Assembly (NCBI RefSeq): GCF_900445235.1
Contig: NZ_UFSM01000001.1
Coordinates: 4,913,501 to 4,977,500, forward strand
Reading direction: 5' to 3'
Origin: Aminobacter aminovorans
Lineage (GTDB): Bacteria; Pseudomonadota; Alphaproteobacteria; Rhizobiales; Rhizobiaceae
DNA length: 64,000 nt
A program made the translations under genes and the position numbers. Positions 1 to 64,000 of the stretch are shown one piece after another. Positions within the stretch are counted from its first letter, which is position 1. Each line of letters opens with the position of its first letter. The notes under the pieces are model-generated. The model was given only the letters and a program-made list of their open reading frames with translations. It was not told where the DNA came from and ran no database searches.

Positions 1-354
1 CTAAAGGGTGGCTATGACACGCAGGTCGGCGAAAACGGCGCCCTGCTCTCCGGTGGCCAAAAGCAGCGCCTGTCGATCGCCCGCGCTATCCTTCGCGATG
101 CCAATGTTCTGCTGCTCGACGAAGCCACCAGCGCTCTCGACGCCGAGTCCGAAGCGCTGTTCCGCGAGGCGCTGGAGAAACTCTCGTCCGGGCGCACGAC
201 GATTGCCATCGCGCACCGCCTGTCGACTGTTCACCAGGCCGACAACATCGTTGTGATGCAGGACGGCAAGGCCGTCGAGCAGGGTCGCCATGTCGACCTG
301 ATCGAGGCAGAAGGTCTCTACCGCAGGCTCTACGAATTCCAGCTGATGGACTGA
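1..354 (+). CDS. ABC transporter ATP-binding domain, C-terminal part (gene enters from the left edge)
   Basis: The window opens inside this gene, so only the last 117 residues are visible. They carry the ABC signature LSGGQ (residues 17-21), a Walker B stretch ending LLLDEA followed by TSALD (the D-loop), and the switch histidine in AHRLST. This is the C-terminal half of a nucleotide-binding domain of the exporter type, which is usually fused to a six-helix membrane domain (MsbA/lipid or multidrug exporters). That membrane half would lie left of the window, so the substrate cannot be judged. The gene ends at TGA 352-354 and is followed by a possible terminator. Confidence 0.9.
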
Positions 355-377
355 ACAAGTGTAGACGGCAGCGTCGA

Positions 378-418
378 AAAAAGAAGCCGCGACCGGCAGC
401 CGGGCGTGGCTTTTTTGG
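378..418 (+). terminator. Possible rho-independent terminator after the ABC transporter gene
   Basis: An imperfect hairpin (AAGCC... pairing with ...GGCTT, with GC-rich inner pairing) is followed by a run of six or more T at 411-416. It lies 24 bases after the transporter stop and before the convergent aldehyde dehydrogenase gene, so it could serve both strands. Confidence 0.5.
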
Positions 419-429
419 TTGGCACGCCT

Positions 430-1911
430 TCAGTCGATGCGGATGAATACGCCCTTGGTGTTGAGATATTCGTCGAGGTGTTCGACACCGCCCTCACGAC
501 CGTAGCCGCTCATCTTGTAGCCGCCGAACGGCACCGCCGGATCGATGGCATGATAGGTGTTGACCCACACCGAGCCGGCTTGCAGCCGCCGCGACAGCTG
601 GTGTGCGGTAGCAAGATCGCGGGTGAAGACGCCGGCAGCCAGGCCGTAAGGCGTGTCGTTGGCGCGTCGCACCACCTCGTCGAGCGTATCGAAGGGCAGC
701 GCCGAAATCACCGGGCCGAAAATTTCCTCGCGTGCAATGCGCATGGTGTCGGAGACGCCGGCAAAGACGGTGGGGGCGACGAAGTTTCCGGCCGCAAGCG
801 CGCCCTGCGACAGCCTGGCGCCGCCCGTGACCAGCCGAGCACCCTCCTCTGCACCTGCCCGCAGATAACCCTCGACACGCTGCAGCTGCCGCGGCGAAAT
901 CAGGGGGCCTATCTCGGTCTCCGGGTCGATGCCGTTGCCGATGCGCAAGCCAGCCGCATAGACGGCGAGACGCGCAACGAACTCGTCGTGGATCGATCGC
1001 GCAACGAACAGCCGGGAACCGGCGATACAGATCTGGCCGGAATTGGCGAAGACCGACATGGCGGCGACCGGCGCCGCGCGCTCGAGATCGGCGTCGGCGC
1101 AGACGATGACCGGCGACTTGCCGCCAAGCTCCAACGAGACGCGCTTGAGGTTGCCGGCCGAGGCGCGGACGATGCTCTGGCCGGTCACTGTCGAGCCGGT
1201 GAAGACGATCTTGTCGACGCCCATATGCTCGGCGAGCGGCGCGCCTGCCTCCGCGCCGGTACCGGTGACGATATTGACGACCCCGTCGGGCACGCCGGCC
1301 TCGGCCATCAATTCAGCGATAAGCAATGGCGTCAGAGGTGCCTCCTCCGACGGCTTCAGCACAACGGCGCAACCCGTGGCCAGAGCCGGGCCGATCTTCC
1401 AGACCGAGGCGGCCGTCGGGGCATTCCACGGGATGATGGCGCCGACGACGCCTACCGGCTCCTTGCGGGTATAGGAGACGATGTCGCCGGGCAACGAATT
1501 GTCGATGGTCTGGCCGTGCAGCGCTGTCGCCATGCCGGCGTAGTAGCGCAGCATGCCGAGGACACGGTTGGCATTGGCCCGCGCTCGGGCGATTGGCAGA
1601 CCCATGTCGGTGGTGTCGGAGACGCAAATCTCTTCCCAGTGACGCTCGAACTGATCGGCAATCCTCAGCAGCAGCTTCTGCCGCTCATGCGGCTTGAAAC
1701 GGCTCCATGGCCCATCGAACGCATTGCGGGCAGCGGCAACGGCGCGCTCGACGTCCTTCTTGCCGGCACGCGGCACGGTGGCGATCACGGCGCCGGTGGC
1801 AGGATTGCGCGTTTCCATCGTCTGCCCGGACGCCGCTTCCACCCATGCGCCACCGATGAACATGCGGCGGTGGCTGCCATCGAGCAAATGGCGGGGCTTG
1901 GCAATCGTCAT
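430..1911 (-). CDS. NAD(P)-dependent aldehyde dehydrogenase family protein
   Basis: This 493-residue protein has the length of the family. It oxidises an aldehyde to the acid with NAD(P)+; the substrate cannot be read from sequence. Visible landmarks are the IIPWN motif of the cofactor domain, the FTGST turn of the Rossmann fold, the general-base glutamate in LELGGKSP and the catalytic cysteine in NSGQICIAGS. EIFGPV and PFGGYKMSG lie in the C-terminal part. A GTG at 1944 is in frame, but the ATG at 1911 is preceded by GAGGAG at good spacing and was chosen. It is a single gene, convergent with the ABC transporter, and carbonic anhydrase lies upstream on the same strand. Confidence 0.9.
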   Translation of the reverse strand: MTIAKPRHLLDGSHRRMFIGGAWVEAASGQTMETRNPATGAVIATVPRAGKKDVERAVAAARNAFDGPWSRFKPHERQKLLLRIADQFERHWEEICVSDTTDMGLPIARARANANRVLGMLRYYAGMATALHGQTIDNSLPGDIVSYTRKEPVGVVGAIIPWNAPTAASVWKIGPALATGCAVVLKPSEEAPLTPLLIAELMAEAGVPDGVVNIVTGTGAEAGAPLAEHMGVDKIVFTGSTVTGQSIVRASAGNLKRVSLELGGKSPVIVCADADLERAAPVAAMSVFANSGQICIAGSRLFVARSIHDEFVARLAVYAAGLRIGNGIDPETEIGPLISPRQLQRVEGYLRAGAEEGARLVTGGARLSQGALAAGNFVAPTVFAGVSDTMRIAREEIFGPVISALPFDTLDEVVRRANDTPYGLAAGVFTRDLATAHQLSRRLQAGSVWVNTYHAIDPAVPFGGYKMSGYGREGGVEHLDEYLNTKGVFIRID

Positions 1912-2024
1912 GGCTTGGCTCCTCGCCGGCTCAGCCACGGGCACGGGCGCCCAGAGCTGCTGCGCAAAGCTAGGCCGGAGACGTCAGGCCATTCAAGTCT
2001 CTGAGATGGGGCCAGCCACCAGCG

Positions 2025-2669
2025 TCAGGCGATGGAGGTACGCTCGAAATCGCCGGTTTCGCGGTCCATGACCCACAGCTCGCCGGCCGAGATGTCGAAC
2101 CAGGCGCCGAACAGCTCCAGCCTGCCCTTCTGCTCCAGAATCTTCACGCATGGGAAGGTACGCAGATTGGCGATCGAGTAGCGGATCGAGATGCGCTCGA
2201 GGGCCGTCTGGCGCTCGGTCTGCGTCATCATCGTGTTACTGGTCACAGTTTCGGCAGCCGGCGCCACAAGGCTCATCCACTTGCCGATGAAGTCGCCAGG
2301 CGAGAGCGGCGCCATATTGGGGTCGAGCGCGGCACGGATACCGCCGCAACGGCCGTGACCCATGACGACGATGTTCTTAACCTTCAGCGCCTGCACGGCG
2401 AATTCGAGTGCAGCCGACGTGGAGTGGAACTCGCCATCCGGCGAATAAGGCGGCACGAGATTGGCGACGTTGCGGACGACGAACAGCTCGCCGGGGCCAG
2501 AATCGAAGATGGTTTCGGGTGCAGCGCGGGAATCGCAGCAGGCAATGACCAGGGTCTCGGGCGACTGGCCTTCGCGCGCCAGGGACTTGTAACGGTCCGT
2601 CTCGGCCGCGTAGCGACCGTTCATGAAGTTGCGATAACCGGCGAGCAGGGTCTCGGGCAAATGCGACAT
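2025..2669 (-). CDS. Beta-class carbonic anhydrase
   Basis: It interconverts CO2 and bicarbonate in the cytoplasm. The zinc ligands and catalytic dyad are plain: ACCDSR near residue 44 (Cys, and the Asp/Arg pair) and GHGRCGG near residue 105 (His and Cys). The 214-residue length fits beta carbonic anhydrases. An upstream in-frame ATG at 2744 would add 25 residues, but the ATG at 2669 follows AAGGCGG and starts at the usual family N-terminus (SHLPETLLAGY). It could supply bicarbonate to carboxylases; no partner gene is adjacent. Confidence 0.94.
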   Translation of the reverse strand: MSHLPETLLAGYRNFMNGRYAAETDRYKSLAREGQSPETLVIACCDSRAAPETIFDSGPGELFVVRNVANLVPPYSPDGEFHSTSAALEFAVQALKVKNIVVMGHGRCGGIRAALDPNMAPLSPGDFIGKWMSLVAPAAETVTSNTMMTQTERQTALERISIRYSIANLRTFPCVKILEQKGRLELFGAWFDISAGELWVMDRETGDFERTSIA

Positions 2670-2904
2670 GAGCACCGCCTTAAACAAAAACGGCCGTCGC
2701 GGCAAATGCAAATGCGGTGGTGCTGCGACGCCGCCCTGCGGCATTCTTTCCCCACCGTCAGCCGACCACAGCGATGTGTTATTGCAACGTCACTTGCGCT
2801 ATGCTGCCGCAAGGGCAGCCTGATTGCCGTGCGCCGACGATCATGCCGCGCCGACCGGCCGGATTGCCGGCATCCGGTCGCCCCAAGCCATAAGGAGAGA
2901 TGTA

Positions 2905-3081
2905 ATGCGCCTGCTCCTTTCAGCCTTCTCGATCGCCATTCTCCTTGCCACCAGCGCCAGTTGGCCAATAGCAATCACTCGCGCCCAGGCCCAGGAGTGT
3001 ACCGGCGAAAATTGTCCGCGACCAAGCGGCCAGGGCAGTGGCGGGGACTGCGAGCACAAGAAGGAAAACACGGTCAGCTGA
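2905..3081 (+). CDS. Small exported peptide of unknown function (58 aa)
   Basis: I do not recognise the family. A near-ideal ribosome-binding site (AAGGAGAG) precedes ATG 2905. The product begins with a classical signal peptide: MRLLL, a hydrophobic core to about residue 24, then a likely cleavage site around AQAQE. The mature part would be only about 30 residues. It is Gly/Pro/Glu rich with three cysteines (ECTGENCPR, then DCEHKK), so disulphide or metal binding is possible. The gene is divergent from carbonic anhydrase and ends just before the opposing solute-binding gene. Confidence 0.6.
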   Translation: MRLLLSAFSIAILLATSASWPIAITRAQAQECTGENCPRPSGQGSGGDCEHKKENTVS

Positions 3082-3103
3082 TCTGTGGGCGACGAACGGA
3101 TGT

Positions 3104-3823
3104 TCACTCGGTCCAGTTGGCAACCAAATCGACTTCGCCTTCGCTGAAGCCGAACCGCGCCATCATCGCACGATGTTTGTCCGAGCCGAGAAATACCGCC
3201 AGCGCGTCATCGACGGCGCAACGCAACTGATTGTCCTCTCTGGCAAAGGCGAATGATCCAAAGGCGGGCGGCTTTTCTTCCCGCGGGACAATGACAAGGT
3301 CCAGTTCGGCCTGCGGGTGCTGTTCGACGAAGCCGGTATGCGCACGCCCGACGCTTGCATAGGCATCGACCGCTCCGTTGATCACCGCCTCAGCCGCTTG
3401 GGCATAGGATTCGAAAATGGAGATCCGATGGTCCGGCACGCCGAAATCGACAGCCGACCGATGCTGGAACTGGTCGCGGATCACGGCAAGCCTGACCGAG
3501 TTGTCACCTGCAATTGAAAGATAGCCGGCCAGACATTTCGGGTTGTGTTTCCTGACGAGCAGGCCATCGGACAAAGCCCAGATCGGCCTGCTGAATGAGG
3601 CGACCCGCCGGCGCTCGGCAGTGGCGAAGAGACCGGTGGTCATTCGCCATTTGCCTGCAGCCAGGCCCGGCAACAGCTGCGCGAACTCGGTTTCCACGGG
3701 CTCGAAGCCACCAGCATCGACATCCGCAAGGATAGATCGGGCCAGTTCGACGTCGCAGCCCGTCACCTCCCCGTCGTCGGACCGAAAGTTGAAGGGCGGC
3801 TCGATCAGATAGGCAAATTTCAT
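3104..3823 (-). CDS. Periplasmic-binding-protein-like (SBP_bac_3) domain protein lacking a visible signal peptide
   Basis: The 239 residues look like an amino-acid-type solute-binding domain: an opening strand FAYLIEPPFNF, the GxDVELARSI helix following TGCD, TTGLFATAERR, and a later DAYASVGR loop. Typical family members are 250-280 residues with a Sec leader. Here the protein begins directly at the first strand of the fold, so it is either cytoplasmic or mis-started, and no in-frame upstream leader is evident. No permease or ATPase gene is adjacent, so transport is not assured. A sensory or orphan-binding role is possible. Confidence 0.7.
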   Translation of the reverse strand: MKFAYLIEPPFNFRSDDGEVTGCDVELARSILADVDAGGFEPVETEFAQLLPGLAAGKWRMTTGLFATAERRRVASFSRPIWALSDGLLVRKHNPKCLAGYLSIAGDNSVRLAVIRDQFQHRSAVDFGVPDHRISIFESYAQAAEAVINGAVDAYASVGRAHTGFVEQHPQAELDLVIVPREEKPPAFGSFAFAREDNQLRCAVDDALAVFLGSDKHRAMMARFGFSEGEVDLVANWTE

Positions 3824-3912
3824 GGCGGACCTGCAGCGTGTTCGGCCGCGGCATCATACGATTGCCGGCGCCGTGGCGAAGGCCCTGCAATCGATTCCCA
3901 GAGGGGAGAAAA

Positions 3913-3989
3913 TGGCGCGCCCGAAAGGATTCGAACCTCTGACCCCCAGATTCGTAGTCTGGTGCTCTATCCAGCTGAGCTACGGGCGC
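3913..3989 (-). tRNA. tRNA-Arg (anticodon ACG), copy A
   Basis: A complete cloverleaf can be folded on the minus strand. The acceptor stem is GCGCCCG/CGGGCGC, the T-loop TTCGAAT, and the anticodon stem CCAGA/TCTGG with loop CTACGAA, giving anticodon ACG. The 3' CCA is encoded. ACG, after A34-to-inosine editing, reads CGU/CGC/CGA arginine codons. It is identical to the second copy about 506 bases away. Confidence 0.97.
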
Positions 3990-4049
3990 GCATCAGGCCA
4001 TCAAGAAACGGCCGGGAAGCTCCGATCAATCGACCGCAGCGACCGGCGC

Positions 4050-4078
4050 TAACTAGCCGCTGACTTGGCGAATTGCAA
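4050..4078 (-). promoter_or_regulatory. Promoter of tRNA-Arg copy A
   Basis: On the minus strand TTGCAA (4078-4073) and TAGTTA (4055-4050) are separated by exactly 17 bases and lie about 60 bases before the tRNA 5' end. Copy B has TTGCAT-17-TAGGTA at the matching place, which strengthens the call. Confidence 0.55.
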
Positions 4079-4172
4079 GCCGCCCTGTTCAAACTTTCTG
4101 GGAAAAGCTGTCGGCGCCCGGTGACGCGACGGGAGGCGCGGCAAAAGTTGATCAGGCGGCGGCCCGCAACGT

Positions 4173-4337
4173 TCACCGCAATGCCGCTTCCCGCAGAAGC
4201 CGCATGAACAGCCGCGTTCCGTCATCGAGACCAGCGCCAGCATCTGGCATGTCCTCGATGCCGTTCAGCGCCGCGGCAGTCATGGCTGCGATATCGTCAG
4301 CGCTTTCGCCAAGGTCGAATCCTCCACGCCCCTCGGG
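4173..4337 (-). pseudogene. Possible degraded gene remnant between the two tRNA-Arg copies
   Basis: The 429 bases between the tRNA genes hold no convincing complete gene. On the minus strand one frame reads as protein-like sequence for 54 codons (FDLGESADDIAAMTAAAL, later TRLFMRLLREAALR) and ends at 4173-4175. It has a stop immediately upstream and no plausible start with a ribosome-binding site. It looks like the C-terminus of a lost gene, but I do not recognise the family and chance is possible. Confidence 0.25.
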
Positions 4338-4418
4338 TCACCTCATGCCCTGCCGGACCGGCACGAGCATGCGCATAGAGATTGTCGTGAGGCAGAGGCG
4401 GTTGTCATAAGGAGAAGA

Positions 4419-4495
4419 TGGCGCGCCCGAAAGGATTCGAACCTCTGACCCCCAGATTCGTAGTCTGGTGCTCTATCCAGCTGAGCTACGGGCGC
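4419..4495 (-). tRNA. tRNA-Arg (anticodon ACG), copy B
   Basis: Identical in sequence to copy A over all 77 positions including the encoded CCA, on the same strand. About 100 bases of 5' flank are also recognisably related to those of copy A, so the pair arose by a local tandem duplication of tRNA plus promoter. Confidence 0.97.
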
Positions 4496-4553
4496 GCATC
4501 AGGCCGAGTGAACGGCCAACACGCTGCGGTCAATCGACTGCAGCGACCGGCGC

Positions 4554-4582
4554 TACCTAACGGCTCGAATTGGGAAATGCAA
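4554..4582 (-). promoter_or_regulatory. Promoter of tRNA-Arg copy B
   Basis: TTGCAT (4582-4577), 17-base spacer, TAGGTA (4559-4554) on the minus strand, 59 bases before the tRNA 5' end. It is homologous in position to the promoter of copy A. Confidence 0.5.
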
Positions 4583-4606
4583 GCCGCCGCCGGCAAAGTT
4601 TTTTGA

Positions 4607-6094
4607 TCAGGCCGGACGGCGCATGCCCTGGCGCGCCTCATCGAGGCGAACCGGCTGATCGGGGATGGTGACCGCAAACACGGTGCGACCGCCGGCGCTC
4701 TCGACAAGCTCCAGCTGGCCGCCATGGGCGCGCACCAACTCGTAGGCGATGGCGAGGCCAAGACCGGTGCCACCACTGCGGGCCGATCCGCGGAAGGCCG
4801 CAAACAGGTTCTCGCGCGCCTTTTGCGGCAGGCCGGGGCCGGTATCGGCAACGAGGATGCGGCTGACGCTGCCCTCGCGCTCGGCATAGACGGTCAGGCG
4901 ATTGACGATGGCGTTGTCGGCGGCACCGGCCATCGCCTGCACGGCGTTGCGGCACAGATTGGTCAGCACCCTGAACAGTTGGTCGGGATCGGCCTCGATC
5001 TCGAATTCGGTGTCGACGGCATTGAAGAACTCGATGCCCGAATCGGGTTCGAGGCCGAGCAGTCCATGCACATCGTCGACAAGCTGGCTGAGCCGCAGGC
5101 GCCGGCGCGCCGGTGCCGGCTCCTGGGCGCGGCCGTAAGACAGCACGTTCTCCGAATAGGCGACGGCGCGGTCGAGGGTCCGCAGCAGCTTCGGCGCGAA
5201 TGCCTGCACGGCTGGATCCTTGACCATGCGCAGGCGGTCGGACATCAGCTGGGCCGACGCCAGGATGTTGCGCATGTCGTGGTTGATCTTGGACACGGCA
5301 AGACCGAGGTCGGCGAGATGCTTCTGCTCGTGCAGCATCCGCTGCAGATGCGTCTGCATCGCTGCCAGCTCGCGCTCGGCGAGGCCGATCTCGTCCGAGC
5401 GGGCCTCGGGAACGATGACGCCGGCAGGATTGTCCGGGGCATCGGAGAAGGTCAGCATCGAGCGCGTCATGGTGCGGATGGGCTTTATCATGATGCGATC
5501 GATGGCGGCATAGACGAGTGCCGCGGTGAACAGCGAGATCAGGAGCGAGACGAAGACGATGTAGCGCGCATTGGCGAGCATGGCGCGATGCAGCCGGTAG
5601 TCCGGGATGACGAGCTCGAACTCCTTGGCGCTCTCGCCGACCCGGCCGTACACGCGCAGCATGCGATCGCCGCCAAACAACAGCGTGTCGATGGCATCAG
5701 GCATCGAGTCCAGCACGCCTTCCTTGGCGATGTCGATATGCTCGTCGACCTCGGGCGGCATGTCGGCGACGACCAGCAGGCGGGACGCGCCGCCGTCGCG
5801 CACGGCAATCGCCTTGGCGCCGATCGCCGCCAGCACGTCGTTCTGGGCTGCGCGGGAAAGTGTGGTCGGGTCGCCCTGCACCAGGATCGTGGCGACCGCA
5901 GCGGCAGTGGCCAGACGCTCCTCAAGCCAGCGAATACGGAAGCTTGCCACCGAGGGCAGGAAGAACAGCACCTCAGCGAAGAGTACGAAAGCGATGGTCA
6001 GCAGCAGCAGCTTGGCCGACAGGCCGCGCGAAAGCGGAACCGAACGGTCCGCCTGTTTTCCGGGAAATACACCGGTATCGGCTGCTTCAGTCAT
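4607..6094 (-). CDS. Membrane sensor histidine kinase, orphan
   Basis: This 495-residue protein has a first membrane helix around residues 28-50, a periplasmic domain to about 172, a second helix around 173-198 and a HAMP-like linker. The dimerisation region carries the phospho-acceptor His in KINHDMRN (about residue 275). The ATPase domain has an N-box (NLCRNAVQAM), G1 (DTGPGLP) and G2 (GGTGLGLAI). It should autophosphorylate on His in response to an envelope signal. No response regulator lies nearby, so the partner is elsewhere. The start follows the only well-placed ATG. It is divergent from the rpmH promoter region. Confidence 0.9.
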   Translation of the reverse strand: MTEAADTGVFPGKQADRSVPLSRGLSAKLLLLTIAFVLFAEVLFFLPSVASFRIRWLEERLATAAAVATILVQGDPTTLSRAAQNDVLAAIGAKAIAVRDGGASRLLVVADMPPEVDEHIDIAKEGVLDSMPDAIDTLLFGGDRMLRVYGRVGESAKEFELVIPDYRLHRAMLANARYIVFVSLLISLFTAALVYAAIDRIMIKPIRTMTRSMLTFSDAPDNPAGVIVPEARSDEIGLAERELAAMQTHLQRMLHEQKHLADLGLAVSKINHDMRNILASAQLMSDRLRMVKDPAVQAFAPKLLRTLDRAVAYSENVLSYGRAQEPAPARRRLRLSQLVDDVHGLLGLEPDSGIEFFNAVDTEFEIEADPDQLFRVLTNLCRNAVQAMAGAADNAIVNRLTVYAEREGSVSRILVADTGPGLPQKARENLFAAFRGSARSGGTGLGLAIAYELVRAHGGQLELVESAGGRTVFAVTIPDQPVRLDEARQGMRRPA

Positions 6095-6296
6095 GCTGTT
6101 CTTTGCTGCGAGGCCAGTGCGGGAATGATGCGCTTCGGGCTAAAATGAGCACGAACTGCCTTGCGTCCCCTTTATTGCAAAGATAGGCGATCGCAGCGCA
6201 GTTGCAAATTCCGCACTGCAAAATGTCCGGACCTACGCGCTGTCCCCCTGTCTTCTGCGGTGCGAATCAACCTTCGGTGGCGCCGGCACGGGCGGA

Positions 6297-6325
6297 TTGA
6301 CTTCGCGGTACCTTCTTTCTATAAG
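6297..6325 (+). promoter_or_regulatory. Sigma-70-type promoter of rpmH
   Basis: TTGACT (6297-6302) and TATAAG (6320-6325) with a 17-base spacer are the best housekeeping promoter in this part of the window. They lie about 120 bases upstream of the rpmH ATG, leaving a long leader. The 352-base gap between the kinase and rpmH holds nothing else I can name. Confidence 0.65.
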
Positions 6326-6446
6326 CCCGCACACGCTCGGGACCCGCTTCCGTCGCGGTTTTTGATCGCGTCGAAGCAAGCTGAGCCAAGCTCCTGTTAC
6401 AAAGTGACAGAATCAAGAAGGGCCGCACGCCGCGGTGTAAAAACAA

Positions 6447-6581
6447 ATGAAGCGTACCTATCAGCCGTCCAAACTCGTCCGTAAGCGCCGTCATGGTTTC
6501 CGTGCTCGCATGGCAACCAAGGGTGGTCGTGGCGTCGTCGCAGCTCGCCGCAACCGCGGCCGCAAGCGGCTTTCCGCCTAA
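6447..6581 (+). CDS. rpmH: 50S ribosomal protein L34
   Basis: This 44-residue protein is very basic and has the invariant family opening MKRTYQPS, the central GFRARM and the C-terminal [11 protein letters not shown]. It is part of the large ribosomal subunit. It is followed 16 bases later by rnpA, the conserved bacterial order rpmH-rnpA-yidC, and is probably transcribed from the promoter at 6297-6325. No strong ribosome-binding site is visible ahead of the ATG. Confidence 0.97.
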
Positions 6582-6597
6582 GCCATAGGCGGGAACC

Positions 6598-6966
6598 TTG
6601 CCCGCTGACGGCAAGCCAGAGGGGTCTGCTCCGCATGGTCGCGGCCCCGAACGGCTTCTGAAAAGAAAACAGTTTCTGGCCGTCCGCCGCGGTGACAAGC
6701 GGCGCGGGCGGTTTTTTCTCGTCGAGGTTCTGGATCGCGACGACAGTGCGGGGCCGCGCGTCGGCTATACCGTCACCAAGAAGGTCGGCAACGCGGTTGT
6801 CCGCAATCGCGTCAAGCGGCGCCTCAGGGAAGCCGTTCGTACACATGCCGCAGGTGACATGGCCGCCGGCAAAGACTATGTGATCGTCGGGCGCGAAGAC
6901 GTGCTCACCGCCCCCTTCGGCCAGATCACGGCCGAACTTTCTCGGCGCATTCGCGGAACGCGATAA
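6598..6966 (+). CDS. rnpA: Ribonuclease P protein component
   Basis: The basic protein of RNase P binds the catalytic RNA and helps trim tRNA 5' leaders. The family signature is clear: [24 protein letters not shown] (here [11 protein letters not shown] is the RNR helix), with an [11 protein letters not shown] opening segment. The 122-residue length fits. The first available start is TTG 6598. No better ATG exists before the conserved core, so the exact N-terminus is uncertain. It lies between rpmH and yidC as in most bacteria. Confidence 0.93.
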
Positions 6967-6975
6967 GGGCTTTCG

Positions 6976-8793
6976 ATGGAAAACAACCGTAACTTCTTCA
7001 TCACCATCGCCTTGTCGGTGCTGATCCTGACGCTCTGGCAGGTGTTCTATATGAACCCCCGCGTCGAATCGCAGCGCGAAGCCGCGCGCATCGAAGCCGA
7101 GCGCGTGACCCAGCAGACGCCGGCCGCGCAGCCTGGGGCCGCACCGGGCACCGGCGTCAGCATGCCCGCGACGCCGCAGGCCGGTGTCCCCGGCGCACCG
7201 ACGACGCAGGTCGCCGTTGTCGACCGCGCCCAGGCGATTGCAGCATCCGGCCGCATCCCGGTCGACACACCGAGCCTCAAGGGTTCGATCAATCTGACCG
7301 GCGCGCGCATCGACGACATCAGCCTCAAGCACTACCGCGTCGCCGTCGAACCGAATTCACCCGTCATCGAGCTTTTGAACCCGCAGGCGCTGCCAGCCGG
7401 CTTCTACAGCGAAATCGGCTTCGTCGGCAGCGAGGCGACCGGCGCGGTTCCGGGTCCCGACACCGTCTGGACTGCCGAGCCCAATGCGACGCTGACACCG
7501 GCAACGCCGGTGACGCTGACCTACATCAACGACAAGGGCCTGACCTTCAAGCGTACCATCGCCGTCGACCAGAACTACATGTTCACGGTGACCGATACGG
7601 TGGCGAATGCCGGCAGCACCGACGTCGCGCTGTCCAATTACGGCCGCCTCACCCGCTTCGACAAGCCGTTGCATGCCTCGACCTACGTGCTGCACGAAGG
7701 TCTGATCGGCGTGACCGGCACCGAGGGCCTGCAGGAAATCAACTACGCCACCATCGAGGACGACAAGCAGGTTCTGCCTGGAAAGTCGACCGACGGCTGG
7801 CTCGGCATCACCGACAAGTACTGGGCTGCCGCACTTGTGCCTTCGGGCAAGCAGCCGTTCCAGCCGCGCTTCTCCTATTTCGAGGACGGCCGCCCGCGCT
7901 ACCAGGCCGACTTCATGACCGATCCGATCACGGTCGCCGCTGGTCAATCGGCGACCGTCGAGACGCTGGTCTTCGCTGGCGCCAAGGAAGTGGCCAAGAT
8001 CAACGCTTATGAAGCGGACCGCCAGATCCGCCAATTCGAGCTTCTGATCGACTGGGGCTGGTTCTACTTCATCACCAAGCCGATGTTCTGGCTTATCGAC
8101 ACGCTCTACAAGATGCTCGGCAATTTCGGTCTGGCGATCCTCGCCACCACCGTCATCGTCAAGGCCATCTTCTTCCCGCTCGCCAACAAGTCGTACAAAT
8201 CGATGGCGAACATGAAGATGGTGCAGCCCAAGATGCTGGAAATCCGCGAGAAATACGCGGACGACAAGATGAAGCAGCAGCAGGCGATGATGGAGCTGTA
8301 CAAGACCGAGAAGATCAACCCGCTGGCGGGCTGCTGGCCGGTGCTGATCCAGATCCCGGTGTTCTTCGCGCTCTACAAGGTGCTCTACGTCACCATCGAA
8401 ATGCGCCATGCGCCGTTCTTCGGCTGGATCCACGACCTGGCCGCACCGGATCCGACCTCGCTGTTCAACCTGTTCGGCCTGCTGCCATGGGGCGTGCCGG
8501 CCTTCCTGATGATCGGCGTCTGGCCGCTGATCATGGGTGTCACCATGTTCCTGCAGATGCGCATGAACCCGACGCCTCCGGATCCGACCCAGGCGATGAT
8601 CTTCACCTGGATGCCGATCCTGTTCACCTTCATGCTGGCGTCGTTTCCGGCGGGCCTCGTCATCTACTGGGCGTGGAACAACTCGCTGTCGATCCTGCAG
8701 CAGGGCGTGATCATGAAGCGCCAGGGCGCCAAGATCGAGCTCTGGGACAATCTGATGGCGTTGTTCAAGAAGAAACCGACACCGGCGGAATAG
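6976..8793 (+). CDS. yidC: Membrane protein insertase YidC/OxaA
   Basis: This 605-residue insertase folds and inserts inner-membrane proteins alone or with SecYEG. An N-terminal membrane anchor (about residues 7-25) is followed by an Ala/Pro-rich linker, a large periplasmic beta domain (roughly 90-355) and the conserved C-terminal core of five helices. The core has the cytoplasmic coiled-coil hairpin around KYADDKMKQQQAMMELYK and NPLAGCWPVLIQIPVFFALY. Length and layout match Gram-negative YidC. It is the last gene of the rpmH-rnpA-yidC set, with a strong terminator right after it. Confidence 0.97.
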   Translation: MENNRNFFITIALSVLILTLWQVFYMNPRVESQREAARIEAERVTQQTPAAQPGAAPGTGVSMPATPQAGVPGAPTTQVAVVDRAQAIAASGRIPVDTPSLKGSINLTGARIDDISLKHYRVAVEPNSPVIELLNPQALPAGFYSEIGFVGSEATGAVPGPDTVWTAEPNATLTPATPVTLTYINDKGLTFKRTIAVDQNYMFTVTDTVANAGSTDVALSNYGRLTRFDKPLHASTYVLHEGLIGVTGTEGLQEINYATIEDDKQVLPGKSTDGWLGITDKYWAAALVPSGKQPFQPRFSYFEDGRPRYQADFMTDPITVAAGQSATVETLVFAGAKEVAKINAYEADRQIRQFELLIDWGWFYFITKPMFWLIDTLYKMLGNFGLAILATTVIVKAIFFPLANKSYKSMANMKMVQPKMLEIREKYADDKMKQQQAMMELYKTEKINPLAGCWPVLIQIPVFFALYKVLYVTIEMRHAPFFGWIHDLAAPDPTSLFNLFGLLPWGVPAFLMIGVWPLIMGVTMFLQMRMNPTPPDPTQAMIFTWMPILFTFMLASFPAGLVIYWAWNNSLSILQQGVIMKRQGAKIELWDNLMALFKKKPTPAE

Positions 8794-8809
8794 CCGGGCG
8801 GTCGAGACG

Positions 8810-8840
8810 AAAAAAGCCCCGGAAATTCCGGGGCTTTTTT
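8810..8840 (+). terminator. Strong rho-independent terminator after yidC
   Basis: A perfect stem (GCCCCGGAA with TTCCGGGGC, three-base loop) is flanked by A6 on the left and T6 on the right. It ends the rpmH-rnpA-yidC transcript and would also work on the opposite strand. Confidence 0.92.
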
Positions 8841-8990
8841 GCATTGTGAGGAACCTGACTTTTCTTCAACCGGGAGCTGAAACTTTTTTCCAGGTGGCAG
8901 CGTAGCTGAGCGATGCCTCTCAAGCATCAGCTGCGGGGTGGCGGTTTCTGACCATCCCCCCCGGTCAGAATTGAACCGTCTCGGCAAAGG

Positions 8991-9022
8991 CCGGGGTTCC
9001 GCAAGCCCTTGTGGAACCCCGG
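8991..9022. other. Perfect 10-bp hairpin in the yidC-acetyltransferase gap
   Basis: The 311 bases between the yidC terminator and the next gene contain no gene. Their one notable structure is a stem CCGGGGTTCC / GGAACCCCGG with a 12-base loop (9001-9012), followed by TTTGCATT. It could be an attenuator, the end of a small RNA or a member of an intergenic repeat family. The remainder of the gap is featureless to me. Confidence 0.45.
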
Positions 9023-9151
9023 TTTGCATTCCGGCCGAACAAACCTGTCTCCAGCTGCGTAAAACCAGATCTCGAAGATCATCGCCGCCGATGTCTTCGT
9101 CGCGGATCGCGCTATACTGGTACTGACGCGCAGCAATGGGGACGAAACGCC

Positions 9152-9790
9152 ATGCATGGACCTAACCCTGCCATCAAGCACCCGATACCGATGCACAAGC
9201 GCGTCGGCTTCCTCAAGTCCCTCGTCGACGCCGAAAATATCGAAATCGGCGACTTCACCTATTACGACGATCCCGACGGACCCGACCTGTTCCAGCAGAA
9301 ATGCGTGCTGCACCACTACCCGTTCATCGGCGACAAGCTGATCATCGGCAAGTTCTGCGCCATCGCCGAAGGCGCGCGCTTCATCATGAACGGCGCCAAC
9401 CACGCTATGTCAGGATTTTCGACCTATCCGTTCAATATCTTCGGCCATGGCTGGGAGGAAGGCTTCGACCTTGCCACCTGGCAGCAGGAGGTTCGCGGCG
9501 ACACTGTGCTCGGCAACGACGTCTGGATCGGCATGGAAGCGGTGATCCTGCCAGGGGTCCATATCGGCCATGGCGCCATCATTGCTGCGAAATCGGTTGT
9601 CAGCAGACACGTACCGCCTTATGCGATCGTAGCCGGCAATCCTTCCGTCGTGGTCAAGAAGCGTTTCGACGACAAGACCATCGAACGACTTCTGACGATT
9701 GCCTGGTGGGATTGGCCGGTGGACAAGATCGGCCGCAACCTCAAGGCCATTCGCGGCTCGGATATTTCTCTGCTGGAGGCAGCGGCTTGA
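9152..9790 (+). CDS. CatB/Vat-type xenobiotic acetyltransferase (left-handed beta-helix)
   Basis: This 212-residue hexapeptide-repeat acyltransferase has the features of the xenobiotic acetyltransferase group. [15 protein letters not shown] carries the catalytic histidine (near residue 90) that deprotonates the acceptor hydroxyl. The beta-helix turns include [12 protein letters not shown] and [17 protein letters not shown], and the [12 protein letters not shown] end is conserved. Relatives acetylate chloramphenicol or streptogramins, but many chromosomal members have no known substrate. ATG 9152 follows GGGGACG; a longer reading frame upstream lacks a site. It overlaps the engB start by four bases, so the two genes are translationally coupled. 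Confidence 0.85.
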
Positions 9791-10449
9791 ACGAACATAC
9801 GACCAATCGCACGGTGGATGCCGAGCTCTTCAAGCGCCCTTGGGTTTTCATCCGTGGCGTGCCATCCATGAAGTTCCTGCCGCCGGAAGGGCCGCCGGAG
9901 ATCGCCTTCGCCGGCAGATCGAATGTCGGCAAGTCGTCGCTGATCAACGCACTGGTTCGCCATAGCGGCCTGGCCCGCACCTCGAACACGCCGGGGCGCA
10001 CGCAGGAGCTCAACTACTTCGTTCCGGATGGCTTTTCCGGGGAGGCAGGCGACCTGCCCCCGATGGCGCTGGTCGACATGCCCGGCTACGGCTACGCCCA
10101 GGCGCCGAAGGAACAGGTCGACGCCTGGACAAAGCTGGTGTTCGACTATCTGCGCGGCCGGGTGACGCTCAAGCGTGTCTATCTGCTGATCGATTCCCGC
10201 CACGGCATCAAGAAGAACGACGAGGAAGTCTTGACCTTGCTCGACAAGGCGGCAATCTCCTACCAGATCGTCCTGACCAAGACCGACAAGATCAAGGCCG
10301 CCGGCGTGCAGCCGCTGATTGAAGACACATTGCTCAAGATCAAGAAACGCGCCGCTGCCTTTCCGACCGTGCTGGCGACCTCATCCGAGAAGAACGAAGG
10401 CCTGGACGAGTTGCGCGCGGCGATCGCGCTGGTGGTCAACGGCGGCTGA
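9787..10449 (+). CDS. engB: Ribosome biogenesis GTP-binding protein EngB (YihA/YsxC)
   Basis: An essential GTPase needed for large-subunit assembly. The 220 residues show the G1 loop GRSNVGKSS, the switch region with the TPGRTQ turn, G3 as DMPGYG, G4 as TKTD and G5 around ATSSEKNEG. The start is taken as TTG 9787, which overlaps the acetyltransferase stop in a TTGA; a GTG at 9814 is an alternative. In rhizobia this gene normally sits close after yidC and before argB. Here an acetyltransferase precedes it and a stress block follows. Confidence 0.95.
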
Positions 10450-10484
10450 TCCCAGCCGCCGGGCGATTGCGGAGACGATCCGCA

Positions 10485-10817
10485 TCATGCCTGGGTGACC
10501 TCGTGGACGAGCTGATAATAAGCCGGCGTCACGCTCTCGATCAGCGGTCCGACCTTGGCGATATGCTCGGCGAAACCTTGCGTCTGGTGCACGCGCCGGT
10601 GATCGGCAACCGTGTCGAAGGTGCTGATCATGATCGCCGTGTCGCCGTCGATCGCCCGGTGCAGCCGGCTGCCGCGCCAGCCCGGCACATTGCCTATCGA
10701 ACGATCCAGGTTGATCTTCTGCAGGGCGATGAACTCGTCCAGCTTGCCCGGTTTCAGGGTGAAGATGTTGACGAAGGCCACCGGGCCATTCTGTTTATTC
10801 TCTGCATTCTGGCTCAT
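10485..10817 (-). CDS. ABM-family (antibiotic biosynthesis) monooxygenase, predicted SoxR target
   Basis: This 110-residue protein is one small ferredoxin-like ABM domain: PVAFVNIFTLKPGKLDEF, then GWRGSRLHRAIDG and TFDTVADHRRVHQTQGF. These cofactor-free or haem-using dimers oxidise quinone-like or polyketide substrates; some detoxify redox-cycling compounds. ATG 10817 follows AAGGAGAG; the longer frame to 10859 lacks a site. About 50 bases upstream is a SoxR-type palindrome that would make the gene inducible by redox cyclers. It is convergent with engB and downstream of msrB. Confidence 0.8.
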   Translation of the reverse strand: MSQNAENKQNGPVAFVNIFTLKPGKLDEFIALQKINLDRSIGNVPGWRGSRLHRAIDGDTAIMISTFDTVADHRRVHQTQGFAEHIAKVGPLIESVTPAYYQLVHEVTQA

Positions 10818-10857
10818 TGCCGCTCTCCTTTTTCGATTCTGGTTCTCGTGAGAGCGC

Positions 10858-10889
10858 ATTCATGCAACCTCAATATATCTTGAGGTCAA
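10858..10889 (-). promoter_or_regulatory. SoxR-type (MerR family) operator-promoter
   Basis: The perfect palindrome CCTCAA-N6-TTGAGG at 10868-10885 (ACCTCAA/TTGAGGT when extended) matches the 18-base soxbox layout. On the minus strand it overlaps a TTGACC -35 element (10889-10884). A weak -10 (CATGAA, 10864-10859) lies 19 bases further, the long spacer typical of MerR/SoxR promoters. It sits 50 bases before the ABM monooxygenase start. No soxR gene is in the window. Confidence 0.7.
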
Positions 10890-10909
10890 GAGACATTTTG
10901 GGAAAATAA

Positions 10910-11407
10910 TCAGGCTGCAACTGGCCTGAAGGACAGCGCCAGTCCGTTGATGCAATGGCGCTTGCCGGTCGGCGGCGGGCCATCGTCAAAGATATGGCCG
11001 AAATGACCGCCGCAGCGGCGGCAATGCACTTCGGTGCGGGTCATCAGCAGCGACGTATCGGCGTTGGTGCCGATCGAATTGGGCAACGCGTCCCAGAAGC
11101 TCGGCCAGCCGGTGCCGGAATCGAACTTGGTATCAGACGAATAGGCGGCCAGGTCGCAGCCGGCGCAGTTGAACGTTCCCTTGCGATGTTCGTTGAGCAG
11201 CGGGCTCGACCCTGGCAGCTCGGTGTCCTCCTGGCGCAGCACCGCAAACGCCGCGGGTGAGAGGATTGCCCGCCACTGGGCATCTGTCTTGGTGACTTCG
11301 AAATTTTCAGCCAACGCCGGGGCGGCGATGGTCAATCGCCTCGAGACGACAAAGCCGGCGAGGACGGCGATCGCGGCACTGCCTAGCAGGAATGTACGGC
11401 GGTCCAT
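10910..11407 (-). CDS. msrB: Peptide-methionine (R)-S-oxide reductase MsrB, exported
   Basis: It reduces the R-epimer of methionine sulfoxide in damaged proteins. The SelR/MsrB domain has two zinc CxxC pairs (CAGC, CRRC), the GTGWPSFW segment and the catalytic cysteine in RHCINGLAL near the C-terminus. The N-terminus DRRTFLLG followed by a hydrophobic stretch looks like a Tat or Sec/Tat leader, so the enzyme probably works in the periplasm, where most MsrB proteins do not. The 165 residues comprise leader plus one domain. It is adjacent to the SoxR-box monooxygenase and the fasciclin/ECF genes. Confidence 0.93.
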   Translation of the reverse strand: MDRRTFLLGSAAIAVLAGFVVSRRLTIAAPALAENFEVTKTDAQWRAILSPAAFAVLRQEDTELPGSSPLLNEHRKGTFNCAGCDLAAYSSDTKFDSGTGWPSFWDALPNSIGTNADTSLLMTRTEVHCRRCGGHFGHIFDDGPPPTGKRHCINGLALSFRPVAA

Positions 11408-11601
11408 GGCATTTCTCCTGGCCGACCATAGGCCGGCACCGCATCACGACGAAATCAACAGGGCTTGAGGGTTTGGCGCGCAAGCCGACGGGCCGGCGCA
11501 CAGCAAACCGCGCCCCGCAACGGTGACCGTTGCGGGGCGCGTTGCCGATTGCGCGAGCCTCAGGGAGCGACAGCGTCGCACAACCACGCTGCCCCCCGGG
11601 C

Positions 11602-12153
11602 TTACATCTTGGGCAGCAGAACCTTGTCGATGACATGGATGACGCCGTTCGACTGCTCGACATCGGCAATGGTGACATTGGCGACGTTGCCATTCTCATC
11701 GGTCAGGGTAACCTTGCCGCCATCGGCCTTCAGCGTCAGTTCGCAGCCGCCGACAGTCTTTGCCTTGTGGGCACCGCCGTCATCGGCGACCATCTTGGTG
11801 ACATCGGCTGCCATCGCCTTGGCCCCGACCACATGGCAGGTCAGGATCTTGGTCAGCTTGTCCTTGTTCTCGGGCTTGAGCAGGGTCTCGACCGTGCCGG
11901 CGGGAAGTGCGGCGAAGGCTTCGTTGGTCGGCGCGAATACGGTGAAAGGGCCCTTGCCCTGCAGCGTCTCGACCAGGCCGGCGGCTTTCACAGCAGCGAC
12001 GAGCGTGGTGTGATCCTTCGAATTGACCGCGTTTTCGACGATGTTCTTGTCGGCGAACATCGCAGCACCACCAACCATCGGGTTTTCGGCATAGGCAAAG
12101 GTGGCGAGAGCGGAGAAGGCACCGGCGAGCAAAGCGAGAGAAATCTTACGCAT
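11602..12153 (-). CDS. Exported fasciclin (FAS1) domain protein
   Basis: A 183-residue protein with a signal peptide (MRKISLALLAG... to AYA) and a single FAS1 domain. Its marks are NIVENAVNSKDHTTLVAAV, the GPFTVFAPTNEAF motif and the C-terminal NGVIHVIDKVLLP. FAS1 domains mediate adhesion or matrix contacts; in proteobacteria they are often targets of ECF sigma factors. ATG 12153 follows AAGGAG; an upstream ATG at 12192 would spoil the leader. The ECF-type promoter at 12198-12225 and the sigma/anti-sigma pair directly upstream suggest that pair controls it. Confidence 0.9.
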   Translation of the reverse strand: MRKISLALLAGAFSALATFAYAENPMVGGAAMFADKNIVENAVNSKDHTTLVAAVKAAGLVETLQGKGPFTVFAPTNEAFAALPAGTVETLLKPENKDKLTKILTCHVVGAKAMAADVTKMVADDGGAHKAKTVGGCELTLKADGGKVTLTDENGNVANVTIADVEQSNGVIHVIDKVLLPKM

Positions 12154-12197
12154 ATTGTAACTCCTTGGATTTTTCCCGAATTGGAAAGGCACAAGGA

Positions 12198-12225
12198 ATT
12201 ACGGTCGCGAAATTAGTTAGTTTCA
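12198..12225 (-). promoter_or_regulatory. ECF-sigma-type promoter of the fasciclin gene
   Basis: On the minus strand TGAAAC (12225-12220) and CGTAAT (12203-12198) are separated by 16 bases, the spacing and AAC/CGT cores typical of ECF promoters. The start of transcription would fall about 38 bases before the ATG. The regulator is inferred to be the adjacent sigma factor. Confidence 0.45.
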
Positions 12226-12340
12226 CTTTCTTGAGAGAAATATTTTCTTTCTTCAATCTAATCTTTGGCAAAACTCACAGGTACGGGCTGCACAGGGAAA
12301 AAGTTTCAGCCCGTTACAAATTCGAGCAAATTTTTCTGGA

Positions 12341-13072
12341 TCAGATGTCGCGCAGGTCGCCGGCGGCAACGACTGGGCCGGTCGGCTGACCGGTCGGCGA
12401 GCCACCCGTCGGCTCAAGACTGACAGCAAGCACGGCACCCGCCGCGAGCCTGGCGCGCATGTCCTGCTTGATCGGCAAGTGGATCGTCGCACCCGCCGGG
12501 ATCACGCCCAGCGAGACTGGCGGATTGCCGCCCTCGATCATCCACAATTCGAAGTCCTTGCCGGCAGCACGTTCACCGGCGACATGTGAAAGGCCGACCT
12601 CGCCGGTGGAGGCGTCAAACATCGCCATGTACTTGACATCGCTGCCGTCGGCGGCGAGCGATGCGACACGCCGCTCCTGCGGCAGCCCCGCGGGCGAGTT
12701 GATGTAGGGCATGGCGACATAGAGCGCCAGGGCAGCCACAGCGGCCGTTGCCAGGCCGCGCCAGAAGGCGATGCTGGCCCACAGGCCCGCGGAGGGCTGC
12801 GAGCTTGGAGCCGACGAAGTGGCGGTCCCCGAGAACAGCCTTCGGTCAATCGCAGGCTTCACCGAGGCCGGGGCCTCGATCTCTGGATAGGCCGCGGCGA
12901 GCGGGGCGAGATGCACCTCCCACTGGTCGACCATGCGGGCAAAACCGGGCTCGCCATCGATGCGGGCACTTGCCTGAAGCCGCTCGTCGGCAGGCAGGAC
13001 GCCGAGAACGTATTCGGCGGCGACTAGGTCGTCGCCTCCACGTTCCTGTCCATTGTCTTGCGCGAGCGTCAT
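12341..13072 (-). CDS. RskA/ChrR-like membrane anti-sigma factor
   Basis: The 243-residue product has a cytoplasmic N-terminal sigma-binding region (DLVAAEYVLGVLPADER, QWEVHLAPLAAAYPEI). One membrane helix follows around residues 104-121 (ATAAVAALALYVAMPYI), then an anti-sigma-K (RskA) periplasmic domain with DFELWMIEGG and LAVSLEPTGGSP. It would hold the preceding sigma factor inactive until an envelope signal. ATG 13072 overlaps the sigma stop as ATGA, a classic coupled pair; ATG 13084 is possible but lacks spacing for a ribosome site. Confidence 0.88.
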   Translation of the reverse strand: MTLAQDNGQERGGDDLVAAEYVLGVLPADERLQASARIDGEPGFARMVDQWEVHLAPLAAAYPEIEAPASVKPAIDRRLFSGTATSSAPSSQPSAGLWASIAFWRGLATAAVAALALYVAMPYINSPAGLPQERRVASLAADGSDVKYMAMFDASTGEVGLSHVAGERAAGKDFELWMIEGGNPPVSLGVIPAGATIHLPIKQDMRARLAAGAVLAVSLEPTGGSPTGQPTGPVVAAGDLRDI

Positions 13073-13608
13073 CTTTCCAGACATTCCCTAAGTTTGAGCA
13101 GGCTGCGGCGCAGCCAGGTACGCATCGTGTTCAGCGGCACGCCGTGGCGGTCCGCGAGTTCGTTGTAACTCTCCCCCTTGAGATAAGCGCCGCGAACCGC
13201 GGCGGCCTTGTCCTTTTCAAGCTCCTCCAGGCAGCCATGGATGCGCTCGGCTTCGCCGCCCGCCACTGCTGCAGCCTCTGGCCCCGGTCCCGGGTCCGCG
13301 ACCTCCAGCGCCTCATCAATCGCGAGAGGCGCCTGACGCCGCGCCCGTATGCGATCGATCGCATGATTGCGCGCGATTGCGACAAGCCACGAAATGGGGC
13401 TGAGATCAGAAACTGCGAAGCGGTCCGCTTTCGTCCAGATCTTGACGAAGACCTCTTGCAGCGCTTCCTCGGCATCTGCCCTGTCGTTCAATACACGCAG
13501 GCACACGCCGAAAAGTTTCGCGCTCGTCTGCCGGTAGAGCAAATCGAAGGCCGCACGGTCCTTCATCGAGGTCCGAACAATCAGCTTGGTGATGTCCTGC
13601 GGCGTCAT
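13069..13608 (-). CDS. ECF RNA polymerase sigma factor (SigK-like)
   Basis: A 179-residue two-domain sigma factor. Sigma-2 covers AAFDLLYRQTSAKLFGVCLRV and DAEEALQEVFVKIWTKADRF, with the -10 recognition helix near SPISWLVAIARNHAIDRIRARR. Sigma-4 has the helix-turn-helix around YNELADRHGVPLNTMRTWLRR. The start is ATG 13608, or TTG 13617. It overlaps its anti-sigma factor by four bases. The likely regulon includes the pair itself and the fasciclin gene downstream. It lies immediately upstream of argB on the opposite strand. Confidence 0.93.
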   Translation of the reverse strand: MTPQDITKLIVRTSMKDRAAFDLLYRQTSAKLFGVCLRVLNDRADAEEALQEVFVKIWTKADRFAVSDLSPISWLVAIARNHAIDRIRARRQAPLAIDEALEVADPGPGPEAAAVAGGEAERIHGCLEELEKDKAAAVRGAYLKGESYNELADRHGVPLNTMRTWLRRSLLKLRECLER

Positions 13609-13792
13609 GCCAGCCAAGTTACGTGGCGCAAAACTATTTGCAACTGCTGTTTAGATCGTCGGGCGCCATGCAACCACATTCCGCAGCGCGCCGGCAAAAC
13701 AGCATGCGCGCCAGGCCATCGAACCATTTGCCCCCTGCTCGGTTTCCGGCTAAGACCGCGCCGACCTTTTCCACCGATCCGGGACCATGCCG

Positions 13793-14689
13793 ATGACGAC
13801 GAACGTCGCCGCCACCGCCGAAATGCAGGCCGCCCTGCTCTCCGCGGCCTTGCCCTACATGCAGCGCTACGAAAACAAGACCGTCGTGGTGAAATATGGC
13901 GGCCACGCCATGGGCAATGTCGAGCTCGGCCGTGCCTTCGCCCGCGACATCGCGCTGCTCAAACAGTCGGGCGTCAACCCGATCGTCGTGCATGGCGGCG
14001 GCCCGCAGATCGGCGCCATGCTGACCAAGATGGGCATCGAATCTAAATTCGAAGGCGGCCTGCGCGTCACCGACCAGAAGACTGTCGAGATCGTCGAGAT
14101 GGTGCTGGCCGGGTCGATCAACAAGGAGATCGTCGCCCTCATCAATGCCGAGGGCGAATGGGCGATCGGCCTGTGCGGCAAGGACGGCAACATGGTCTTC
14201 GCCGAAAAGGCCAAGAAGACGATGGTCGATCCCGACAGCAACATCGAGAAGGTGATCGATCTCGGCTTCGTCGGCGAGCCGGTCGAGGTGGACCGCACGC
14301 TGCTCGACCTTCTCGCCCGTTCAGAAATGATCCCGGTGCTGGCGCCAGTCGCCCCCGGCCGCGACGGCCACACCTACAACATCAACGCCGACACCTTCGC
14401 CGGCGCCATTGCCGGCGCGGTCAAGGCTTCGCGCCTGCTGTTCCTGACCGACGTGCCCGGCGTGCTCGACAAGGACAAGAAGCTGATCGACGAGCTGACT
14501 GTCGCCGACGCCAAGGCGCTGATCAAGGACGGCACGATTTCGGGCGGCATGATCCCCAAGGTCGAAACCTGCATCGAGGCGATCGAGCGCGGCGTCGAAG
14601 GCGTCGTCATCCTCAACGGCAAGACCCCGCATTCGGTGCTGCTCGAACTGTTCACCGAGCACGGCGCGGGAACGCTGATCGTTCCGTAA
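13793..14689 (+). CDS. argB: Acetylglutamate kinase
   Basis: Second enzyme of arginine synthesis: it phosphorylates N-acetyl-L-glutamate with ATP in the cytoplasm. The 298 residues show the nucleotide-binding [11 protein letters not shown] near the start, [10 protein letters not shown] (substrate loop), FEGGLRVTD, the [13 protein letters not shown] motif and SGGMIPKVE. Two ATGs stand six bases apart; the second, at 13793, has GGGA at proper spacing. In rhizobia argB normally follows engB closely; here about 3.3 kb of stress genes intervene on the other strand. Confidence 0.96.
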
Positions 14690-14846
14690 GGAGCGAAATC
14701 GAGCCGAAGGACAAAGACAGTCCGGCTGTTGCCGGCCTTGTCGCTTCAATGGCAGGCTTCACGTTCACGAAGCGTTGAAGTGCTGCGGCTTTCATTTTTC
14801 CCGCATTGACGCACACTGATTGCCGGGTTCCCCCGGACGATGAACC

Positions 14847-15629
14847 ATGCTGGCCGCGCTGGCGCTGATCCTGTGCACGGGTTGCGAATTACCTGCCACG
14901 CCGACCATGGACGTGGACGACCGGACGGTGGATGTCGAACTGGTGCTGGCCGTCGACGTTTCGAGTTCGATGGACGAAGGCGAGTTTGCGCTTCGGCGCG
15001 CCGGCTACGTCAAGGCGCTGCGCCATCCCGACTTCATCAATGCCGTCCTGGCGGGCTCGAGCGGCCGTATCGCGGTCACCTATTTCGAGTGGGCAGGGAC
15101 CGTGCGGCCAGAATCGGTCATCCCATGGCATATCATCGACGATGCTTCGAGCGCCGACGCCTTCGCCGCCCAGCTCGCCGTCAAGCCCATCGGCGGATCC
15201 GGCGGCACGTCGATCTCGAACGCCGTGGCGTTCGGTGCGAGCCTGCTGGAACAAAACGTCTTCCGGGGCGAAAAGAGGGTCATCGACATATCGGGGGACG
15301 GGCCGAACAATCTCGGTGCACCGGTTGAGGTGGCCCGCGACAATGCAGTTGCAAAGGGTATCGTCATCAACGGCCTGCCGATCCTCGTCCGGCCGACGGG
15401 CAGCCTCGAAGACATCGACCGCTATTACTCCGAATGCGTCACCGGCGGGCCGGGCTCGTTCGTGCTGCCAATCCACCTCGGAACCGAGTTCGTCACGGCC
15501 ATCCGCCGCAAGCTCGTGCTCGAAGTCGGCGGCATCGCGGATGCACCCGGCGTACTGAAAATCCAGGCCTCGAAACCCGTCAATTGTCTCGTTGGCGAGC
15601 GCTACCCGCTCACCTATCCCGATCCATAG
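14847..15629 (+). CDS. DUF1194 von Willebrand factor A-like exported protein
   Basis: The 260 residues form one VWA-like domain with a MIDAS-type metal site: DVSSSMD (near residue 37), a TSIS segment after GGSGG, and ISGDGPNN. This fits the DUF1194 family common in rhizobia, whose role is unknown. The N-terminus is a short hydrophobic leader ending near a cysteine (ILCTGCEL), so the protein is exported and perhaps lipidated, though the lipobox is weak. It could mediate metal-dependent protein contacts in the periplasm. It is a single gene, convergent with the Lrp regulator. Confidence 0.82.
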   Translation: MLAALALILCTGCELPATPTMDVDDRTVDVELVLAVDVSSSMDEGEFALRRAGYVKALRHPDFINAVLAGSSGRIAVTYFEWAGTVRPESVIPWHIIDDASSADAFAAQLAVKPIGGSGGTSISNAVAFGASLLEQNVFRGEKRVIDISGDGPNNLGAPVEVARDNAVAKGIVINGLPILVRPTGSLEDIDRYYSECVTGGPGSFVLPIHLGTEFVTAIRRKLVLEVGGIADAPGVLKIQASKPVNCLVGERYPLTYPDP

Positions 15630-15636
15630 TCGCCCC

Positions 15637-16113
15637 CTAGCCCCGCAAATGCGCGAGCGGCACGTGGCCGGGGCCCTTGATGTTCTGCAGCACCAGCTGG
15701 GTGTGGACGTCACGTACGCCTTGCAGGCGCATCAGCCGGTGCATGACGAAGGCGTTGAGGTCGTCGACGTTGGGCACCATGACATGCAGCAGGAAGTCGT
15801 AGTCACCGGTCATCGTCCAGCAGGCCGATACCTCGTCCATGCGCTGCACGGCGGCGATGAACTTTTCCGGCGAATCGTCACTATGGCTGACCAACCGTAC
15901 CTGGACGAAAACCTCGACCATCAGGCCGACCGCGCGGCGGCCGATGCGGGCCGAGAACCCCTTGATGACACCGGCTTCCTGCAGTGCCTCGAAGCGGCGG
16001 GCACAAGGGGTGTTGGACAGGCCGATCTCCTGCGCGATCTCGGAAACCGGCTTGCGCCCGTCACGCTGCAGGATGTCGAGCATCCTGATCTCGAACTCGT
16101 CAAACTGAGGCAT
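15637..16113 (-). CDS. Lrp/AsnC family transcriptional regulator, probably controlling phhA
   Basis: A 158-residue regulator with an N-terminal winged helix (DEFEIRMLDILQRDGRKPVSEIAQEIG, recognition helix LSNTPCARRFEALQE). A C-terminal ligand-sensing RAM domain contains TGDYDFLLHVMVPNVDDL. These proteins form octamer-like assemblies and sense amino acids. ATG 16113 is preceded by GGATGG; an ATG three codons earlier is equally in frame. It is transcribed away from phhA across a 132-base AT-richer gap, the usual arrangement for an aromatic-amino-acid-responsive activator. Confidence 0.9.
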   Translation of the reverse strand: MPQFDEFEIRMLDILQRDGRKPVSEIAQEIGLSNTPCARRFEALQEAGVIKGFSARIGRRAVGLMVEVFVQVRLVSHSDDSPEKFIAAVQRMDEVSACWTMTGDYDFLLHVMVPNVDDLNAFVMHRLMRLQGVRDVHTQLVLQNIKGPGHVPLAHLRG

Positions 16114-16245
16114 TTTCACCATCCATTCCGGCCATTCGGGTGAGCATAACTCAAATCAAGGCTCAATGCGCGTAAAGAGGTGAATTCCGCTCGAACCCAG
16201 CGCTTATGATTCCTCATCGAAGCTGTTTCCGGGGAGGATCGGACC

Positions 16246-17079
16246 ATGAGCGTGAGCGTTCAAGACTATGCACAGGAGTGTGCGGCCCAGGGGCTGCGCG
16301 GCGACTACAGCGTCTGCCGTGCGGATTTCACCGTCGAGCAGAAATACGACTACAGTCCAGCCGAGCAGGATGTCTGGCGCACGCTTTGCGACCGCCAGAC
16401 CAAGCTGACCCAGCGGCTGGCGCACAAATCCTATCTCGACGGCATGTCGGCACTCGGTCTCGTCGACCGCATCCCGGACTTTCACGACGTCAGCGAAAAG
16501 CTGCGCAGGCTCTCCGGCTGGGAGATCGTGGCGGTGCCGGGACTGATCCCGGCACAGCCCTTCTTCGATCACCTGGCCAACCGCCGCTTCCCCGTCACCA
16601 ACTGGCTGAGGACCCGCGACGAACTTGACTACATCGTCGAGCCCGACATGTTCCACGACTTCTTCGGCCATGTGCCGGTGCTGAGCCAACCAGTGTTCGG
16701 CGATTTTATGCAGATGTATGGTGAGAAAGCGACCGACCTCATTGCACTCGGTGGCGACGAGATGATCACCCGGCTCTACTGGTACACCGCCGAATACGGG
16801 CTGATGCAGGAACCCGGCCAGCCGCTCAAGGCATTCGGCGCGGGCCTGATGTCGTCCTTCACCGAGCTGCAGTTCGCGGTCGAAAGCGTCGACGCGCACC
16901 AGGTGCCGTTCGACATCGAGACGGTGATGCGCACCACCTACGAGATCGACAAATTCCAGCGCGCCTATTTCGTACTGCCGTCGTTCGACACGCTGAAAGA
17001 TGCGTTCCAGAACAGCGACCTGGCCGCCATCATCAAGCGCTGGAAAGCCGAGCCGCCGCGCGATCCCGCGACGGTCTAG
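16246..17079 (+). CDS. phhA: Phenylalanine 4-monooxygenase (phenylalanine hydroxylase)
   Basis: It hydroxylates L-phenylalanine to L-tyrosine with tetrahydropterin, O2 and non-haem iron. The 277-residue length fits bacterial monomeric forms. The iron site is seen in PDMFHDFFGHVP (two His, five apart) with the ligand Glu further on near WYTAEYGLMQE. VPGLIP and FPVTNWLR are conserved active-site segments. ATG 16246 follows GGGGAGGAT. No pterin dehydratase (phhB) lies nearby. It is divergent from the Lrp regulator. Confidence 0.96.
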   Translation: MSVSVQDYAQECAAQGLRGDYSVCRADFTVEQKYDYSPAEQDVWRTLCDRQTKLTQRLAHKSYLDGMSALGLVDRIPDFHDVSEKLRRLSGWEIVAVPGLIPAQPFFDHLANRRFPVTNWLRTRDELDYIVEPDMFHDFFGHVPVLSQPVFGDFMQMYGEKATDLIALGGDEMITRLYWYTAEYGLMQEPGQPLKAFGAGLMSSFTELQFAVESVDAHQVPFDIETVMRTTYEIDKFQRAYFVLPSFDTLKDAFQNSDLAAIIKRWKAEPPRDPATV

Positions 17080-17083
17080 GCGT

Positions 17084-17989
17084 TCAGCCCAGAGCGAGCA
17101 GCACCAGGATGCCGCCGACGATCAACACGCAACCGGCTATTTCGAGCCGGTTGATGCGCTCGTGGAAGAAGAAAACGCTCGACGCGAAAGTGAACAGCAT
17201 CTCGATCTGGGCGAGCGACTTTACGATTGCGGCCTGCTGCAACGTCATCGCCATGAACCAGCCGAACGAGGCCGAGGCGCCGACGAGGCCGGTGAACAGC
17301 GCCGGGCGCCAGGCTTTGGCGATGCGGGGCAACTCGTCGCGCTCCTTCCACAGGATCCAGACCAGCATGAGCAGCGTCTGGAAGACGATGACGATGGCCA
17401 GAGTGACTGCCGCCTGCATCATGAAATTCGGCCCGCCGAGCGCCAGCGACGCCGCGCGGTAGGCAACCGCAGAAATGCCGAAGAACGTACCCGAGGCCAG
17501 GCCGATCAGCGCATTGCGGCTGAGCACCGAGGTCACCAGCGTGCGCGCGGTAAATGCGGTGTGGGCGACAGAGATCAGCATTACGCCGAAGACGCTGATG
17601 GCAATGGCCGCGACAGCACCTGCGGTTGCGCGTTCGCCGAGGAACAACAACCCGAACAGCGCCGCCTGGGCCGGTTCGGTGCGTGAATAGGCGGTGCCGA
17701 CGGCAAAGTTCCGGAACGAGAACAGGTGGATCAAAAGGAAGGTCGCGGCAATCTGGCCAAGGCCACCGACCACCGCCCAGATGAAGAACGTCCTGTTCAG
17801 GGCCGGCAGTTCGTAGCCGACGGCAAAATGCAGGACCGCGACAAAGGCCAGCGCGAAGGGAAAGCCGAAACCGAAGCGCACGAATGTGGCACCGGTCGTG
17901 CCCATCACGCCTTTGAGGTGCTTCTGCACCACCGACCGCAGGTTCTGCAGGAAGGCGGCGGCAATAGTGATGGGAATCCACAATGGCAT
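17084..17989 (-). CDS. DMT superfamily (EamA) transporter
   Basis: A 301-residue inner-membrane protein with about ten hydrophobic helices and an internal repeat of two five-helix EamA units. The first helix is WIPITIAAAFLQNLRSVVQK, a mid-protein segment carries AYSRTEPAQAALFGLLFLGER, and the end is RLEIAGCVLIVGGILVLLALG. The ERAT and HERIN motifs after helices 4 and 9 are typical. Family members export amino acids or other small metabolites; the substrate is unknown. Its end lies four bases from phhA, with no terminator visible between the convergent genes. Confidence 0.88.
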   Translation of the reverse strand: MPLWIPITIAAAFLQNLRSVVQKHLKGVMGTTGATFVRFGFGFPFALAFVAVLHFAVGYELPALNRTFFIWAVVGGLGQIAATFLLIHLFSFRNFAVGTAYSRTEPAQAALFGLLFLGERATAGAVAAIAISVFGVMLISVAHTAFTARTLVTSVLSRNALIGLASGTFFGISAVAYRAASLALGGPNFMMQAAVTLAIVIVFQTLLMLVWILWKERDELPRIAKAWRPALFTGLVGASASFGWFMAMTLQQAAIVKSLAQIEMLFTFASSVFFFHERINRLEIAGCVLIVGGILVLLALG

Positions 17990-18045
17990 GTCGGCTCAGT
18001 GTCGGCTGGGAGGCGACCGGAGCGGCCACACTTGCGCCTCTACAG

Positions 18046-18082
18046 CATCGCCCTGAAATTCGGAATGGTTTTCAGGGCGATG
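18046..18082. repeat. Intergenic palindromic repeat (REP-like)
   Basis: Inverted arms CATCGCCCTGAAA (18046-18058) and TTCAGGGCGATG (18071-18082) with a 12-base centre lie between the MFS exporter stop and the DMT gene. The arms and context look like a dispersed rhizobial intergenic repeat rather than a terminator, because no T-run follows. I see no second copy in this window. Confidence 0.55.
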
Positions 18083-18130
18083 TGTCGATTCATATGAATG
18101 GTGCGTCACATCGGTCGCGCCATTAACTCG

Positions 18131-19627
18131 TCACATCTCCACGGGGAGCGGTTGCCTGTCCTCGACAGCCTCGCCTCGGCCGCCTTGCGGAACCGCCGGT
18201 TTCAGGAAGAACACCATCCCAGCCACCAGGGCGAATGCCACCATCTCGTAGACCAGTGCGCGCTCCATGGCGGAGACAAAGGCAATGTGCGGAAGCTCGC
18301 TCGCGCTGCCGTCCAGTGTCGAGAAGAAGATCTGTCCGGTAACGGCGATGCCGAGGGCAGCACCGATCTGCTGGAAGGCCTGCACAGCCCCGGACCCCGA
18401 GCCTGCATCGCGCGGCGGCACCGTCGACAGCACGGTCTGGAAAAGCGACGAGATGGCTATGCCCATGCCGAAACCGCACATCAGCAGAGGCAGCACAAAA
18501 TGCCAGTGGTCGACGGCGTCACCAACGCCGGCGACCACGAAACGCAGCCAGCCCATGCCAGTGCCCATGACCAGCGCGCCGGCGACGATGCGCCGCTGCG
18601 GCCAGCGGCTGCCCAGCCGCCCCGAAATGAGCGAGGCCAGCAGCACACCGATGGGAAACGGCACCGTCGTTAGCCCGGACTGCAGCGGCGTCAGCCCGAA
18701 GCCGGTTTGCAGGAAGACGGCGAGGACCAGGAAGAAGCCGGCGACGCCGGAGAAGAAGGTCATCGTCATCACCGAGCCGAGCAGAAAGTTGCCGTTGGTC
18801 ATCAGGGCCACCGGCAGCAACTGGCTTTTCTCTCCCTTCGCCCGCGCCTTTTGATGCAGGAAGAAGCTGACCATTGCGCCGATAGACAGCACGATCATCA
18901 CAAAGGTCCACACCGGCCAGCCATAGGCATGGCCCTCGATGAGCGGGAACACCAGCAGGAAGACAGCCGCACTGGCGATCAGTATGCCGAGCGGATCCTG
19001 CGTCAGTTCAGGCCGGCCGGGCATGTCGGGGATGAGTGCCCGGCCGGCAATGACCGCCAGGATGCCTACCGGAACGTTGACGAGGAAGATCGGCCGCCAG
19101 TCGAGGCCAAACAGGTCCGCGCTGATCAGCATGCCACCGGCCAGAGGGCCAGCGACCGAGGCGAGGCCCGCCGTCAAGCCAAACAGCGAAAAGGCGAAAC
19201 CACGTTCCTGCGGCGGAAAGATCACCTGGGTGATCGCCAGTACCTGCGGCATCATCATTGCGCCGGCCAGACCTTGGAGCACGCGTGCAACGATCAAAGT
19301 CGTCATTGTAGGCGCTAGGCCGCACAGGGCGGAGAAGACAGTGAAACTGGCAACGCCGATCAGAAACAGGCGCTTGCGGCCAACCACGTCGCCGAGCCTG
19401 CCAAACGGCAGCAAGCCAAGCGCGAAGGCCAGCACATAGGCCGCCACCACCCATTCGATCTGGCTGCTCGTCGCGCCAAGGCCGGATTGCAGCCGCGGCA
19501 GCGCGACGTTGACGATGGTCACGTCGATCAGGTTCATGAAGCCCGCCAGAAGCAGGATCGCCATCGCGATCCAACGCTTGGGATAGGCATCCCCGGGCGT
19601 CGCCGGCGAGCTATGGGAAAATGTCAT
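18131..19627 (-). CDS. MFS multidrug exporter, DHA2 (14-helix) family
   Basis: A 498-residue transporter with roughly 14 hydrophobic helices. The family motifs are motif A in GRLGDVVGRKRLF, motif C-like GPLAGGML, and the early LDVTIVNVALP-type segment seen here as IDVTIVNVALPRL, which is diagnostic of DHA2/EmrB-type proton-driven drug efflux. The reading frame extends to 19810, but the ATG at 19627 is preceded by AAAGGAA and begins just before the first helix. No membrane-fusion partner (EmrA) is adjacent. A 14-base palindrome upstream could be an operator. Confidence 0.9.
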   Translation of the reverse strand: MTFSHSSPATPGDAYPKRWIAMAILLLAGFMNLIDVTIVNVALPRLQSGLGATSSQIEWVVAAYVLAFALGLLPFGRLGDVVGRKRLFLIGVASFTVFSALCGLAPTMTTLIVARVLQGLAGAMMMPQVLAITQVIFPPQERGFAFSLFGLTAGLASVAGPLAGGMLISADLFGLDWRPIFLVNVPVGILAVIAGRALIPDMPGRPELTQDPLGILIASAAVFLLVFPLIEGHAYGWPVWTFVMIVLSIGAMVSFFLHQKARAKGEKSQLLPVALMTNGNFLLGSVMTMTFFSGVAGFFLVLAVFLQTGFGLTPLQSGLTTVPFPIGVLLASLISGRLGSRWPQRRIVAGALVMGTGMGWLRFVVAGVGDAVDHWHFVLPLLMCGFGMGIAISSLFQTVLSTVPPRDAGSGSGAVQAFQQIGAALGIAVTGQIFFSTLDGSASELPHIAFVSAMERALVYEMVAFALVAGMVFFLKPAVPQGGRGEAVEDRQPLPVEM

Positions 19628-19954
19628 TTCCGGTTCCTTTGACTGCGAAGGCCGATCCTTGGATTGCCACCCCGACCTGCCGGTAGGGCACCGAACGACC
19701 ATCCAGTTGTCTGCCTTCGAGATCGCATCAAGCATGCGGATAGATGTCGTTCTGAACCGCCCTGTTTCGACAGGCTCGGAAAAAACGTTGCGCCAGCGCC
19801 CCCCAGACAAGTTCGAGGCCCAAGAGTCGATCTAGGGCGAATCGTCCGGCCTGTCTAAGCCCATGCTCATTTTTGGGCCCGCGCCGGCCGGAATGTACCG
19901 CGATTTTCGTGCATGATGTTCGTCGTGGCGAATGGTGGCGGGCGATCCCAAAGC
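19628..19954. other. Gene-free stretch between the MFS exporter and the GGDEF gene
   Basis: I see no credible gene here. The stretch holds the exporter's upstream region, including the small palindrome CCTGT-ttcg-ACAGG (19761-19774) that might bind a TetR/MarR-type repressor. A minus-strand open frame (19728-20066) has no ribosome site, overlaps the cyclase end and lacks family features. Confidence 0.4.
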
Positions 19955-19984
19955 AAAAAGGACGGTGGCTGGTGCCGCCGTCCT
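19955..19984 (-). terminator. Rho-independent terminator after the diguanylate cyclase gene
   Basis: On the minus strand the stem GGACGGCGGC / GCCACCGTCC (one mismatch, four-base loop ACCA) is followed by T5. It lies 33 bases after the cyclase stop. Confidence 0.8.
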
Positions 19985-20016
19985 CAAAGCAAGTCACATA
20001 ACCGATTCGCGCGCCG

Positions 20017-20778
20017 TTACGCGGCTTCGGAAACGCCCATGTCGAAGATCGCGCGGTTGCGCCCACGACGCTTGGCCTCGTAAAGGCGCTTGTCGGCGTT
20101 TCGCATCAACTCGGACACGTTTGCTTCCGCTTCGCAGTCCGTTCCGCCGATGCTGACGGTCAGCGGCACGGCACGCTCGTCGCTCGGCTGGAAACGCAGC
20201 GCCTCGACTTCGCTGCGAATGCGCTCGGCCACCAACTTGGCTTCGTCGACCGTCGCGCCCACCAGGAACGCGCCGAACTCCTCGCCGCCGATGCGGCCAA
20301 GGATGTCGCCGCTGCGCACGCCGCGGGTGATCGCGGCTGCGATCTGCAGCAAGGCCTGGTCGCCGGTCAGATGGCCGAAACTGTCATTGATCTGCTTGAA
20401 GTGATCGGCGTCAATAATCAGCAGCGCGCCGCGGTCCGACTTGCGCCGGCTGCCGTCGAGCGCGGCAAAGAAGTTCTCACGGTTGAGCATGCCAGTCATC
20501 TCGTCGCGGCTCGCCTTTTCCGACAGGCGGCGATGGGCGGCGGCGAGTTGGGAGTGGGCCCGCGTCAAATCTTCATGGGCAAGCTTCAGCGTTCTTTCCT
20601 GCATGAAAGTGAAGAAGCCAAGCGGGGTTGCAATGAACAGCGGACAAAGCAAGCACATCAGCCAGGCGATTGCGCCAACTTTCCCCCCCAGTGCCGGCAC
20701 GATCGTCAAGACCAGTGCAAGCGAACCCAAGATCGAAATCAAGGTCACAGCGGTTGTTTTAAGAACGACGATTCTCAT
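20017..20778 (-). CDS. Membrane diguanylate cyclase (GGDEF) with inhibitory site
   Basis: It makes cyclic di-GMP from two GTP. The 253-residue protein has two N-terminal membrane helices (about residues 8-30 and 37-58), a coiled linker (LTRAHSQLAAAHRRLSEKA) and a complete GGDEF domain. The domain has DEMTGMLNRENFF, DADHFKQINDSFGH and the active-site motif GGEEF. An RSGD five residues before the motif is the allosteric I-site, so product inhibition is expected. ATG 20778 follows GGGAG; an ATG at 20832 is less likely. No sensory domain beyond the membrane helices is seen. Confidence 0.93.
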   Translation of the reverse strand: MRIVVLKTTAVTLISILGSLALVLTIVPALGGKVGAIAWLMCLLCPLFIATPLGFFTFMQERTLKLAHEDLTRAHSQLAAAHRRLSEKASRDEMTGMLNRENFFAALDGSRRKSDRGALLIIDADHFKQINDSFGHLTGDQALLQIAAAITRGVRSGDILGRIGGEEFGAFLVGATVDEAKLVAERIRSEVEALRFQPSDERAVPLTVSIGGTDCEAEANVSELMRNADKRLYEAKRRGRNRAIFDMGVSEAA

Positions 20779-20955
20779 TTCGACTCCCTGCCGGCTTTGA
20801 AATGCCAGCATCAACTGAAGGTCATCTTTCATCGATAGTTAAAATTTGACCCACCTTGTTGAATCAGGTGTCCTCCGAATTTTGGCCATTGTCGAGTGCC
20901 AAGCTGGCCTTATGCGGGTGCTTCCAAAATTCTCGAACCGTGGCATAAGGGCGTC

Positions 20956-21666
20956 ATGACCGACACACCCGATCCCGCTCGCTTCGATCACGTCACCGAC
21001 TGGGTCTTCGACCTCGACAACACGCTGTATCCACACCATTCGAATCTGTTTTCGCAGATCGACGTGAAGATGACTGGCTATGTAGCGGAGCTGCTGACGT
21101 TGTCGCGCGAGGACGCGCGCAAGCTGCAGAAAGAGCTGTATCTCGAGTATGGCACCACGCTGAACGGACTGATGCAGCGCCACGGCATCGATCCCGACGC
21201 GTTCCTTGAGCACGTTCACGACATCGACTATTCTTGGCTGGTGCCGGACCCGGTGCTGGGTGCTGCGATCCGCCAGTTGCCGGGCCGCAAGTTCATATTC
21301 ACCAACGGCAACCGCAGCCATGCCGAGCGCACCGCGCGCCAGCTCGGCATCCTTGACCATTTCGACGACATATTCGACATCGTCGCCGCAGGGCTTACGC
21401 CCAAGCCGGCGCGCCAGCCATACGAGACCTTTGCCGCCCTGCACAAGGTGACCGGCGCCAACGCCGTGATGTTCGAAGACCTTGCACGCAACCTTTCGGT
21501 GCCGAAGTCGCTCGGCATGACCACGGTGCTGATCGTGCCGCGCAATTTCGAACCGACCTTCTCCGAGATATGGGAGAGCGATCCGACCCACGAGGACGAC
21601 GTCGACTACGTCACCGACGATCTCGCGAACTTCCTGACAACGATCGTCGAGGCCAACGCCGCTTGA
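20956..21666 (+). CDS. HAD-superfamily hydrolase, pyrimidine 5'-nucleotidase type
   Basis: A 236-residue haloacid-dehalogenase-type phosphatase. Motif I is DLDNTLYPHHSNL with the nucleophilic Asp, motif II is FTNGNR, and the late acidic motif is MFEDLARNL. The YP-H extension after motif I is typical of the SDT1/PHM8 pyrimidine 5'-nucleotidase group, which dephosphorylates UMP/CMP-like compounds. ATG 20956 follows AAGGGCG. The gene ends in a TTGA overlap with the DUF817 gene, so the two are coupled. Confidence 0.88.
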   Translation: MTDTPDPARFDHVTDWVFDLDNTLYPHHSNLFSQIDVKMTGYVAELLTLSREDARKLQKELYLEYGTTLNGLMQRHGIDPDAFLEHVHDIDYSWLVPDPVLGAAIRQLPGRKFIFTNGNRSHAERTARQLGILDHFDDIFDIVAAGLTPKPARQPYETFAALHKVTGANAVMFEDLARNLSVPKSLGMTTVLIVPRNFEPTFSEIWESDPTHEDDVDYVTDDLANFLTTIVEANAA

Positions 21667-22652
21667 GCCGCTTCACCTCCGTCGAGGCGCGGATCGATGC
21701 GGCCGCACATGCCGTCCTCGACCGCCTGCCCGAAGGAGGTATCTCGGGCGCGGTCGTCGAATTCCTCGTCTTCGGGCTGAAGCAGGCCTGGGCCTGCCTG
21801 TTCGGCGGCGCCATGCTGGCGCTGATCATGGCGACCAAGCTGTGCTGGCCGGATGGGGCCGCACTGGCACGCTACGACTTCCTGTTCCTCTCGGCCGTCG
21901 CCGTTCAGCTGGCAATGCTGGCACTCAAGCTGGAAAAGCCGTCGGAAGCCAAGGTCATCCTGATCTTCCACATCGTCGGCACCGCGATGGAAGTGTTCAA
22001 GACACAGGCCGGCTCATGGGCCTACCCGGAAGACAGCCTGTTCCGTATCGGCGACGTGCCGCTGTTTTCCGGCTTCATGTATGCGGCCGTGGGCTCCTAC
22101 CTCGCCCGCGTCAGTCGCATCTTCGACATGCGCTACACGTCTTATCCGCCGCTATGGGCGACTGTGCTGTTGTGCGCGGCGATCTACGTCAATTTCTTCG
22201 CCCACCATTTCATCATCGACATCCGCTATGGGCTGTTTGCAGTCACCGCGGCACTCTACTTCCGCACTGTCGTGCATTACCGCGTCTTCCGCTTCCGTCA
22301 CCGCATGCCGCTGCTGCTCGGCTTTCTGCTGGTCGCGCTGTTCATCTGGTTCGCCGAGAACATCGGCACCTGGTCGCGCGCCTGGATCTATCCCGGTCAG
22401 CACGACGGCTGGACGCCGGTTTCGATCCAGAAGCTCGGCGCTTGGTATCTGTTGATGATCATTTCCTTCGTGCTGGTGACACTCGTCCACCGGCCGCGGC
22501 CGCTGGACACCGGCTCAAAGGCTGTAGAATTTGGCGATGATGTCCCAGGCCTCATCGGCGGTGTCGACAAAGTCGATGATGTCCTGGTCACCGGGCGTGA
22601 TCGTGCCCTGGTCGGCGAGGAAATCGAGATCGATCGCCCGCTCCCAAAATGA
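21663..22652 (+). CDS. DUF817 family membrane protein with an antisense-encoded tail
   Basis: The 329-residue product is an integral membrane protein with about eight helices and conserved-looking motifs such as GTAMEVFKTQAGSWAYPE and FAENIGTWSRAWIYPGQ, as in the DUF817 family (function unknown). It starts at TTG 21663, overlapping the nucleotidase stop (TTGA). The hydrophobic protein appears to finish near residue 285 (VLVTLVHRPRPL). The last 45 or so residues are acidic and lie opposite the LOG gene over 138 bases, so the natural stop may have been lost. Confidence 0.8.
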   Translation: MSRFTSVEARIDAAAHAVLDRLPEGGISGAVVEFLVFGLKQAWACLFGGAMLALIMATKLCWPDGAALARYDFLFLSAVAVQLAMLALKLEKPSEAKVILIFHIVGTAMEVFKTQAGSWAYPEDSLFRIGDVPLFSGFMYAAVGSYLARVSRIFDMRYTSYPPLWATVLLCAAIYVNFFAHHFIIDIRYGLFAVTAALYFRTVVHYRVFRFRHRMPLLLGFLLVALFIWFAENIGTWSRAWIYPGQHDGWTPVSIQKLGAWYLLMIISFVLVTLVHRPRPLDTGSKAVEFGDDVPGLIGGVDKVDDVLVTGRDRALVGEEIEIDRPLPK

Positions 22653-23354
22653 CTTGCCGAACAGGATAACCGGCACGCGCTCCATGCGTCCGGTCTGGAT
22701 CAGCGTCAACGTTTCGAAGAATTCGTCCATCGTGCCGAAACCGCCGGGGAAAACCGCTACAGCCTTGGCGCGCATGACGAAATGCATCTTGCGGATGGCG
22801 AAGTAGTGAAAATTGAAACACAGTTCCGGCGTGACATAGGCGTTGGGCGCCTGTTCGTGCGGCAACACGATGTTGAGGCCGATTGACGGCGCTCCGACGT
22901 CATCGGCGCCACGATTGCCGGCTTCCATCACGCCAGGGCCGCCACCGGTGACGACGACGAACTCACGATAATAGGACGCGGCCGAATGCTGCGAGCAGAG
23001 GCGGGCAAACTTGCGCGCTTCTTCGTAGTAGCGGCTGTTGGCCTCAAGGTTCTTGCGCTGCGTTTCGTTCTTCGCCGCCCAGGCTTCGCCGCCCGGTTCC
23101 GGGATGCGCGCGCCGCCGAACAAAATGACCGTCGAACGAATACCGCGCTCGGCGAGGATCATCTCGGTCTTGAGGAGTTCGAGTTGCAGCCGCACCGGGC
23201 GCAGGTCGCGCTGGGTCATGAAGTCTTCGTCGTTCCAGGCAAGCCTGTAGGTCGAGGCGCGTGTCTGCGGCGTGTCGGGCACGCTCTTTGAACGCTCCAG
23301 ATCCTCGTCGGAGTGCGGCAGCGGCGTCCAGCCAGCCTTGTCCATTGGATTCAT
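22515..23354 (-). CDS. LOG family protein (cytokinin-activating/TIGR00730 type nucleotide hydrolase)
   Basis: A 279-residue protein with a Rossmann-like LOG fold. VVTGGGPGVMEAGNRGA and the signature PGGFGTMDEFFE are plainly present, along with ILFGGARIPEPG. Family members hydrolyse nucleoside 5'-monophosphates such as AMP or cytokinin ribotides, releasing the base. It is longer than the 190-residue plant-like LOGs because of an N-terminal extension rich in charged residues. The start is ATG 23354 after GAGGT; an ATG at 23390 is possible. Its 3' end overlaps the DUF817 gene on the other strand. Confidence 0.88.
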   Translation of the reverse strand: MNPMDKAGWTPLPHSDEDLERSKSVPDTPQTRASTYRLAWNDEDFMTQRDLRPVRLQLELLKTEMILAERGIRSTVILFGGARIPEPGGEAWAAKNETQRKNLEANSRYYEEARKFARLCSQHSAASYYREFVVVTGGGPGVMEAGNRGADDVGAPSIGLNIVLPHEQAPNAYVTPELCFNFHYFAIRKMHFVMRAKAVAVFPGGFGTMDEFFETLTLIQTGRMERVPVILFGKSFWERAIDLDFLADQGTITPGDQDIIDFVDTADEAWDIIAKFYSL

Positions 23355-23408
23355 TCTATGCTCGACCTCAAATTTCGTTGCCCGCGACATTCCGCGGCGT
23401 CACCGCGA

Positions 23409-23437
23409 TTGACCCCCAGATAAGCCTGAAATAGGGT
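23409..23437 (+). promoter_or_regulatory. Candidate promoter of dapD
   Basis: TTGACC (23409-23414), 17-base spacer, TAGGGT (23432-23437), about 60 bases before the dapD ATG. The -35 is good and the -10 poor. Confidence 0.3.
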
Positions 23438-23497
23438 CCGCGCGATTTTGTGCCAGCTTAGAAGCCTTAACCTTAACGGCCCGTAACGGAGATGTTT

Positions 23498-24352
23498 ATG
23501 TCGAAGCCCGATCTCGCCAGCCTGGAAAAGACCATCGATCGGGCGTTCGAGGAACGCGACGGCATTTCGACGTCGACCCGTGGCGAAGTCCGCGACGCCA
23601 TCGAGACCGCGCTCGACCTTTTGGACAAGGGCACGGCCCGCGTCGCCCAGCGCCAGGACGACGGCAAATGGCAGGTCAACCAATGGCTCAAGAAGGCGGT
23701 GCTGATGTCCTTCCGCCTCAACCCGATGGAGCTGATCTCGGGTGCGCCCGGCGGCGCATCGTGGTGGGACAAGGTGCCGTCCAAGTTTGACGGCTGGGGC
23801 GCTGTCGACTTCGAAAAGGCCGGCTTCCGCGCCGTGCCCTCGGCCGTCGTGCGCAAGTCGGCCTTCGTTGCCCCTGGCGCCGTGCTGATGCCGTCCTTTG
23901 TCAATGTCGGCGCCTATGTCGACACCGGCACCATGGTCGACACCTGGGCCTCGGTCGGCTCCTGCGCCCAGATCGGCAAGAACGTGCACCTGTCCGGCGG
24001 CGTCGGCATCGGTGGCGTGCTTGAGCCGATGCAGGCTGGCCCGACCATCATCGAGGACAACTGCTTCATCGGCGCGCGTTCTGAGGTCGTCGAAGGCTGC
24101 ATCGTGCGCGAAGGCTCGGTGCTCGGCATGGGCGTGTTCATTGGCCAGTCGACCAAGATCGTCGACCGCGCCACCGGTGAAGTGTTCTATGGCGAAGTTC
24201 CGGCCAATTCGGTCGTCGTTGCGGGTTCCGTGCCAGGCAAGCCGCTGCCGAACGGCGAAGCCGGGCCGAGCCTCTATTGCGCCGTTATCGTCAAGCGCGT
24301 CGACGCCAAGACCCGCTCCAAGACCTCGATCAACGAACTGCTGCGCGATTGA
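23498..24352 (+). CDS. dapD: 2,3,4,5-tetrahydropyridine-2,6-dicarboxylate N-succinyltransferase
   Basis: Succinyl branch of lysine/diaminopimelate synthesis: it adds succinate from succinyl-CoA to tetrahydrodipicolinate. The 284-residue hexapeptide-repeat protein has the family-specific [26 protein letters not shown] and the [17 protein letters not shown] segments. The C-terminal ends in [11 protein letters not shown]. Of two close ATGs the one at 23498 is better spaced from GGAG. The partner dapE lies 4.6 kb downstream on the same strand, with DUF805 and unknown genes between. Confidence 0.97.
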
Positions 24353-24424
24353 TCTTTCACTCGATCCAAAGCAACTTCGACCGGCGCGCGGAATATGTGC
24401 GCCGGTTAGCTTCGGAGGGGTGAA

Positions 24425-24778
24425 ATGGACTGGAAGTATCTTCTGACCAGCTTCGATGGTCGCATCAACCGGGCCAAGTTCTGGGCCGGCATCGGCGTGA
24501 TGATCGTCGTCAGTATCGTTGCCAACCTGCTCGACATGATGCTCGGTCTCGACATCGGCGATTCAGGCGCCGGCGTCATCTCGATCATCGTCAGCATCGG
24601 CATGATCTATTTCGCGCTGGCAATCTATGCCAAACGCTGGCATGACCGCGACAAGTCGGGCTGGTGGAGCCTGATTGCACTCGTGCCCGTCATCGGCGCC
24701 ATCTGGATCCTGGTCGAACTCGGCATCCTCGAAGGCACCAGGGGCGCCAACCAATTCGGACCGGACCCACTTGCCTGA
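24425..24778 (+). CDS. DUF805 small membrane protein, first copy
   Basis: A 117-residue protein of the DUF805 family (YhaH/YhaI-like): an N-terminal LLTSFDGRINRAKFWAG motif, three to four membrane helices, the KRWHDRDKSGWW loop and the terminal GTRGANQFGPDP. The function of the family is unknown. GGAGGGG precedes the ATG. Its stop overlaps the start of a second DUF805 gene by eight bases, so the two are probably made together. It lies between dapD and dapE. Confidence 0.87.
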   Translation: MDWKYLLTSFDGRINRAKFWAGIGVMIVVSIVANLLDMMLGLDIGDSGAGVISIIVSIGMIYFALAIYAKRWHDRDKSGWWSLIALVPVIGAIWILVELGILEGTRGANQFGPDPLA

Positions 24779-25142
24779 CAAATCCCAGCTCTTCTGGTTG
24801 TTCTTTCGCTTCTCGGGCCGCGTCAACCGCGCGGCCTATCTGCTTGGCTTCCTGTTCATGCTGGTGGTGATGTCGTTCCCGCTCTACCAGTCCATGCGCG
24901 TGCACCCTGACAGCGGCGCCGCACAGATGTGGTCACTGCTGTTCGGCGCAACCTTCCTGACCTTCCTGTGGGCGCATATCGCCTTCAGCGTCAAACGCCT
25001 GCACGACTTCGACAAGCCCGGCCTGTTTGCAGTTGCTCTGTTCATTCCGGTGGTCTCGATCTTCGCCTTCATCGCGCTGTGCTTCTTCCCCGGCACGCCG
25101 GGTCCGAACCAGTTCGGCGACCACACGAACGCGCCGAAGTAG
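24771..25142 (+). CDS. DUF805 small membrane protein, second copy
   Basis: This 123-residue paralogue of the preceding gene has the same landmarks: FFRFSGRVNRAAYLLGF, KRLHDFDKPGLFA and GTPGPNQFGDH. It starts at TTG 24771 inside the end of the first copy; no ATG is suitably placed. Tandem DUF805 genes may form a hetero-oligomeric membrane protein, but nothing is established. Confidence 0.83.
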   Translation: MPDKSQLFWLFFRFSGRVNRAAYLLGFLFMLVVMSFPLYQSMRVHPDSGAAQMWSLLFGATFLTFLWAHIAFSVKRLHDFDKPGLFAVALFIPVVSIFAFIALCFFPGTPGPNQFGDHTNAPK

Positions 25143-25165
25143 TCTGGGGCAAGGGTTCGGGTGCG

Positions 25166-25864
25166 ATGTCCTACAGAACGCTCGACCCCGCCAAGATCAT
25201 CGCAACCGCCGAGAGGCTGAGCCAGCGCGTCACGGAGCGTTTTCCCGATGCTGGCCCCGCCCGTGTCAGCCAGGAACTGGTGCGCCTGGCTCGCGATCTC
25301 GCCGCTTCGGCAAAGGCGCTGGAACAGCCGATCTGGTGGCTGCGTGTCCTCATCGGCCTCGCCATCGCATCGGGCGCCGGCATCTTCCTGTTCATCGGCA
25401 CGATCCTGTCGTTCGACCGCATCTCGACCGGCGCCTTCGATTTCGTGCAAGGCATCGAGGCCTCGCTCAACACGCTGATCCTCGCCGGGCTCGGTTTCCT
25501 CGCGCTGATCCGCGCAGAGGAGCATATCAAGCGCAAGCGGACGTTCAGGCAGTTGCATGGGCTGCGCTCGCTGATCCATGTCATCGACATGCACCAGTTG
25601 ACCAAGGACCCGGCAACACTGTCTGAAAGTTTCAGCCCAACCCCGCATTCGCCGGCGCGCATAACCAACTCCGCCGACCTCGCGCGTTATCTCGACTATT
25701 GCTCCGAAATGCTGTCGCTGACCGGCAAGCTGGCCGCCCTGTTCGCGCAATCGGTCAATGACGACGTCGTGATGAAGGCGGTCAACGACATCGAGGACCT
25801 CGGCTCAAACCTTTCGCGCAAGATCTGGCAGAAGATCACGATGATCGAAACGGCCCGGCGCTAG
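25166..25864 (+). CDS. Membrane protein of unknown function
   Basis: I do not recognise the family. The 232 residues comprise an amphipathic N-terminal helix region (DPAKIIATAERLSQRV), two adjoining membrane helices around residues 65-90 and 95-120, and a long helical cytoplasmic tail rich in charged residues. ATG 25166 has only a weak GGG upstream. The gene follows the DUF805 pair by 23 bases and is probably in the same transcript. Its stop overlaps the convergent panE-like gene by four bases. Confidence 0.7.
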   Translation: MSYRTLDPAKIIATAERLSQRVTERFPDAGPARVSQELVRLARDLAASAKALEQPIWWLRVLIGLAIASGAGIFLFIGTILSFDRISTGAFDFVQGIEASLNTLILAGLGFLALIRAEEHIKRKRTFRQLHGLRSLIHVIDMHQLTKDPATLSESFSPTPHSPARITNSADLARYLDYCSEMLSLTGKLAALFAQSVNDDVVMKAVNDIEDLGSNLSRKIWQKITMIETARR

Positions 25865-26880
25865 TTGGCCGCGACCTGTTCCGGCGGCAGCCTTGGCGAA
25901 CCCTTGCCCCTGGTTTCCGCGTCGTGGATCAGGGCGACGATCCTCTCGGTCAGCGGGGCCGGCGTGCCCGCCTTGCGCGCCAACCCAAGGACCACGCCCT
26001 GCAGCGCACCGATCTCCGTCTTCCGCCGCCTTTCGAGATCCTCCCACATCGACGACCTCGCCATTGGGTCAATGGCCAGCATGCGCCTTGCCAGGCGCAG
26101 GAACAGCCAATCCGGCAGGCGCAGCACAGTGGGCAGCAGCGCAGGCGGCACGGCCGCTACCTTCGCCGGTGCGATGCCCTTCGCCTTCATCGCTGCCAGC
26201 GCCTCGTCGATCTGAGTGGCGAGGATACGGCGCCATCTGGCGTCCGCCAGTTGTGCTGCCAGGGGCAATCCCGACAAGGCCACAAGCGCGTTGTTGAGGT
26301 TCATCAAAAGCTTGCCCCACTGGACGGCCGGCATGTCGGCGTGGGTGACGACCGCAAAGCCCGCAACGTCGAGCAGCTTGCGCAAGCCCTCGTCCCCGGC
26401 CTCGATCAGCACAGTGCCGGCGCTGGCGCGGTGGACGTGAAACGGCATTTCACCTTCGGCCGACTGGACGACGTTGAACGGCACCATGCCAGCGACAACC
26501 CGGCGTCGGCCGAGCACCGCCCGGAGCCGGTCAACATTGTCGATGCCGTTCTGCAGGCTGACGACGACAGCACTTTCCGGCGCATGCCGGGCGACAAGCT
26601 CGGCCATTGCGGCGGTATCGCCGCTCTTCACCGCAACCAGCACGACATCGGCGTGCGATAGCACCGAGGGGTCGACTGCGAGCGGGATTGCACCATCGCC
26701 TAGCAGGCGATCAAAGCCATCGATGTCGCTGACCCGCAGGCCGCCGGCATTGATCGCGTCAGCGACGCGAGGCCGAGCCAACAGGGTCACGTCGCGCCCG
26801 GCCAGCGCCAGGCACGCCCCGGCGTGGCAACCAATGCTGCCGGCGCCTGCAATGACGATAGATTGGTGGTCCTTGGCCAT
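25861..26880 (-). CDS. 2-dehydropantoate 2-reductase family protein (ApbA/PanE)
   Basis: The 339 residues show an N-terminal Rossmann fold (IVIAGAGSIGCHAGACLA, VVLVAVKSGDTAAM, VSLQNGIDN) and a C-terminal helical ketopantoate-reductase domain with the catalytic lysine in WGKLLMNLNNAL. The reaction would be NADPH-dependent reduction of ketopantoate to pantoate for coenzyme A. Paralogues act on other 2-oxo acids, so panE is not assigned. ATG 26880 follows GGGAGGGCC; a frame to 26970 is longer but has no site. Confidence 0.86.
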   Translation of the reverse strand: MAKDHQSIVIAGAGSIGCHAGACLALAGRDVTLLARPRVADAINAGGLRVSDIDGFDRLLGDGAIPLAVDPSVLSHADVVLVAVKSGDTAAMAELVARHAPESAVVVSLQNGIDNVDRLRAVLGRRRVVAGMVPFNVVQSAEGEMPFHVHRASAGTVLIEAGDEGLRKLLDVAGFAVVTHADMPAVQWGKLLMNLNNALVALSGLPLAAQLADARWRRILATQIDEALAAMKAKGIAPAKVAAVPPALLPTVLRLPDWLFLRLARRMLAIDPMARSSMWEDLERRRKTEIGALQGVVLGLARKAGTPAPLTERIVALIHDAETRGKGSPRLPPEQVAAN

Positions 26881-26982
26881 AGGCCCTCCCCCAGCCCACT
26901 TTAAGCAGCGGCAGCCCCCGCCTGACAATGCCTGCGCGCTCCAGAACATGGCATCGTCCAGCGTCGACATGCGCCGAGCGCC

Positions 26983-28770
26983 TCAGGCAGACTTTCTGAT
27001 CTTGCTTGCGGCGATGGTCCGGTCGCGGCCGCCGGCTTTCGCTTCCAGCAGGGCGGCGTCGGCGCGCGTCACAAGTGTCTCGACCGAACCGCCCGTAGGC
27101 GAAGCCGCCACGCCTACGGATATGGAGACCGCGCCGAGAACCTGGCCGGCATGGGAGAGTGCGACGCTGCCGATCTTGTCGCGCAGCAAGTCGGCAAGCG
27201 CCACGGCGTCCGCCTCGCCAAACGACGGCAGAAGTGCCGTAAACTCTTCGCCACCGAAGCGGAAGGCATCGCCGGAAGACGCGCAGGCTTCGCGCAGGGA
27301 CTGGCCGACGAATTGCATGACGAGATCGCCCGCATCGTGTCCGAACTGGTCGTTGAAGCGCTTGAAATGGTCGATGTCGATCATCAGGCAGGCGAGCGGC
27401 TCGTCCCTGCGGTCTCGGGCGTGCCGCCGCAGCGTCTCGTCGAGGAACCGACGGTTGAACAGGCCGGTCAGCGGATCGCTCACGGCAAGGGCGGTCAGCT
27501 TCTCCTGCAATTGCAGATTGGCAATGGCGAGGCCGACATTCTCGGCGATCAGTTCGAGATAAAGCCGCGGCCCTGCCGGCTCAAGCGCGCCATCTTCGCG
27601 CTCTTCAAGATAGAGCAGCCCGATCATGTCGCCTTGGGCGGTGAGCGGAACACAGAGCGTCGCCACCCCTGGCGGATCTACATGCTGACACGGAACGTCA
27701 GCGCCATTGACGCCACTGTGATGCGAGCGTCCGCGCCGCAGGCCCCAGCATGCGGTGGCTGGGAACTCCGACGCGGAATGTTCCGGATCGAGCCACAGGC
27801 CGGCGCGTGCCAGCGCTGTCTTGCCTTCATTGAGGACATAAAGGCCGCCGGCAAGCTCAGGGAAAATCTGGGGCGCAAAGCGCACGATCACATCAGTCAG
27901 TTCCACCTGGTCACGGCATGCCTGCACGCGGTGCATCATCTGGAGGATGAGGTCTTTCATATGCTGGTCGGCAAGCCGTTCGGCGTCGAGCTTTTCGCGC
28001 TCGATCAGATTTGTACGGAAGCCCTCGATCGCGTCGCTCATCTCGCCGATTTCGTCGGCCCGACGATGGATCGGGAGCTCGACGCTGTAATCCTGCCTGG
28101 CCAGCCGGCTGACGATCCCGGTCATGTGGCGCAGCGGCGTCGCCACCCGTCGACTGAGAACGAAATAGAGCACCGCCAGAAACAGCGCCCCTGTGGTCGC
28201 CAGCATGATCTTGGCGACAAGGCTCCACCAGTTGCTGCGCTCGCGAGCCGCATCCAGTGTTGCAGTCGTGCGCACGGCGGTCAGGTCGCGAAAATGGGCG
28301 ACCGTCTGGAGCAGCGCGTTCTGGACCCTTTCGTGCTCGGCGCCGAAGAGGGCCTCCTGTGCGGCCGCCTTGTTGCCATTCTGGTACGCTTCGATGGCCG
28401 CGGCTTCGATCTTGTCCAATTCCTCCGCCTGGCCATCGATCGCCTGTATCGCCGCCACCTCCGCCGGCGCTGGATCGCGTGCCGCCAGTTCCGACGTGAC
28501 AGCCTCCAACCGCCGTTCCGCAATCTCGCGCGCGCGGAATGCCTGGAGATGACGTTCCTCGCCACGCATCACGTAAAGCCTCGCCTCGTCGCTGCGGACT
28601 TCAGCGCCAAGGGCGAGTTCTTCGGCCAGTGTGTCGAGTGTCAGATGTTCTTCGGCCGCGGCACGCTCCTGGAGGGCGCTGTTGGACGACAGCATGAACG
28701 AAACGCCGGAAAGCGCCGTCAGGACGACAGTGATGCCGTAGGCCCAATGGGTGATCGTGGCGATTCTCAT
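26983..28770 (-). CDS. Diguanylate cyclase with periplasmic sensor, HAMP and GAF-like domains
   Basis: A 595-residue receptor. A membrane helix (residues 8-30) and a helical periplasmic domain of about 150 residues (CHASE3-like) come first, then a second helix (about 183-202) and HAMP ([20 protein letters not shown]). A GAF-like domain around 265-420 contains [20 protein letters not shown]. The GGDEF domain at the end has [28 protein letters not shown] and GGEEF. The I-site position reads SSGD instead of RxxD, so product inhibition is probably lost. ATG 28770 is chosen by domain layout; its ribosome site is weak. Confidence 0.9.
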
Positions 28771-28980
28771 GCCAAGACAATAGCCGTCGCTGATTGCAGG
28801 AGACTTAAGGACAGGCTTAAAATCGCTGTTGACGTCGGCCGCTGCTACCGCGGTACCGCACCTTGGCCGTCCTGCAGGGCGGCTCGAATTCACGTCACGC
28901 TTTTGCGAAGCTGGAGGCCGACGTCGCTGGTACAATCGACCGTCGTGACAGGAACCGGCGATTCGATTATCGCTGTCGCC

Positions 28981-30168
28981 ATGAAGCTGCCTACAGATCC
29001 CGCCGAGAACCTCGCCGCCCTCATCCGCTGCCCGTCGGTTACGCCAGCCGAGGGCGGTGCGCTGACGGCACTTGAGACCATGCTGAAGCCGCTTGGCTTC
29101 GCTGTCGACCGCCCGACCTTTTCCGAGGACGGCACGCCTGACGTCGAGAACCTCTACGCGCGCCGCTCGGGCAATGGACCGCATCTGATGTTTGCCGGCC
29201 ATACCGATGTGGTACCCGTCGGCGACGAGGCGGCGTGGAAGCACCCGCCGTTTTCGGCCGCGATCGACAATGGCGAGATGTATGGCCGCGGCGCGGTCGA
29301 CATGAAGGGCGGCATCGCCTGCTTCATCGCCGCGGTTGCCCGCCACGTTGAAACCCATGGCGGCCCCAGGGGTTCAGTCTCGCTGCTGATCACCGGCGAC
29401 GAGGAAGGCCCTTCGATCAACGGCACGGTCAAGCTGCTCGAATGGGCGGCCTCGCGCGGCGAAAAATGGGATGCCTCGCTGGTCGGCGAACCGACAAACC
29501 CCGACGCGCTGGGCGACATGATCAAGATCGGCCGCCGCGGCTCACTGTCGGCCACCATCAACGTCAATGGCAGGCAGGGCCATGCCGCCTACCCGCATCT
29601 CGCCGACAATCCGGTGCGCGGGCTGATGACGCTGGTCGACGCGCTGCTCAATCCCGTCTTCGACAAGGGCACCAAGGATTTCCAGCCTTCGAACCTGGAG
29701 GTCACCACCTTCGACGTCGGCAACCCGGCGACGAACGTCATTCCGGCCAGGGCGACCGCCACCTTCAACATCCGCTTCAACGAAACCTGGACGGCCGAGA
29801 CGCTGCAGGCCGAGATCCACAACCGACTGGACAAGGCGAGCGGGCGCAAGAAGTACCGCAAGGGGCGCAAGGAGCCGATCGAATTCGAGCTGGTCTGGCG
29901 CGACCGGCCGAGCCACGTTTTCCTGACCCGCAACGACAAGCTGATCGACGCTCTTGCCGGATCGATCAAGCGCGTCACCGGACGCAAGCCCAAGCTGTCG
30001 ACGACGGGAGGCACCTCAGACGCACGATTCATCAAGGACTACTGCCCGGTCGTCGAGTTCGGGCTTGTCGGCAAGACGATGCATATGGTCGATGAGCGTG
30101 TGCCGCTTGCCGAGCTCGAACAGCTGACACAGGTCTACCAGCAGTTCCTCGCAGACTGGTTCGGATGA
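28981..30168 (+). CDS. dapE: Succinyl-diaminopimelate desuccinylase
   Basis: A zinc M20 peptidase-type enzyme that removes succinate from N-succinyl-LL-diaminopimelate. The 395 residues carry the first metal motif [21 protein letters not shown], the catalytic glutamates in [16 protein letters not shown] and the [11 protein letters not shown] motif near the end. [22 protein letters not shown] begins the dimerisation domain. ATG 28981 is in the only frame covering the core. It works with dapD, dapC and dapF; only dapD is in this window. A membrane protein gene follows 11 bases later. Confidence 0.96.
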
Positions 30169-30178
30169 CGAAAAACTG

Positions 30179-30775
30179 ATGCTGACAAGCAATGAAATCG
30201 AGCAGAACCTGGCGGGTGCCTGGCGGCTGATGCTGGGCAAAGCCGACGGCCTGCGCCTGCTCGACCTCAGCGCCGACGGCTTCTGGAATTCATTCTTTGC
30301 CATTCTGGTGGCGGTACCGGCACTCGTTGTCGGCTGGGCAGGCGTGTCAAACGACGTCGCGCTGGAGACGGCGACCTTCGCCGGACGCTTTGGCATCGTC
30401 GTGCGGCTCGCCATGGTCGATATCGGCGCCTGGGTCTTGCCGCTGATTGCGCTTGCGCTTGTGGCGCCGCGCGTCGGCATCGGGGACCGCTTCGTCCATT
30501 ATGTCGTCGCCAGCAACTGGACGTCGGCGATCATCGCCTGGCTGATGTTGCCGGCGGCCCTCACCCGCATGCTGTTGCCGGCAGCTGAGAACGTCACGAT
30601 GCTGTTGTCGCTGGCTGTTTTCGCCCTGTCCATGGCGTTCACCTGGCGCATGACCAATGCCACAATCGGCAAGGGTGCGGCGATCGGATCGGCCGTCTTC
30701 ACCGGCATGTTCTTCGTTTCGCTGCTGGTGCTGTTTTCGCTTCAAGCCCTGCTCGGGATCACATTGCCGGCCTGA
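30179..30775 (+). CDS. Membrane protein of unknown function, downstream of dapE
   Basis: I recognise no family. The 198 residues begin with a soluble helix (LTSNEIEQNLAGAWRLMLGK) and contain about five membrane helices. It is probably co-transcribed with dapE (10-base gap). No catalytic motif is visible. Its position after dapE hints at a conserved rhizobial neighbour, but a role in lysine or wall synthesis is only inference. Confidence 0.72.
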   Translation: MLTSNEIEQNLAGAWRLMLGKADGLRLLDLSADGFWNSFFAILVAVPALVVGWAGVSNDVALETATFAGRFGIVVRLAMVDIGAWVLPLIALALVAPRVGIGDRFVHYVVASNWTSAIIAWLMLPAALTRMLLPAAENVTMLLSLAVFALSMAFTWRMTNATIGKGAAIGSAVFTGMFFVSLLVLFSLQALLGITLPA

Positions 30776-30791
30776 CCCGCCGCCATGGAGC

Positions 30792-31958
30792 TCAACGCCA
30801 GGCAGCCGCAGCTGCGCCCAGCATCAGCACCGCCGCAACGATGGACGAGGCGGCGAAGCCGTAGCTGGCATAGAGCGGACCGAAGGCGGTGGTGCCGACC
30901 GACACGGCGAGATAGGTCACCGCGCTGTTCAGCCCCATGATGGTGCCACGCCTGCCAGGGTCGAGCATCGACAGGCGCATGACCAGCACGTTCAGCCCGA
31001 AATGGTTGCCCAGCCCCCACAAGGCCATGGTGGCGATCAGCACGGCAAAATTGCCTGCAACGGCTGATATCAGCACATAGATGGCCGCCACGCCGAGATA
31101 GGCGATCGGCATGACGCGCCGGGCACCGAGCCGGTCGACGATGCCGTCGAGCAGTGCTGCGGCACCGAAACCGATGCCGTAGGAAATAGCGGCCAGGCCG
31201 TTGGCGCTGACCGGCCGGCCGAGCGCCTGGTGCAAATGGTCGCCGAGATAGCCATAGACGCCGTAGAACGCCGTCATGAAGGCACCGCAGGCAATCAGCA
31301 GCGGCACGATTCCAGGCGTTGCCAGCGCCCCCAGCGGTGCGGGCGCGACACCTCCGGCAGGCTTGTCGTCCGCAGACATCGCTGAAATCGCCAGAAGCGC
31401 GATGGCCGCGAGCAGTGCCACTGCTGCAAATACCGCGCGCCAGTGAACGAGGTCGGCGAGCACCGCCGACAGAGACACGCCTGCTACCATCGACAGCGTC
31501 CAGCCAGTCAGCACGACGCCAATGGTCCCGCTCTCGCGGCCCGGAGGCGCTACTGCAGCGGCGCTGGCATAGATCGCCGGCAGTGCAATGCCAGCGGCAA
31601 TGCCGGCGATCAATTGTGCTGCGACCAGCACGATGACCTGAGGTGCAGCAGCACTCGCCACAAGGGCTACGGCCAGCAGCGCCAGCGCGCATTGCAGCAT
31701 GCGCTTGGCGCCGAAGCGGTCGATGTAGCGGGCAAGGAACAGGGCACTCGCCGCGGTGCCCAATCCGAATGCCGACGCCGCCGTCATGACCGTGGGCACG
31801 GAACTGCCGAAGCCAACCGCTACCTCGGGCGCGATCGGTCCGAGGACCAGCGAATTGGAGCCGATGACGGCAATGCAGCCCGTCAGCAGATAGGCGGCCC
31901 TGGGGATGCGGGCCACGGGTTCGGCTAGGGCAGGTAACAATTGATCAGAGTTCGACAT
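30792..31958 (-). CDS. MFS transporter (12-helix, DHA1-like)
   Basis: The 388-residue protein has 12 hydrophobic helices with motif A degenerate in ARYIDRFGAKRML and the second-half counterpart GIVDRLGARRVMP. LTGWTLSMVAGVSL is a motif-C-like stretch. It probably exports a small molecule. It is divergent from an AsnC-type regulator with only 48 bases between starts, so regulation by that protein is likely. Confidence 0.86.
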   Translation of the reverse strand: MSNSDQLLPALAEPVARIPRAAYLLTGCIAVIGSNSLVLGPIAPEVAVGFGSSVPTVMTAASAFGLGTAASALFLARYIDRFGAKRMLQCALALLAVALVASAAAPQVIVLVAAQLIAGIAAGIALPAIYASAAAVAPPGRESGTIGVVLTGWTLSMVAGVSLSAVLADLVHWRAVFAAVALLAAIALLAISAMSADDKPAGGVAPAPLGALATPGIVPLLIACGAFMTAFYGVYGYLGDHLHQALGRPVSANGLAAISYGIGFGAAALLDGIVDRLGARRVMPIAYLGVAAIYVLISAVAGNFAVLIATMALWGLGNHFGLNVLVMRLSMLDPGRRGTIMGLNSAVTYLAVSVGTTAFGPLYASYGFAASSIVAAVLMLGAAAAAWR

Positions 31959-32006
31959 GAGCGCATATTCGCCGAATGATGTTCAGCTTCAACGGAGAAT
32001 TTCCCG

Positions 32007-32546
32007 ATGGATGAAGAAACAGACACCGTTCGGCAGAACCGTTTGCCGGAGCGCACGGTCGACGCGGCCGACCGAAGGCTGTTAGGCGTCCTGGTCGAGG
32101 ACGCGACAGTCTCCTACGCCGAGTTGGGCGAAAAAGCCGGCCTGTCGGCGCCGGCAGCACACGAACGGGTCAAGCGCATGCGCCGGTCAGGCGCCATCCG
32201 CCAGACCGTGGCGATGCCAGATCCCAAGGCGATGGGCAAGCCCTTGCTGGCCTTCGTCCATGTCGACACGAGGGGCTGGGGCAAGACACCCGAACTGATG
32301 GCCGTTTCGTCGTTTCCCGAGGTCGAGGAGATACACACCGTTGCCGGCGACGCCTGCCTGCTGCTCAAGGTGCGGACCGAGGACACGCGCGCGCTCGAAG
32401 GGCTTCTTGCGCGCCTCTACGACACGCCGGGCGTAACTTCGACACGCAGCTATGTCGTGCTGTCGACCTATCTGGAACGGCCAGTGCAGCCTGGCATCAC
32501 CCAAGACTGGCCGGCGCCCAAGCACATGGCGCAGCCGCTGTATTAG
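32007..32546 (+). CDS. Lrp/AsnC family transcriptional regulator
   Basis: A 179-residue regulator: the N-terminal winged helix with AADRRLLGVLVEDATVSYAELG and LSAPAAHERVKRMR, followed by the RAM ligand domain (VHVDTRGWGKTPELM, VAGDACLLLKVRTEDTRALE). GGAGAA precedes ATG 32007. It is divergent from the MFS gene, and a local amino-acid-linked efflux switch is the simplest reading. It ends three bases before the convergent truA stop. Confidence 0.9.
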   Translation: MDEETDTVRQNRLPERTVDAADRRLLGVLVEDATVSYAELGEKAGLSAPAAHERVKRMRRSGAIRQTVAMPDPKAMGKPLLAFVHVDTRGWGKTPELMAVSSFPEVEEIHTVAGDACLLLKVRTEDTRALEGLLARLYDTPGVTSTRSYVVLSTYLERPVQPGITQDWPAPKHMAQPLY

Positions 32547-32549
32547 GAG

Positions 32550-33302
32550 CTAGGTCACCGGGTAGTCGACGCCGCTGAGATACAGCCCATCGGGCGGCGC
32601 CACCTGACCGCAGGCGGCCCGATTGCGCGCCTCGAGTGCTGCCTTGAGATCGTCGGCTGTCCATCCGCCTTCGCCGACCCGTTTCAGGCTGCCGACCATC
32701 GAGCGGACCTGGTTGTGCAGGAACGAGCGCGCTGACGTCCTGACCTCGATCACGTCGTCAATACGCGCCACGTCGAGTTGGGCGAGCGTCCGCAGCGGAC
32801 TGTTGGCCTGGCACTGGGTAGAGCGGAAGGTGGTGAAATCATGTCGGCCAAGCAAAAGCTTGGCGGCGGCCGCCATCGCCTCGTGGTCGAGCCGCTTGGG
32901 CACCCACCAGACCTTGCCGCGGTCGAGTGCTGCCGGCGCACGGCGGTTGAGGATGCGGTATATGTAGTGCCGGCCCGTGGCGGAGAAGCGGGCGTCGAAT
33001 TCATCCGGCACCTGCCGCGCGGCGAGAATGGCAACGGTTTCGCCGGCCATCTGCAGATGTGCGTTGACGGCGTCGCGCACCTTGTCGTCGGCCCACGCCT
33101 TGGTCAGGTCGGCATGGGCAACCTGCGCGGTGGCATGCACGCCGGCATCGGTGCGACCAGCGCCACGCAACGAGATTTCGTCGCCCGAAAATTTCAGAAT
33201 CGCCTGCTCGATCGCCGCCTGCACGGTATGCAGGCCGGCTTGCCGCTGCCACCCGGCATAGGCACGACCGTCATATTCGAGATCGAGGCGATAGCGCGGC
33301 AT
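32550..33302 (-). CDS. truA: tRNA pseudouridine(38-40) synthase TruA
   Basis: It isomerises uridines 38-40 in the tRNA anticodon arm. The 250-residue protein opens with [25 protein letters not shown] sequence. It has the catalytic Asp in [24 protein letters not shown] and [11 protein letters not shown] near the end. A longer open frame through the upstream GNAT gene is not used; ATG 33302 starts at the family N-terminus. It is the last gene of the run def-fmt-GNAT-truA on the minus strand, although def may have its own transcript. Confidence 0.95.
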
Positions 33303-33324
33303 ATGCTGTGAAAACGCCGGCCGC

Positions 33325-33834
33325 TTACGCGGCCAGAGCCGTACCGAAGGCCGAGGCGTAGACCAGCTTGCCGGTCTCGGGCGCATCGCCCCAGGCCAGT
33401 GCCTGGAGTGCGTCGCACTGGTAGTCGCTTTCGAACCCTGCTGCGCGGTCGTGGCTATAGCCGAAACGGCCGTAATAGGCCGGATCGCCAAGCACCACCG
33501 CCAGCGTCTCGCCGGCGTCCTTGAGCCGGATATGGGCTTCGCGGACCAGCGCGCCACCGATGCCGGTGCCGTGGAAATCGGGCTCGACTGCCAGCGGAGC
33601 GAGTGCGACCGCCGGAACCGTCTTGCCGCCGTTCTGGATGTAAAGCCTGGAAAACAGGATGTGGCCAACCACATCGCCGTCCTCTTCGGCCACCAGTTCG
33701 ACGACCGCGTCGCCTTCGGCAACCAGCGCATCGACGAGACCGGCCTCGGCCTGCTGCCCGAAGGCGTGTTCTTCTACGAGGCGGATCGCCTCGCGGTCGC
33801 GGGGCGTAGCCGCCCGAATCGACATCATGCTCAT
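33325..33834 (-). CDS. GNAT family N-acetyltransferase (YhbS-like)
   Basis: The 169 residues form one acetyl-CoA-dependent acyltransferase domain. The acetyl-CoA loop shows as [20 protein letters not shown] (VxPxxxGxGxG type) and a later segment as [14 protein letters not shown], the YhbS-type signature. The substrate is unknown. Its ATG overlaps the fmt stop (ATGA), so it is translated with fmt. Confidence 0.86.
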
Positions 33835-34766
33835 GACAACTTCATTCCTTTTTCGATCTTGGCACCGCGCAGGAACTCATCCGCGGTGACGGGTTTACCT
33901 CCCGCCCTTTGTACCTCGACCAGCCTGACGGCAGCTTCGCCGCAGGCAATCTCCAACCGGTCGTCGAGAACCGTTCCCGGCTCTCCCTGTCCGGCGGCGC
34001 GTTGCGAGCGCAACAGCTTCAAGCGCTCGGTTCGTCCGCCGATTTCGATTTCGCACCATGCGCCGGGGAAGGGCGATAGGCCGCGGATATTGTTGTCGAC
34101 CGCCGTCGCCGGGAAGGTCCAATCGATCCGCGTCTCCGCTTTATCGATTTTTTTGGCGTAGGTCACGCCTTCCGATCGCTGCGGCATTGTTTCCAGCCTG
34201 CCTGCTTCGAGCTCGGCCAGCGCCTCGACCATCAGCAAAGCCCCCACCACCATCAGACGGTCGTGCAGCTCGCCAGCCGTCATGTCGGGTCCAATCGCGA
34301 CTTTTTCAAGTCGCGCCACCGGCCCGGTGTCCAATCCCTCTTCCATCTGCATGACCATCATGCCAGTCTCCGTGTCGCCCGCCATGATGGCGCGCTGGAT
34401 AGGAGCCGCCCCGCGCCAACGCGGAAGAAGCGAGGCATGGCCGTTATAACAGCCCAGTCGCGTGCCTTCGAGAATGGGTTTCGGCAGCAGCAGGCCATAG
34501 GCGACGACGACGGCGACATCGGCCTCGAGGCCGGCGAAGGCGACCTGCTCGGCCTCGCCTTTCAGCGACAGCGGCGTGCGTATCTCGATGCCCAGCCGCT
34601 CGGCCTCGCGCTGCACCGGCGACGGCGTCAGCTCAAGCCCGCGACGGCCGGCAGCGCGCGGCGGCTGCGAATAGACGGCAACGACCTCGTGGCCGGCCTC
34701 TGATATTGCGCGTAGCGTCGGCACGGAAAAATCCGGCGTACCCATAAAGATGACACGAAGGCTCAT
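33831..34766 (-). CDS. fmt: Methionyl-tRNA formyltransferase
   Basis: It formylates initiator Met-tRNA with 10-formyltetrahydrofolate. The 311 residues show the opening [15 protein letters not shown], the catalytic [22 protein letters not shown] (with Asn/His active-site residues), DTGPV and, in the C-terminal tRNA-binding domain, [12 protein letters not shown]. In the family the segment is usually N-[IVL]-H-A-S-L-L-P; here it reads [12 protein letters not shown] 34766 is chosen by homology. def lies 116 bases upstream on the same strand, the classical pair. Confidence 0.95.
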
Positions 34767-34882
34767 TCTGCCAGGCAATCCCGCACAGCCCCGGGCGGCG
34801 TCGGCCGACCGTTCAGGCCATCGCTTCAAAAGGGTTTACAAGCTTCAGGTCAAGCCCGTCGAAGTTGCTGGCCAGCCAAGCC

Positions 34883-35413
34883 CTACCCCACCATGCGGCT
34901 CGGCGGACGGTCCTTGGCGAGCTTCTTGAACTTCTTCATCACCATGTCGCGCTTGAGCTTGGAGATGTAGTCGATGAACAGAACGCCGTCCAAATGGTCG
35001 ATCTCATGCTGCAGGCAGGTGGCCAACAGGCCGTCGGCCTCGACTTCCTGCTCCTTGGCATTCTCATCAAGATATTTGACCCGCACCTTGGCCGGGCGCT
35101 CGACCTCGGCATAATAATCCGGGATCGACAGACAGCCTTCCTCATAGACAGAGCGGTCGTCGCTGCGCGAAACGATCTCGGGATTGATGACCGTCATCGG
35201 CGCCGGCTCCTCGCCTTCCTTGGCAAGGTCGATCACCAGCATGCGCAGCGGCTCGCCAACCTGGATGGCCGCAAGGCCGATGCCCGGCGCGTCATACATG
35301 GTGTCGAGCATGTCGCGCGCGAATTTGCGGGTGGCGTCGTCGATGCGCTCGACCGGCTTGGAAACCAGGCGCAGGAGCGGATCGGGCAGGATGATGAGCG
35401 GCTTGATAGTCAT
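34883..35413 (-). CDS. def: Peptide deformylase
   Basis: It removes the formyl group from nascent proteins, the reverse of fmt action. The 176-residue metalloenzyme has all three motifs: GIGLAAIQV (residues about 42-50), EGCLSIP with the metal cysteine and [11 protein letters not shown] with the two His ligands and catalytic Glu. It opens with the typical [17 protein letters not shown] 35413 is preferred; an ATG three codons upstream is in frame. It is divergent from rmuC. Confidence 0.96.
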
Positions 35414-35516
35414 GCGCATCAACTAGGATGTCAGGCGAAAACCGTCAACAGGGCTCGATCCGGGATGTTCCCCTTTTGATCTGACCCATTGGTGCGAATC
35501 GGCTATGGTGCGGGCC

Positions 35517-36770
35517 ATGAACGAGCTTTCCAGCATCCTGTCCTCCCCCATCGCCCAGCTTGGCGCCTCCATGCTCACGCTCGGGCAAGCCATGTTGTTC
35601 GCCGCCCTCCTGTTCGTCGCGCTGGTCGTCGTCCTGATGGTCGCGCTGTGGCGCTCGGCCAAGGCACGCGCGGTTGCTGCCGCGGAGGCCGCCGACCACG
35701 CCCGCGATGCCGAGGCCCGCATGGCGGGCATCCTGCAGGCGCAGGCCGAGATGCAGGGACGGTTGGGCACGGTGGCCGAAATCTTCGGGTCGCGCCAGGC
35801 GGAGCTGACCCAGTCGCTCAGCCAGCGGCTCGACGCCATGACCGGCCGCCTTGGCCAGACCATGGCCGAGCAGACCAAGTCGACGCATGACAGCCTGGCC
35901 AAGCTGCAGGAACGGCTGGCAGTCATCGACACCGCCCAGGGCAACATCCAGTCGCTCGCCGGCCAGGTGGTGCAGTTGCAGGCGATCCTGTCCAACAAGC
36001 AGACGCGCGGCGCTTTCGGCCAGTCGCGCATGGAAGCCATCGTCGCCGACGGCCTGCCGCTCGGCGCCTATGAATTCCAGGCGACGCTGTCGAACAACAA
36101 TCGGCCGGACTGCCTGGTCAAGATGCCGAACGGCGCGCCGTCGCTGGTGATCGACGCCAAATTTCCGCTCGAGGCCTGGAATGCCATCCGGGCCGCAGCC
36201 GATGCCGAGGGTGCGTCAGACGCGCAGAAATATGCCGCCCAGGCTTTCCGGCGCGATCTCGAGGTCCACATCAAGGCCATCGCCGACAAATACCTGATCT
36301 CGGGCGAGACCCAAGACACGGCATTCATGTTCGTGCCCTCGGAATCGATCTTCGCCGAGATCCACGAGAACTTCGAATCGCTGGTGCATAGGGCCCACCG
36401 CGCCCGGATCGTTATCGTCTCGCCGTCGCTCCTGATGCTGTCGATCCAGGTCATCCAGGCGATCCTCAAGGACGCCCGCATGCGCGAACAGGCCCATCTC
36501 ATTCAGGGCGAGGTCATCCGCCTGATGGAGGATGTCGGCCGCCTCGACGAACGCGTGCGCAAGCTGCAGACGCATTTCGGCCAGGCCAGCAAGGACATCG
36601 ATGACATCCTGGTGTCGTCGTCCAAGGTCACCAAGCGCGGCGAGAAGATCGAAGCCTTGGAGTTCGGCAGCGGCCATGCCGCCGAATCCGAGGAAGCGCC
36701 GCGGCAGCCCGCGCGTGCGGCCGATTCCAAGACCGGCCAGCTCCGCCTGCGCGTCGTGGAAGAAGATTAG
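35517..36770 (+). CDS. rmuC: DNA recombination protein RmuC family
   Basis: The 417-residue protein has an N-terminal membrane helix (about residues 17-40), a long alanine/glutamine-rich coiled coil (to about 160) and the RmuC nuclease-like domain. That domain contains TLSNNNRPDCLVKMPNG, VIDAKFPLEAW, DTAFMFVPSESIFAEIHE and VSPSLLMLSIQVI. RmuC limits inversion at short repeats in E. coli by an unclear mechanism. An ATG at 35505 is also in frame. Its last codon overlaps the convergent GFA gene by four bases. Confidence 0.9.
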   Translation: MNELSSILSSPIAQLGASMLTLGQAMLFAALLFVALVVVLMVALWRSAKARAVAAAEAADHARDAEARMAGILQAQAEMQGRLGTVAEIFGSRQAELTQSLSQRLDAMTGRLGQTMAEQTKSTHDSLAKLQERLAVIDTAQGNIQSLAGQVVQLQAILSNKQTRGAFGQSRMEAIVADGLPLGAYEFQATLSNNNRPDCLVKMPNGAPSLVIDAKFPLEAWNAIRAAADAEGASDAQKYAAQAFRRDLEVHIKAIADKYLISGETQDTAFMFVPSESIFAEIHENFESLVHRAHRARIVIVSPSLLMLSIQVIQAILKDARMREQAHLIQGEVIRLMEDVGRLDERVRKLQTHFGQASKDIDDILVSSSKVTKRGEKIEALEFGSGHAAESEEAPRQPARAADSKTGQLRLRVVEED

Positions 36771-37168
36771 GCCTTCTCCACCGTCTCCATGCCGTCGAAC
36801 TCCGGCAGCCAGTGCAGCGCCGAGCGATACCAGACCTGCTTGCGCGGCACCAATTGCTCGCGCTGGTCCGAGGTGCCGGTCCTCAGCCCATAGACCTTGG
36901 GCCCATCGCCCACGGAAGTGGCGAACAGGTGCGAGCCGCATTCGGGGCAGAAGCCCTGCGCACGCTTGTTGCCGCTCTCGCCTGTCTTGACGTAGATTTT
37001 CGGCACTCCCGAAAACGCGATCTTGTCCTCCGGCACCGGCACGGTGACGCGAAAAGCCGTTCCGGTCAGCTTCTGGCAATCGGTGCAATGACAGATGGCC
37101 GTCTTTTCGGGGTCGACTTCGGCCTTGTAGGTAATGGCGCCGCAATGGCATCCGCCTTCGATCTGCAC
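36767..37168 (-). CDS. GFA-domain (glutathione-dependent formaldehyde-activating type) protein
   Basis: The 133 residues are one CENP-V/GFA zinc domain. The cysteines are GGCHCGAITY at the start, CHCTDCQKLTG in the middle and FCPECGSHLF later, all conserved zinc ligands. Actual formaldehyde-glutathione activity is doubtful for most members, so the role is open. It is probably independent of its convergent neighbour rmuC; the cation efflux gene lies 42 bases upstream on the same strand. Confidence 0.88.
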   Translation of the reverse strand: MQIEGGCHCGAITYKAEVDPEKTAICHCTDCQKLTGTAFRVTVPVPEDKIAFSGVPKIYVKTGESGNKRAQGFCPECGSHLFATSVGDGPKVYGLRTGTSDQREQLVPRKQVWYRSALHWLPEFDGMETVEKA

Positions 37169-37210
37169 TTCGAAATCCTCCTGTCCTGCAACGCGCGGTT
37201 CCGCGGCACA

Positions 37211-38188
37211 CTAGCCGCCCTCGGGTACCGGTGTCTCTGCCTCAGCGTTTACGATCCGATCACGACGCAGCTGCCATCGCTCCGCTGTCTGCGGCTTGAC
37301 GAACACCGACGTCACCTCGGGAACCTCGGCCTTGAGCTTTGCTTCCAGCCGTTCGACGCAGGCTTCGATCTCCGCGGCCGAGATTTGGTCGACGAAATCG
37401 AGGCTCAGCCCGGCAACGACCTGCTCCGGCCCCAGATGCACCGTCAGCACGCCATTGGCTTTCTCGACGGCGGGATCGGCCTGGGCAATCGCCAGGATCG
37501 CAGCCTGGACGTCGGGCAGGGCCGGCTCGCCCATCAGCAAGCCCTTGCTCTCGCGCGCCAGGAACACCGCCGTCGCGCCCAGAATCAGGCTGATGCCGAT
37601 CGAAGCCGCGCCATCGAGCCAGGGCTGCTCGAAATAATGCGCGGCAAAAATGCCGGCAAAGGCAATGACAAGACCAAGCAATGCCGCGCTGTCTTCGAAC
37701 AGCACCGTGTAGACGCTCGGGTCCTTGCTGCGGCGCACCGCCTGGATGTAGCCGAGACTGCCCTTGCTGCTGCGGAACTCCTTGAGCGCGACCAGCCACG
37801 AACCGCCCTCGAACACCATACAGATGCCAAGCACCACATAGTTGATCAGTGGATTTTCGATCGGCTCAGGGTGAAGCATGTGGAGGACGCCTTCGTAGAA
37901 GGCGACACCGGCCCCGAGCGCGAAGACGAGCAGGGCAACGATAAAGCTCCAGAAATAAAGCTCCCGGCCATGGCCGAGCGGATGGGCGATGTCGGGTGGC
38001 CGGGCAGCGCGATGCAGTCCATAGAGCAGAAGCAGCCCGTTGCCGGTGTCGACCAGCGAATGCACGCCTTCCGACAGCATCGCCGAGCTGCCGGTGAAGG
38101 CGGCGGCCACGAACTTGGTGACGGCAATCAGCAGATTGCCGGCAATCGCTGCGAAGATCACAAGTCTGGAGCCGGAGTGTCCTGCCAT
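37211..38188 (-). CDS. Cation diffusion facilitator family efflux protein
   Basis: A 325-residue divalent metal/proton antiporter with six membrane helices and a C-terminal cytoplasmic metal-binding domain (LDFVDQISAAEIEACVERLEAKL). The helix-2 site reads HSLVDTGN and is followed by HPLGHGRELYFW, with the paired site in FEDSAALLG of helix 5. The H-D and D pattern differs somewhat from the zinc-type HxxxD, so the metal is uncertain (Fe, Mn, Zn or Co). It lies upstream of the GFA gene and may share its transcript. Confidence 0.9.
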   Translation of the reverse strand: MAGHSGSRLVIFAAIAGNLLIAVTKFVAAAFTGSSAMLSEGVHSLVDTGNGLLLLYGLHRAARPPDIAHPLGHGRELYFWSFIVALLVFALGAGVAFYEGVLHMLHPEPIENPLINYVVLGICMVFEGGSWLVALKEFRSSKGSLGYIQAVRRSKDPSVYTVLFEDSAALLGLVIAFAGIFAAHYFEQPWLDGAASIGISLILGATAVFLARESKGLLMGEPALPDVQAAILAIAQADPAVEKANGVLTVHLGPEQVVAGLSLDFVDQISAAEIEACVERLEAKLKAEVPEVTSVFVKPQTAERWQLRRDRIVNAEAETPVPEGG

Positions 38189-38340
38189 CGATCCCTCACC
38201 TCGGCGACTGTAGCGGGCGCATAGGTATGCTCAAGCCCTTTTCGCTGTCCGCATCAGGCGCTCCGGTGTCTCAAGACCCCTCTTGCAAGCGCGACAACTT
38301 CGCGTTTCACTTCGCTTCTCAGCAGCGGGAGAAACGAATC

Positions 38341-38466
38341 ATGGCCAAGGGTGCGATGAAAGCCGGGAAAGAAGCCCGGAAACCCAAGAAAGACGCCAAG
38401 AAGCCAGCACCTGCGCCGGCTTTCAAGGCGCCTCCGGTGCAAGCGACCAAGCTCAAGGACAAATAG
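38341..38466 (+). CDS. Small Lys/Ala/Pro-rich protein (41 aa)
   Basis: ATG 38341 follows GGGAGAA at good spacing. The product is extremely basic: ten or more lysines with Ala and Pro, for example [14 protein letters not shown], with no hydrophobic segment. Similar short lysine-rich proteins in rhizobia are annotated as hypothetical. RNA/DNA binding is conceivable but unproven. It lies 155 bases before the sugE start on the same strand. Confidence 0.5.
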
Positions 38467-38551
38467 TCCTCACGAGCCTGACACGGACCTCGCCCGGCTG
38501 TCACGGCCGGGCGCGGGTTGAACTTCTCCTCGAAAAACCTTATCTGAACGG

Positions 38552-38603
38552 GCGCAGGGACGGCCCTGCGCTTCCCCGAAAAAACCGGCTGGGACGACCC
38601 GCC
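38552..38603 (+). promoter_or_regulatory. Guanidine-II (mini-ykkC) riboswitch upstream of sugE
   Basis: Two hairpins carry the class-defining ACGR tetraloops. P1 is GCGCAGGG (38552-38559), loop ACGG (38560-38563), CCCTGCGC (38564-38571). P2 is GGCTGGG (38587-38593), loop ACGA (38594-38597), CCCGCC (38598-38603). The spacing of 15 bases fits. The sugE ribosome site GGAGCG lies a few bases downstream. It could pair with CGCTTCC around 38569-38575, with one bulge, when no ligand is bound. Binding guanidinium to the two loops should switch translation on. Confidence 0.92.
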
Positions 38604-38621
38604 ATCCCAATGGAGCGTTCC

Positions 38622-38936
38622 ATGGCTTGGACTTACCTGTTCTTCGCCGGCCTGTTTGAAATCGGCTGGGCTATCGGCCTGAAATATACTGACGGCTTCA
38701 CCAAGCCGATGCCGACCGTCCTCACCATTGCCTCGATGATCGTCAGCCTAGGCCTGCTCGGCCTTGCGCTGAAGACGCTGCCCGTCGGCACCGCCTATGC
38801 GATCTGGACCGGCATCGGCACTGTCGGCACCGCGATGCTTGGCATCTGGCTCCTGGGCGAGCCCGCGACGGCACTGCGCCTCGCCTGTATCGGCCTGATC
38901 GTGTCTGGTATCGTCGGCCTCAAGCTGGTCGCCTGA
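38622..38936 (+). CDS. sugE: SMR-family guanidinium exporter (SugE/Gdx)
   Basis: The 104-residue protein has four membrane helices. The first carries the essential glutamate in [14 protein letters not shown]; the second and third include [28 protein letters not shown]. This matches the Gdx subtype of small multidrug resistance proteins, which export guanidinium in exchange for protons. ATG 38622 follows GGAGCG; an ATG at 38610 is in frame but would overlap the site. The riboswitch directly upstream supports guanidinium as the true substrate. Confidence 0.95.
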
Positions 38937-39178
38937 TCCGCGGCCTTGCGGCGGCCTGCCCGAAACGGGCGGGCCTCACCCTTCCCCATTTCCTGTCTTG
39001 CATGACCTGACATCGACTGACGTCGAAGCGGCATACAAGGACGCGCAAAAGCGATCCGCGCCCGAGGTTTGGCAAGTCCCCGGTCGCGAATCGCTGACGA
39101 TGTGAATTTTGCGCTATCGAGCCCGGCTAGCGGGCCGATGCGTCATTCCGGCGCGTGCAGGCGAAAGTGGACCTGCGC

Positions 39179-39607
39179 TCAGCCGTAGTTGGCCGAAGGC
39201 GGCATCCGCTTGCCGCGGGCCTTGCGGGCAGCATAACGCGCGTCGCGCTTGGCCTTGCGTTCGGCTTCATCGGACAGAACGCGGCTGATACGGTCGGCCT
39301 CTTCGGCCTCACGTGCCTTTGCCTCTGCCTGCGCAGCCTCTTCGGCGGCGAGACGTTCGGCTTCAGCCTTGGCTTCGCGCTCGGCCTTCTCAACGGCTTC
39401 GCGAGCCAGGCGTTCCTGCCTCAGCTTTTCCTTCTCGGCTTCGCGGATGGCGCGAGCTTCGAGGATAGCCTTGCGTTCGGCCTGACGGGCCAGAACGGCC
39501 GGATCGTCAGCTGCGGGGCGTGCCTTGTACTTTTCGAGGAGAGCTTTCTTTGCGTCATTGGCAGCGTTACGCCGCTCAAAGACGTCTTTTTCTCGGTAGA
39601 TTGCCAA
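39179..39607 (-). CDS. DUF6481-like highly charged coiled-coil protein
   Basis: The 142 residues are almost entirely alpha-helical, with alternating Glu/Lys/Arg and Ala (for example EAEKEKLRQERLAREAVEKA), predicted to be a long coiled coil. The opening MAIYREKDVFERRNAA and closing RMPPSANYG resemble a small rhizobial family annotated DUF6481. No enzymatic site or leader is seen. The function is unknown. It is divergent from the first LLM oxidoreductase. Confidence 0.72.
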   Translation of the reverse strand: MAIYREKDVFERRNAANDAKKALLEKYKARPAADDPAVLARQAERKAILEARAIREAEKEKLRQERLAREAVEKAEREAKAEAERLAAEEAAQAEAKAREAEEADRISRVLSDEAERKAKRDARYAARKARGKRMPPSANYG

Positions 39608-39826
39608 TTTGATTTCCCTGGAGTCACTTCGCGCCGCTTACATACGCGGACGAAGGCATAGTTCAAGCGCCAAAAAGGCATGTCTCCCATGAATTCGCGG
39701 TATGTTGCGGATAGGAAACGCTCTTTGACGCCAATCTCGATATGGATTGTTCACTAGATCGCGTCTGGCGACCTCGTGGAGCGAGGGCTACCTCTAGCAC
39801 AAACAATAGCGATAGGACCAGACTTC

Positions 39827-40879
39827 ATGGAACTTGGCCTCTACACTTTTGCGGACGTTAGCCCAGAGCCGGGGCCTGGTGCCATCGGAGCACACCAGCG
39901 ACTGCGCAATCTCATCGAAGAAATCGAACTGGCCGACCAGGTCGGGCTCGACGTTTTCGGCCTTGGCGAGCACCATCGCCCCGATTATGCCGCCTCGGCA
40001 CCCGTCATCGCACTTGCCGCCGCCGCTGAACATACCAAACGCATCCGGCTGACCAGCGCCGTGACGGTGCTGTCCTCAGACGATCCCGTGCGCGTGTTCC
40101 AGCAATTCGCCACGCTTGATCAGTTGTCCGGCGGGCGCGCAGAGATCATGGCTGGGCGCGGCTCGTTCATCGAATCGTTTCCGCTGTTCGGCTACAATCT
40201 CGAGGACTATGACGAATTGTTTGCCGAGAAACTCGATCTGCTCCTGGCATTGCGCGAGAGCGAACGCGTGACCTGGCAAGGCACGCACAGGGCGCCGATC
40301 AACGATCGCGGCGTCTACCCCCGCCCTTATCAGGACCTGCTGCCGATCTGGATCGCCATTGGCGGCACACCGCAGTCGGCGGCGCGTGCCGGCGTGCTCG
40401 GACTGCCGCTGGCGCTCGCCATCATCGGCGGCGAACCAGCACGGTTCGCGCCGCTCTTCGATCTCTACCGCGAGGCCGCACGCCGCGCCGGTCAGGACAC
40501 GGCAAAGCTCGCCACCAGCATCAATGTGCATGGCTTCATCGGCGAAACCACAGAACAGGCGGCGGACGACTTCTACCTGCCGCAGGCCGAGGTGATGAAC
40601 CGCATCGGCCGCGAGCGCGGCTGGGGGCCGACGTCGAGAGCGCATTTCGATCAGTCGCGCGGCCCGAACGGGGCGCTCTTCGTCGGCAATCCGGAAGCGA
40701 TGGCCGAAAAGATCGTGGCCCAGCACAAGATCTTCAAGAACGACCGGTTCCTGCTGCAGATGGCGATCGGCATCATGCCACATGACAAGATCATGAAGGC
40801 GATCGAGCTGTACGGCACCAGGGTGGCGCCGCTGGTGCGCAAGGAACTGGGCGTTCCCCAGGTCGACACGGCAGGCTGA
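39827..40879 (+). CDS. LLM-class (luciferase-like) flavin-dependent oxidoreductase, first
   Basis: A 350-residue TIM-barrel bacterial-luciferase-family protein: [11 protein letters not shown] at the start, the [16 protein letters not shown] segment (VFxxxEHH), [32 protein letters not shown] and the [11 protein letters not shown] phosphate-binding region. It would use F420 or FMN; the substrate is unknown. ATG 39827 is preceded by AGGA; the longer frame has no site. Another LLM gene follows 117 bases later. Confidence 0.88.
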
Positions 40880-40915
40880 GGCATCGGCGGAGGCGCGCTT
40901 TTTTCGCTGGACCAA

Positions 40916-40966
40916 AACATACCTTCAACGGGAAGGTTTGTTTGCGCCGCTAACGCTTCCTATATC
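40916..40966 (+). promoter_or_regulatory. Operator-like palindrome overlapping the promoter of the second LLM gene
   Basis: A 27-base near-perfect inverted repeat (AACATACCTTC, centre AACGG, GAAGGTTTGTT; 10 of 11 pairs) spans 40916-40942. Its right arm overlaps TTGTTT (40938-40943), 17 bases before TATATC (40961-40966), which would serve as -35 and -10. The layout suggests repression by a dimeric HxlR/TetR/MarR-type regulator that is not in the window. Confidence 0.5.
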
Positions 40967-40996
40967 CGGCGGGTCCCCACCCGCCGGAGCTGCCTC

Positions 40997-41998
40997 ATGA
41001 CCACCTTGTCCGTCCTCGACCTTTCGCCGGTCACCGAAGGCAGTACTGCCGCCCAGTCGCTGAGAAATACGCTCGACCTGGCGCGTCACGCAGAGAAACT
41101 CGGTTTCCATCGCTACTGGCTGGCCGAGCACCACAACATGGCCGGCATCGCAAGTGCTGCCACCTCTGTCGTCATCGCCCATGTCGCGGCCGGCACCAGC
41201 ACCATCCGTGTCGGTGCCGGCGGCATCATGTTGCCCAATCACGCACCGCTGGTCATTGCCGAGCAGTTCGGCACACTTGCCGCCCTGCACCCCGGCCGCA
41301 TCGACCTCGGCATCGGCCGCGCGCCCGGCACCGACATGCTGACCGCACGCGCCCTGCGCCGCAATCTCGAAGCCGGCGTCGATAATTTCCCGCAGGATGT
41401 CGTCGAGTTGATGGGCTATTTCGAGCCGGCAACGCCCGAACAGCGCATCCGCGCCGTACCCGGCGAGGGCGAGCAGGTCGAAGTCTGGGTTCTCGGTTCC
41501 AGCCTCTACGGCGCCCAGTTGGCAGCCATGCTCGGCCTGCCCTACGCCTTCGCCTCGCACTTCGCCCCCTCAGAGCTCGACCACGCGATCGAAATCTACC
41601 GCTCGCGCTTCCAACCCTCGGAGCGGCTGGCAAAACCCTACGTCATGGCCGGCATCAACATCGTTGCCGCCGACACTGACGCAGAGGCAAAGTTGTTGTT
41701 CAGTTCGGTGCAGCAGGCTTTTGTCAATCTGCGTAGCGGCCGCCCCGGCCGCCTGCCCGCGCCGCTCGATGGTTATGAGCGCGAGCTCGACCCCGTCGCC
41801 CGCCAGATGCTGTCGCAGACGCTCGCCTGCGCCGTCGTCGGTTCACCCGAAACAGTGCAGCGCGGCGTCGAGGCGTTCATCTCGCGTACCGGTGCCGACG
41901 AACTGATGGTCACGGCCCAGGTGTTTGATCATCAGGCGCGCAAGCGCTCGTATGAAATCCTGGCGGAAGTCGGTGCCGGATTTGCGAAGGCTGCGTAG
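40997..41998 (+). CDS. LLM-class flavin-dependent oxidoreductase, second
   Basis: The 333-residue protein belongs to the same superfamily but a different subgroup: [60 protein letters not shown] and [11 protein letters not shown] are its signatures. It probably binds FMN and oxidises an unidentified small molecule. ATG 40997 lies just after a GC hairpin (CCGGCGGGT/ACCCGCCGG) that could affect its translation. Confidence 0.88.
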
Positions 41999-42009
41999 CA
42001 CGCCCTGGA

Positions 42010-42143
42010 CCCGTTTACGGTGAGAGGGTAGCGCAGCGCGCTGCGAGCGAATCTATGAAGGGGCAAGCGCTGAGCGCGGAGGTTTTTGCCCTGCCCCCTT
42101 CATCCGACCCTCTGGACCGCCTTCCTCCCGCTCGGGGAGGAAG
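42010..42143. repeat. Intergenic inverted-repeat element between LLM and lytic transglycosylase
   Basis: The gap holds inverted segments ATGAAGGGGCA (from 42055) and TGCCCCCTTCAT (42092-42103), a GC palindrome around GCGCAGCGCGCTGCG, and a hairpin CTTCCTCCC/GGGAGGAAG (42121-42143) that abuts the transglycosylase stop. The CTCATCCGACCCTC-like core is reminiscent of dispersed rhizobial intergenic repeats. The terminal hairpin could stop transcription, although no T-run follows. Confidence 0.5.
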
Positions 42144-43556
42144 TTACCGCATCGCCTCGACGAGGCCCTTATCGGGAAAACACGTGGCCGCACGGCCATT
42201 CTTCGCCTGCCAGTCGCCGATCGACCGGCGCGTCTTGAAGCCCGGTAGACCGTCGGCTCCGCCGACGTCGTAGCCAAGCTTTTCCAGCCCGCGCTGCATC
42301 AAGGCCACATCGGAGCGGTAGAGCCCGTCGACCTTGCCCCAGCTACCGGCAAAACGCCGGTCGCCTGACGCGATCCGGTCGGCGCCATGGCCGATGAACA
42401 GCGCGTAGACATCGCTCTCATTATATTCCTTGAGCACGTAGAAATTCGGCGTGACGATGAAGGCGGGGCCGTTCCGCCCGGCCGGCATCATCAGAAAACC
42501 TTCGGCCCGTGCCTCATTCTCAGGGAACGGCTTGCCGCCGACCCGGGTTATGCCCATCGCGGCCCAGTCCGCTATCTTCTTACCCTTGTCGGGGCCCTCC
42601 AGCGCGCAGGTAACATTCTCCGGCACCGACACCTCGAAACCCCAGTCGCGGCCCTTCAACCAGCCATAGTGGACGAGATAGTTGGCGATCGAGGCCAGGG
42701 TGTCGGGTGTCGAGTTCCAGATGTCGGCGCGGCCATCGCCGTCGAAATCCACGGCATGCTGGAGGAACGAGGTCGGCAGGAACTGCGGCTGACCAAGCGC
42801 GCCGGCCCAGGACGAGCGCATCGCCTTGCGACTGACCAGCCCGCGCTCGACCATCTCGAGGCCGGCCAGCAGTTCCTTGCGGAACATCTCCTTGCGGGTG
42901 GCCAGGAACGCCTTGGTGCCCAGCACCTCGAAGGCATCATAGGGCATCTTGGCCGCACCGAAGCCGGACTCCCGGCCCCAGATCGCCAGCACGACGCCGC
43001 CGGGCACGCCGAAACGCTTCTCGATCGAGGCGAGCGTCTTGGCGTTGGCGCCAGCACGGCTGCGTCCGCCTGCTGTGACCGCACCGAGCGTCTTCTCCGA
43101 GAAATAGTTGCCAGGCGAGCCGAACTCGGCCTGGTGCTGCTGCTTCGGCGTCTTCGGCTTTTCGCCCGGCAGCACGAGGTCGGGCAGCTTGAGATTGGGT
43201 CTTACGCCATCGAAGGCCGCTTCAAAGGTCGCCCTGGAGATGCCCTTGGCCTTGGCTTCCGGCCACAGGTCCTTGGTGAGCCAGGCCTGGAACTGATCGT
43301 CGATCTTCGCGGCGGCGGCGGGGACGGCGAATACGAAGCACGCAGCAAGCAGGATTGATTTGAGGAACAGCGCTCTAGGTTGCCCGCCTCTGTCCTGCCG
43401 GACATCTCCCCCACAAGGGCGGAGATTGCCAGCGGCTATGCCGCGGCTCTTCCGCCAGCGATGAAGACTGGCGAAGATCGGCGTAAGGGCTGATCTCCCC
43501 TCTTGTGGGGGAGATGTCCGGCGGGACAGAGGGGGGCAACGTAGAGCGCTTGTCAT
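42144..43556 (-). CDS. MltB-type lytic murein transglycosylase with repeat-derived N-terminal insertion
   Basis: It cleaves peptidoglycan glycan strands. The catalytic SLT_2 domain shows the Glu in IWGRESGFG, GALGQPQFLPTSF and DFDGDGRADIWNS; a C-terminal peptidoglycan-binding domain covers LMQRGLEKLGYDVGGADGLPGFKT. ATG 43556 has the excellent site AGGGAGG and follows recR by 25 bases, so it is the native start. After five codons (MTSAL) the frame runs through a palindromic element, adding about 58 residues, before the signal sequence FLKSILLAACFVFAVPAAAA. The element-free protein would start MTSALFLKSILL and look like a normal exported enzyme. Confidence 0.88.
   Translation of the reverse strand: MTSALRCPPLSRRTSPPQEGRSALTPIFASLHRWRKSRGIAAGNLRPCGGDVRQDRGGQPRALFLKSILLAACFVFAVPAAAAKIDDQFQAWLTKDLWPEAKAKGISRATFEAAFDGVRPNLKLPDLVLPGEKPKTPKQQHQAEFGSPGNYFSEKTLGAVTAGGRSRAGANAKTLASIEKRFGVPGGVVLAIWGRESGFGAAKMPYDAFEVLGTKAFLATRKEMFRKELLAGLEMVERGLVSRKAMRSSWAGALGQPQFLPTSFLQHAVDFDGDGRADIWNSTPDTLASIANYLVHYGWLKGRDWGFEVSVPENVTCALEGPDKGKKIADWAAMGITRVGGKPFPENEARAEGFLMMPAGRNGPAFIVTPNFYVLKEYNESDVYALFIGHGADRIASGDRRFAGSWGKVDGLYRSDVALMQRGLEKLGYDVGGADGLPGFKTRRSIGDWQAKNGRAATCFPDKGLVEAMR
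43369..43550. repeat. Long palindromic (MITE-like) element inserted in frame in a coding region
   Basis: Near-identical inverted arms of about 50 bases face each other. Both begin, read inwards, with AGCGCTCTA, then GTTGCCC, CCTCTGTC, CGCCGGACAT or TGCCGGACAT, CTCCCCCACAAG. The unpaired centre (about 43420-43495) differs. The whole unit of about 182 bases has no coding capacity of its own beyond the open frame it shares with the transglycosylase. A related unit lies at 62963-63150. Confidence 0.88.
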
Positions 43557-43581
43557 CCAGCCTCCCTGCAAGCCAATTACG

Positions 43582-44187
43582 TCAAAACACGGTCCGCGAC
43601 TTGAGGGCCGCCGACAGCGTGCCTTCGTCGAGATAGTCGAGCTCGCCGCCAACCGGCACGCCATGCGCCAGTCTTGTCACCTTGATGTCGAAGCCGGAGA
43701 GCTGGTCGGTAAGATAATGCGCCGTGGTCTGGCCCTCGACGGTGGCATTGACCGCCAGGATGACCTCGCTCACCCCGCCCTCGGCGATGCGGGTCACAAG
43801 TTGCCTGATGGTCAGCTGGTCGGGGCCAATGCCGTCGAGCGGCGACAACGTGCCGCCGAGCACATGGAACTTCGCGTTCATCGCACCGGCCCGCTCCAGC
43901 GCCCAGAGATCGGACACGTCCTCAACGACGATGATGGTGGTGGGGTCGCGGCGCGGATCGGTGCAGATCATGCACGGATCCGAGGTATCGACATTGCCGC
44001 AGGTCGAGCATACCCGCACCTTGTCGACCGCTTCGCCCATGGCGGCGGCCAGCGGCGCAAGCAGCTGTTCCTTCTTCTTGATCAGGTGAAGGGCAGCACG
44101 GCGGGCCGAACGCGGCCCGAGCCCCGGCACCTTGGCCAGAAGCTGGATCAGGCGTTCGATCTCGGGACCGGCGATTCGCTTCGACAT
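43582..44187 (-). CDS. recR: Recombination protein RecR
   Basis: Part of the RecFOR pathway that loads RecA at gaps. The 201-residue protein has the N-terminal helix-hairpin-helix ([17 protein letters not shown]), the [16 protein letters not shown] zinc finger, the Toprim domain ([29 protein letters not shown]) and the end LARGVP-like [22 protein letters not shown]. The frame extends to 44259, but ATG 44187 matches the family start. It belongs with dnaX-ebfC upstream on the same strand, separated here by two inserted genes. Confidence 0.96.
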
Positions 44188-44277
44188 GGAAGCGATATAA
44201 GACGTGTAGGGAACGGTGAGTAGTGAATAGTGAAGCGGGAAGCCGCCTGGTTCCTCCATCCACTACCGACTATTCGC

Positions 44278-44991
44278 TCATTCCTGCATCGGCCGGTCCT
44301 GGCTGGCGATGAGCGCGCCGATGGCGTCGGCATCTTCCGGCATCGCCTGGAACGACATCGCGCTGGCCAGTGCCGCATCGGAGCCGGCAGAGGCAACCGT
44401 GGTCGGCTGCGCCTCGACGACACCGGGCAGCGTCGGCTGTGCGGCGGAAGCAATCATCGTTTCCGGCTCAGTCGCCGGCAGCTTGCGCCGACTGCGCTTC
44501 TCGTAGAAGGCATTGCCGCCGGCAACCGTGGTGTAGTGCATGTTCTTATAGGGGAACTTCAGCCCGGCGGTGTGGAAGAACATCACCTCGGGTTTCACCT
44601 TGGGGTGGCGCTCGCCCTTGAGCACGGATTCCGCCGCCGCTTGCACATCCGGCAAGGCCTGGGAATTCATCGGCCGCGACAGCACCCCAGGCGCGAACTG
44701 GCCCTTCTGGCCGACGACACCGCAGACGCTGTCGCCATACTCGCCCGACTTGAGCCGGTTCATGACGACGCTGCCGACAGCAACGAGGCCGTCGCGGCTC
44801 GAGCGGTTGGATTCGAAAAACATCGCGCGCGCCAGGCATTCCTTGTCCTTCGCCGTATAGGCGTAGGAACCCGAACGAACCGAACTCGTAGTGATGCCGT
44901 CAGCGAGCTTGCTGGTGGTGCACCCGGAAACGATAAACGGTGAGGCGACGACGCCGACCAAAATCGGCATCTTCCAATTCTTGGCGATCAA
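44278..44991 (-). CDS. SleB-type cell-wall hydrolase lipoprotein
   Basis: The 237 residues start with a lipoprotein leader (cysteine in FIVSGCTT, residue 24). A hydrolase_2 (SleB-like) domain follows: KECLARAMFFESNRSSRDGLVAVGSVVMNR with the catalytic Glu, VCGVVGQKGQFAPG and VMFFHTAGLKFPY. The C-terminal 70 residues are Ala/Pro-rich and low complexity. It would be an outer- or inner-membrane-anchored peptidoglycan amidase or transglycosylase. It is located between recR and the divergent alcohol dehydrogenase. Confidence 0.88.
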   Translation of the reverse strand: MIAKNWKMPILVGVVASPFIVSGCTTSKLADGITTSSVRSGSYAYTAKDKECLARAMFFESNRSSRDGLVAVGSVVMNRLKSGEYGDSVCGVVGQKGQFAPGVLSRPMNSQALPDVQAAAESVLKGERHPKVKPEVMFFHTAGLKFPYKNMHYTTVAGGNAFYEKRSRRKLPATEPETMIASAAQPTLPGVVEAQPTTVASAGSDAALASAMSFQAMPEDADAIGALIASQDRPMQE

Positions 44992-45184
44992 AAGCGCCCC
45001 TCTCGTAAGCCCGCCACGTCCCCAGATTGCAGCAAGAATGCGCCCGTTTCGGGCAAAATGATGGCCGAGCCGCCGATCGCGTCTTCTTGCCAGGCTCGCC
45101 TCTGCAACGCGCGGTCGCTATATGGTCGGTCGATGACAAGAAAAGGCGCGCTTTCGGGGCGGCCGAAATTGGTTGGAGGCGACC

Positions 45185-46225
<1,041 letters not shown>

Positions 46226-46244
46226 GCGCGTAGCTTGATGAGAA

Positions 46245-46269
46245 ACGGCGCCTGAAGATCAGGCGCCGT
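46245..46269. terminator. Bidirectional terminator between the convergent ADH and ebfC genes
   Basis: A perfect 11-bp stem, ACGGCGCCTGA / TCAGGCGCCGT, with a three-base loop lies 20 bases after the dehydrogenase stop and 31 bases after the ebfC stop. T-runs are weak on both sides. Confidence 0.65.
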
Positions 46270-46300
46270 CCCACTATTTCCTGTTCGTTTCCGGTCTTTC

Positions 46301-46624
46301 TCAGAACGGCAGCTTCATGCCGGGGGGGATCGGCAGGCCGGCGGTCAGCGCCTTGGTCTTTTCCTGCATCGTCGCCTCGACCTTGGCCTTGGCGTCGTTG
46401 TGCGCGGCGACGATCAAGTCCTCGAGGATCTCGCCCTCGCCTTCCTTAAGCAGCGACGGATCGATCTTCAGCGCCTTCATTTCCGACTTGCCGGACAGGG
46501 TCACGGTGACGAGGCCGCCGCCCGACTGGCCAGTGGCTTCGAGCAGGGCGACCTCTTCCTGCATGGCCTGCAGCTTGGCCTGCATTTCCTTCGCCTTGCC
46601 CATCAGGCCGAGGAGATCCTTCAT
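46301..46624 (-). CDS. ebfC: YbaB/EbfC family nucleoid-associated protein
   Basis: This 107-residue DNA-binding dimer shows the family features: [21 protein letters not shown] at the start, [20 protein letters not shown] and [18 protein letters not shown]. It is the middle gene of the widespread dnaX-ebfC-recR set, 18 bases downstream of dnaX here. It binds DNA and influences gene expression and possibly recombination. Confidence 0.95.
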
Positions 46625-46642
46625 CGTGTTTGTCCTTTCGTC

Positions 46643-48460
46643 TCAGAACGGGTCGTCATCGTCGTTGTCCACGCCGGGGTCGGGCGGCAACTCGGTGTCG
46701 GTATCGATATCGGGTGCATCCGGCGTCGTCGGCAGCCGCACGTCTATGATCTTGGCGCCGGGAAAGCGCGCAAGGATCGCCGCCACCGTCGGGTCGGCCT
46801 TGGCATCGGTCAGGGCGACCTCGCGTTTGGTAGCCTCGATCTCGGCAAGGGTTGGCCCGCCTTCTTCCTTGGACAGCGACACCATCCAATGGCGGCCAGT
46901 CCAGAGCTTGAGCTTTGCCGTCAGGTCGTTGAGGAAGGTGCGCGGCGCGTCCGATGTCAGGCTGCATTCGATATGGCCGGGTTCGATGCGCACCGGGCGA
47001 ACGGCGCGGCGGATCAGCACCTTGAAGGCCATTTCGCGGTTGGCTTCGGCGAGGTTGGCAAGATCGGCGATGGTGCGCACCGGCACCGCATCGACAACCG
47101 GCTCAGGCGCGGGCGGTGGCGCGACAAAGGCGGTGGGCGCGGGCGCGCTTTCCACCAGGCGCATCGCCTGGCCGCCGCCATTGCTCACCGGCATGCGTGC
47201 CTGCGACACGGCCGAAGCGCCGGCTCCACCATTGCCACCGCCGGCAGGCATCCCGCCATTGCGGGGCGCGCCGGAAGGCTGCGACGGCGCGTCGCCGAGC
47301 GATTTCAGGGCTTCGTCGAGCGTCGGCAGGTCGGCGGCATGCGCCAACCGTATCAGCACCATTTCGGCGGCGCTCACCGGCCGGTTGGAGGACTGCACCT
47401 CGGGAATGCCCTTGAGCAGCATCTGCCAGGCGCGGGAAAGCACCCTGATGGAAAGTGACCGGGCGAACTCCACGCCCCTCTTGCGCTCATCCTCTGACAG
47501 CGACGCGTCGTCGGCCGCCGACGGCACGAAGCGCAGGCGCGTGACAAGATGGGTGAATTCAGCAAGGTCGTTCAGCACGGCGACCGGATCGGCGCCGGTA
47601 TCATACTGGGCGCGCAATTCGCCAAGAGCAGCGGCGATATCGCCCTTCATGATGTTTTCAAACAGGTCGACGACCCGCGCCCGATCGGCAAGGCCGAGCA
47701 TGGCGCGCACCGCGTCTGACGTCACCGTGCCGCCGCCATGGGCGATGGCCTGGTCGAGAATGGACAGCGAATCGCGCGCCGAGCCCTCGGCCGCGCGCGC
47801 AACCATGGCAAGCGCGTCGTCCTCGACCGAAATGCCTTCCTGCCGGGCGATGTTGCGGAGATGCCCGACAAGCTTTCCGGCGTCGATTCGGCGCAGGTCG
47901 AAGCGCTGGCAGCGCGACAGCACCGTGATCGGGACTTTTCGGATTTCGGTGGTGGCGAAGATGAACTTCACATGCGGAGGCGGCTCTTCAAGCGTCTTCA
48001 GCAGACCGTTGAAGGCCTGCGTCGAGAGCATGTGCACCTCGTCGATGATGTAGACCTTGTAGCGAGCTGAAACGGGCGCGTAGCGGACACGGTCGATGAT
48101 GTCCCTGATGTCGTCGATGCCGGTGTGGGACGCGGCGTCCATCTCGATGACATCGACATGCCGGCCTTCCATGATCGACTGGCAATGCTCGCCCAGCACG
48201 GTGAGGTCGACCGACGGGCGGTCGACATCAGGCGTCTTGTAGTTGAGTGCGCGCGCCAGGATGCGGGCGGTGGTGGTCTTGCCGACACCGCGGACGCCGG
48301 TCAGCATCCAGGCCTGCGCGATGCGGCCTGAGGAAAAGGCATTGGTCAGCGTCTGGACCATCGGCTCCTGGCCGACGAGTGCCGTAAAATCCGCAGGGCG
48401 ATATTTGCGCGCGAGTACGCGATAGGCCTTGCTGTTATCGGTTTGTCCGGCTTCGCTCAT
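46643..48460 (-). CDS. dnaX: DNA polymerase III subunits gamma and tau
   Basis: The clamp-loader ATPase of the replicase has 605 residues. AAA+ features are YRPADFTALVGQEPMVQTL, Walker A in GVRGVGKTTTARI, Walker B/DExx in IIDEVHML, and sensor 1 in ATTEIRKVPITVLSRCQRF. The usual zinc-cysteine group between the Walker motifs is reduced here (HCQSIMEGR). The C-terminal tau region is Pro/Ala-rich. No slippery A-run for a gamma frameshift was noticed. ATG 48460 follows GGGGCGG. The SRP RNA gene lies just upstream. Confidence 0.96.
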   Translation of the reverse strand: MSEAGQTDNSKAYRVLARKYRPADFTALVGQEPMVQTLTNAFSSGRIAQAWMLTGVRGVGKTTTARILARALNYKTPDVDRPSVDLTVLGEHCQSIMEGRHVDVIEMDAASHTGIDDIRDIIDRVRYAPVSARYKVYIIDEVHMLSTQAFNGLLKTLEEPPPHVKFIFATTEIRKVPITVLSRCQRFDLRRIDAGKLVGHLRNIARQEGISVEDDALAMVARAAEGSARDSLSILDQAIAHGGGTVTSDAVRAMLGLADRARVVDLFENIMKGDIAAALGELRAQYDTGADPVAVLNDLAEFTHLVTRLRFVPSAADDASLSEDERKRGVEFARSLSIRVLSRAWQMLLKGIPEVQSSNRPVSAAEMVLIRLAHAADLPTLDEALKSLGDAPSQPSGAPRNGGMPAGGGNGGAGASAVSQARMPVSNGGGQAMRLVESAPAPTAFVAPPPAPEPVVDAVPVRTIADLANLAEANREMAFKVLIRRAVRPVRIEPGHIECSLTSDAPRTFLNDLTAKLKLWTGRHWMVSLSKEEGGPTLAEIEATKREVALTDAKADPTVAAILARFPGAKIIDVRLPTTPDAPDIDTDTELPPDPGVDNDDDDPF

Positions 48461-48584
48461 CCGCCCCGTTCGCTCGCCCGTTCGTATTGGCGCCCCTGCC
48501 TCGACCGCGCAGGGCCGATTCCGCGAAACGAGTTTCGCCCGCACGGCGTAACGCCGTCAATGACGCGGAGAAGGGCGAAGAGGC

Positions 48585-48680
48585 GGGAGGCTGGAACAAT
48601 GACCCGTTCCGGGCTCGTTAGGGCTGCTTCCTTCCGGACCTGACCCGGTTGGCGAGTGGATCGTCCACCACCAACCTCCC
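48585..48680 (-). ncRNA. ffs: Bacterial signal recognition particle 4.5S RNA
   Basis: The minus strand folds into a single long hairpin closed by GGGAGGTTGG / CCAGCCTCCC. Near the apex is the universal SRP motif GGTCAGGTCCGGAAGGAAGC, containing the Ffh-binding loops and GGAA tetraloop. The 96-nucleotide length is right for the small Gram-negative form. It lies next to dnaX, as in other rhizobia. Confidence 0.95.
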
Positions 48681-48744
48681 AACCTCCATATCGGCAATTG
48701 CCGCTCCAATTGCAAGGCCCTTCGGCGACATGTCGGCCCGGCAG

Positions 48745-49185
48745 TCAGGCGCCGGCGAAATTCAACGCCCAGAGATAGGCAAGCGTTGCCGCAATGCCGA
48801 GGCCGGTGCGCAGCGCATGCAGCGTCCCCCAATGGACGATCAGCCTGCGGGAGGCGGCACCACCCTCCTCGTTCGGTATCGCCTCGATACGCTTGTTGGT
48901 CGGCATGATGCCAAGCATCGTGTAGGGCCAGTTCGCGAGCATCAGCAAGGCGCCGACCACCCAGCGCCAGTCCCCGTTCAGCCAAGCAGCGAGCAGGCCG
49001 AGCACGCCGGAGACGACCGCCAGGCTCGCCTGCATGGTGAAGCCGGCGGCGTAGCTCGGTTTCCACTGCGCAAGCAGATTTTTGTCGTCGAGGCCAAGCC
49101 GTGCGGGCTGTTCGGCGAAATTGATGTAGAATGCCGCACCGGCAAAGGCGGCCGCGAGAACCAGGGCGATCTGACCGGCAAGCAT
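48745..49185 (-). CDS. DUF1772 family membrane protein
   Basis: The 146 residues contain four membrane helices with the family's FAEQPARLGL segment after helix 1, AQWKPSYAAGF before helix 2 and NKRIEAIPNEEGG after helix 3. Relatives include fungal anthrone oxygenase-like proteins, but most bacterial members have no assigned function. ATG 49185 follows GGAG; the ATG at 49218 is less well placed. It stands alone, upstream of ffs on the same strand. Confidence 0.85.
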   Translation of the reverse strand: MLAGQIALVLAAAFAGAAFYINFAEQPARLGLDDKNLLAQWKPSYAAGFTMQASLAVVSGVLGLLAAWLNGDWRWVVGALLMLANWPYTMLGIMPTNKRIEAIPNEEGGAASRRLIVHWGTLHALRTGLGIAATLAYLWALNFAGA

Positions 49186-49338
49186 TGCGCATCTCCAATG
49201 ACGTTCGACGCATAGCATATCGGTGCAACGCGCGGCGCGTCAGTGCGCCTTACGACGTTTCCCGCCCAGCCTTTTCAATGATTCGCTTGCAGCCGCGACA
49301 GCCACACTCTAGCCTTCGACAAAACAAGGGAAACGCCA

Positions 49339-49758
49339 ATGATTTCGGGGCTCAAGGCCGGGTTTACGCTGGATTCGCGTCTCGATGCCGACAGCGAACC
49401 GCTGATGTGGCTTGGCCTCTGCGAATTGCGCGTCATGAACGACCAGCGCTGGCCCTGGCTGGTGCTGGTGCCGCAGCGCCCCGGCATCGAGGAAATTCAT
49501 GACCTTACCCCCCTCGATCAAGCGATGCTGACCTTCGAGAGCAACATGGTGGCGCATGCGCTCAAGCGTGCGACCGGCTGCGCCAAGATCAACAGCGGCG
49601 CGCTCGGTAACATCGTGCGGCAGCTGCATTTCCACGTCGTCGCCCGCAGCGAGGGCGATCCCGGCTGGCCCGGCCCGGTCTGGGGCCATGGCGTGCGCGA
49701 GCCCTATCGCCGCGACGATCTCCACCGGTTTGCCGAGCGCATCAAGTCGGCGCTATAA
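49339..49758 (+). CDS. HIT domain protein
   Basis: The 139-residue histidine-triad-like protein has CELRVMNDQRWPWLVLVPQ and the active-site region GNIVRQLHFHVVAR. The triad normally reads H-x-H-x-H; here the first His is replaced by Gln, as in part of the GalT/ApaH-like branch. Nucleotide hydrolase or transferase activity is therefore uncertain. CAAGGGAA precedes the ATG. nudC starts 28 bases later, so both probably act on nucleotide metabolites from one transcript. Confidence 0.87.
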   Translation: MISGLKAGFTLDSRLDADSEPLMWLGLCELRVMNDQRWPWLVLVPQRPGIEEIHDLTPLDQAMLTFESNMVAHALKRATGCAKINSGALGNIVRQLHFHVVARSEGDPGWPGPVWGHGVREPYRRDDLHRFAERIKSAL

Positions 49759-49786
49759 AGCGGCTCCGACGCAGACCGAGTTTCAG

Positions 49787-50728
49787 ATGCCTTTCAGCCT
49801 GTTCGACGCACCTCGGCGTGAAGCCAGCCATTTCCTCGGCTTCGCCGGCAACATCATCGACCGCCAGTCGGAAAAGCGCAGCGACGATTCCGCCGTGAAA
49901 GCGCTCGCCGAACCCGACGCAAGGCTGCTTCTGGTCGCGTCGGGGCGGCTGGTGCTCGATTTCAGCGACACTTCGCCCACCCCCTACTTCACGCTCGCGG
50001 CGGCCGAGGCACTCGGCGCCCAGACCGGCGAGGCGATCCTGCTCGGCCGCGCAGATGACATCGCCATGCTGGCCCTGCCGATCACTGCCGAACAGGAAGC
50101 CCTGCCGGAGCACCTGAAGGCCATCGACTTCCGCTCGATCCTGGCGCAACGCCTGACCGACGAGGCCGGGCTCGGCGCCCTGGCACAGGGCGCCGCACTG
50201 CTTGCCTGGAACGCCAGCCACCGCTTCTGCGGTCGCTGCGGCGCTGAAACCGAGATGCGCGCCGGCGGCTACAAGCGGCGCTGCACCAGATGCGGTACAG
50301 AACATTTTCCCCGCACCGACCCTGTCGCCATCATGCTGACCGTGTCGGGTGACAAGTGCCTGATGGGTCGCGGCCGGCATTTCGCGCCGGGCGTCTATTC
50401 GGCGCTCGCCGGCTTCATCGAGCCGGGCGAAACGATCGAGGCGGCGGTGCGGCGCGAAACACTCGAGGAGGCCGGTATCCGGCTCGGCCGCGTCGTCTAT
50501 CATTCGAGCCAGCCCTGGCCGTTCCCTTATTCGCTGATGATCGGCTGTTATGGCGAGGCGCTCAACGAAGACATCGCGACCGATACCGACGAGCTCGAGG
50601 ACTGCCGCTGGTTTCCCCGTGCGGAGGTTCTGCAGATGCTCGCCGGCACCCATCCCGACGAGCTCAGGGTGCCACCAGGACACGCCATCGCCCATCAGCT
50701 CATCCGCACTTGGGCCGACGCAGAGTGA
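49787..50728 (+). CDS. nudC: NAD(+) diphosphatase (Nudix hydrolase NudC)
   Basis: It hydrolyses NADH to NMNH and AMP and can remove NAD caps from RNA. The 313 residues include an N-terminal domain, a zinc ribbon (FCGRCG...CTRCG), the Nudix box GFIEPGETIEAAVRRETLEEAG and the NADH-specific SQPWPFP motif downstream. ATG 49787 is chosen inside a longer frame because it starts the family sequence. It overlaps the next gene as GTGA. Confidence 0.95.
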   Translation: MPFSLFDAPRREASHFLGFAGNIIDRQSEKRSDDSAVKALAEPDARLLLVASGRLVLDFSDTSPTPYFTLAAAEALGAQTGEAILLGRADDIAMLALPITAEQEALPEHLKAIDFRSILAQRLTDEAGLGALAQGAALLAWNASHRFCGRCGAETEMRAGGYKRRCTRCGTEHFPRTDPVAIMLTVSGDKCLMGRGRHFAPGVYSALAGFIEPGETIEAAVRRETLEEAGIRLGRVVYHSSQPWPFPYSLMIGCYGEALNEDIATDTDELEDCRWFPRAEVLQMLAGTHPDELRVPPGHAIAHQLIRTWADAE

Positions 50729-51603
50729 CGCCTGATGCGGCGCTCGGCGCATTCCGCGCTGCCATCGTCCGGTCGTTTCCCGAGCTTGAGGGCGCAAGCT
50801 TCACTTTGCTCGCACCCGGCTGGCACAGCGACGCTGTCGACGTCGACGACAGGCTGGTGTTCAAGTTCCCGCGTCACGAGGCGGCGGAACAGGCGCTGGC
50901 GCGGGAAGCCAGACTGCTCGGGCTTGTCCGCACTGGTGTGACCATGCCGGTGCCCGACCTGAGGCTGCATGCAGGCCCACCGATGTTCTCACACCACGGC
51001 AAGCTCAGAGGCGAGCATCTGCTGACAAGGCAGTATGAAGCGCTGCCTGAGCGTGCCCGCCAGGAGTTGGCCGAGAAGTTGGGGCTTTTCTACGCTGAGA
51101 TCCACCGACTGGACCGTCCGGCGCTGGAAGCTGCCGGCGCCAGGCCGATCGAGGCCTGGATCGTGCCTGAAGAAATCCTTCGCCGGATCCGACCCGTGCT
51201 GCCGGAAGGGCTGTGCGCCTATGCCGACAGAACTGTCGCTGCATGGCAGGAGCTGGCGGCCGATCCGCACGGCACCACATATGGCTTCTTCGATGGCCAT
51301 GGCTGGAACATGGCGTTCGATCATGCCGCCCAACGGCTCAACGGCGTCTATGACTCTGCCGATTCGGGTTTCGGCGACCTGCAGCAAGAGTTCATCTATT
51401 CGAACTTCATCTCGCGCGACCTGACGGCCCGGATCGTCGGCGAATATGAAGTGTTGACCGGCAGGCATCTCGACCGGCAGCGCATCGAACTGCTCAGCAG
51501 CGTGCTCAGGCTATCGGAACTCGCCGGCTCCGCCGACGATCCCGAGCATCTGCCTGCGATGCTCGGGCATGTTGCCGACTGGGCGGCACGAGGAACGGTT
51601 TAG
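50725..51603 (+). CDS. Aminoglycoside phosphotransferase (APH)-like kinase family protein
   Basis: The 292-residue protein has the APH fold: DRLVFKFPRHEAAEQALAREARLL near the N-terminus (ATP-binding lysine region), RGEHLLTRQYEALP and a catalytic region GFFDGHGWNMAFD followed by YDSADSGFGDLQ. The canonical HGDxxxxN is altered (DGHGWN), so kinase activity should be tested. It starts at GTG 50725, overlapping the nudC stop. It is convergent with pheA by four bases. Natural substrates of such chromosomal members are unknown; drug resistance should not be presumed. Confidence 0.82.
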   Translation: MTPDAALGAFRAAIVRSFPELEGASFTLLAPGWHSDAVDVDDRLVFKFPRHEAAEQALAREARLLGLVRTGVTMPVPDLRLHAGPPMFSHHGKLRGEHLLTRQYEALPERARQELAEKLGLFYAEIHRLDRPALEAAGARPIEAWIVPEEILRRIRPVLPEGLCAYADRTVAAWQELAADPHGTTYGFFDGHGWNMAFDHAAQRLNGVYDSADSGFGDLQQEFIYSNFISRDLTARIVGEYEVLTGRHLDRQRIELLSSVLRLSELAGSADDPEHLPAMLGHVADWAARGTV

Positions 51604-52487
51604 TCGCCGTTGCTCTGCGTGCCGCGGAACTCGTTGGCCTCGTAGACGCCGAGAATACGCACCTCACGGGTGAAGAAGCGCAGTTCCTCCAAAGCCAGCG
51701 CCACCAGACGATCGTCCGGGTGGCCTTCGATGTCCGAATAGAACTGGGTCGCGGTAAACTCCCCACCGAGCTGGTAGCTCTCCAGCTTGGTCATGTTGAC
51801 GCCGTTGGTGGCGAAGCCGCCCATCGCCTTGTAGAGCGCGGCCGGCACGTTGCGGACGCGGAAGACGAAGGTCGTCATCATCTTGGTGTCGGGATTGCTG
51901 CGCTCGGCCCAACTCTTGCCCTTCGACAGCACGACGAAACGGGTGATGTTGTTTTCGGTGTCCTCGACATTCTCTTCCAGGATGTCGAGGCCGTAGAGCG
52001 AGGAGGCCAGCCGCGGCGCGAGTGCCGCCATCGTGCGGTCCTTGACCTCGGAAACGAGTTTTGCGGCACCTGCGGTGTCGCCGGCGACGACCGGCTTCCA
52101 GCTGTTCTTGCGGATGTATTTGCGGCACTGGCCGAGCGCGTGGATGTGGCTGTGTACCGTCTTGATTTCCGAGCGCTTGACACCCGGCAGCACCATCAGC
52201 TGGAAATGGATCGGCAGGAAATACTCGCCGACGATGTGCAGCTTGGACTCAGGCAGCAGGTGATGGATGTCGGCGACACGACCGGCAATGGTGTTTTCGA
52301 TCGGAATCATCGCCAGATCGGCCTTGCCCGTCTCGACCGCGTTGAAGGCGTCCTCAAAGGTCGGACACGGCATCGGCTCCATGTCTGGATAGACGTTGCG
52401 GCAAGCGGTGTCGGAATTGGCACCCTGCTCGCCCTGGAAGGCAATCTTGTTGGTCGTGGTCGGCATGACTGGCCTGTCTTTGCTCAT
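51600..52487 (-). CDS. pheA: Prephenate dehydratase
   Basis: It converts prephenate to phenylpyruvate, committing carbon to phenylalanine. The 295-residue monofunctional enzyme has FQGEQGANSDTACRNVYP, IPIENTIAGRVADIHHLL, the catalytic NITRFVVL (TRF) motif and a C-terminal ACT domain (GFATNGVNMTKLESYQ) for feedback by phenylalanine. Two starts are possible; the longer is given. kdsB lies 16 bases upstream on the same strand, a conserved rhizobial arrangement. Confidence 0.95.
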   Translation of the reverse strand: MSKDRPVMPTTTNKIAFQGEQGANSDTACRNVYPDMEPMPCPTFEDAFNAVETGKADLAMIPIENTIAGRVADIHHLLPESKLHIVGEYFLPIHFQLMVLPGVKRSEIKTVHSHIHALGQCRKYIRKNSWKPVVAGDTAGAAKLVSEVKDRTMAALAPRLASSLYGLDILEENVEDTENNITRFVVLSKGKSWAERSNPDTKMMTTFVFRVRNVPAALYKAMGGFATNGVNMTKLESYQLGGEFTATQFYSDIEGHPDDRLVALALEELRFFTREVRILGVYEANEFRGTQSNGD

Positions 52488-52503
52488 TTCGAGAGAAGTT
52501 CGC

Positions 52504-53232
52504 TTACTTCGTCAGAAGTTCGCGGGCGCGTTCGAGATGTTCCGGGGTATCGACGCCCAGCGGCACCGTGTCGACGATCTCGACGTCGATGCGCATGCCG
52601 GCTTCCAGCGCCCGCAACTGCTCGAGACGCTCGCGCTTTTCCAGCGGCGACGGGCCGAGCCCGACGAAGCGCTCAAGCGCTGCACGGCGGTAAACATAAA
52701 GCCCGACATGGTGATAGAGCGGACCTTCGCCCCAGGGTGCGGTCGCGCGGGTAAAATAGAGTGCCCTCATTCGGCCGGCCGACAGCGGCGAGCCGATGAT
52801 CTTGGGAACGTTGGGGTCGACCTTTTCCTCGTGGCGGGTGATTTCGACGCCGAGCGTCGAAATGTCGACTGCCTTGTCCTCCAGCGGCCGCAGCGCGGCC
52901 TGGACGATCGCCGGATCGATCGTCGGCAAGTCGCCCTGGACGTTGACTATGGTGTCGACCTCGCCTTTGGGATCGAGCGTCGTCAGCGCCTCGAAGATAC
53001 GATCCGAACCTGACTCGTGGTCGGCGCGGGTCATCACCGCCTCGAAGCCGTGCGCCCTCACCGTTTCCGCAACGATGTCGGTGTCGGTCGCCACGACAAC
53101 GCGGCCAAGCCCGCATTCCGAAGCGCGGCTAGCTACATGGACGATCATCGGGCGGCCGGCGATGTCGGCAAGCGGCTTGCCCGGCAAGCGCGTCGAAGCC
53201 ATGCGGGCGGGGATCAGGACAAGGGTGGACAT
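52504..53232 (-). CDS. kdsB: 3-deoxy-manno-octulosonate cytidylyltransferase
   Basis: It activates KDO as CMP-KDO for lipid A core assembly. The 242 residues show the nucleotide-binding [18 protein letters not shown], the ATDTDIVAE segment, [11 protein letters not shown] and the [11 protein letters not shown] and EQLRALE motifs. ATG 53232 begins at the usual N-terminus ([11 protein letters not shown]); a longer frame to 53316 is not used. It is upstream of pheA and divergent from the cytochrome gene. Confidence 0.96.
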
Positions 53233-53431
53233 GGCTTGCGCGACTGTTTCTAAATGGTGTTGGAAAGTGTCAAAAGGTCTCACTGGAAGGGCCCTTATAG
53301 GTGTTGCAACCGGCAAGCAAAAGACCTAGTTTCCGCGCGATTTGACCCGGCCAGCCGGGCGATAGACGATACCGACGAACGGCAGCGGTCGCAGAGGACA
53401 GCGATCGGCCGGATAAGGGAGCCAGGGGCGT

Positions 53432-54082
53432 ATGGACTCATTCGAAATGAACAAGGTGCTTGGCGGCCTGCTGGGTACTGCCTTTGTGGTGTTCTCCATC
53501 TCGCTGGTGTCGGATGCGATCTTCGCAGCGCCGGTTCCCGAGAAGCCCGGCTTTGCCATCGAAGCCGCTGAAGAAGGCGGCGCAGGTGCCGGCGGCGGCG
53601 AGGCTGCACCGGCTGCCGTACCGATCGCCCAGCTGCTGGCCAGCGCCAACGCCGAAGCAGGCGCTGCGGTCTTCAAGAAGTGCACCGCCTGCCACTCGAT
53701 CGAGAAGGGCGGCCCCAACAAGGTCGGTCCGGATCTGTGGGGCGTGGTCAACCGTCCGATCGCCTCGCATGGAGGCTTCGGCTATTCGGGCCCGATGAAG
53801 GAATTCTCGGAAGGCGGCAAGGTCGTCTGGGATTTCGAGCACCTCAACCACTTCCTGACGTCGCCCAAGGGCTACATCAAGGGCACCGCGATGGGCTTCG
53901 CAGGCATCAAGAAGGATGACGAGCGCGCCAACCTGATCGCCTACCTGAATTCGCAGTCGGACAGCCCTGCACCTCTGCCTGCGGCCGATGCAGCTCCGGC
54001 AGCAACACCTGCCGCCGCTCCGGCTGAAGGCGCGGCCCCTGCAGCTCCCGCAGAGGGTGCCGCTCCGGCCACCGCTCACTAA
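53432..54082 (+). CDS. Membrane-anchored class I cytochrome c (CycM-like)
   Basis: The 216-residue protein has an N-terminal uncleaved membrane anchor (about residues 8-32), a Gly/Ala-rich linker and a cytochrome c domain. The domain has haem motif CTACH (residues 84-88), [10 protein letters not shown] and the methionine ligand in GTAMGFAGI. An Ala/Pro-rich C-terminal tail with repeats of APAEGAAPA follows, possibly periplasmic. It would pass electrons from the bc1 complex to a terminal oxidase. A strong terminator follows. Confidence 0.93.
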
Positions 54083-54106
54083 GCGATTTGTAATCTTCGC
54101 ATCTTG

Positions 54107-54134
54107 AAAAAGCCGGGTTTTGCCCGGCTTTTTT
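54107..54134 (+). terminator. Rho-independent terminator after the cytochrome c gene
   Basis: Stem AAAAAGCCGGG / CCCGGCTTTTTT with a four-base loop, ending in six T, lies 24 bases after the stop. Confidence 0.92.
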
Positions 54135-54236
54135 GTTGCTCGACGCAAACATAGGGCGACAATCGTCTAACGTGCGGTTTCCATGCGCCGCGAATGAATT
54201 AGAGTGTCACGAAGTACCGGGCGAAGGGGAGTGTCG

Positions 54237-56117
54237 ATGAGGGTTGGGTTGACCAGGTTTGTTGCAATTGCGGGTCTCGCCGTGGCGGTTCTGTCCGGCG
54301 CCATGGCTCCCGCCACTGCCCAGGAATGGCAAACCAGTTCTTCCCTGAACGGCACCTCCAAATACGGTCAGGACTTCAAGCAGTACGATTTCGTCAACCC
54401 GAACGCGCCCAAGGGCGGCACGCTGAACTCGACGACGCCAGGGACCTTCGACAGCTTCAATCCCTACATCGTCAAAGGTCTGCCCGCGGCCGGCTTTGCC
54501 GGCTTCGGTGGCGGACTGCTCTATGAAACGCTGATGGAGCAGTCGATAGACGAGCCCAGCACCAGCCATCCGATGGTTGCCGACGCCTACAAGTTTCCGA
54601 CTGACTATTCCTCCGCGACCTATCGGCTTGACCCACGCGCCAAATGGCATGACGGCCAGCCGATCACGACCGATGATGTCATCTGGTCTTTCAATGTCCT
54701 GAAGGCCAACAGCCCGCAATATGGCCAGTACTACGTCAACGTGACCGAGGCGGTGGCGACGGGCGAACGCGAGGTGACCTTCCGCTTCAATCAGAAGGGT
54801 AACCGGGAACTGCCCAAAATCATGGGCGACCTGGTGGTCCTGCCGAAGCACTGGTGGGAAGGGACCGACGCTGCGGGCAAGAAGCGCGACATCACCCGGC
54901 CGACGCTTGAGATTCCGATGGGCTCGGGCGCCTATAAGGTCGAGAGCTTCAAACCGGGCACCGAGATCATCTGGACGCGCGTCCCTGACTATTGGGGCGC
55001 GAATGTCGGGGTCAATGTCGGACGCAATAATTTCGACAAGCGCCGCTACGCCTACTTCCTCGACGACAACGCCGAATGGGAAGCCTTCAAGAAGGGCGGC
55101 CTGGAGGACATCAAGCCGGAGAACAGTTCGCGGCGCTGGTCGACGCAGTATAATTTCCCCGCCCTCCAGGCAGGCGACGTCATCAAGAAGGAATTCAAGA
55201 CGACATCGGGCGAGCCATTCCAAGGCTATGCGCTCAACCTGCGCCGCCCGCAATTTCAGGATCGCCGTGTCCGGCAGGCGCTGACGCTGGCCTACAATTT
55301 CGAATACATGAACCGCACGCTGTTCTTCGGGCTCAACACCCGCACCAGCAGCTATTTCCAGGGCCAGGATCTGGCCTCGAGCGGCTTGCCCACCGGCAAG
55401 GAACTGGAGCTGTTGACGCAGTACAAGGACAAGCTGCCGCCGGAGCTCTTCACCGAGGAGTTCAAGCTGCCGGTCTACGACACGCCCCAGGCTGAGCGGC
55501 AGTATCTCCGGCAGGCAATCGGCCTGTTCGCAGAAGCCGGCTGGCGCGCCAAGGGCGGCAAGCTGATGAACGACAAGGGCGAGCAGTTCAAGATCGAGTT
55601 CCTCGGCAAGGATGCCACCGACGAGGTCATCGCGAGCCCCTTCATCGACAGCTTGCGCCGGCTGGGCATCGACGCGACGCTGCGCATGGTCGACACCAGC
55701 CAGTTCGTCAACCGGATCGACAACTACGATTTCGACGTGACGACGACGACCCTCAACCAGTCGTCCTCGCCAGGCAATGAGCAGCGCGACTTCTGGGGGT
55801 CGAAGGCCGCCGCCAAGCCCGGCTCGCGCAATGTCATGGGCATCAGCGACCCGGTGGTCGATGCGCTGGCCGAGCGCGTGATCTTCGCCACCGACCGCGA
55901 CGACCTCCTGGCAGCCACCCATGCACTCGATCGCGTCCTTTTGTGGAATTACTACGTCGTGCCGCAATACCACCGGTCGGTGCTGTGGCTGGCCTACTGG
56001 AACAAGTTCGGCATCCCCGAAAAGCAGCCGGGCTTCATCGGCGCCGACATCAATTCCTGGTGGATCGACAAGGACAAGGAAGCGGCGCTGGCCGCCAAGT
56101 ACAAGGGCGTCAATTGA
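54237..56117 (+). CDS. yejA: Peptide ABC transporter substrate-binding protein (YejA type), Sec-exported
   Basis: The 626-residue family-5 binding protein has a Sec signal peptide (core FVAIAGLAVAVLSGAMA, cleavage near ATAQE). YejA features follow: FVNPNAPKGGTLNSTTPGTFDSFNP, DARAKWHDGQPITTDDVIWSF-type sequence (here DPRAKWHDGQPITTDDVIW), and SGAYKVESFKPG. It should capture oligopeptides, possibly microcin C-like ones. ATG 54237 follows GGGGAG. It overlaps a second binding-protein gene (TTGA) and heads a five-gene importer operon. Confidence 0.93.
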   Translation: MRVGLTRFVAIAGLAVAVLSGAMAPATAQEWQTSSSLNGTSKYGQDFKQYDFVNPNAPKGGTLNSTTPGTFDSFNPYIVKGLPAAGFAGFGGGLLYETLMEQSIDEPSTSHPMVADAYKFPTDYSSATYRLDPRAKWHDGQPITTDDVIWSFNVLKANSPQYGQYYVNVTEAVATGEREVTFRFNQKGNRELPKIMGDLVVLPKHWWEGTDAAGKKRDITRPTLEIPMGSGAYKVESFKPGTEIIWTRVPDYWGANVGVNVGRNNFDKRRYAYFLDDNAEWEAFKKGGLEDIKPENSSRRWSTQYNFPALQAGDVIKKEFKTTSGEPFQGYALNLRRPQFQDRRVRQALTLAYNFEYMNRTLFFGLNTRTSSYFQGQDLASSGLPTGKELELLTQYKDKLPPELFTEEFKLPVYDTPQAERQYLRQAIGLFAEAGWRAKGGKLMNDKGEQFKIEFLGKDATDEVIASPFIDSLRRLGIDATLRMVDTSQFVNRIDNYDFDVTTTTLNQSSSPGNEQRDFWGSKAAAKPGSRNVMGISDPVVDALAERVIFATDRDDLLAATHALDRVLLWNYYVVPQYHRSVLWLAYWNKFGIPEKQPGFIGADINSWWIDKDKEAALAAKYKGVN

Positions 56118-57985
56118 GCTCGCGCCTCCCCCGCAGAGACTTCCTGGCGCTCGGCGCGGCGGCTGCGGCCGCGCCATTCATCCCGGGGCGCGCCTTCGCG
56201 GCGAGCCCGACCGGCACCGGCCTGCATGGACTGTCCGCCTTTGGCGACCTGAAATATGGCCCTGACTTCACCCATTTCGACTTCGTCAACGTCGACGCGC
56301 CAAAAGGCGGCACCTTCAATTTCTCGCCGAACTACTGGTACTTCAACCAGAGCCCGTTGACCTTCAACACGCTCAACACCTTCGTCGCCCGCGGCGATGC
56401 GCCGCCGCGCATGGAGCTGTGCTATGATTCCTTGATGGTGCGGGCGATCGACGAGCCCGATGCGATCTACGGCCTTTTGGCCAAGTCGGTGACGATTTCC
56501 GATGACCGCAACAGCTTCGATTTCGCACTGCGCCCAGAGGCGCGCTTCAACGACGGCACGCCGTTTACCGCGGACGACGCCGTCTTCGCCTTCGACCTGT
56601 TCAAGAAAGACGGACATCCCAACCTGCTTCTGCCGCTCAGCCACCTCAAGGAGGCGAAAGCCCTCGACCCGCATACGCTGCGGCTGACCTTCAACGGCAA
56701 GCAGTCCGACCGGACCTTCCTCGACATCGCGACCTACGCCATTCCGGCCAAGGCCTTCTTCGAGGCCCATCCCTTCGATGCTTCGGAGCTCAAGGCGCCG
56801 CTTGGCTCAGGCCCCTACAAGGTCGGTCGCGTCTTCCCCGGCCAGGCCATCGAATATGAGCGCGTCGCCGAGTATTGGGGCCGCGACCTGCCGGTCAACC
56901 GCGGGCTCTACAATTTCGACCGCATCCGCATCGAGTTCTACCAGGACAGGCAGGCGGCGTTCGAAGCCTTCAAGAAGGGCGACATCCGCTTCCGCCAGGA
57001 GGCCACGGCGCGCATCTGGGCCACGGGCTACGATTTCCCAACCTTCACCGCGGGCAAAGTGATCAAGCGCGAATTTCCCAGCGAGAAGCGACCGTCGATG
57101 CAGGCGCTGGCGCTTAACCAGCGGCGGGCGCGCTTCCGCGACCCGCGCGTGCGCCAGGCCGTTGCCCTTTGCTTCGATTTCGAGTGGACCAAACGCAACC
57201 TGTTCTACGGCTCCTACGAGCGTTCGCAGTCGACGTTCGAGAAGTCGGCCTACAAGGCGGAGGGCTTGCCCTCGCCCGCCGAACTGGTGCTGCTTGAGCC
57301 GTTCCGCGGACGCATCCCCGACGAGACATTCGGCGCAGCCGTGCTGCAGCCGCCTTCGGACGGATCGGGCCGCGACCGCAAGCTGCTCGGACGGGCCTCG
57401 AAACTGCTCGCTGACGCCGGCTGGGCTCGCAAGGACGGCAAGCTGCGCAACAAAAAGGGAGAAGCCCTGACCCTCGAAATGCTGGTCGACGACGACAGTT
57501 TTGTCCGCGTCTACTCGCCCTGGGTCGAGAACATGAGGGCGATCGGCATCGACGCCTCGGTGCGAATGGTCGATTCGACCCAGTACCAGGCTCGGCAGAC
57601 GAGCTTCGACTACGATGCCATTTCGGCGGCGGCCGGATTTTCGGCAACGCCCAGCCGTGACGAGATCGACGGGCTGTTCCATTCGCGCTCAGCCACCATG
57701 CAGGGCTCGACCAACCTGCCCGGCACCGCCGATCCTGCCGTCGACGCGCTAATCGACGCCGTGGGTGCGGCCAAGGATCGCGAATCGCTGACGGTTGCGA
57801 TGCGCGCGCTCGACCGGCTCTTGCGCGCCCGGCAAGACTGGATTCCAAATTGGTTTTCGGCGAATCACCGCGCCGCCTTCTGGGACATGTTCGGCTACAA
57901 GGAGCCGAAGCCGGACTTCGGCTTTCCCGTCGAGGCGATGTGGTGGTTCGACAAGGACAAGGCTGCACGTATTGGCAAGACCTGA
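56114..57985 (+). CDS. Second YejA-type peptide-binding protein, with Tat-type leader
   Basis: The 623-residue paralogue of the preceding protein is related over its whole length (for example KYGPDFTHFDFVNVDAPKGGTF against the same block in the first). Its leader differs: LPRRDFLALGAAAAAAPF fits the twin-arginine motif, so the protein is probably exported folded. It starts at TTG 56114 within the TTGA overlap. Either it binds a cofactor or different peptides, or it gives redundancy; both proteins would serve the single permease pair downstream. Confidence 0.9.
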   Translation: MSSRLPRRDFLALGAAAAAAPFIPGRAFAASPTGTGLHGLSAFGDLKYGPDFTHFDFVNVDAPKGGTFNFSPNYWYFNQSPLTFNTLNTFVARGDAPPRMELCYDSLMVRAIDEPDAIYGLLAKSVTISDDRNSFDFALRPEARFNDGTPFTADDAVFAFDLFKKDGHPNLLLPLSHLKEAKALDPHTLRLTFNGKQSDRTFLDIATYAIPAKAFFEAHPFDASELKAPLGSGPYKVGRVFPGQAIEYERVAEYWGRDLPVNRGLYNFDRIRIEFYQDRQAAFEAFKKGDIRFRQEATARIWATGYDFPTFTAGKVIKREFPSEKRPSMQALALNQRRARFRDPRVRQAVALCFDFEWTKRNLFYGSYERSQSTFEKSAYKAEGLPSPAELVLLEPFRGRIPDETFGAAVLQPPSDGSGRDRKLLGRASKLLADAGWARKDGKLRNKKGEALTLEMLVDDDSFVRVYSPWVENMRAIGIDASVRMVDSTQYQARQTSFDYDAISAAAGFSATPSRDEIDGLFHSRSATMQGSTNLPGTADPAVDALIDAVGAAKDRESLTVAMRALDRLLRARQDWIPNWFSANHRAAFWDMFGYKEPKPDFGFPVEAMWWFDKDKAARIGKT

Positions 57986-58030
57986 GATTTCTAGGACTGA
58001 ACCCGCCCTCACTTCGAGGGGCCTCGCCTG

Positions 58031-59137
58031 ATGGGCGCCTATATCCTCCGCCGCGTCTTGCTGATGATCCCGACCCTGTTCGGCATCATGGCGATCTCGT
58101 TCGCCGTCATCCAGTTCGCGCCCGGTGGCCCGGTGGAGCAGGTCATCGCCAAGCTGACCGGCCAGGGCGGTGACGCTGCAGACAGGCTGTCGGGCAGCAG
58201 CGGCGATCTCGGCGGCAACAACAATTTCGACCCGGCGGGCGGCGAAGGCTCTTCCAAATACCGCGGCGCGCAAGGCCTCGACCCGGAGTTCATTGCCAAG
58301 CTCGAAAAGCAGTTCGGCTTCGACAAGCCGCCGCTCGAGCGCTTTTTCATGATGCTGTGGAACTACATCCGCTTCGACTTCGGCGAGAGCTACTTTCGCG
58401 ATGTCTCGGTGCTAGACCTGATTCTTGAAAAGATGCCCGTGTCGATCTCGCTCGGCATCTGGATCACACTGCTGTCCTACATGATCTCGATCCCGCTCGG
58501 CATCCGCAAGGCCGTGAAGGACGGCTCCAGCTTCGACATCTGGACCAGCGGCATCATCATCATCGGCTACGCAATTCCGGCGTTCCTGTTCGCCATCCTT
58601 TTGATGGTGGTGTTCGCCGGCGGTTCGTTCTTCGACTGGTTCCCGCTGCGCGGCCTGACCTCGGAAAATTTCGACCAGCTCTCGCTCGGCGGCAAGGTGC
58701 TCGACTATCTCTGGCACCTGGCGCTGCCGCTGACTGCACTGGTGCTGTCGGCCTTCGCCACCACCACGCTTCTCACCAAGAACTCGTTCCTGGACGAGAT
58801 CCGCAAGCAGTACGTCGTCACTGCCCGCGCCAAGGGCCTGTCCGAGCACCGCGTGCTCTACGGCCATGTCTTCCGCAATGCCATGCTGATCGTCGTCGCC
58901 GGCTTCCCCGGCGCGTTCATCTCGGCCTTCTTCACCGGCTCGCTGCTGATCGAGAACATCTTCTCGCTCGACGGGCTAGGCCTGCTGGGCTTCCGCTCGG
59001 TGCTCGACCGCGACTACCCTGTCGTGTTCGCCAATCTCTACATCTTTTCGCTGTTGGGCCTGTTCGTCAGCCTGATCTCCGATCTGATCTACACCTGGAT
59101 AGACCCTCGCATCGATTTCGAACGGAGGGATGTCTGA
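58031..59137 (+). CDS. yejB: Peptide ABC transporter permease (YejB)
   Basis: The 368-residue inner-membrane permease has an N-terminal helix ([20 protein letters not shown]), a long periplasmic loop rich in Gly/Asp typical of YejB, and five further helices. The BPD_transp_1 EAA region reads [23 protein letters not shown]. It follows the second binding protein by 45 bases. Its stop shares one base with the start of yejE. Confidence 0.95.
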
Positions 59138-60279
59138 TGTCGGCCGTCGACACCGTATCCGTGCCGGTCAAGCGACCCTGGCTCTCGCCGATCAACAAGC
59201 GGCGCTGGCTGAGCTTCAAGGCAAACCGCCGCGGCTACTGGTCGCTGTGGATCTTCCTCGTGCTGTTCGTGCTGTCGCTGTTTTCCGAACTTATCGCCAA
59301 CGACAGGCCGCTTCTGATCCGCTTCAAGGGCGAGTTCTACTCGCCGATCGTCAGCGACTATGCCGAGGAGACGTTCCTCGGCGACGAGGGTTTCCTGCCG
59401 GTTACGGACTACCGCATCTCGGTGGTGCAGGAGGCGATCGCGGCCAATGGCTGGGCGATCTGGCCGCCGGTCCGCTATTCCTACCGCACCACCAATAATG
59501 AGATTCCCGAAGCGGCACCCGCCAAGCCATCCTGGATGTATGCCAAGGACGTGCGATGCCAGCGCTATCCGCTTGGCGTCGACGATCCCAACTGCACGAT
59601 CGGCAACTGGAACTGGCTCGGCACCGACGATCAGGCCCGCGACGTGCTGGCCCGGGTCATCTACGGCTTCCGCATCTCGGTGCTGTTCGGCTTGATCCTG
59701 ACGGCCGGCTCGGCGCTGATCGGCGTGACTGCCGGCGCGATGCAAGGCTATTTCGGCGGCTGGACCGACCTTCTGTTCCAGCGCTTCATCGAAATCTGGT
59801 CGGCGATCCCGGTGCTCTATCTGCTGCTGATCGTCGCCGCCATCCTGCCACCGGGCTTCTTCATCCTGCTCGGGCTGATGCTGCTGTTTTCCTGGGTCGC
59901 TCTCGTCGGCGTGGTGCGAGCAGAGTTCCTGCGCGCCCGCAACTTCGAATACGTCAATGCCGCCCGCGCGCTCGGTGTGCCCAACCGCACCATCATCTAC
60001 CGCCACCTCTTGCCCAACGCCATGGTGGCGACGCTGACCTTCCTGCCGTTCATCCTCAACAGTTCGATCTCGACGCTGACGTCGCTCGACTTCCTCGGCT
60101 TCGGCCTGCCGCCCGGTTCGGCCTCGCTCGGCGAACTGCTCAAGCAGGGCCAGCGCAACCTCAACGCGCCGTGGCTCGGGCTCTCCGGCTTCGTCGTCAT
60201 CTCGGTGATGCTGTCGCTGCTGATCTTCATCGGTGAGGCGACCCGCGACGCCTTCGACCCAAGGAAGACGTTCAAGTGA
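59137..60279 (+). CDS. yejE: Peptide ABC transporter permease (YejE)
   Basis: The 380-residue second permease starts with a cytoplasmic segment, a first helix (WSLWIFLVLFVLSLFSELIA) and the large periplasmic loop typical of YejE. The loop includes CQRYPLGVDDPNCTIGNWNWLGTDDQARDVLARVIYGF-type sequence. The EAA loop appears as VNAARALGVPNRTIIYRHLLPNAM. It pairs with YejB and overlaps yejF by four bases. Confidence 0.95.
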   Translation: MSAVDTVSVPVKRPWLSPINKRRWLSFKANRRGYWSLWIFLVLFVLSLFSELIANDRPLLIRFKGEFYSPIVSDYAEETFLGDEGFLPVTDYRISVVQEAIAANGWAIWPPVRYSYRTTNNEIPEAAPAKPSWMYAKDVRCQRYPLGVDDPNCTIGNWNWLGTDDQARDVLARVIYGFRISVLFGLILTAGSALIGVTAGAMQGYFGGWTDLLFQRFIEIWSAIPVLYLLLIVAAILPPGFFILLGLMLLFSWVALVGVVRAEFLRARNFEYVNAARALGVPNRTIIYRHLLPNAMVATLTFLPFILNSSISTLTSLDFLGFGLPPGSASLGELLKQGQRNLNAPWLGLSGFVVISVMLSLLIFIGEATRDAFDPRKTFK

Positions 60280-61907
60280 GCGAGACCCCTCTCCTTTCGG
60301 TCCAGGACCTGTCGGTCGCCTTTAGCCAGGGCGGCAAAACGACGATAGCCGTCGACCACATCTCCTTCGACATCGCCAAGGGCGAGACGGTAGCGCTGGT
60401 CGGCGAATCGGGTTCCGGCAAGTCCGTATCGGCCTTGTCGGTGCTCAAGCTCCTGCCCTATCCGCCGGCAAGCCACCCCTCGGGCAAGATGATGTTCGGC
60501 GGCCAGGACCTGCTCTCCCTGAACGAGAACGCATTGCGCAAGGTGCGCGGCAACAAGATCACCATGATCTTCCAGGAGCCGATGACCTCGCTCAACCCGC
60601 TGCACACGATCGAGCAGCAGGTCGTCGAAGTGCTGTCGCTGCACCAGGGCATGGGCGAGCGGCAGGCCAAGGCGCGCACGCTCGAACTGCTCGAAGAGGT
60701 TGGCATCCGCGACCCCCAGAAGCGCCTCGACGCCTATCCGCACCAGCTTTCCGGCGGCCAGCGCCAGCGCGTGATGATCGCCATGGCGCTGGCCAACGAG
60801 CCGGAGCTTCTGATTGCCGACGAGCCGACGACCGCGCTCGACGTGACGGTCCAGGCGCAGATCCTGGAGTTGCTTGCCAAGCTCAAGGCCCGCAAGGGCA
60901 TGTCGATGCTGTTCATCACCCACGACCTCGGCATCGTCCGGCGCATCGCCGACCGGGTTTGCGTGATGACAAACGGCCAGATCGTCGAGACCGGGCCGAC
61001 CAAGGAAATCTTCGACAATCCGCAGCACAGCTACACGCGCCACCTCCTGGCCGCCGAGCCAAAGGGCAAGCCGCCGGTGGTGGATTCGTCGGCGAAGACC
61101 GTGATGCAGGGCTCGGACGTCAAGGTCTGGTTCCCGATCAAGCAGGGTTTCTTCCGCAAGACTGTCGATCACGTGAAGGCGGTCGACGGCATCGATGTAT
61201 CGGTGCGTGCCGGCCAGACGGTCGGCGTCGTCGGCGAATCGGGCTCCGGCAAGACGACGCTCGGGCTGGCGCTGACCCGCATGATCTCGTCGCAAGGCCG
61301 GATCGACTTCGACGGCCGCGAGATCGACAAGTTCAGCTTCAGCGCCATGCGCCCGCTACGCCGCGAGATGCAGATCGTGTTCCAGGACCCGTTCGGCTCG
61401 CTCAGCCCGCGCATGTCGGTCGCCGACATCATCGAAGAAGGGCTCAAGATCCACGAGCCCCAGTTGAAGGTGGCCGAACGCGACCAGAAGGTCGTCGAAG
61501 TGCTGCGCGAGGTCGGTCTCGACCCCGAAACGCGCTTCCGCTATCCGCACGAGTTTTCCGGAGGCCAGCGCCAGCGCATCGCCATTGCGCGCGCCATGGT
61601 GCTCAAGCCACGCTTCGTCATGCTCGACGAACCGACCTCGGCGCTCGACATGAGCGTGCAGGCCCAGGTCGTCGACCTGTTGCGCAACCTGCAGGCCAGG
61701 CACGATCTTGCCTATCTGTTCATCAGCCACGATCTCAAGGTGGTGCGGGCGCTGGCCAACGAGGTCATCGTCATGCGCAATGGCAAGGTGGTGGAGGCTG
61801 GGCCGTCCGAACAGATTTTCGAGCGCCCGCAAACCGACTACACTCGGGCGCTTATATCGGCGGCATTCCGGATCGAGACGGCGCCGACCGGAGTGGTCAG
61901 CGAATAG
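60276..61907 (+). CDS. yejF: Peptide ABC transporter double ATPase (YejF)
   Basis: The 543-residue protein has two full nucleotide-binding domains. Walker A is GESGSGKS near residue 43 and again near 328. Signatures are LSGGQRQRV and FSGGQRQRI, Walker [13 protein letters not shown] and [11 protein letters not shown], each followed by the H-loop His (FITHDLG, FISHDLK). It powers import through YejBE. GTG 60276 overlaps yejE in a GTGA, completing the operon. Confidence 0.96.
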
Positions 61908-61925
61908 CAGGCGCAAGGGAAGAGC

Positions 61926-62876
61926 ATGTCGACCAAGGCCAAGGGCAAGATCCTTCTTTCGATCACCGGGTTCAACCCGCAGCGCTGGTACGAGCTGCTG
62001 TCGGCTGATCGCGAGGTGGTGCTCGAACCCAATGGCGCAGCCGACCCTTCGATCGACTACGCTGTGGTGTGGAAGCAGAAGCCGGGCACGCTGGCCAAGC
62101 TGCCAAATCTCAAGGCGATCTTCTCGATCGGCGCCGGCGTCGACCATGTCTTTGCCGATCCCGGCCTGCCCGACGTTCCGATCGTACGCGTCGTCGCCGA
62201 CAATCTCAGCCAGCATATGAGCGAGTATGTGCTGTGGCGGGTGCTCGACCATCATCGCCAAGGTCAGCTCTACCGCGCCCAGCAGACCAAGAAGGCCTGG
62301 CACGAGCCGCCGCAGCGGCCGGCCGAGGACATTTCCGTCGGCATCATGGGCATGGGCAATCTCGGCCGCGCCGCGGCCGACCTGCTCAAGGCGGTCGGCT
62401 TCCGCATCAACGGTTGGAGCCGCCGGCCGCAGGAGCTTGCGGGCGTCACCACCTTCAGCGGCGATGCCGGGCTGGTGCCTTTCCTCAACGCCACCGACAT
62501 CCTCGTCGTGCTGCTGCCGCTGACGGAGACGACCAAGGGCATCATCAATTACGGCCTGCTCAAGGAACTGCGCCGGCGCAACGGCCTCGGCGGGGCCGTG
62601 CTGATCAATGCCGGGCGCGGCAAGCTGCAGCGCGACGCCGACATTTTGCGCGCGCTCGACGACGGCACGCTGAAGGAAGCGAGCCTCGACGTCTTCGAGG
62701 TCGAGCCGCTGCCCAAGACCAGCCCGCTGTGGAACCACCCCAAGGTGTTCGTCACCCCGCACGCGGCAGCGACCTCCGACCCCGCGCACCTGGTGGCCCC
62801 TATGCTCAGCCAGATGGACGCCTTCGAACGCGGCGCGCCGCTGGAGAATATCGTCGACCGCAATGCGGGATATTGA
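61926..62876 (+). CDS. ghrA: D-2-hydroxyacid dehydrogenase, glyoxylate/hydroxypyruvate reductase A type
   Basis: The 316-residue oxidoreductase reduces glyoxylate or hydroxypyruvate with NADPH in relatives. The nucleotide-binding loop is GIMGMGNLGRAAADL; catalytic residues fit INAGRGKLQ (Arg), DVFEVEPLP (Glu) and TPHAAATSDP (His). GIGAGVD is seen as SIGAGVDHV. It lies 19 bases after yejF and could be read through from that operon, although its function is unrelated. Confidence 0.9.
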   Translation: MSTKAKGKILLSITGFNPQRWYELLSADREVVLEPNGAADPSIDYAVVWKQKPGTLAKLPNLKAIFSIGAGVDHVFADPGLPDVPIVRVVADNLSQHMSEYVLWRVLDHHRQGQLYRAQQTKKAWHEPPQRPAEDISVGIMGMGNLGRAAADLLKAVGFRINGWSRRPQELAGVTTFSGDAGLVPFLNATDILVVLLPLTETTKGIINYGLLKELRRRNGLGGAVLINAGRGKLQRDADILRALDDGTLKEASLDVFEVEPLPKTSPLWNHPKVFVTPHAAATSDPAHLVAPMLSQMDAFERGAPLENIVDRNAGY

Positions 62877-62962
62877 GAGACATTCTAGAGACTGCTCCCG
62901 CCATGCGGGGTTGGTGACGCGCGGCGGCGCTCGTCAGGCAAATCTACAACGCCCCGTTTCTT

Positions 62963-63150
62963 CGCTCCCCTCTGGCCTGCCCGGCCATCTCCCCCCACAA
63001 GGAGGGAGATTGGTCTCGCCCACGGCCGCGCCTATCCCGCGAGGCTGCAGAAACAAGCCTTGCGGCTTTCGGGATCAGCCGGGCCACTGATGAAGGCGTG
63101 ATCTCGCCGGTTGTGTGGGAGATGGCCGGCATGCCAGAGGGGGGCGGGAA
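62963..63150. repeat. Second copy of the palindromic element, intergenic
   Basis: The 381-base gap after ghrA is filled mainly by this unit. Inverted arms carry CCCCTCTGGC, TGCC(C/G)GGCCATCTCCC, CACAA and GAGAT, read inwards from both sides. Size (about 185 bases) and arm sequence resemble the element at 43369-43550, but with GGCCAT where that one has GGACAT. Nothing else is recognisable in the gap. Confidence 0.75.
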
Positions 63151-63257
63151 GGATCACCGCGCGCCCGAATTGCCCCCAAATAGAGGCGGCGAGAAAAGAC
63201 AATGAGCGTGGGGAATTTCCCCGCCTCGTGGTGCTCGATATCGCTTGAAGCAACGCG

Positions 63258-64000
63258 CTAAGGCCGCCGGAAGCTTGTCGGCCCACCATAGAGGTAACCG
63301 ATGCGGTCAATGGCCTGGCGCAGGCCTTCGTGGGCAACGGTCATGGTATGGCCGTTGGCGTGGATCATGTTCTCGGCATCGGTCATGATCGCGACATGGC
63401 CTTTCCAGAAAACGAGGTCGCCACGCCTGAGCCGCGAAAAATCGGCGCCGGCATCGACCGGGGTGCCGAGCGAGGCTTCCTGCATGTCGGAGTCGCGCAG
63501 GACGTTGCGGCCGGTCATGCGCATCGACAGCTGGACGAGGCCCGAACAATCGATGCCGAAGGCACTGAAGCCGCCCCAGAGATAGGGCGTATCGTTCAGC
63601 CTTTCAGCAACGGCGACGAAATCGTCCGATGTGGTGCCGAGCGGCGCCAGGTGCTGCAGTACCAACGCCTCGCCCGATGGCAGGAGCCCGTAGCGGGTGC
63701 CGCGCGTTTCGGCAAAGCCGGTGACCGTGACCTGCGAGCCGATGGACAGCTGGCCGCTGCGCGGGAACTTCATGTCAGGGCCAGGATAGATGAAAGTGCG
63801 CGAGGCAGCGACGACATGGGTCGGTTCCGTGCCACGCGGTGCCAGGTCGCCCGACGAGACATAACCGACATAGCCGTCGCGCTCGGCCTGGAGCCAGGCA
63901 AAACCTTCTGTTTCGTCGAAGACAACGACCTCGTCGCCGTAAAGCAGCTGGGTGTTGAGGGCGGCATCAGGGCGCGGCGCCTTGCGGACGTCGGCGACCG
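63258..64000 (-). CDS. NlpC/P60 (C40) peptidase with SH3-like domain; N-terminus beyond the right edge
   Basis: The frame is open to the window edge, giving at least 246 residues. An SH3-like segment comes first (LLYGDEVVVFDETEGFAWL, GYVGYVSSGDL). The NlpC/P60 domain has the catalytic Cys in FGIDCSGLV, the His in GHVAIMTD and HANGHTM with the third residue. Such enzymes cut gamma-D-Glu-diaminopimelate bonds in wall peptides. An internal ATG at 63773 would remove the SH3 part and is not the start. Localisation cannot be judged without the N-terminus. Confidence 0.9.
   Translation of the reverse strand, partial: VADVRKAPRPDAALNTQLLYGDEVVVFDETEGFAWLQAERDGYVGYVSSGDLAPRGTEPTHVVAASRTFIYPGPDMKFPRSGQLSIGSQVTVTGFAETRGTRYGLLPSGEALVLQHLAPLGTTSDDFVAVAERLNDTPYLWGGFSAFGIDCSGLVQLSMRMTGRNVLRDSDMQEASLGTPVDAGADFSRLRRGDLVFWKGHVAIMTDAENMIHANGHTMTVAHEGLRQAIDRIGYLYGGPTSFRRP

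What the first reader, a model, noticed from the sequence alone, without database searches (positions are those of the whole stretch)
43369..43556. Palindromic element inserted in frame just after the start codon of a lytic transglycosylase
The native start (ATG 43556, AGGGAGG site, 25 bases after recR) is followed after five codons by a palindromic element of about 182 bases. The reading frame stays open across it, then resumes with a clean signal sequence (FLKSILL...). Joining the two sides gives MTSALFLKSILL, a normal leader. The host protein thus seems to carry about 58 repeat-encoded, Arg/Pro-rich residues before its signal sequence. In-frame palindromic insertions are known as Rickettsia palindromic elements; I know of no described rhizobial case in a signal-peptide region. 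A stable mRNA hairpin of about 50 base pairs there may also affect translation.
Basis: partly seen in the sequence, partly recalled or inferred. Interest (0 to 1): 0.82.

Follow-up and report, generated by a model that had tools for sequence, protein, structure and literature searches.

The report
Mobile palindrome inside signal-peptide leader
A roughly 180-base dispersed palindromic DNA repeat sits in frame between the start codon and the export signal of a cell-wall enzyme in a soil bacterium, and related bacteria show the same repeat coming and going at this spot and inside several other genes with the reading frame kept open.

Summary
In an Aminobacter-like genome a palindromic element (43369-43550, minus strand) lies in frame between the native ATG of an MltB-type lytic transglycosylase and its signal peptide. 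It belongs to a dispersed rhizobial repeat family. Of 79 parsed recR-mltB junctions, 35 carry a full-length element here. In the 33 that can be analysed the mltB frame has no stop, against 20 of 66 open for the other two same-strand frames. Where arm spacing could be measured (30 rows) it is 108, 105 or 111. Presence needs at least 18 changes on the gene tree, frame class 5, core orientation 9. The window copy and L040 have no ATG/GTG/TTG between the native ATG and the mature domain, so with standard starts the repeat is translated. The family is also in frame in a TPM-domain protein, CobG, CobN and a hydantoinase; in three families with apparent signal peptides (MltB, TPM, an alpha/beta-hydrolase-like protein) it lies just before the signal core. 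Best reading: a nearly neutral in-frame mobile palindrome whose roughly 60 residues are discarded with the signal peptide. It works like Rickettsia palindromic elements. No expression data were available; a regulatory role of the hairpin is not excluded.

The parts
43582..44187 (-). recR, the gene directly upstream (start at 44187 read by eye; the mechanical ORF begins at 44259)
   Evidence: NCBIfam TIGR00615, 1.2e-64
43561..43567 (-). Shine-Dalgarno-like AGGGAGG in the 25-base recR-mltB gap
   Evidence: sequence
42144..43556 (-). mltB-type lytic transglycosylase, 470 aa, native ATG at 43556
   Evidence: Pfam SLT_2 and PG_binding_1; NCBIfam TIGR02283
43369..43550 (-). palindromic element, AGCGCT..AGCGCT, 182 bases, encoding about 60 residues in frame (class B frame: RCPPLSRRTSPP...RQDRGGQP)
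43362..43426 (-). 3' arm of the inverted repeat (gene orientation)
43493..43557 (-). 5' arm of the inverted repeat (gene orientation)
43308..43367 (-). apparent signal-peptide core and cleavage region FLKSILLAACFVFAVPAAAA, before KIDDQF (judged by eye; no signal-peptide predictor was available)
   Evidence: translation; a loose small-x-Ala pattern before the mature part in 34 of 34 element rows and 44 of 44 others
62950..63160 (.). second copy of the element family in the window (long type), between predicted genes

Best explanation
The element is a palindromic, presumably non-autonomous mobile repeat of a rhizobial family, fixed in frame between the native start codon and the signal-peptide core of mltB. 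Translation starts at ATG 43556 and runs through the palindrome, giving about 60 extra Arg/Pro-rich residues in front of the hydrophobic core. The whole extension would be removed when signal peptidase cuts before KIDDQF, so the mature enzyme is unchanged and the insertion is close to neutral. The GC-rich element has few stops and several open frames, so it can land, be lost, flip or be replaced at such tolerant sites, and in-frame outcomes survive. Shown: position, open frame, family membership, orthologue pattern, absence of other standard in-frame starts. Inferred: translation in vivo, export with the long N-region, removal by signal peptidase, near-neutrality, and mobility.
For: Own-genome family: 53 half-site matches against 1 for the reversed control. 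Of 79 junctions 35 carry a full-length element; 33 of 33 analysable ones are stop-free in the mltB frame, against 20 of 66 for the other two same-strand frames over the same stretch, element plus flanks. Arm spacing in 30 measured rows: 27 at 108, two at 105, one at 111; six non-genic short-type copies of the own genome span 123, 124, 124, 124, 125 and 126 bases between half-sites (from; mltB copy 124), so other lengths do occur outside genes. Native start kept in 33 of 33, SD-like in 28 of 33; residues before the hydrophobic core median 71 with (n=33) and 14 without (n=43). WIN and L040 have no later in-frame ATG/GTG/TTG before the mature domain. The element's centre shows no third-position excess (.367/.415/.301) while the signal region does (.392/.262/.468). 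Same placement before an apparent signal peptide in the TPM protein (5 of 10 genomes) and an alpha/beta-hydrolase-like protein (L181, P0122). In frame mid-protein in CobG (8 of 10; identity), CobN and a hydantoinase.
Against: No expression, proteomic or export data. The other five frames of mltB copies are open in 88 of 160 cases, and 51 of 144 frames in non-genic copies, so one open copy alone is weak evidence. Rows are related. Class A copies carry an in-frame ATG in the right arm, and in L025 a transposase gene splits the element while the mltB ORF stays open behind internal starts, so internal initiation is possible in class A. One element-free row, L075, has no native start by the same rule. 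182 bases is not a multiple of three and the empty allele was not found. The structure model has low confidence (mean pLDDT 52) and says nothing on the extension. No target duplication or transposase was identified, so mobility rests on distribution.
Confidence: 0.7

Rival explanations
1. The element is not translated: it is an extended 5' leader, and MltB starts at a codon inside or after the element.
For: All class A rows have an in-frame ATG in the right arm; in 8 of 28 of them GAGG lies five bases before it. L025 keeps its mltB ORF open although a transposase gene separates it from the native start. PMC3733652 (section 15 read) argues this for many N-terminal REPs.
Against: No ATG, GTG or TTG in the window or L040 between the native start and the mature domain. 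Zero stops upstream of the class A internal ATG in the analysable rows. Native start retained, SD-like in most.
Confidence: 0.12
2. The insertion was kept because the mRNA hairpin, beginning at about the third codon, lowers or tunes translation of a potentially lytic enzyme.
For: Very stable fold, z -12.2; the one element-free orthologue folded, L007, shows none (z 0.27, 113 of 200 shuffles as stable). Arms stay largely complementary in 27 rows (window plus 26 orthologues); most pairs hardly vary, but column 29/122 has AT 11, TA 6, GC 5 and 5 other combinations.
Against: The same family sits mid-gene in CobG and CobN and between genes, 44 of 79 rows lack a full-length element, and arm complementarity can come from replacement by other copies or template switching.
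Confidence: 0.12
3. The window's mltB is a decaying gene whose export is broken by the insertion, tolerated because paralogues exist.
For: Three further matches to the enzyme lie in the same genome, 33-38% identity.
Against: Intact domains, intact frame, cleavage-like pattern kept, and a full-length element in 35 of 79 junctions.
Confidence: 0.05
4. Chance palindrome or assembly artefact.
For: None found.
Against: Some 30 places in the genome and the same arrangement in separately sequenced species.
Confidence: 0.01

Closest known systems
Rickettsia palindromic elements (RPE)
   Same: Palindromic repeats of 105-146 bp found in frame inside protein genes as well as between genes (PMC2229807, parts 1 and 2 of 3 read); some at the N-terminus and expressed (PMC3733652, section 15 read); PMC10969869 passages.
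   Different: Rhizobiales hosts, GC-rich, roughly 150-210 bp; sequences were not compared. Copies in three different frames of the element are found in genes. Here there is same-site turnover in front of an apparent signal peptide.
Yersinia YPAL/RU-2 and ERIC in-frame fusions
   Same: MITE-like repeats translated in fusion with host ORFs; a YPAL copy partly forms a predicted signal peptide (PMC2229807).
   Different: YPAL supplies hydrophobic residues of the signal; here the element is hydrophilic and lies in front of an existing signal peptide.
Rhizobium-specific intergenic mosaic elements (RIME)
   Same: Repeats of rhizobial genomes with conserved sequence and secondary structure (passages of PMC2573895). 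Likely the same broad family, but that is recall only.
   Different: Described as intergenic; the defining paper is not held, so sequence identity could not be checked.
Intragenic GTAG/CGTC REPs
   Same: Palindromic repeats in ORFs, some at the N-terminus; recB copies at about the same site in two Xanthomonas species (PMC3733652). Some copies here end in CTACGTTG..CAACGTAG (L124), so a GTAG is at the end; noticed, not tested.
   Different: REP units are short; here single long palindromes.

Membership tests
In-frame protein-coding palindromic repeat (the kind of RPE) | Dispersed palindromic repeat with copies both between and inside genes | tested here: met
   31 of 33 fetched regions surveyed in G000: four copies inside genes in frame, the rest judged intergenic or partial
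In-frame protein-coding palindromic repeat (the kind of RPE) | Genic copies keep the host frame open | tested here: met
   33 of 33 analysable mltB rows; CobG 8 of 10 and TPM 5 of 10 genomes carry it, without stops
In-frame protein-coding palindromic repeat (the kind of RPE) | Element-containing protein is made | not testable with these tools
   No expression data
Rickettsia RPE | Sequence homology to an RPE family | not tested
   No RPE sequence was compared
RIME | Match to the published RIME sequences | not testable with these tools
   Defining paper not held
RIME | Restricted to rhizobia | tested here: inconclusive
   52 of 72,556 plasmid records match at E 1e-8, all of Rhizobiales genera; chromosomes of other groups were not searched
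MITE | Terminal inverted repeats | tested here: met
   Arms of 65 nt, 88% complementary
MITE | Target-site duplication and a matching autonomous transposon | tested here: inconclusive
   AGCGCT at both ends is itself a palindrome; no clean empty allele. Terminus CTACGTTGCCCC with up to 1 mismatch: 12 hits against 11 for the reversed control; of 7 exact hits 6 are in known copies, and the seventh lies near another remnant with no transposase-like ORF noticed between them

The most novel reading that the evidence does not exclude
The stretch between the start codon and the signal-peptide core is a safe harbour for mobile palindromes: inserted residues are cut off with the signal peptide, so in-frame insertions there are erased at the protein level. 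The rhizobial element family has many open frames, which lets it use this and other tolerant sites repeatedly, flip its core and switch frames without killing the host gene.
Probability: 0.35. Interest if true: 0.75.

Novelty: new variant of a known kind. Interest (0 to 1): 0.57.

Why it matters
In-frame palindromic elements are best documented in Rickettsia, and many N-terminal cases elsewhere were judged possibly untranslated (PMC3733652). This locus gives natural class B alleles with no other standard start codon, plus dozens of element-free, partial and flipped alleles in rhizobial species, so the question can be tested directly. It also shows that public CobN and MltB proteins of Rhizobiales carry repeat-encoded segments that can mislead annotation, alignment and structure work.

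Tried and rejected
Rejected or unresolved: a known RNA family (no Rfam match at the element at gathering scores). A single insertion inherited without change: against the tree counts. Amino-acid-level selection on the element's centre: no third-position excess. Source of the window copy: about equally close to the mltB elements of L013 and L010 and to paralogue L124 (0.82-0.85), so vertical descent or re-insertion is undecided. Autonomous partner: terminus search gave nothing. Structure prediction: low confidence, not used. ORFs that run into elements in G000 at L116, L117, L118, L126, L134, L138 and L139 were judged by me to be mechanical 5' extensions; this is a judgement, not a test. Weak points: gene calls in the survey rest on ORF length and codon composition; core-orientation labels are unsure for L005 (tie), L016, L039 and L041; L025 was labelled A+ by hand; tree method 'quick'; class B assigned by eye; partial copies count as 'none'; the spacing test leaves out L066 and L069 (not measured), L025, L035 and L074.

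Full report
What is in the window. On the minus strand recR (TIGR00615) ends at 43582, followed by 25 bases with AGGGAGG and the ATG of an mltB-type gene at 43556. The 470-residue product has SLT_2 and PG_binding_1 domains and matches TIGR02283. Within the first five codons the frame enters a palindrome with arms 43362-43426 and 43493-43557, 65 nt, 88% complementary; the folded RNA has -146.3 kcal/mol and z -12.2. It leaves it at FLKSILLAACFVFAVPAAAA-KIDDQF. There is no other in-frame ATG, GTG or TTG before the mature domain. Signal peptides in this report are judged by eye.

It is a repeat family. A DNA search of the own genome gives 58 matches, many of them halves or the two strands of one copy. 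A half-site pattern gives 53 matches against 1 for the reversed control. I fetched 33 regions and surveyed 31; two more places with remnants (2610988, 2611863) were looked at later. Four copies lie in genes in frame: mltB; a TPM-domain protein, between MTLS and the core AVLALLILLFAAPAFAA; CobG (TIGR02435); and a hydantoinase A/B protein between two domains. The others were judged intergenic or partial; gene calls used ORF length and codon composition, so the survey is approximate. In plasmid records the element matches 52 of 72,556, all of Rhizobiales genera.

Orthologues at the same place. From 80 named loci plus the window, 79 junctions could be parsed (L045 and L076 failed); 35 have a long segment with the element and 44 do not. 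L025 (transposase gene inside the element) and L035 (N run) were set aside. In the other 33 the mltB frame has no stop, whereas the two other same-strand frames are open in 20 of 66 cases over the same stretch, which includes flanks. Over the element alone the own frame is open in 32 of 32 rows without N, the other five frames in 88 of 160, and in 24 non-genic copies of the own genome 51 of 144 frames are open. The element is thus rather open by nature, but the host frame is kept without exception among analysable rows. Arm spacing is 108 in 27 of 30 measured rows, 105 in two and 111 in one; six short-type non-genic copies in G000 span 123 to 126 bases between half-sites, three of them 124 like the mltB copy (coordinates). 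Two reading frames occur at mltB: class A (CPAGHLP..GEMSGRTEGG, with an in-frame ATG in the right arm) and class B (PPLSCRTSPP..RQDRGG; window, L010, L013, L039, L040). The TPM and hydrolase-like copies use the third frame.

Turnover. On a quick ML tree of recR plus mature mltB (79 rows), presence or absence needs at least 18 changes (16 forced by starred branches), frame class 5 and core orientation 9, the last two counted among element rows (orientation labels, a few uncertain). Presence is still clustered (0 of 500 shuffles as low), so inheritance plays a part. The counts cannot tell gain from loss. Partial copies are seen, for example in L011, L012, L072 and L090. Among the best 120 of 6240 homologous proteins, 10 carry element-like peptides at the N-terminus by pattern and 110 do not.

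Coding signature. In class A rows (27 rows, 130 close pairs) differences at codon positions 1/2/3 are: left arm .071/.077/.060, centre .367/.415/.301, right arm .022/.095/.106, signal region .392/.262/.468. The centre is not held to an amino-acid sequence; only openness is kept. The native start is retained in 33 of 33 element rows (30 ATG, 2 GTG, 1 TTG), SD-like in 28. Residues before the hydrophobic core have a median of 14 in 43 rows without and 71 in 33 with the element; L075 had no native start. A loose small-x-Ala pattern before the mature part is present in all 78 rows tested.

Other genes. In ten genomes of the genus the TPM protein carries the element in 5; of the other five I viewed G001, G002 and G006 (G006 keeps a short in-frame remnant) and judged G008 and G009 from where the alignment starts. 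CobG carries it in 8 of 10 and lacks it in G008 and G009. CobN of G005 carries two copies and that of G007 at least one (identity). A search with a CobN element region found 205 proteins; the 120 listed all have PF02514 and at least one element-like motif by a permissive pattern. They are named mostly Mesorhizobium, Aminobacter and Rhizobium; in R. leguminosarum CobN two inserts lie near residues 203-261 and 815-873, in Mesorhizobium near 200-250 and 541-590. A hydrolase-like protein (P0122; L181 with domain scores just under the curated cut-offs) again has it before an apparent signal peptide.

Mechanism. The simplest account is translation from the native ATG through the palindrome, export through the intact signal peptide, and loss of the repeat-encoded residues with the signal peptide. 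Internal initiation is possible for class A but not with standard codons for the window. A regulatory hairpin is compatible but not needed, because the family also sits in mid-gene positions.

Known or new. In-frame palindromic or MITE-like elements are known for Rickettsia, Neisseria, Yersinia and enterobacteria (PMC2229807, parts 1-2 of 3 read; PMC10969869, passages, no occurrence of 'rhizob'), and N-terminal intragenic REPs with doubtful coding status are described in PMC3733652 (section 15 and passages read); its list of target ORFs is a supplement that I did not see, so rhizobial REP cases of another family may be in it. PMC5082802 (passages) describes intergenic Bradyrhizobium REPs of other sequence. 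My literature searches showed me no report of in-frame copies of this element in rhizobia; the library is open access only and I read few of the listed papers. RIME is the probable named relative, from recall; its defining paper is not held.

Noticed in passing
window 38552-38602 +: Guanidine-II (mini-ykkC) riboswitch, 36.6 bits.
   Followed up: no
window 62950-63160: Second, long-type copy of the palindromic element, between predicted genes.
   Followed up: partly
window 48583-48679 -: Bacterial small SRP RNA.
   Followed up: no
window 3916-3989 and 4422-4495 -: Two tRNA genes with identical scores about 500 bases apart.
   Followed up: no
L025 718-1689 +: Transposase gene (DDE_Tnp_1, DUF772) inside the left arm of the mltB element in Mesorhizobium sp. 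L2C084A000: a natural test of internal initiation.
   Followed up: partly
P0151, P0160, P0183, P0220: Rhizobium CobN proteins with two element-encoded inserts, the second at a site different from Mesorhizobium CobN.
   Followed up: partly
L183 (G000:C1 2610988 and 2611863): Two short remnants of the element, one reading GGGGCAACGTAGAGCGC, about 900 bases apart in the region next to cobG.
   Followed up: partly
L157 upstream of the TPM gene (G001): A different repeat (CCCCTCACCC..CTCTCCCCG type) occupies the same upstream region.
   Followed up: no
G008, G009 (two genomes of the genus): Few matches to the TPM-element query (6 and 1, against 21-33 in the other eight genomes) and no element in CobG.
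   Followed up: no
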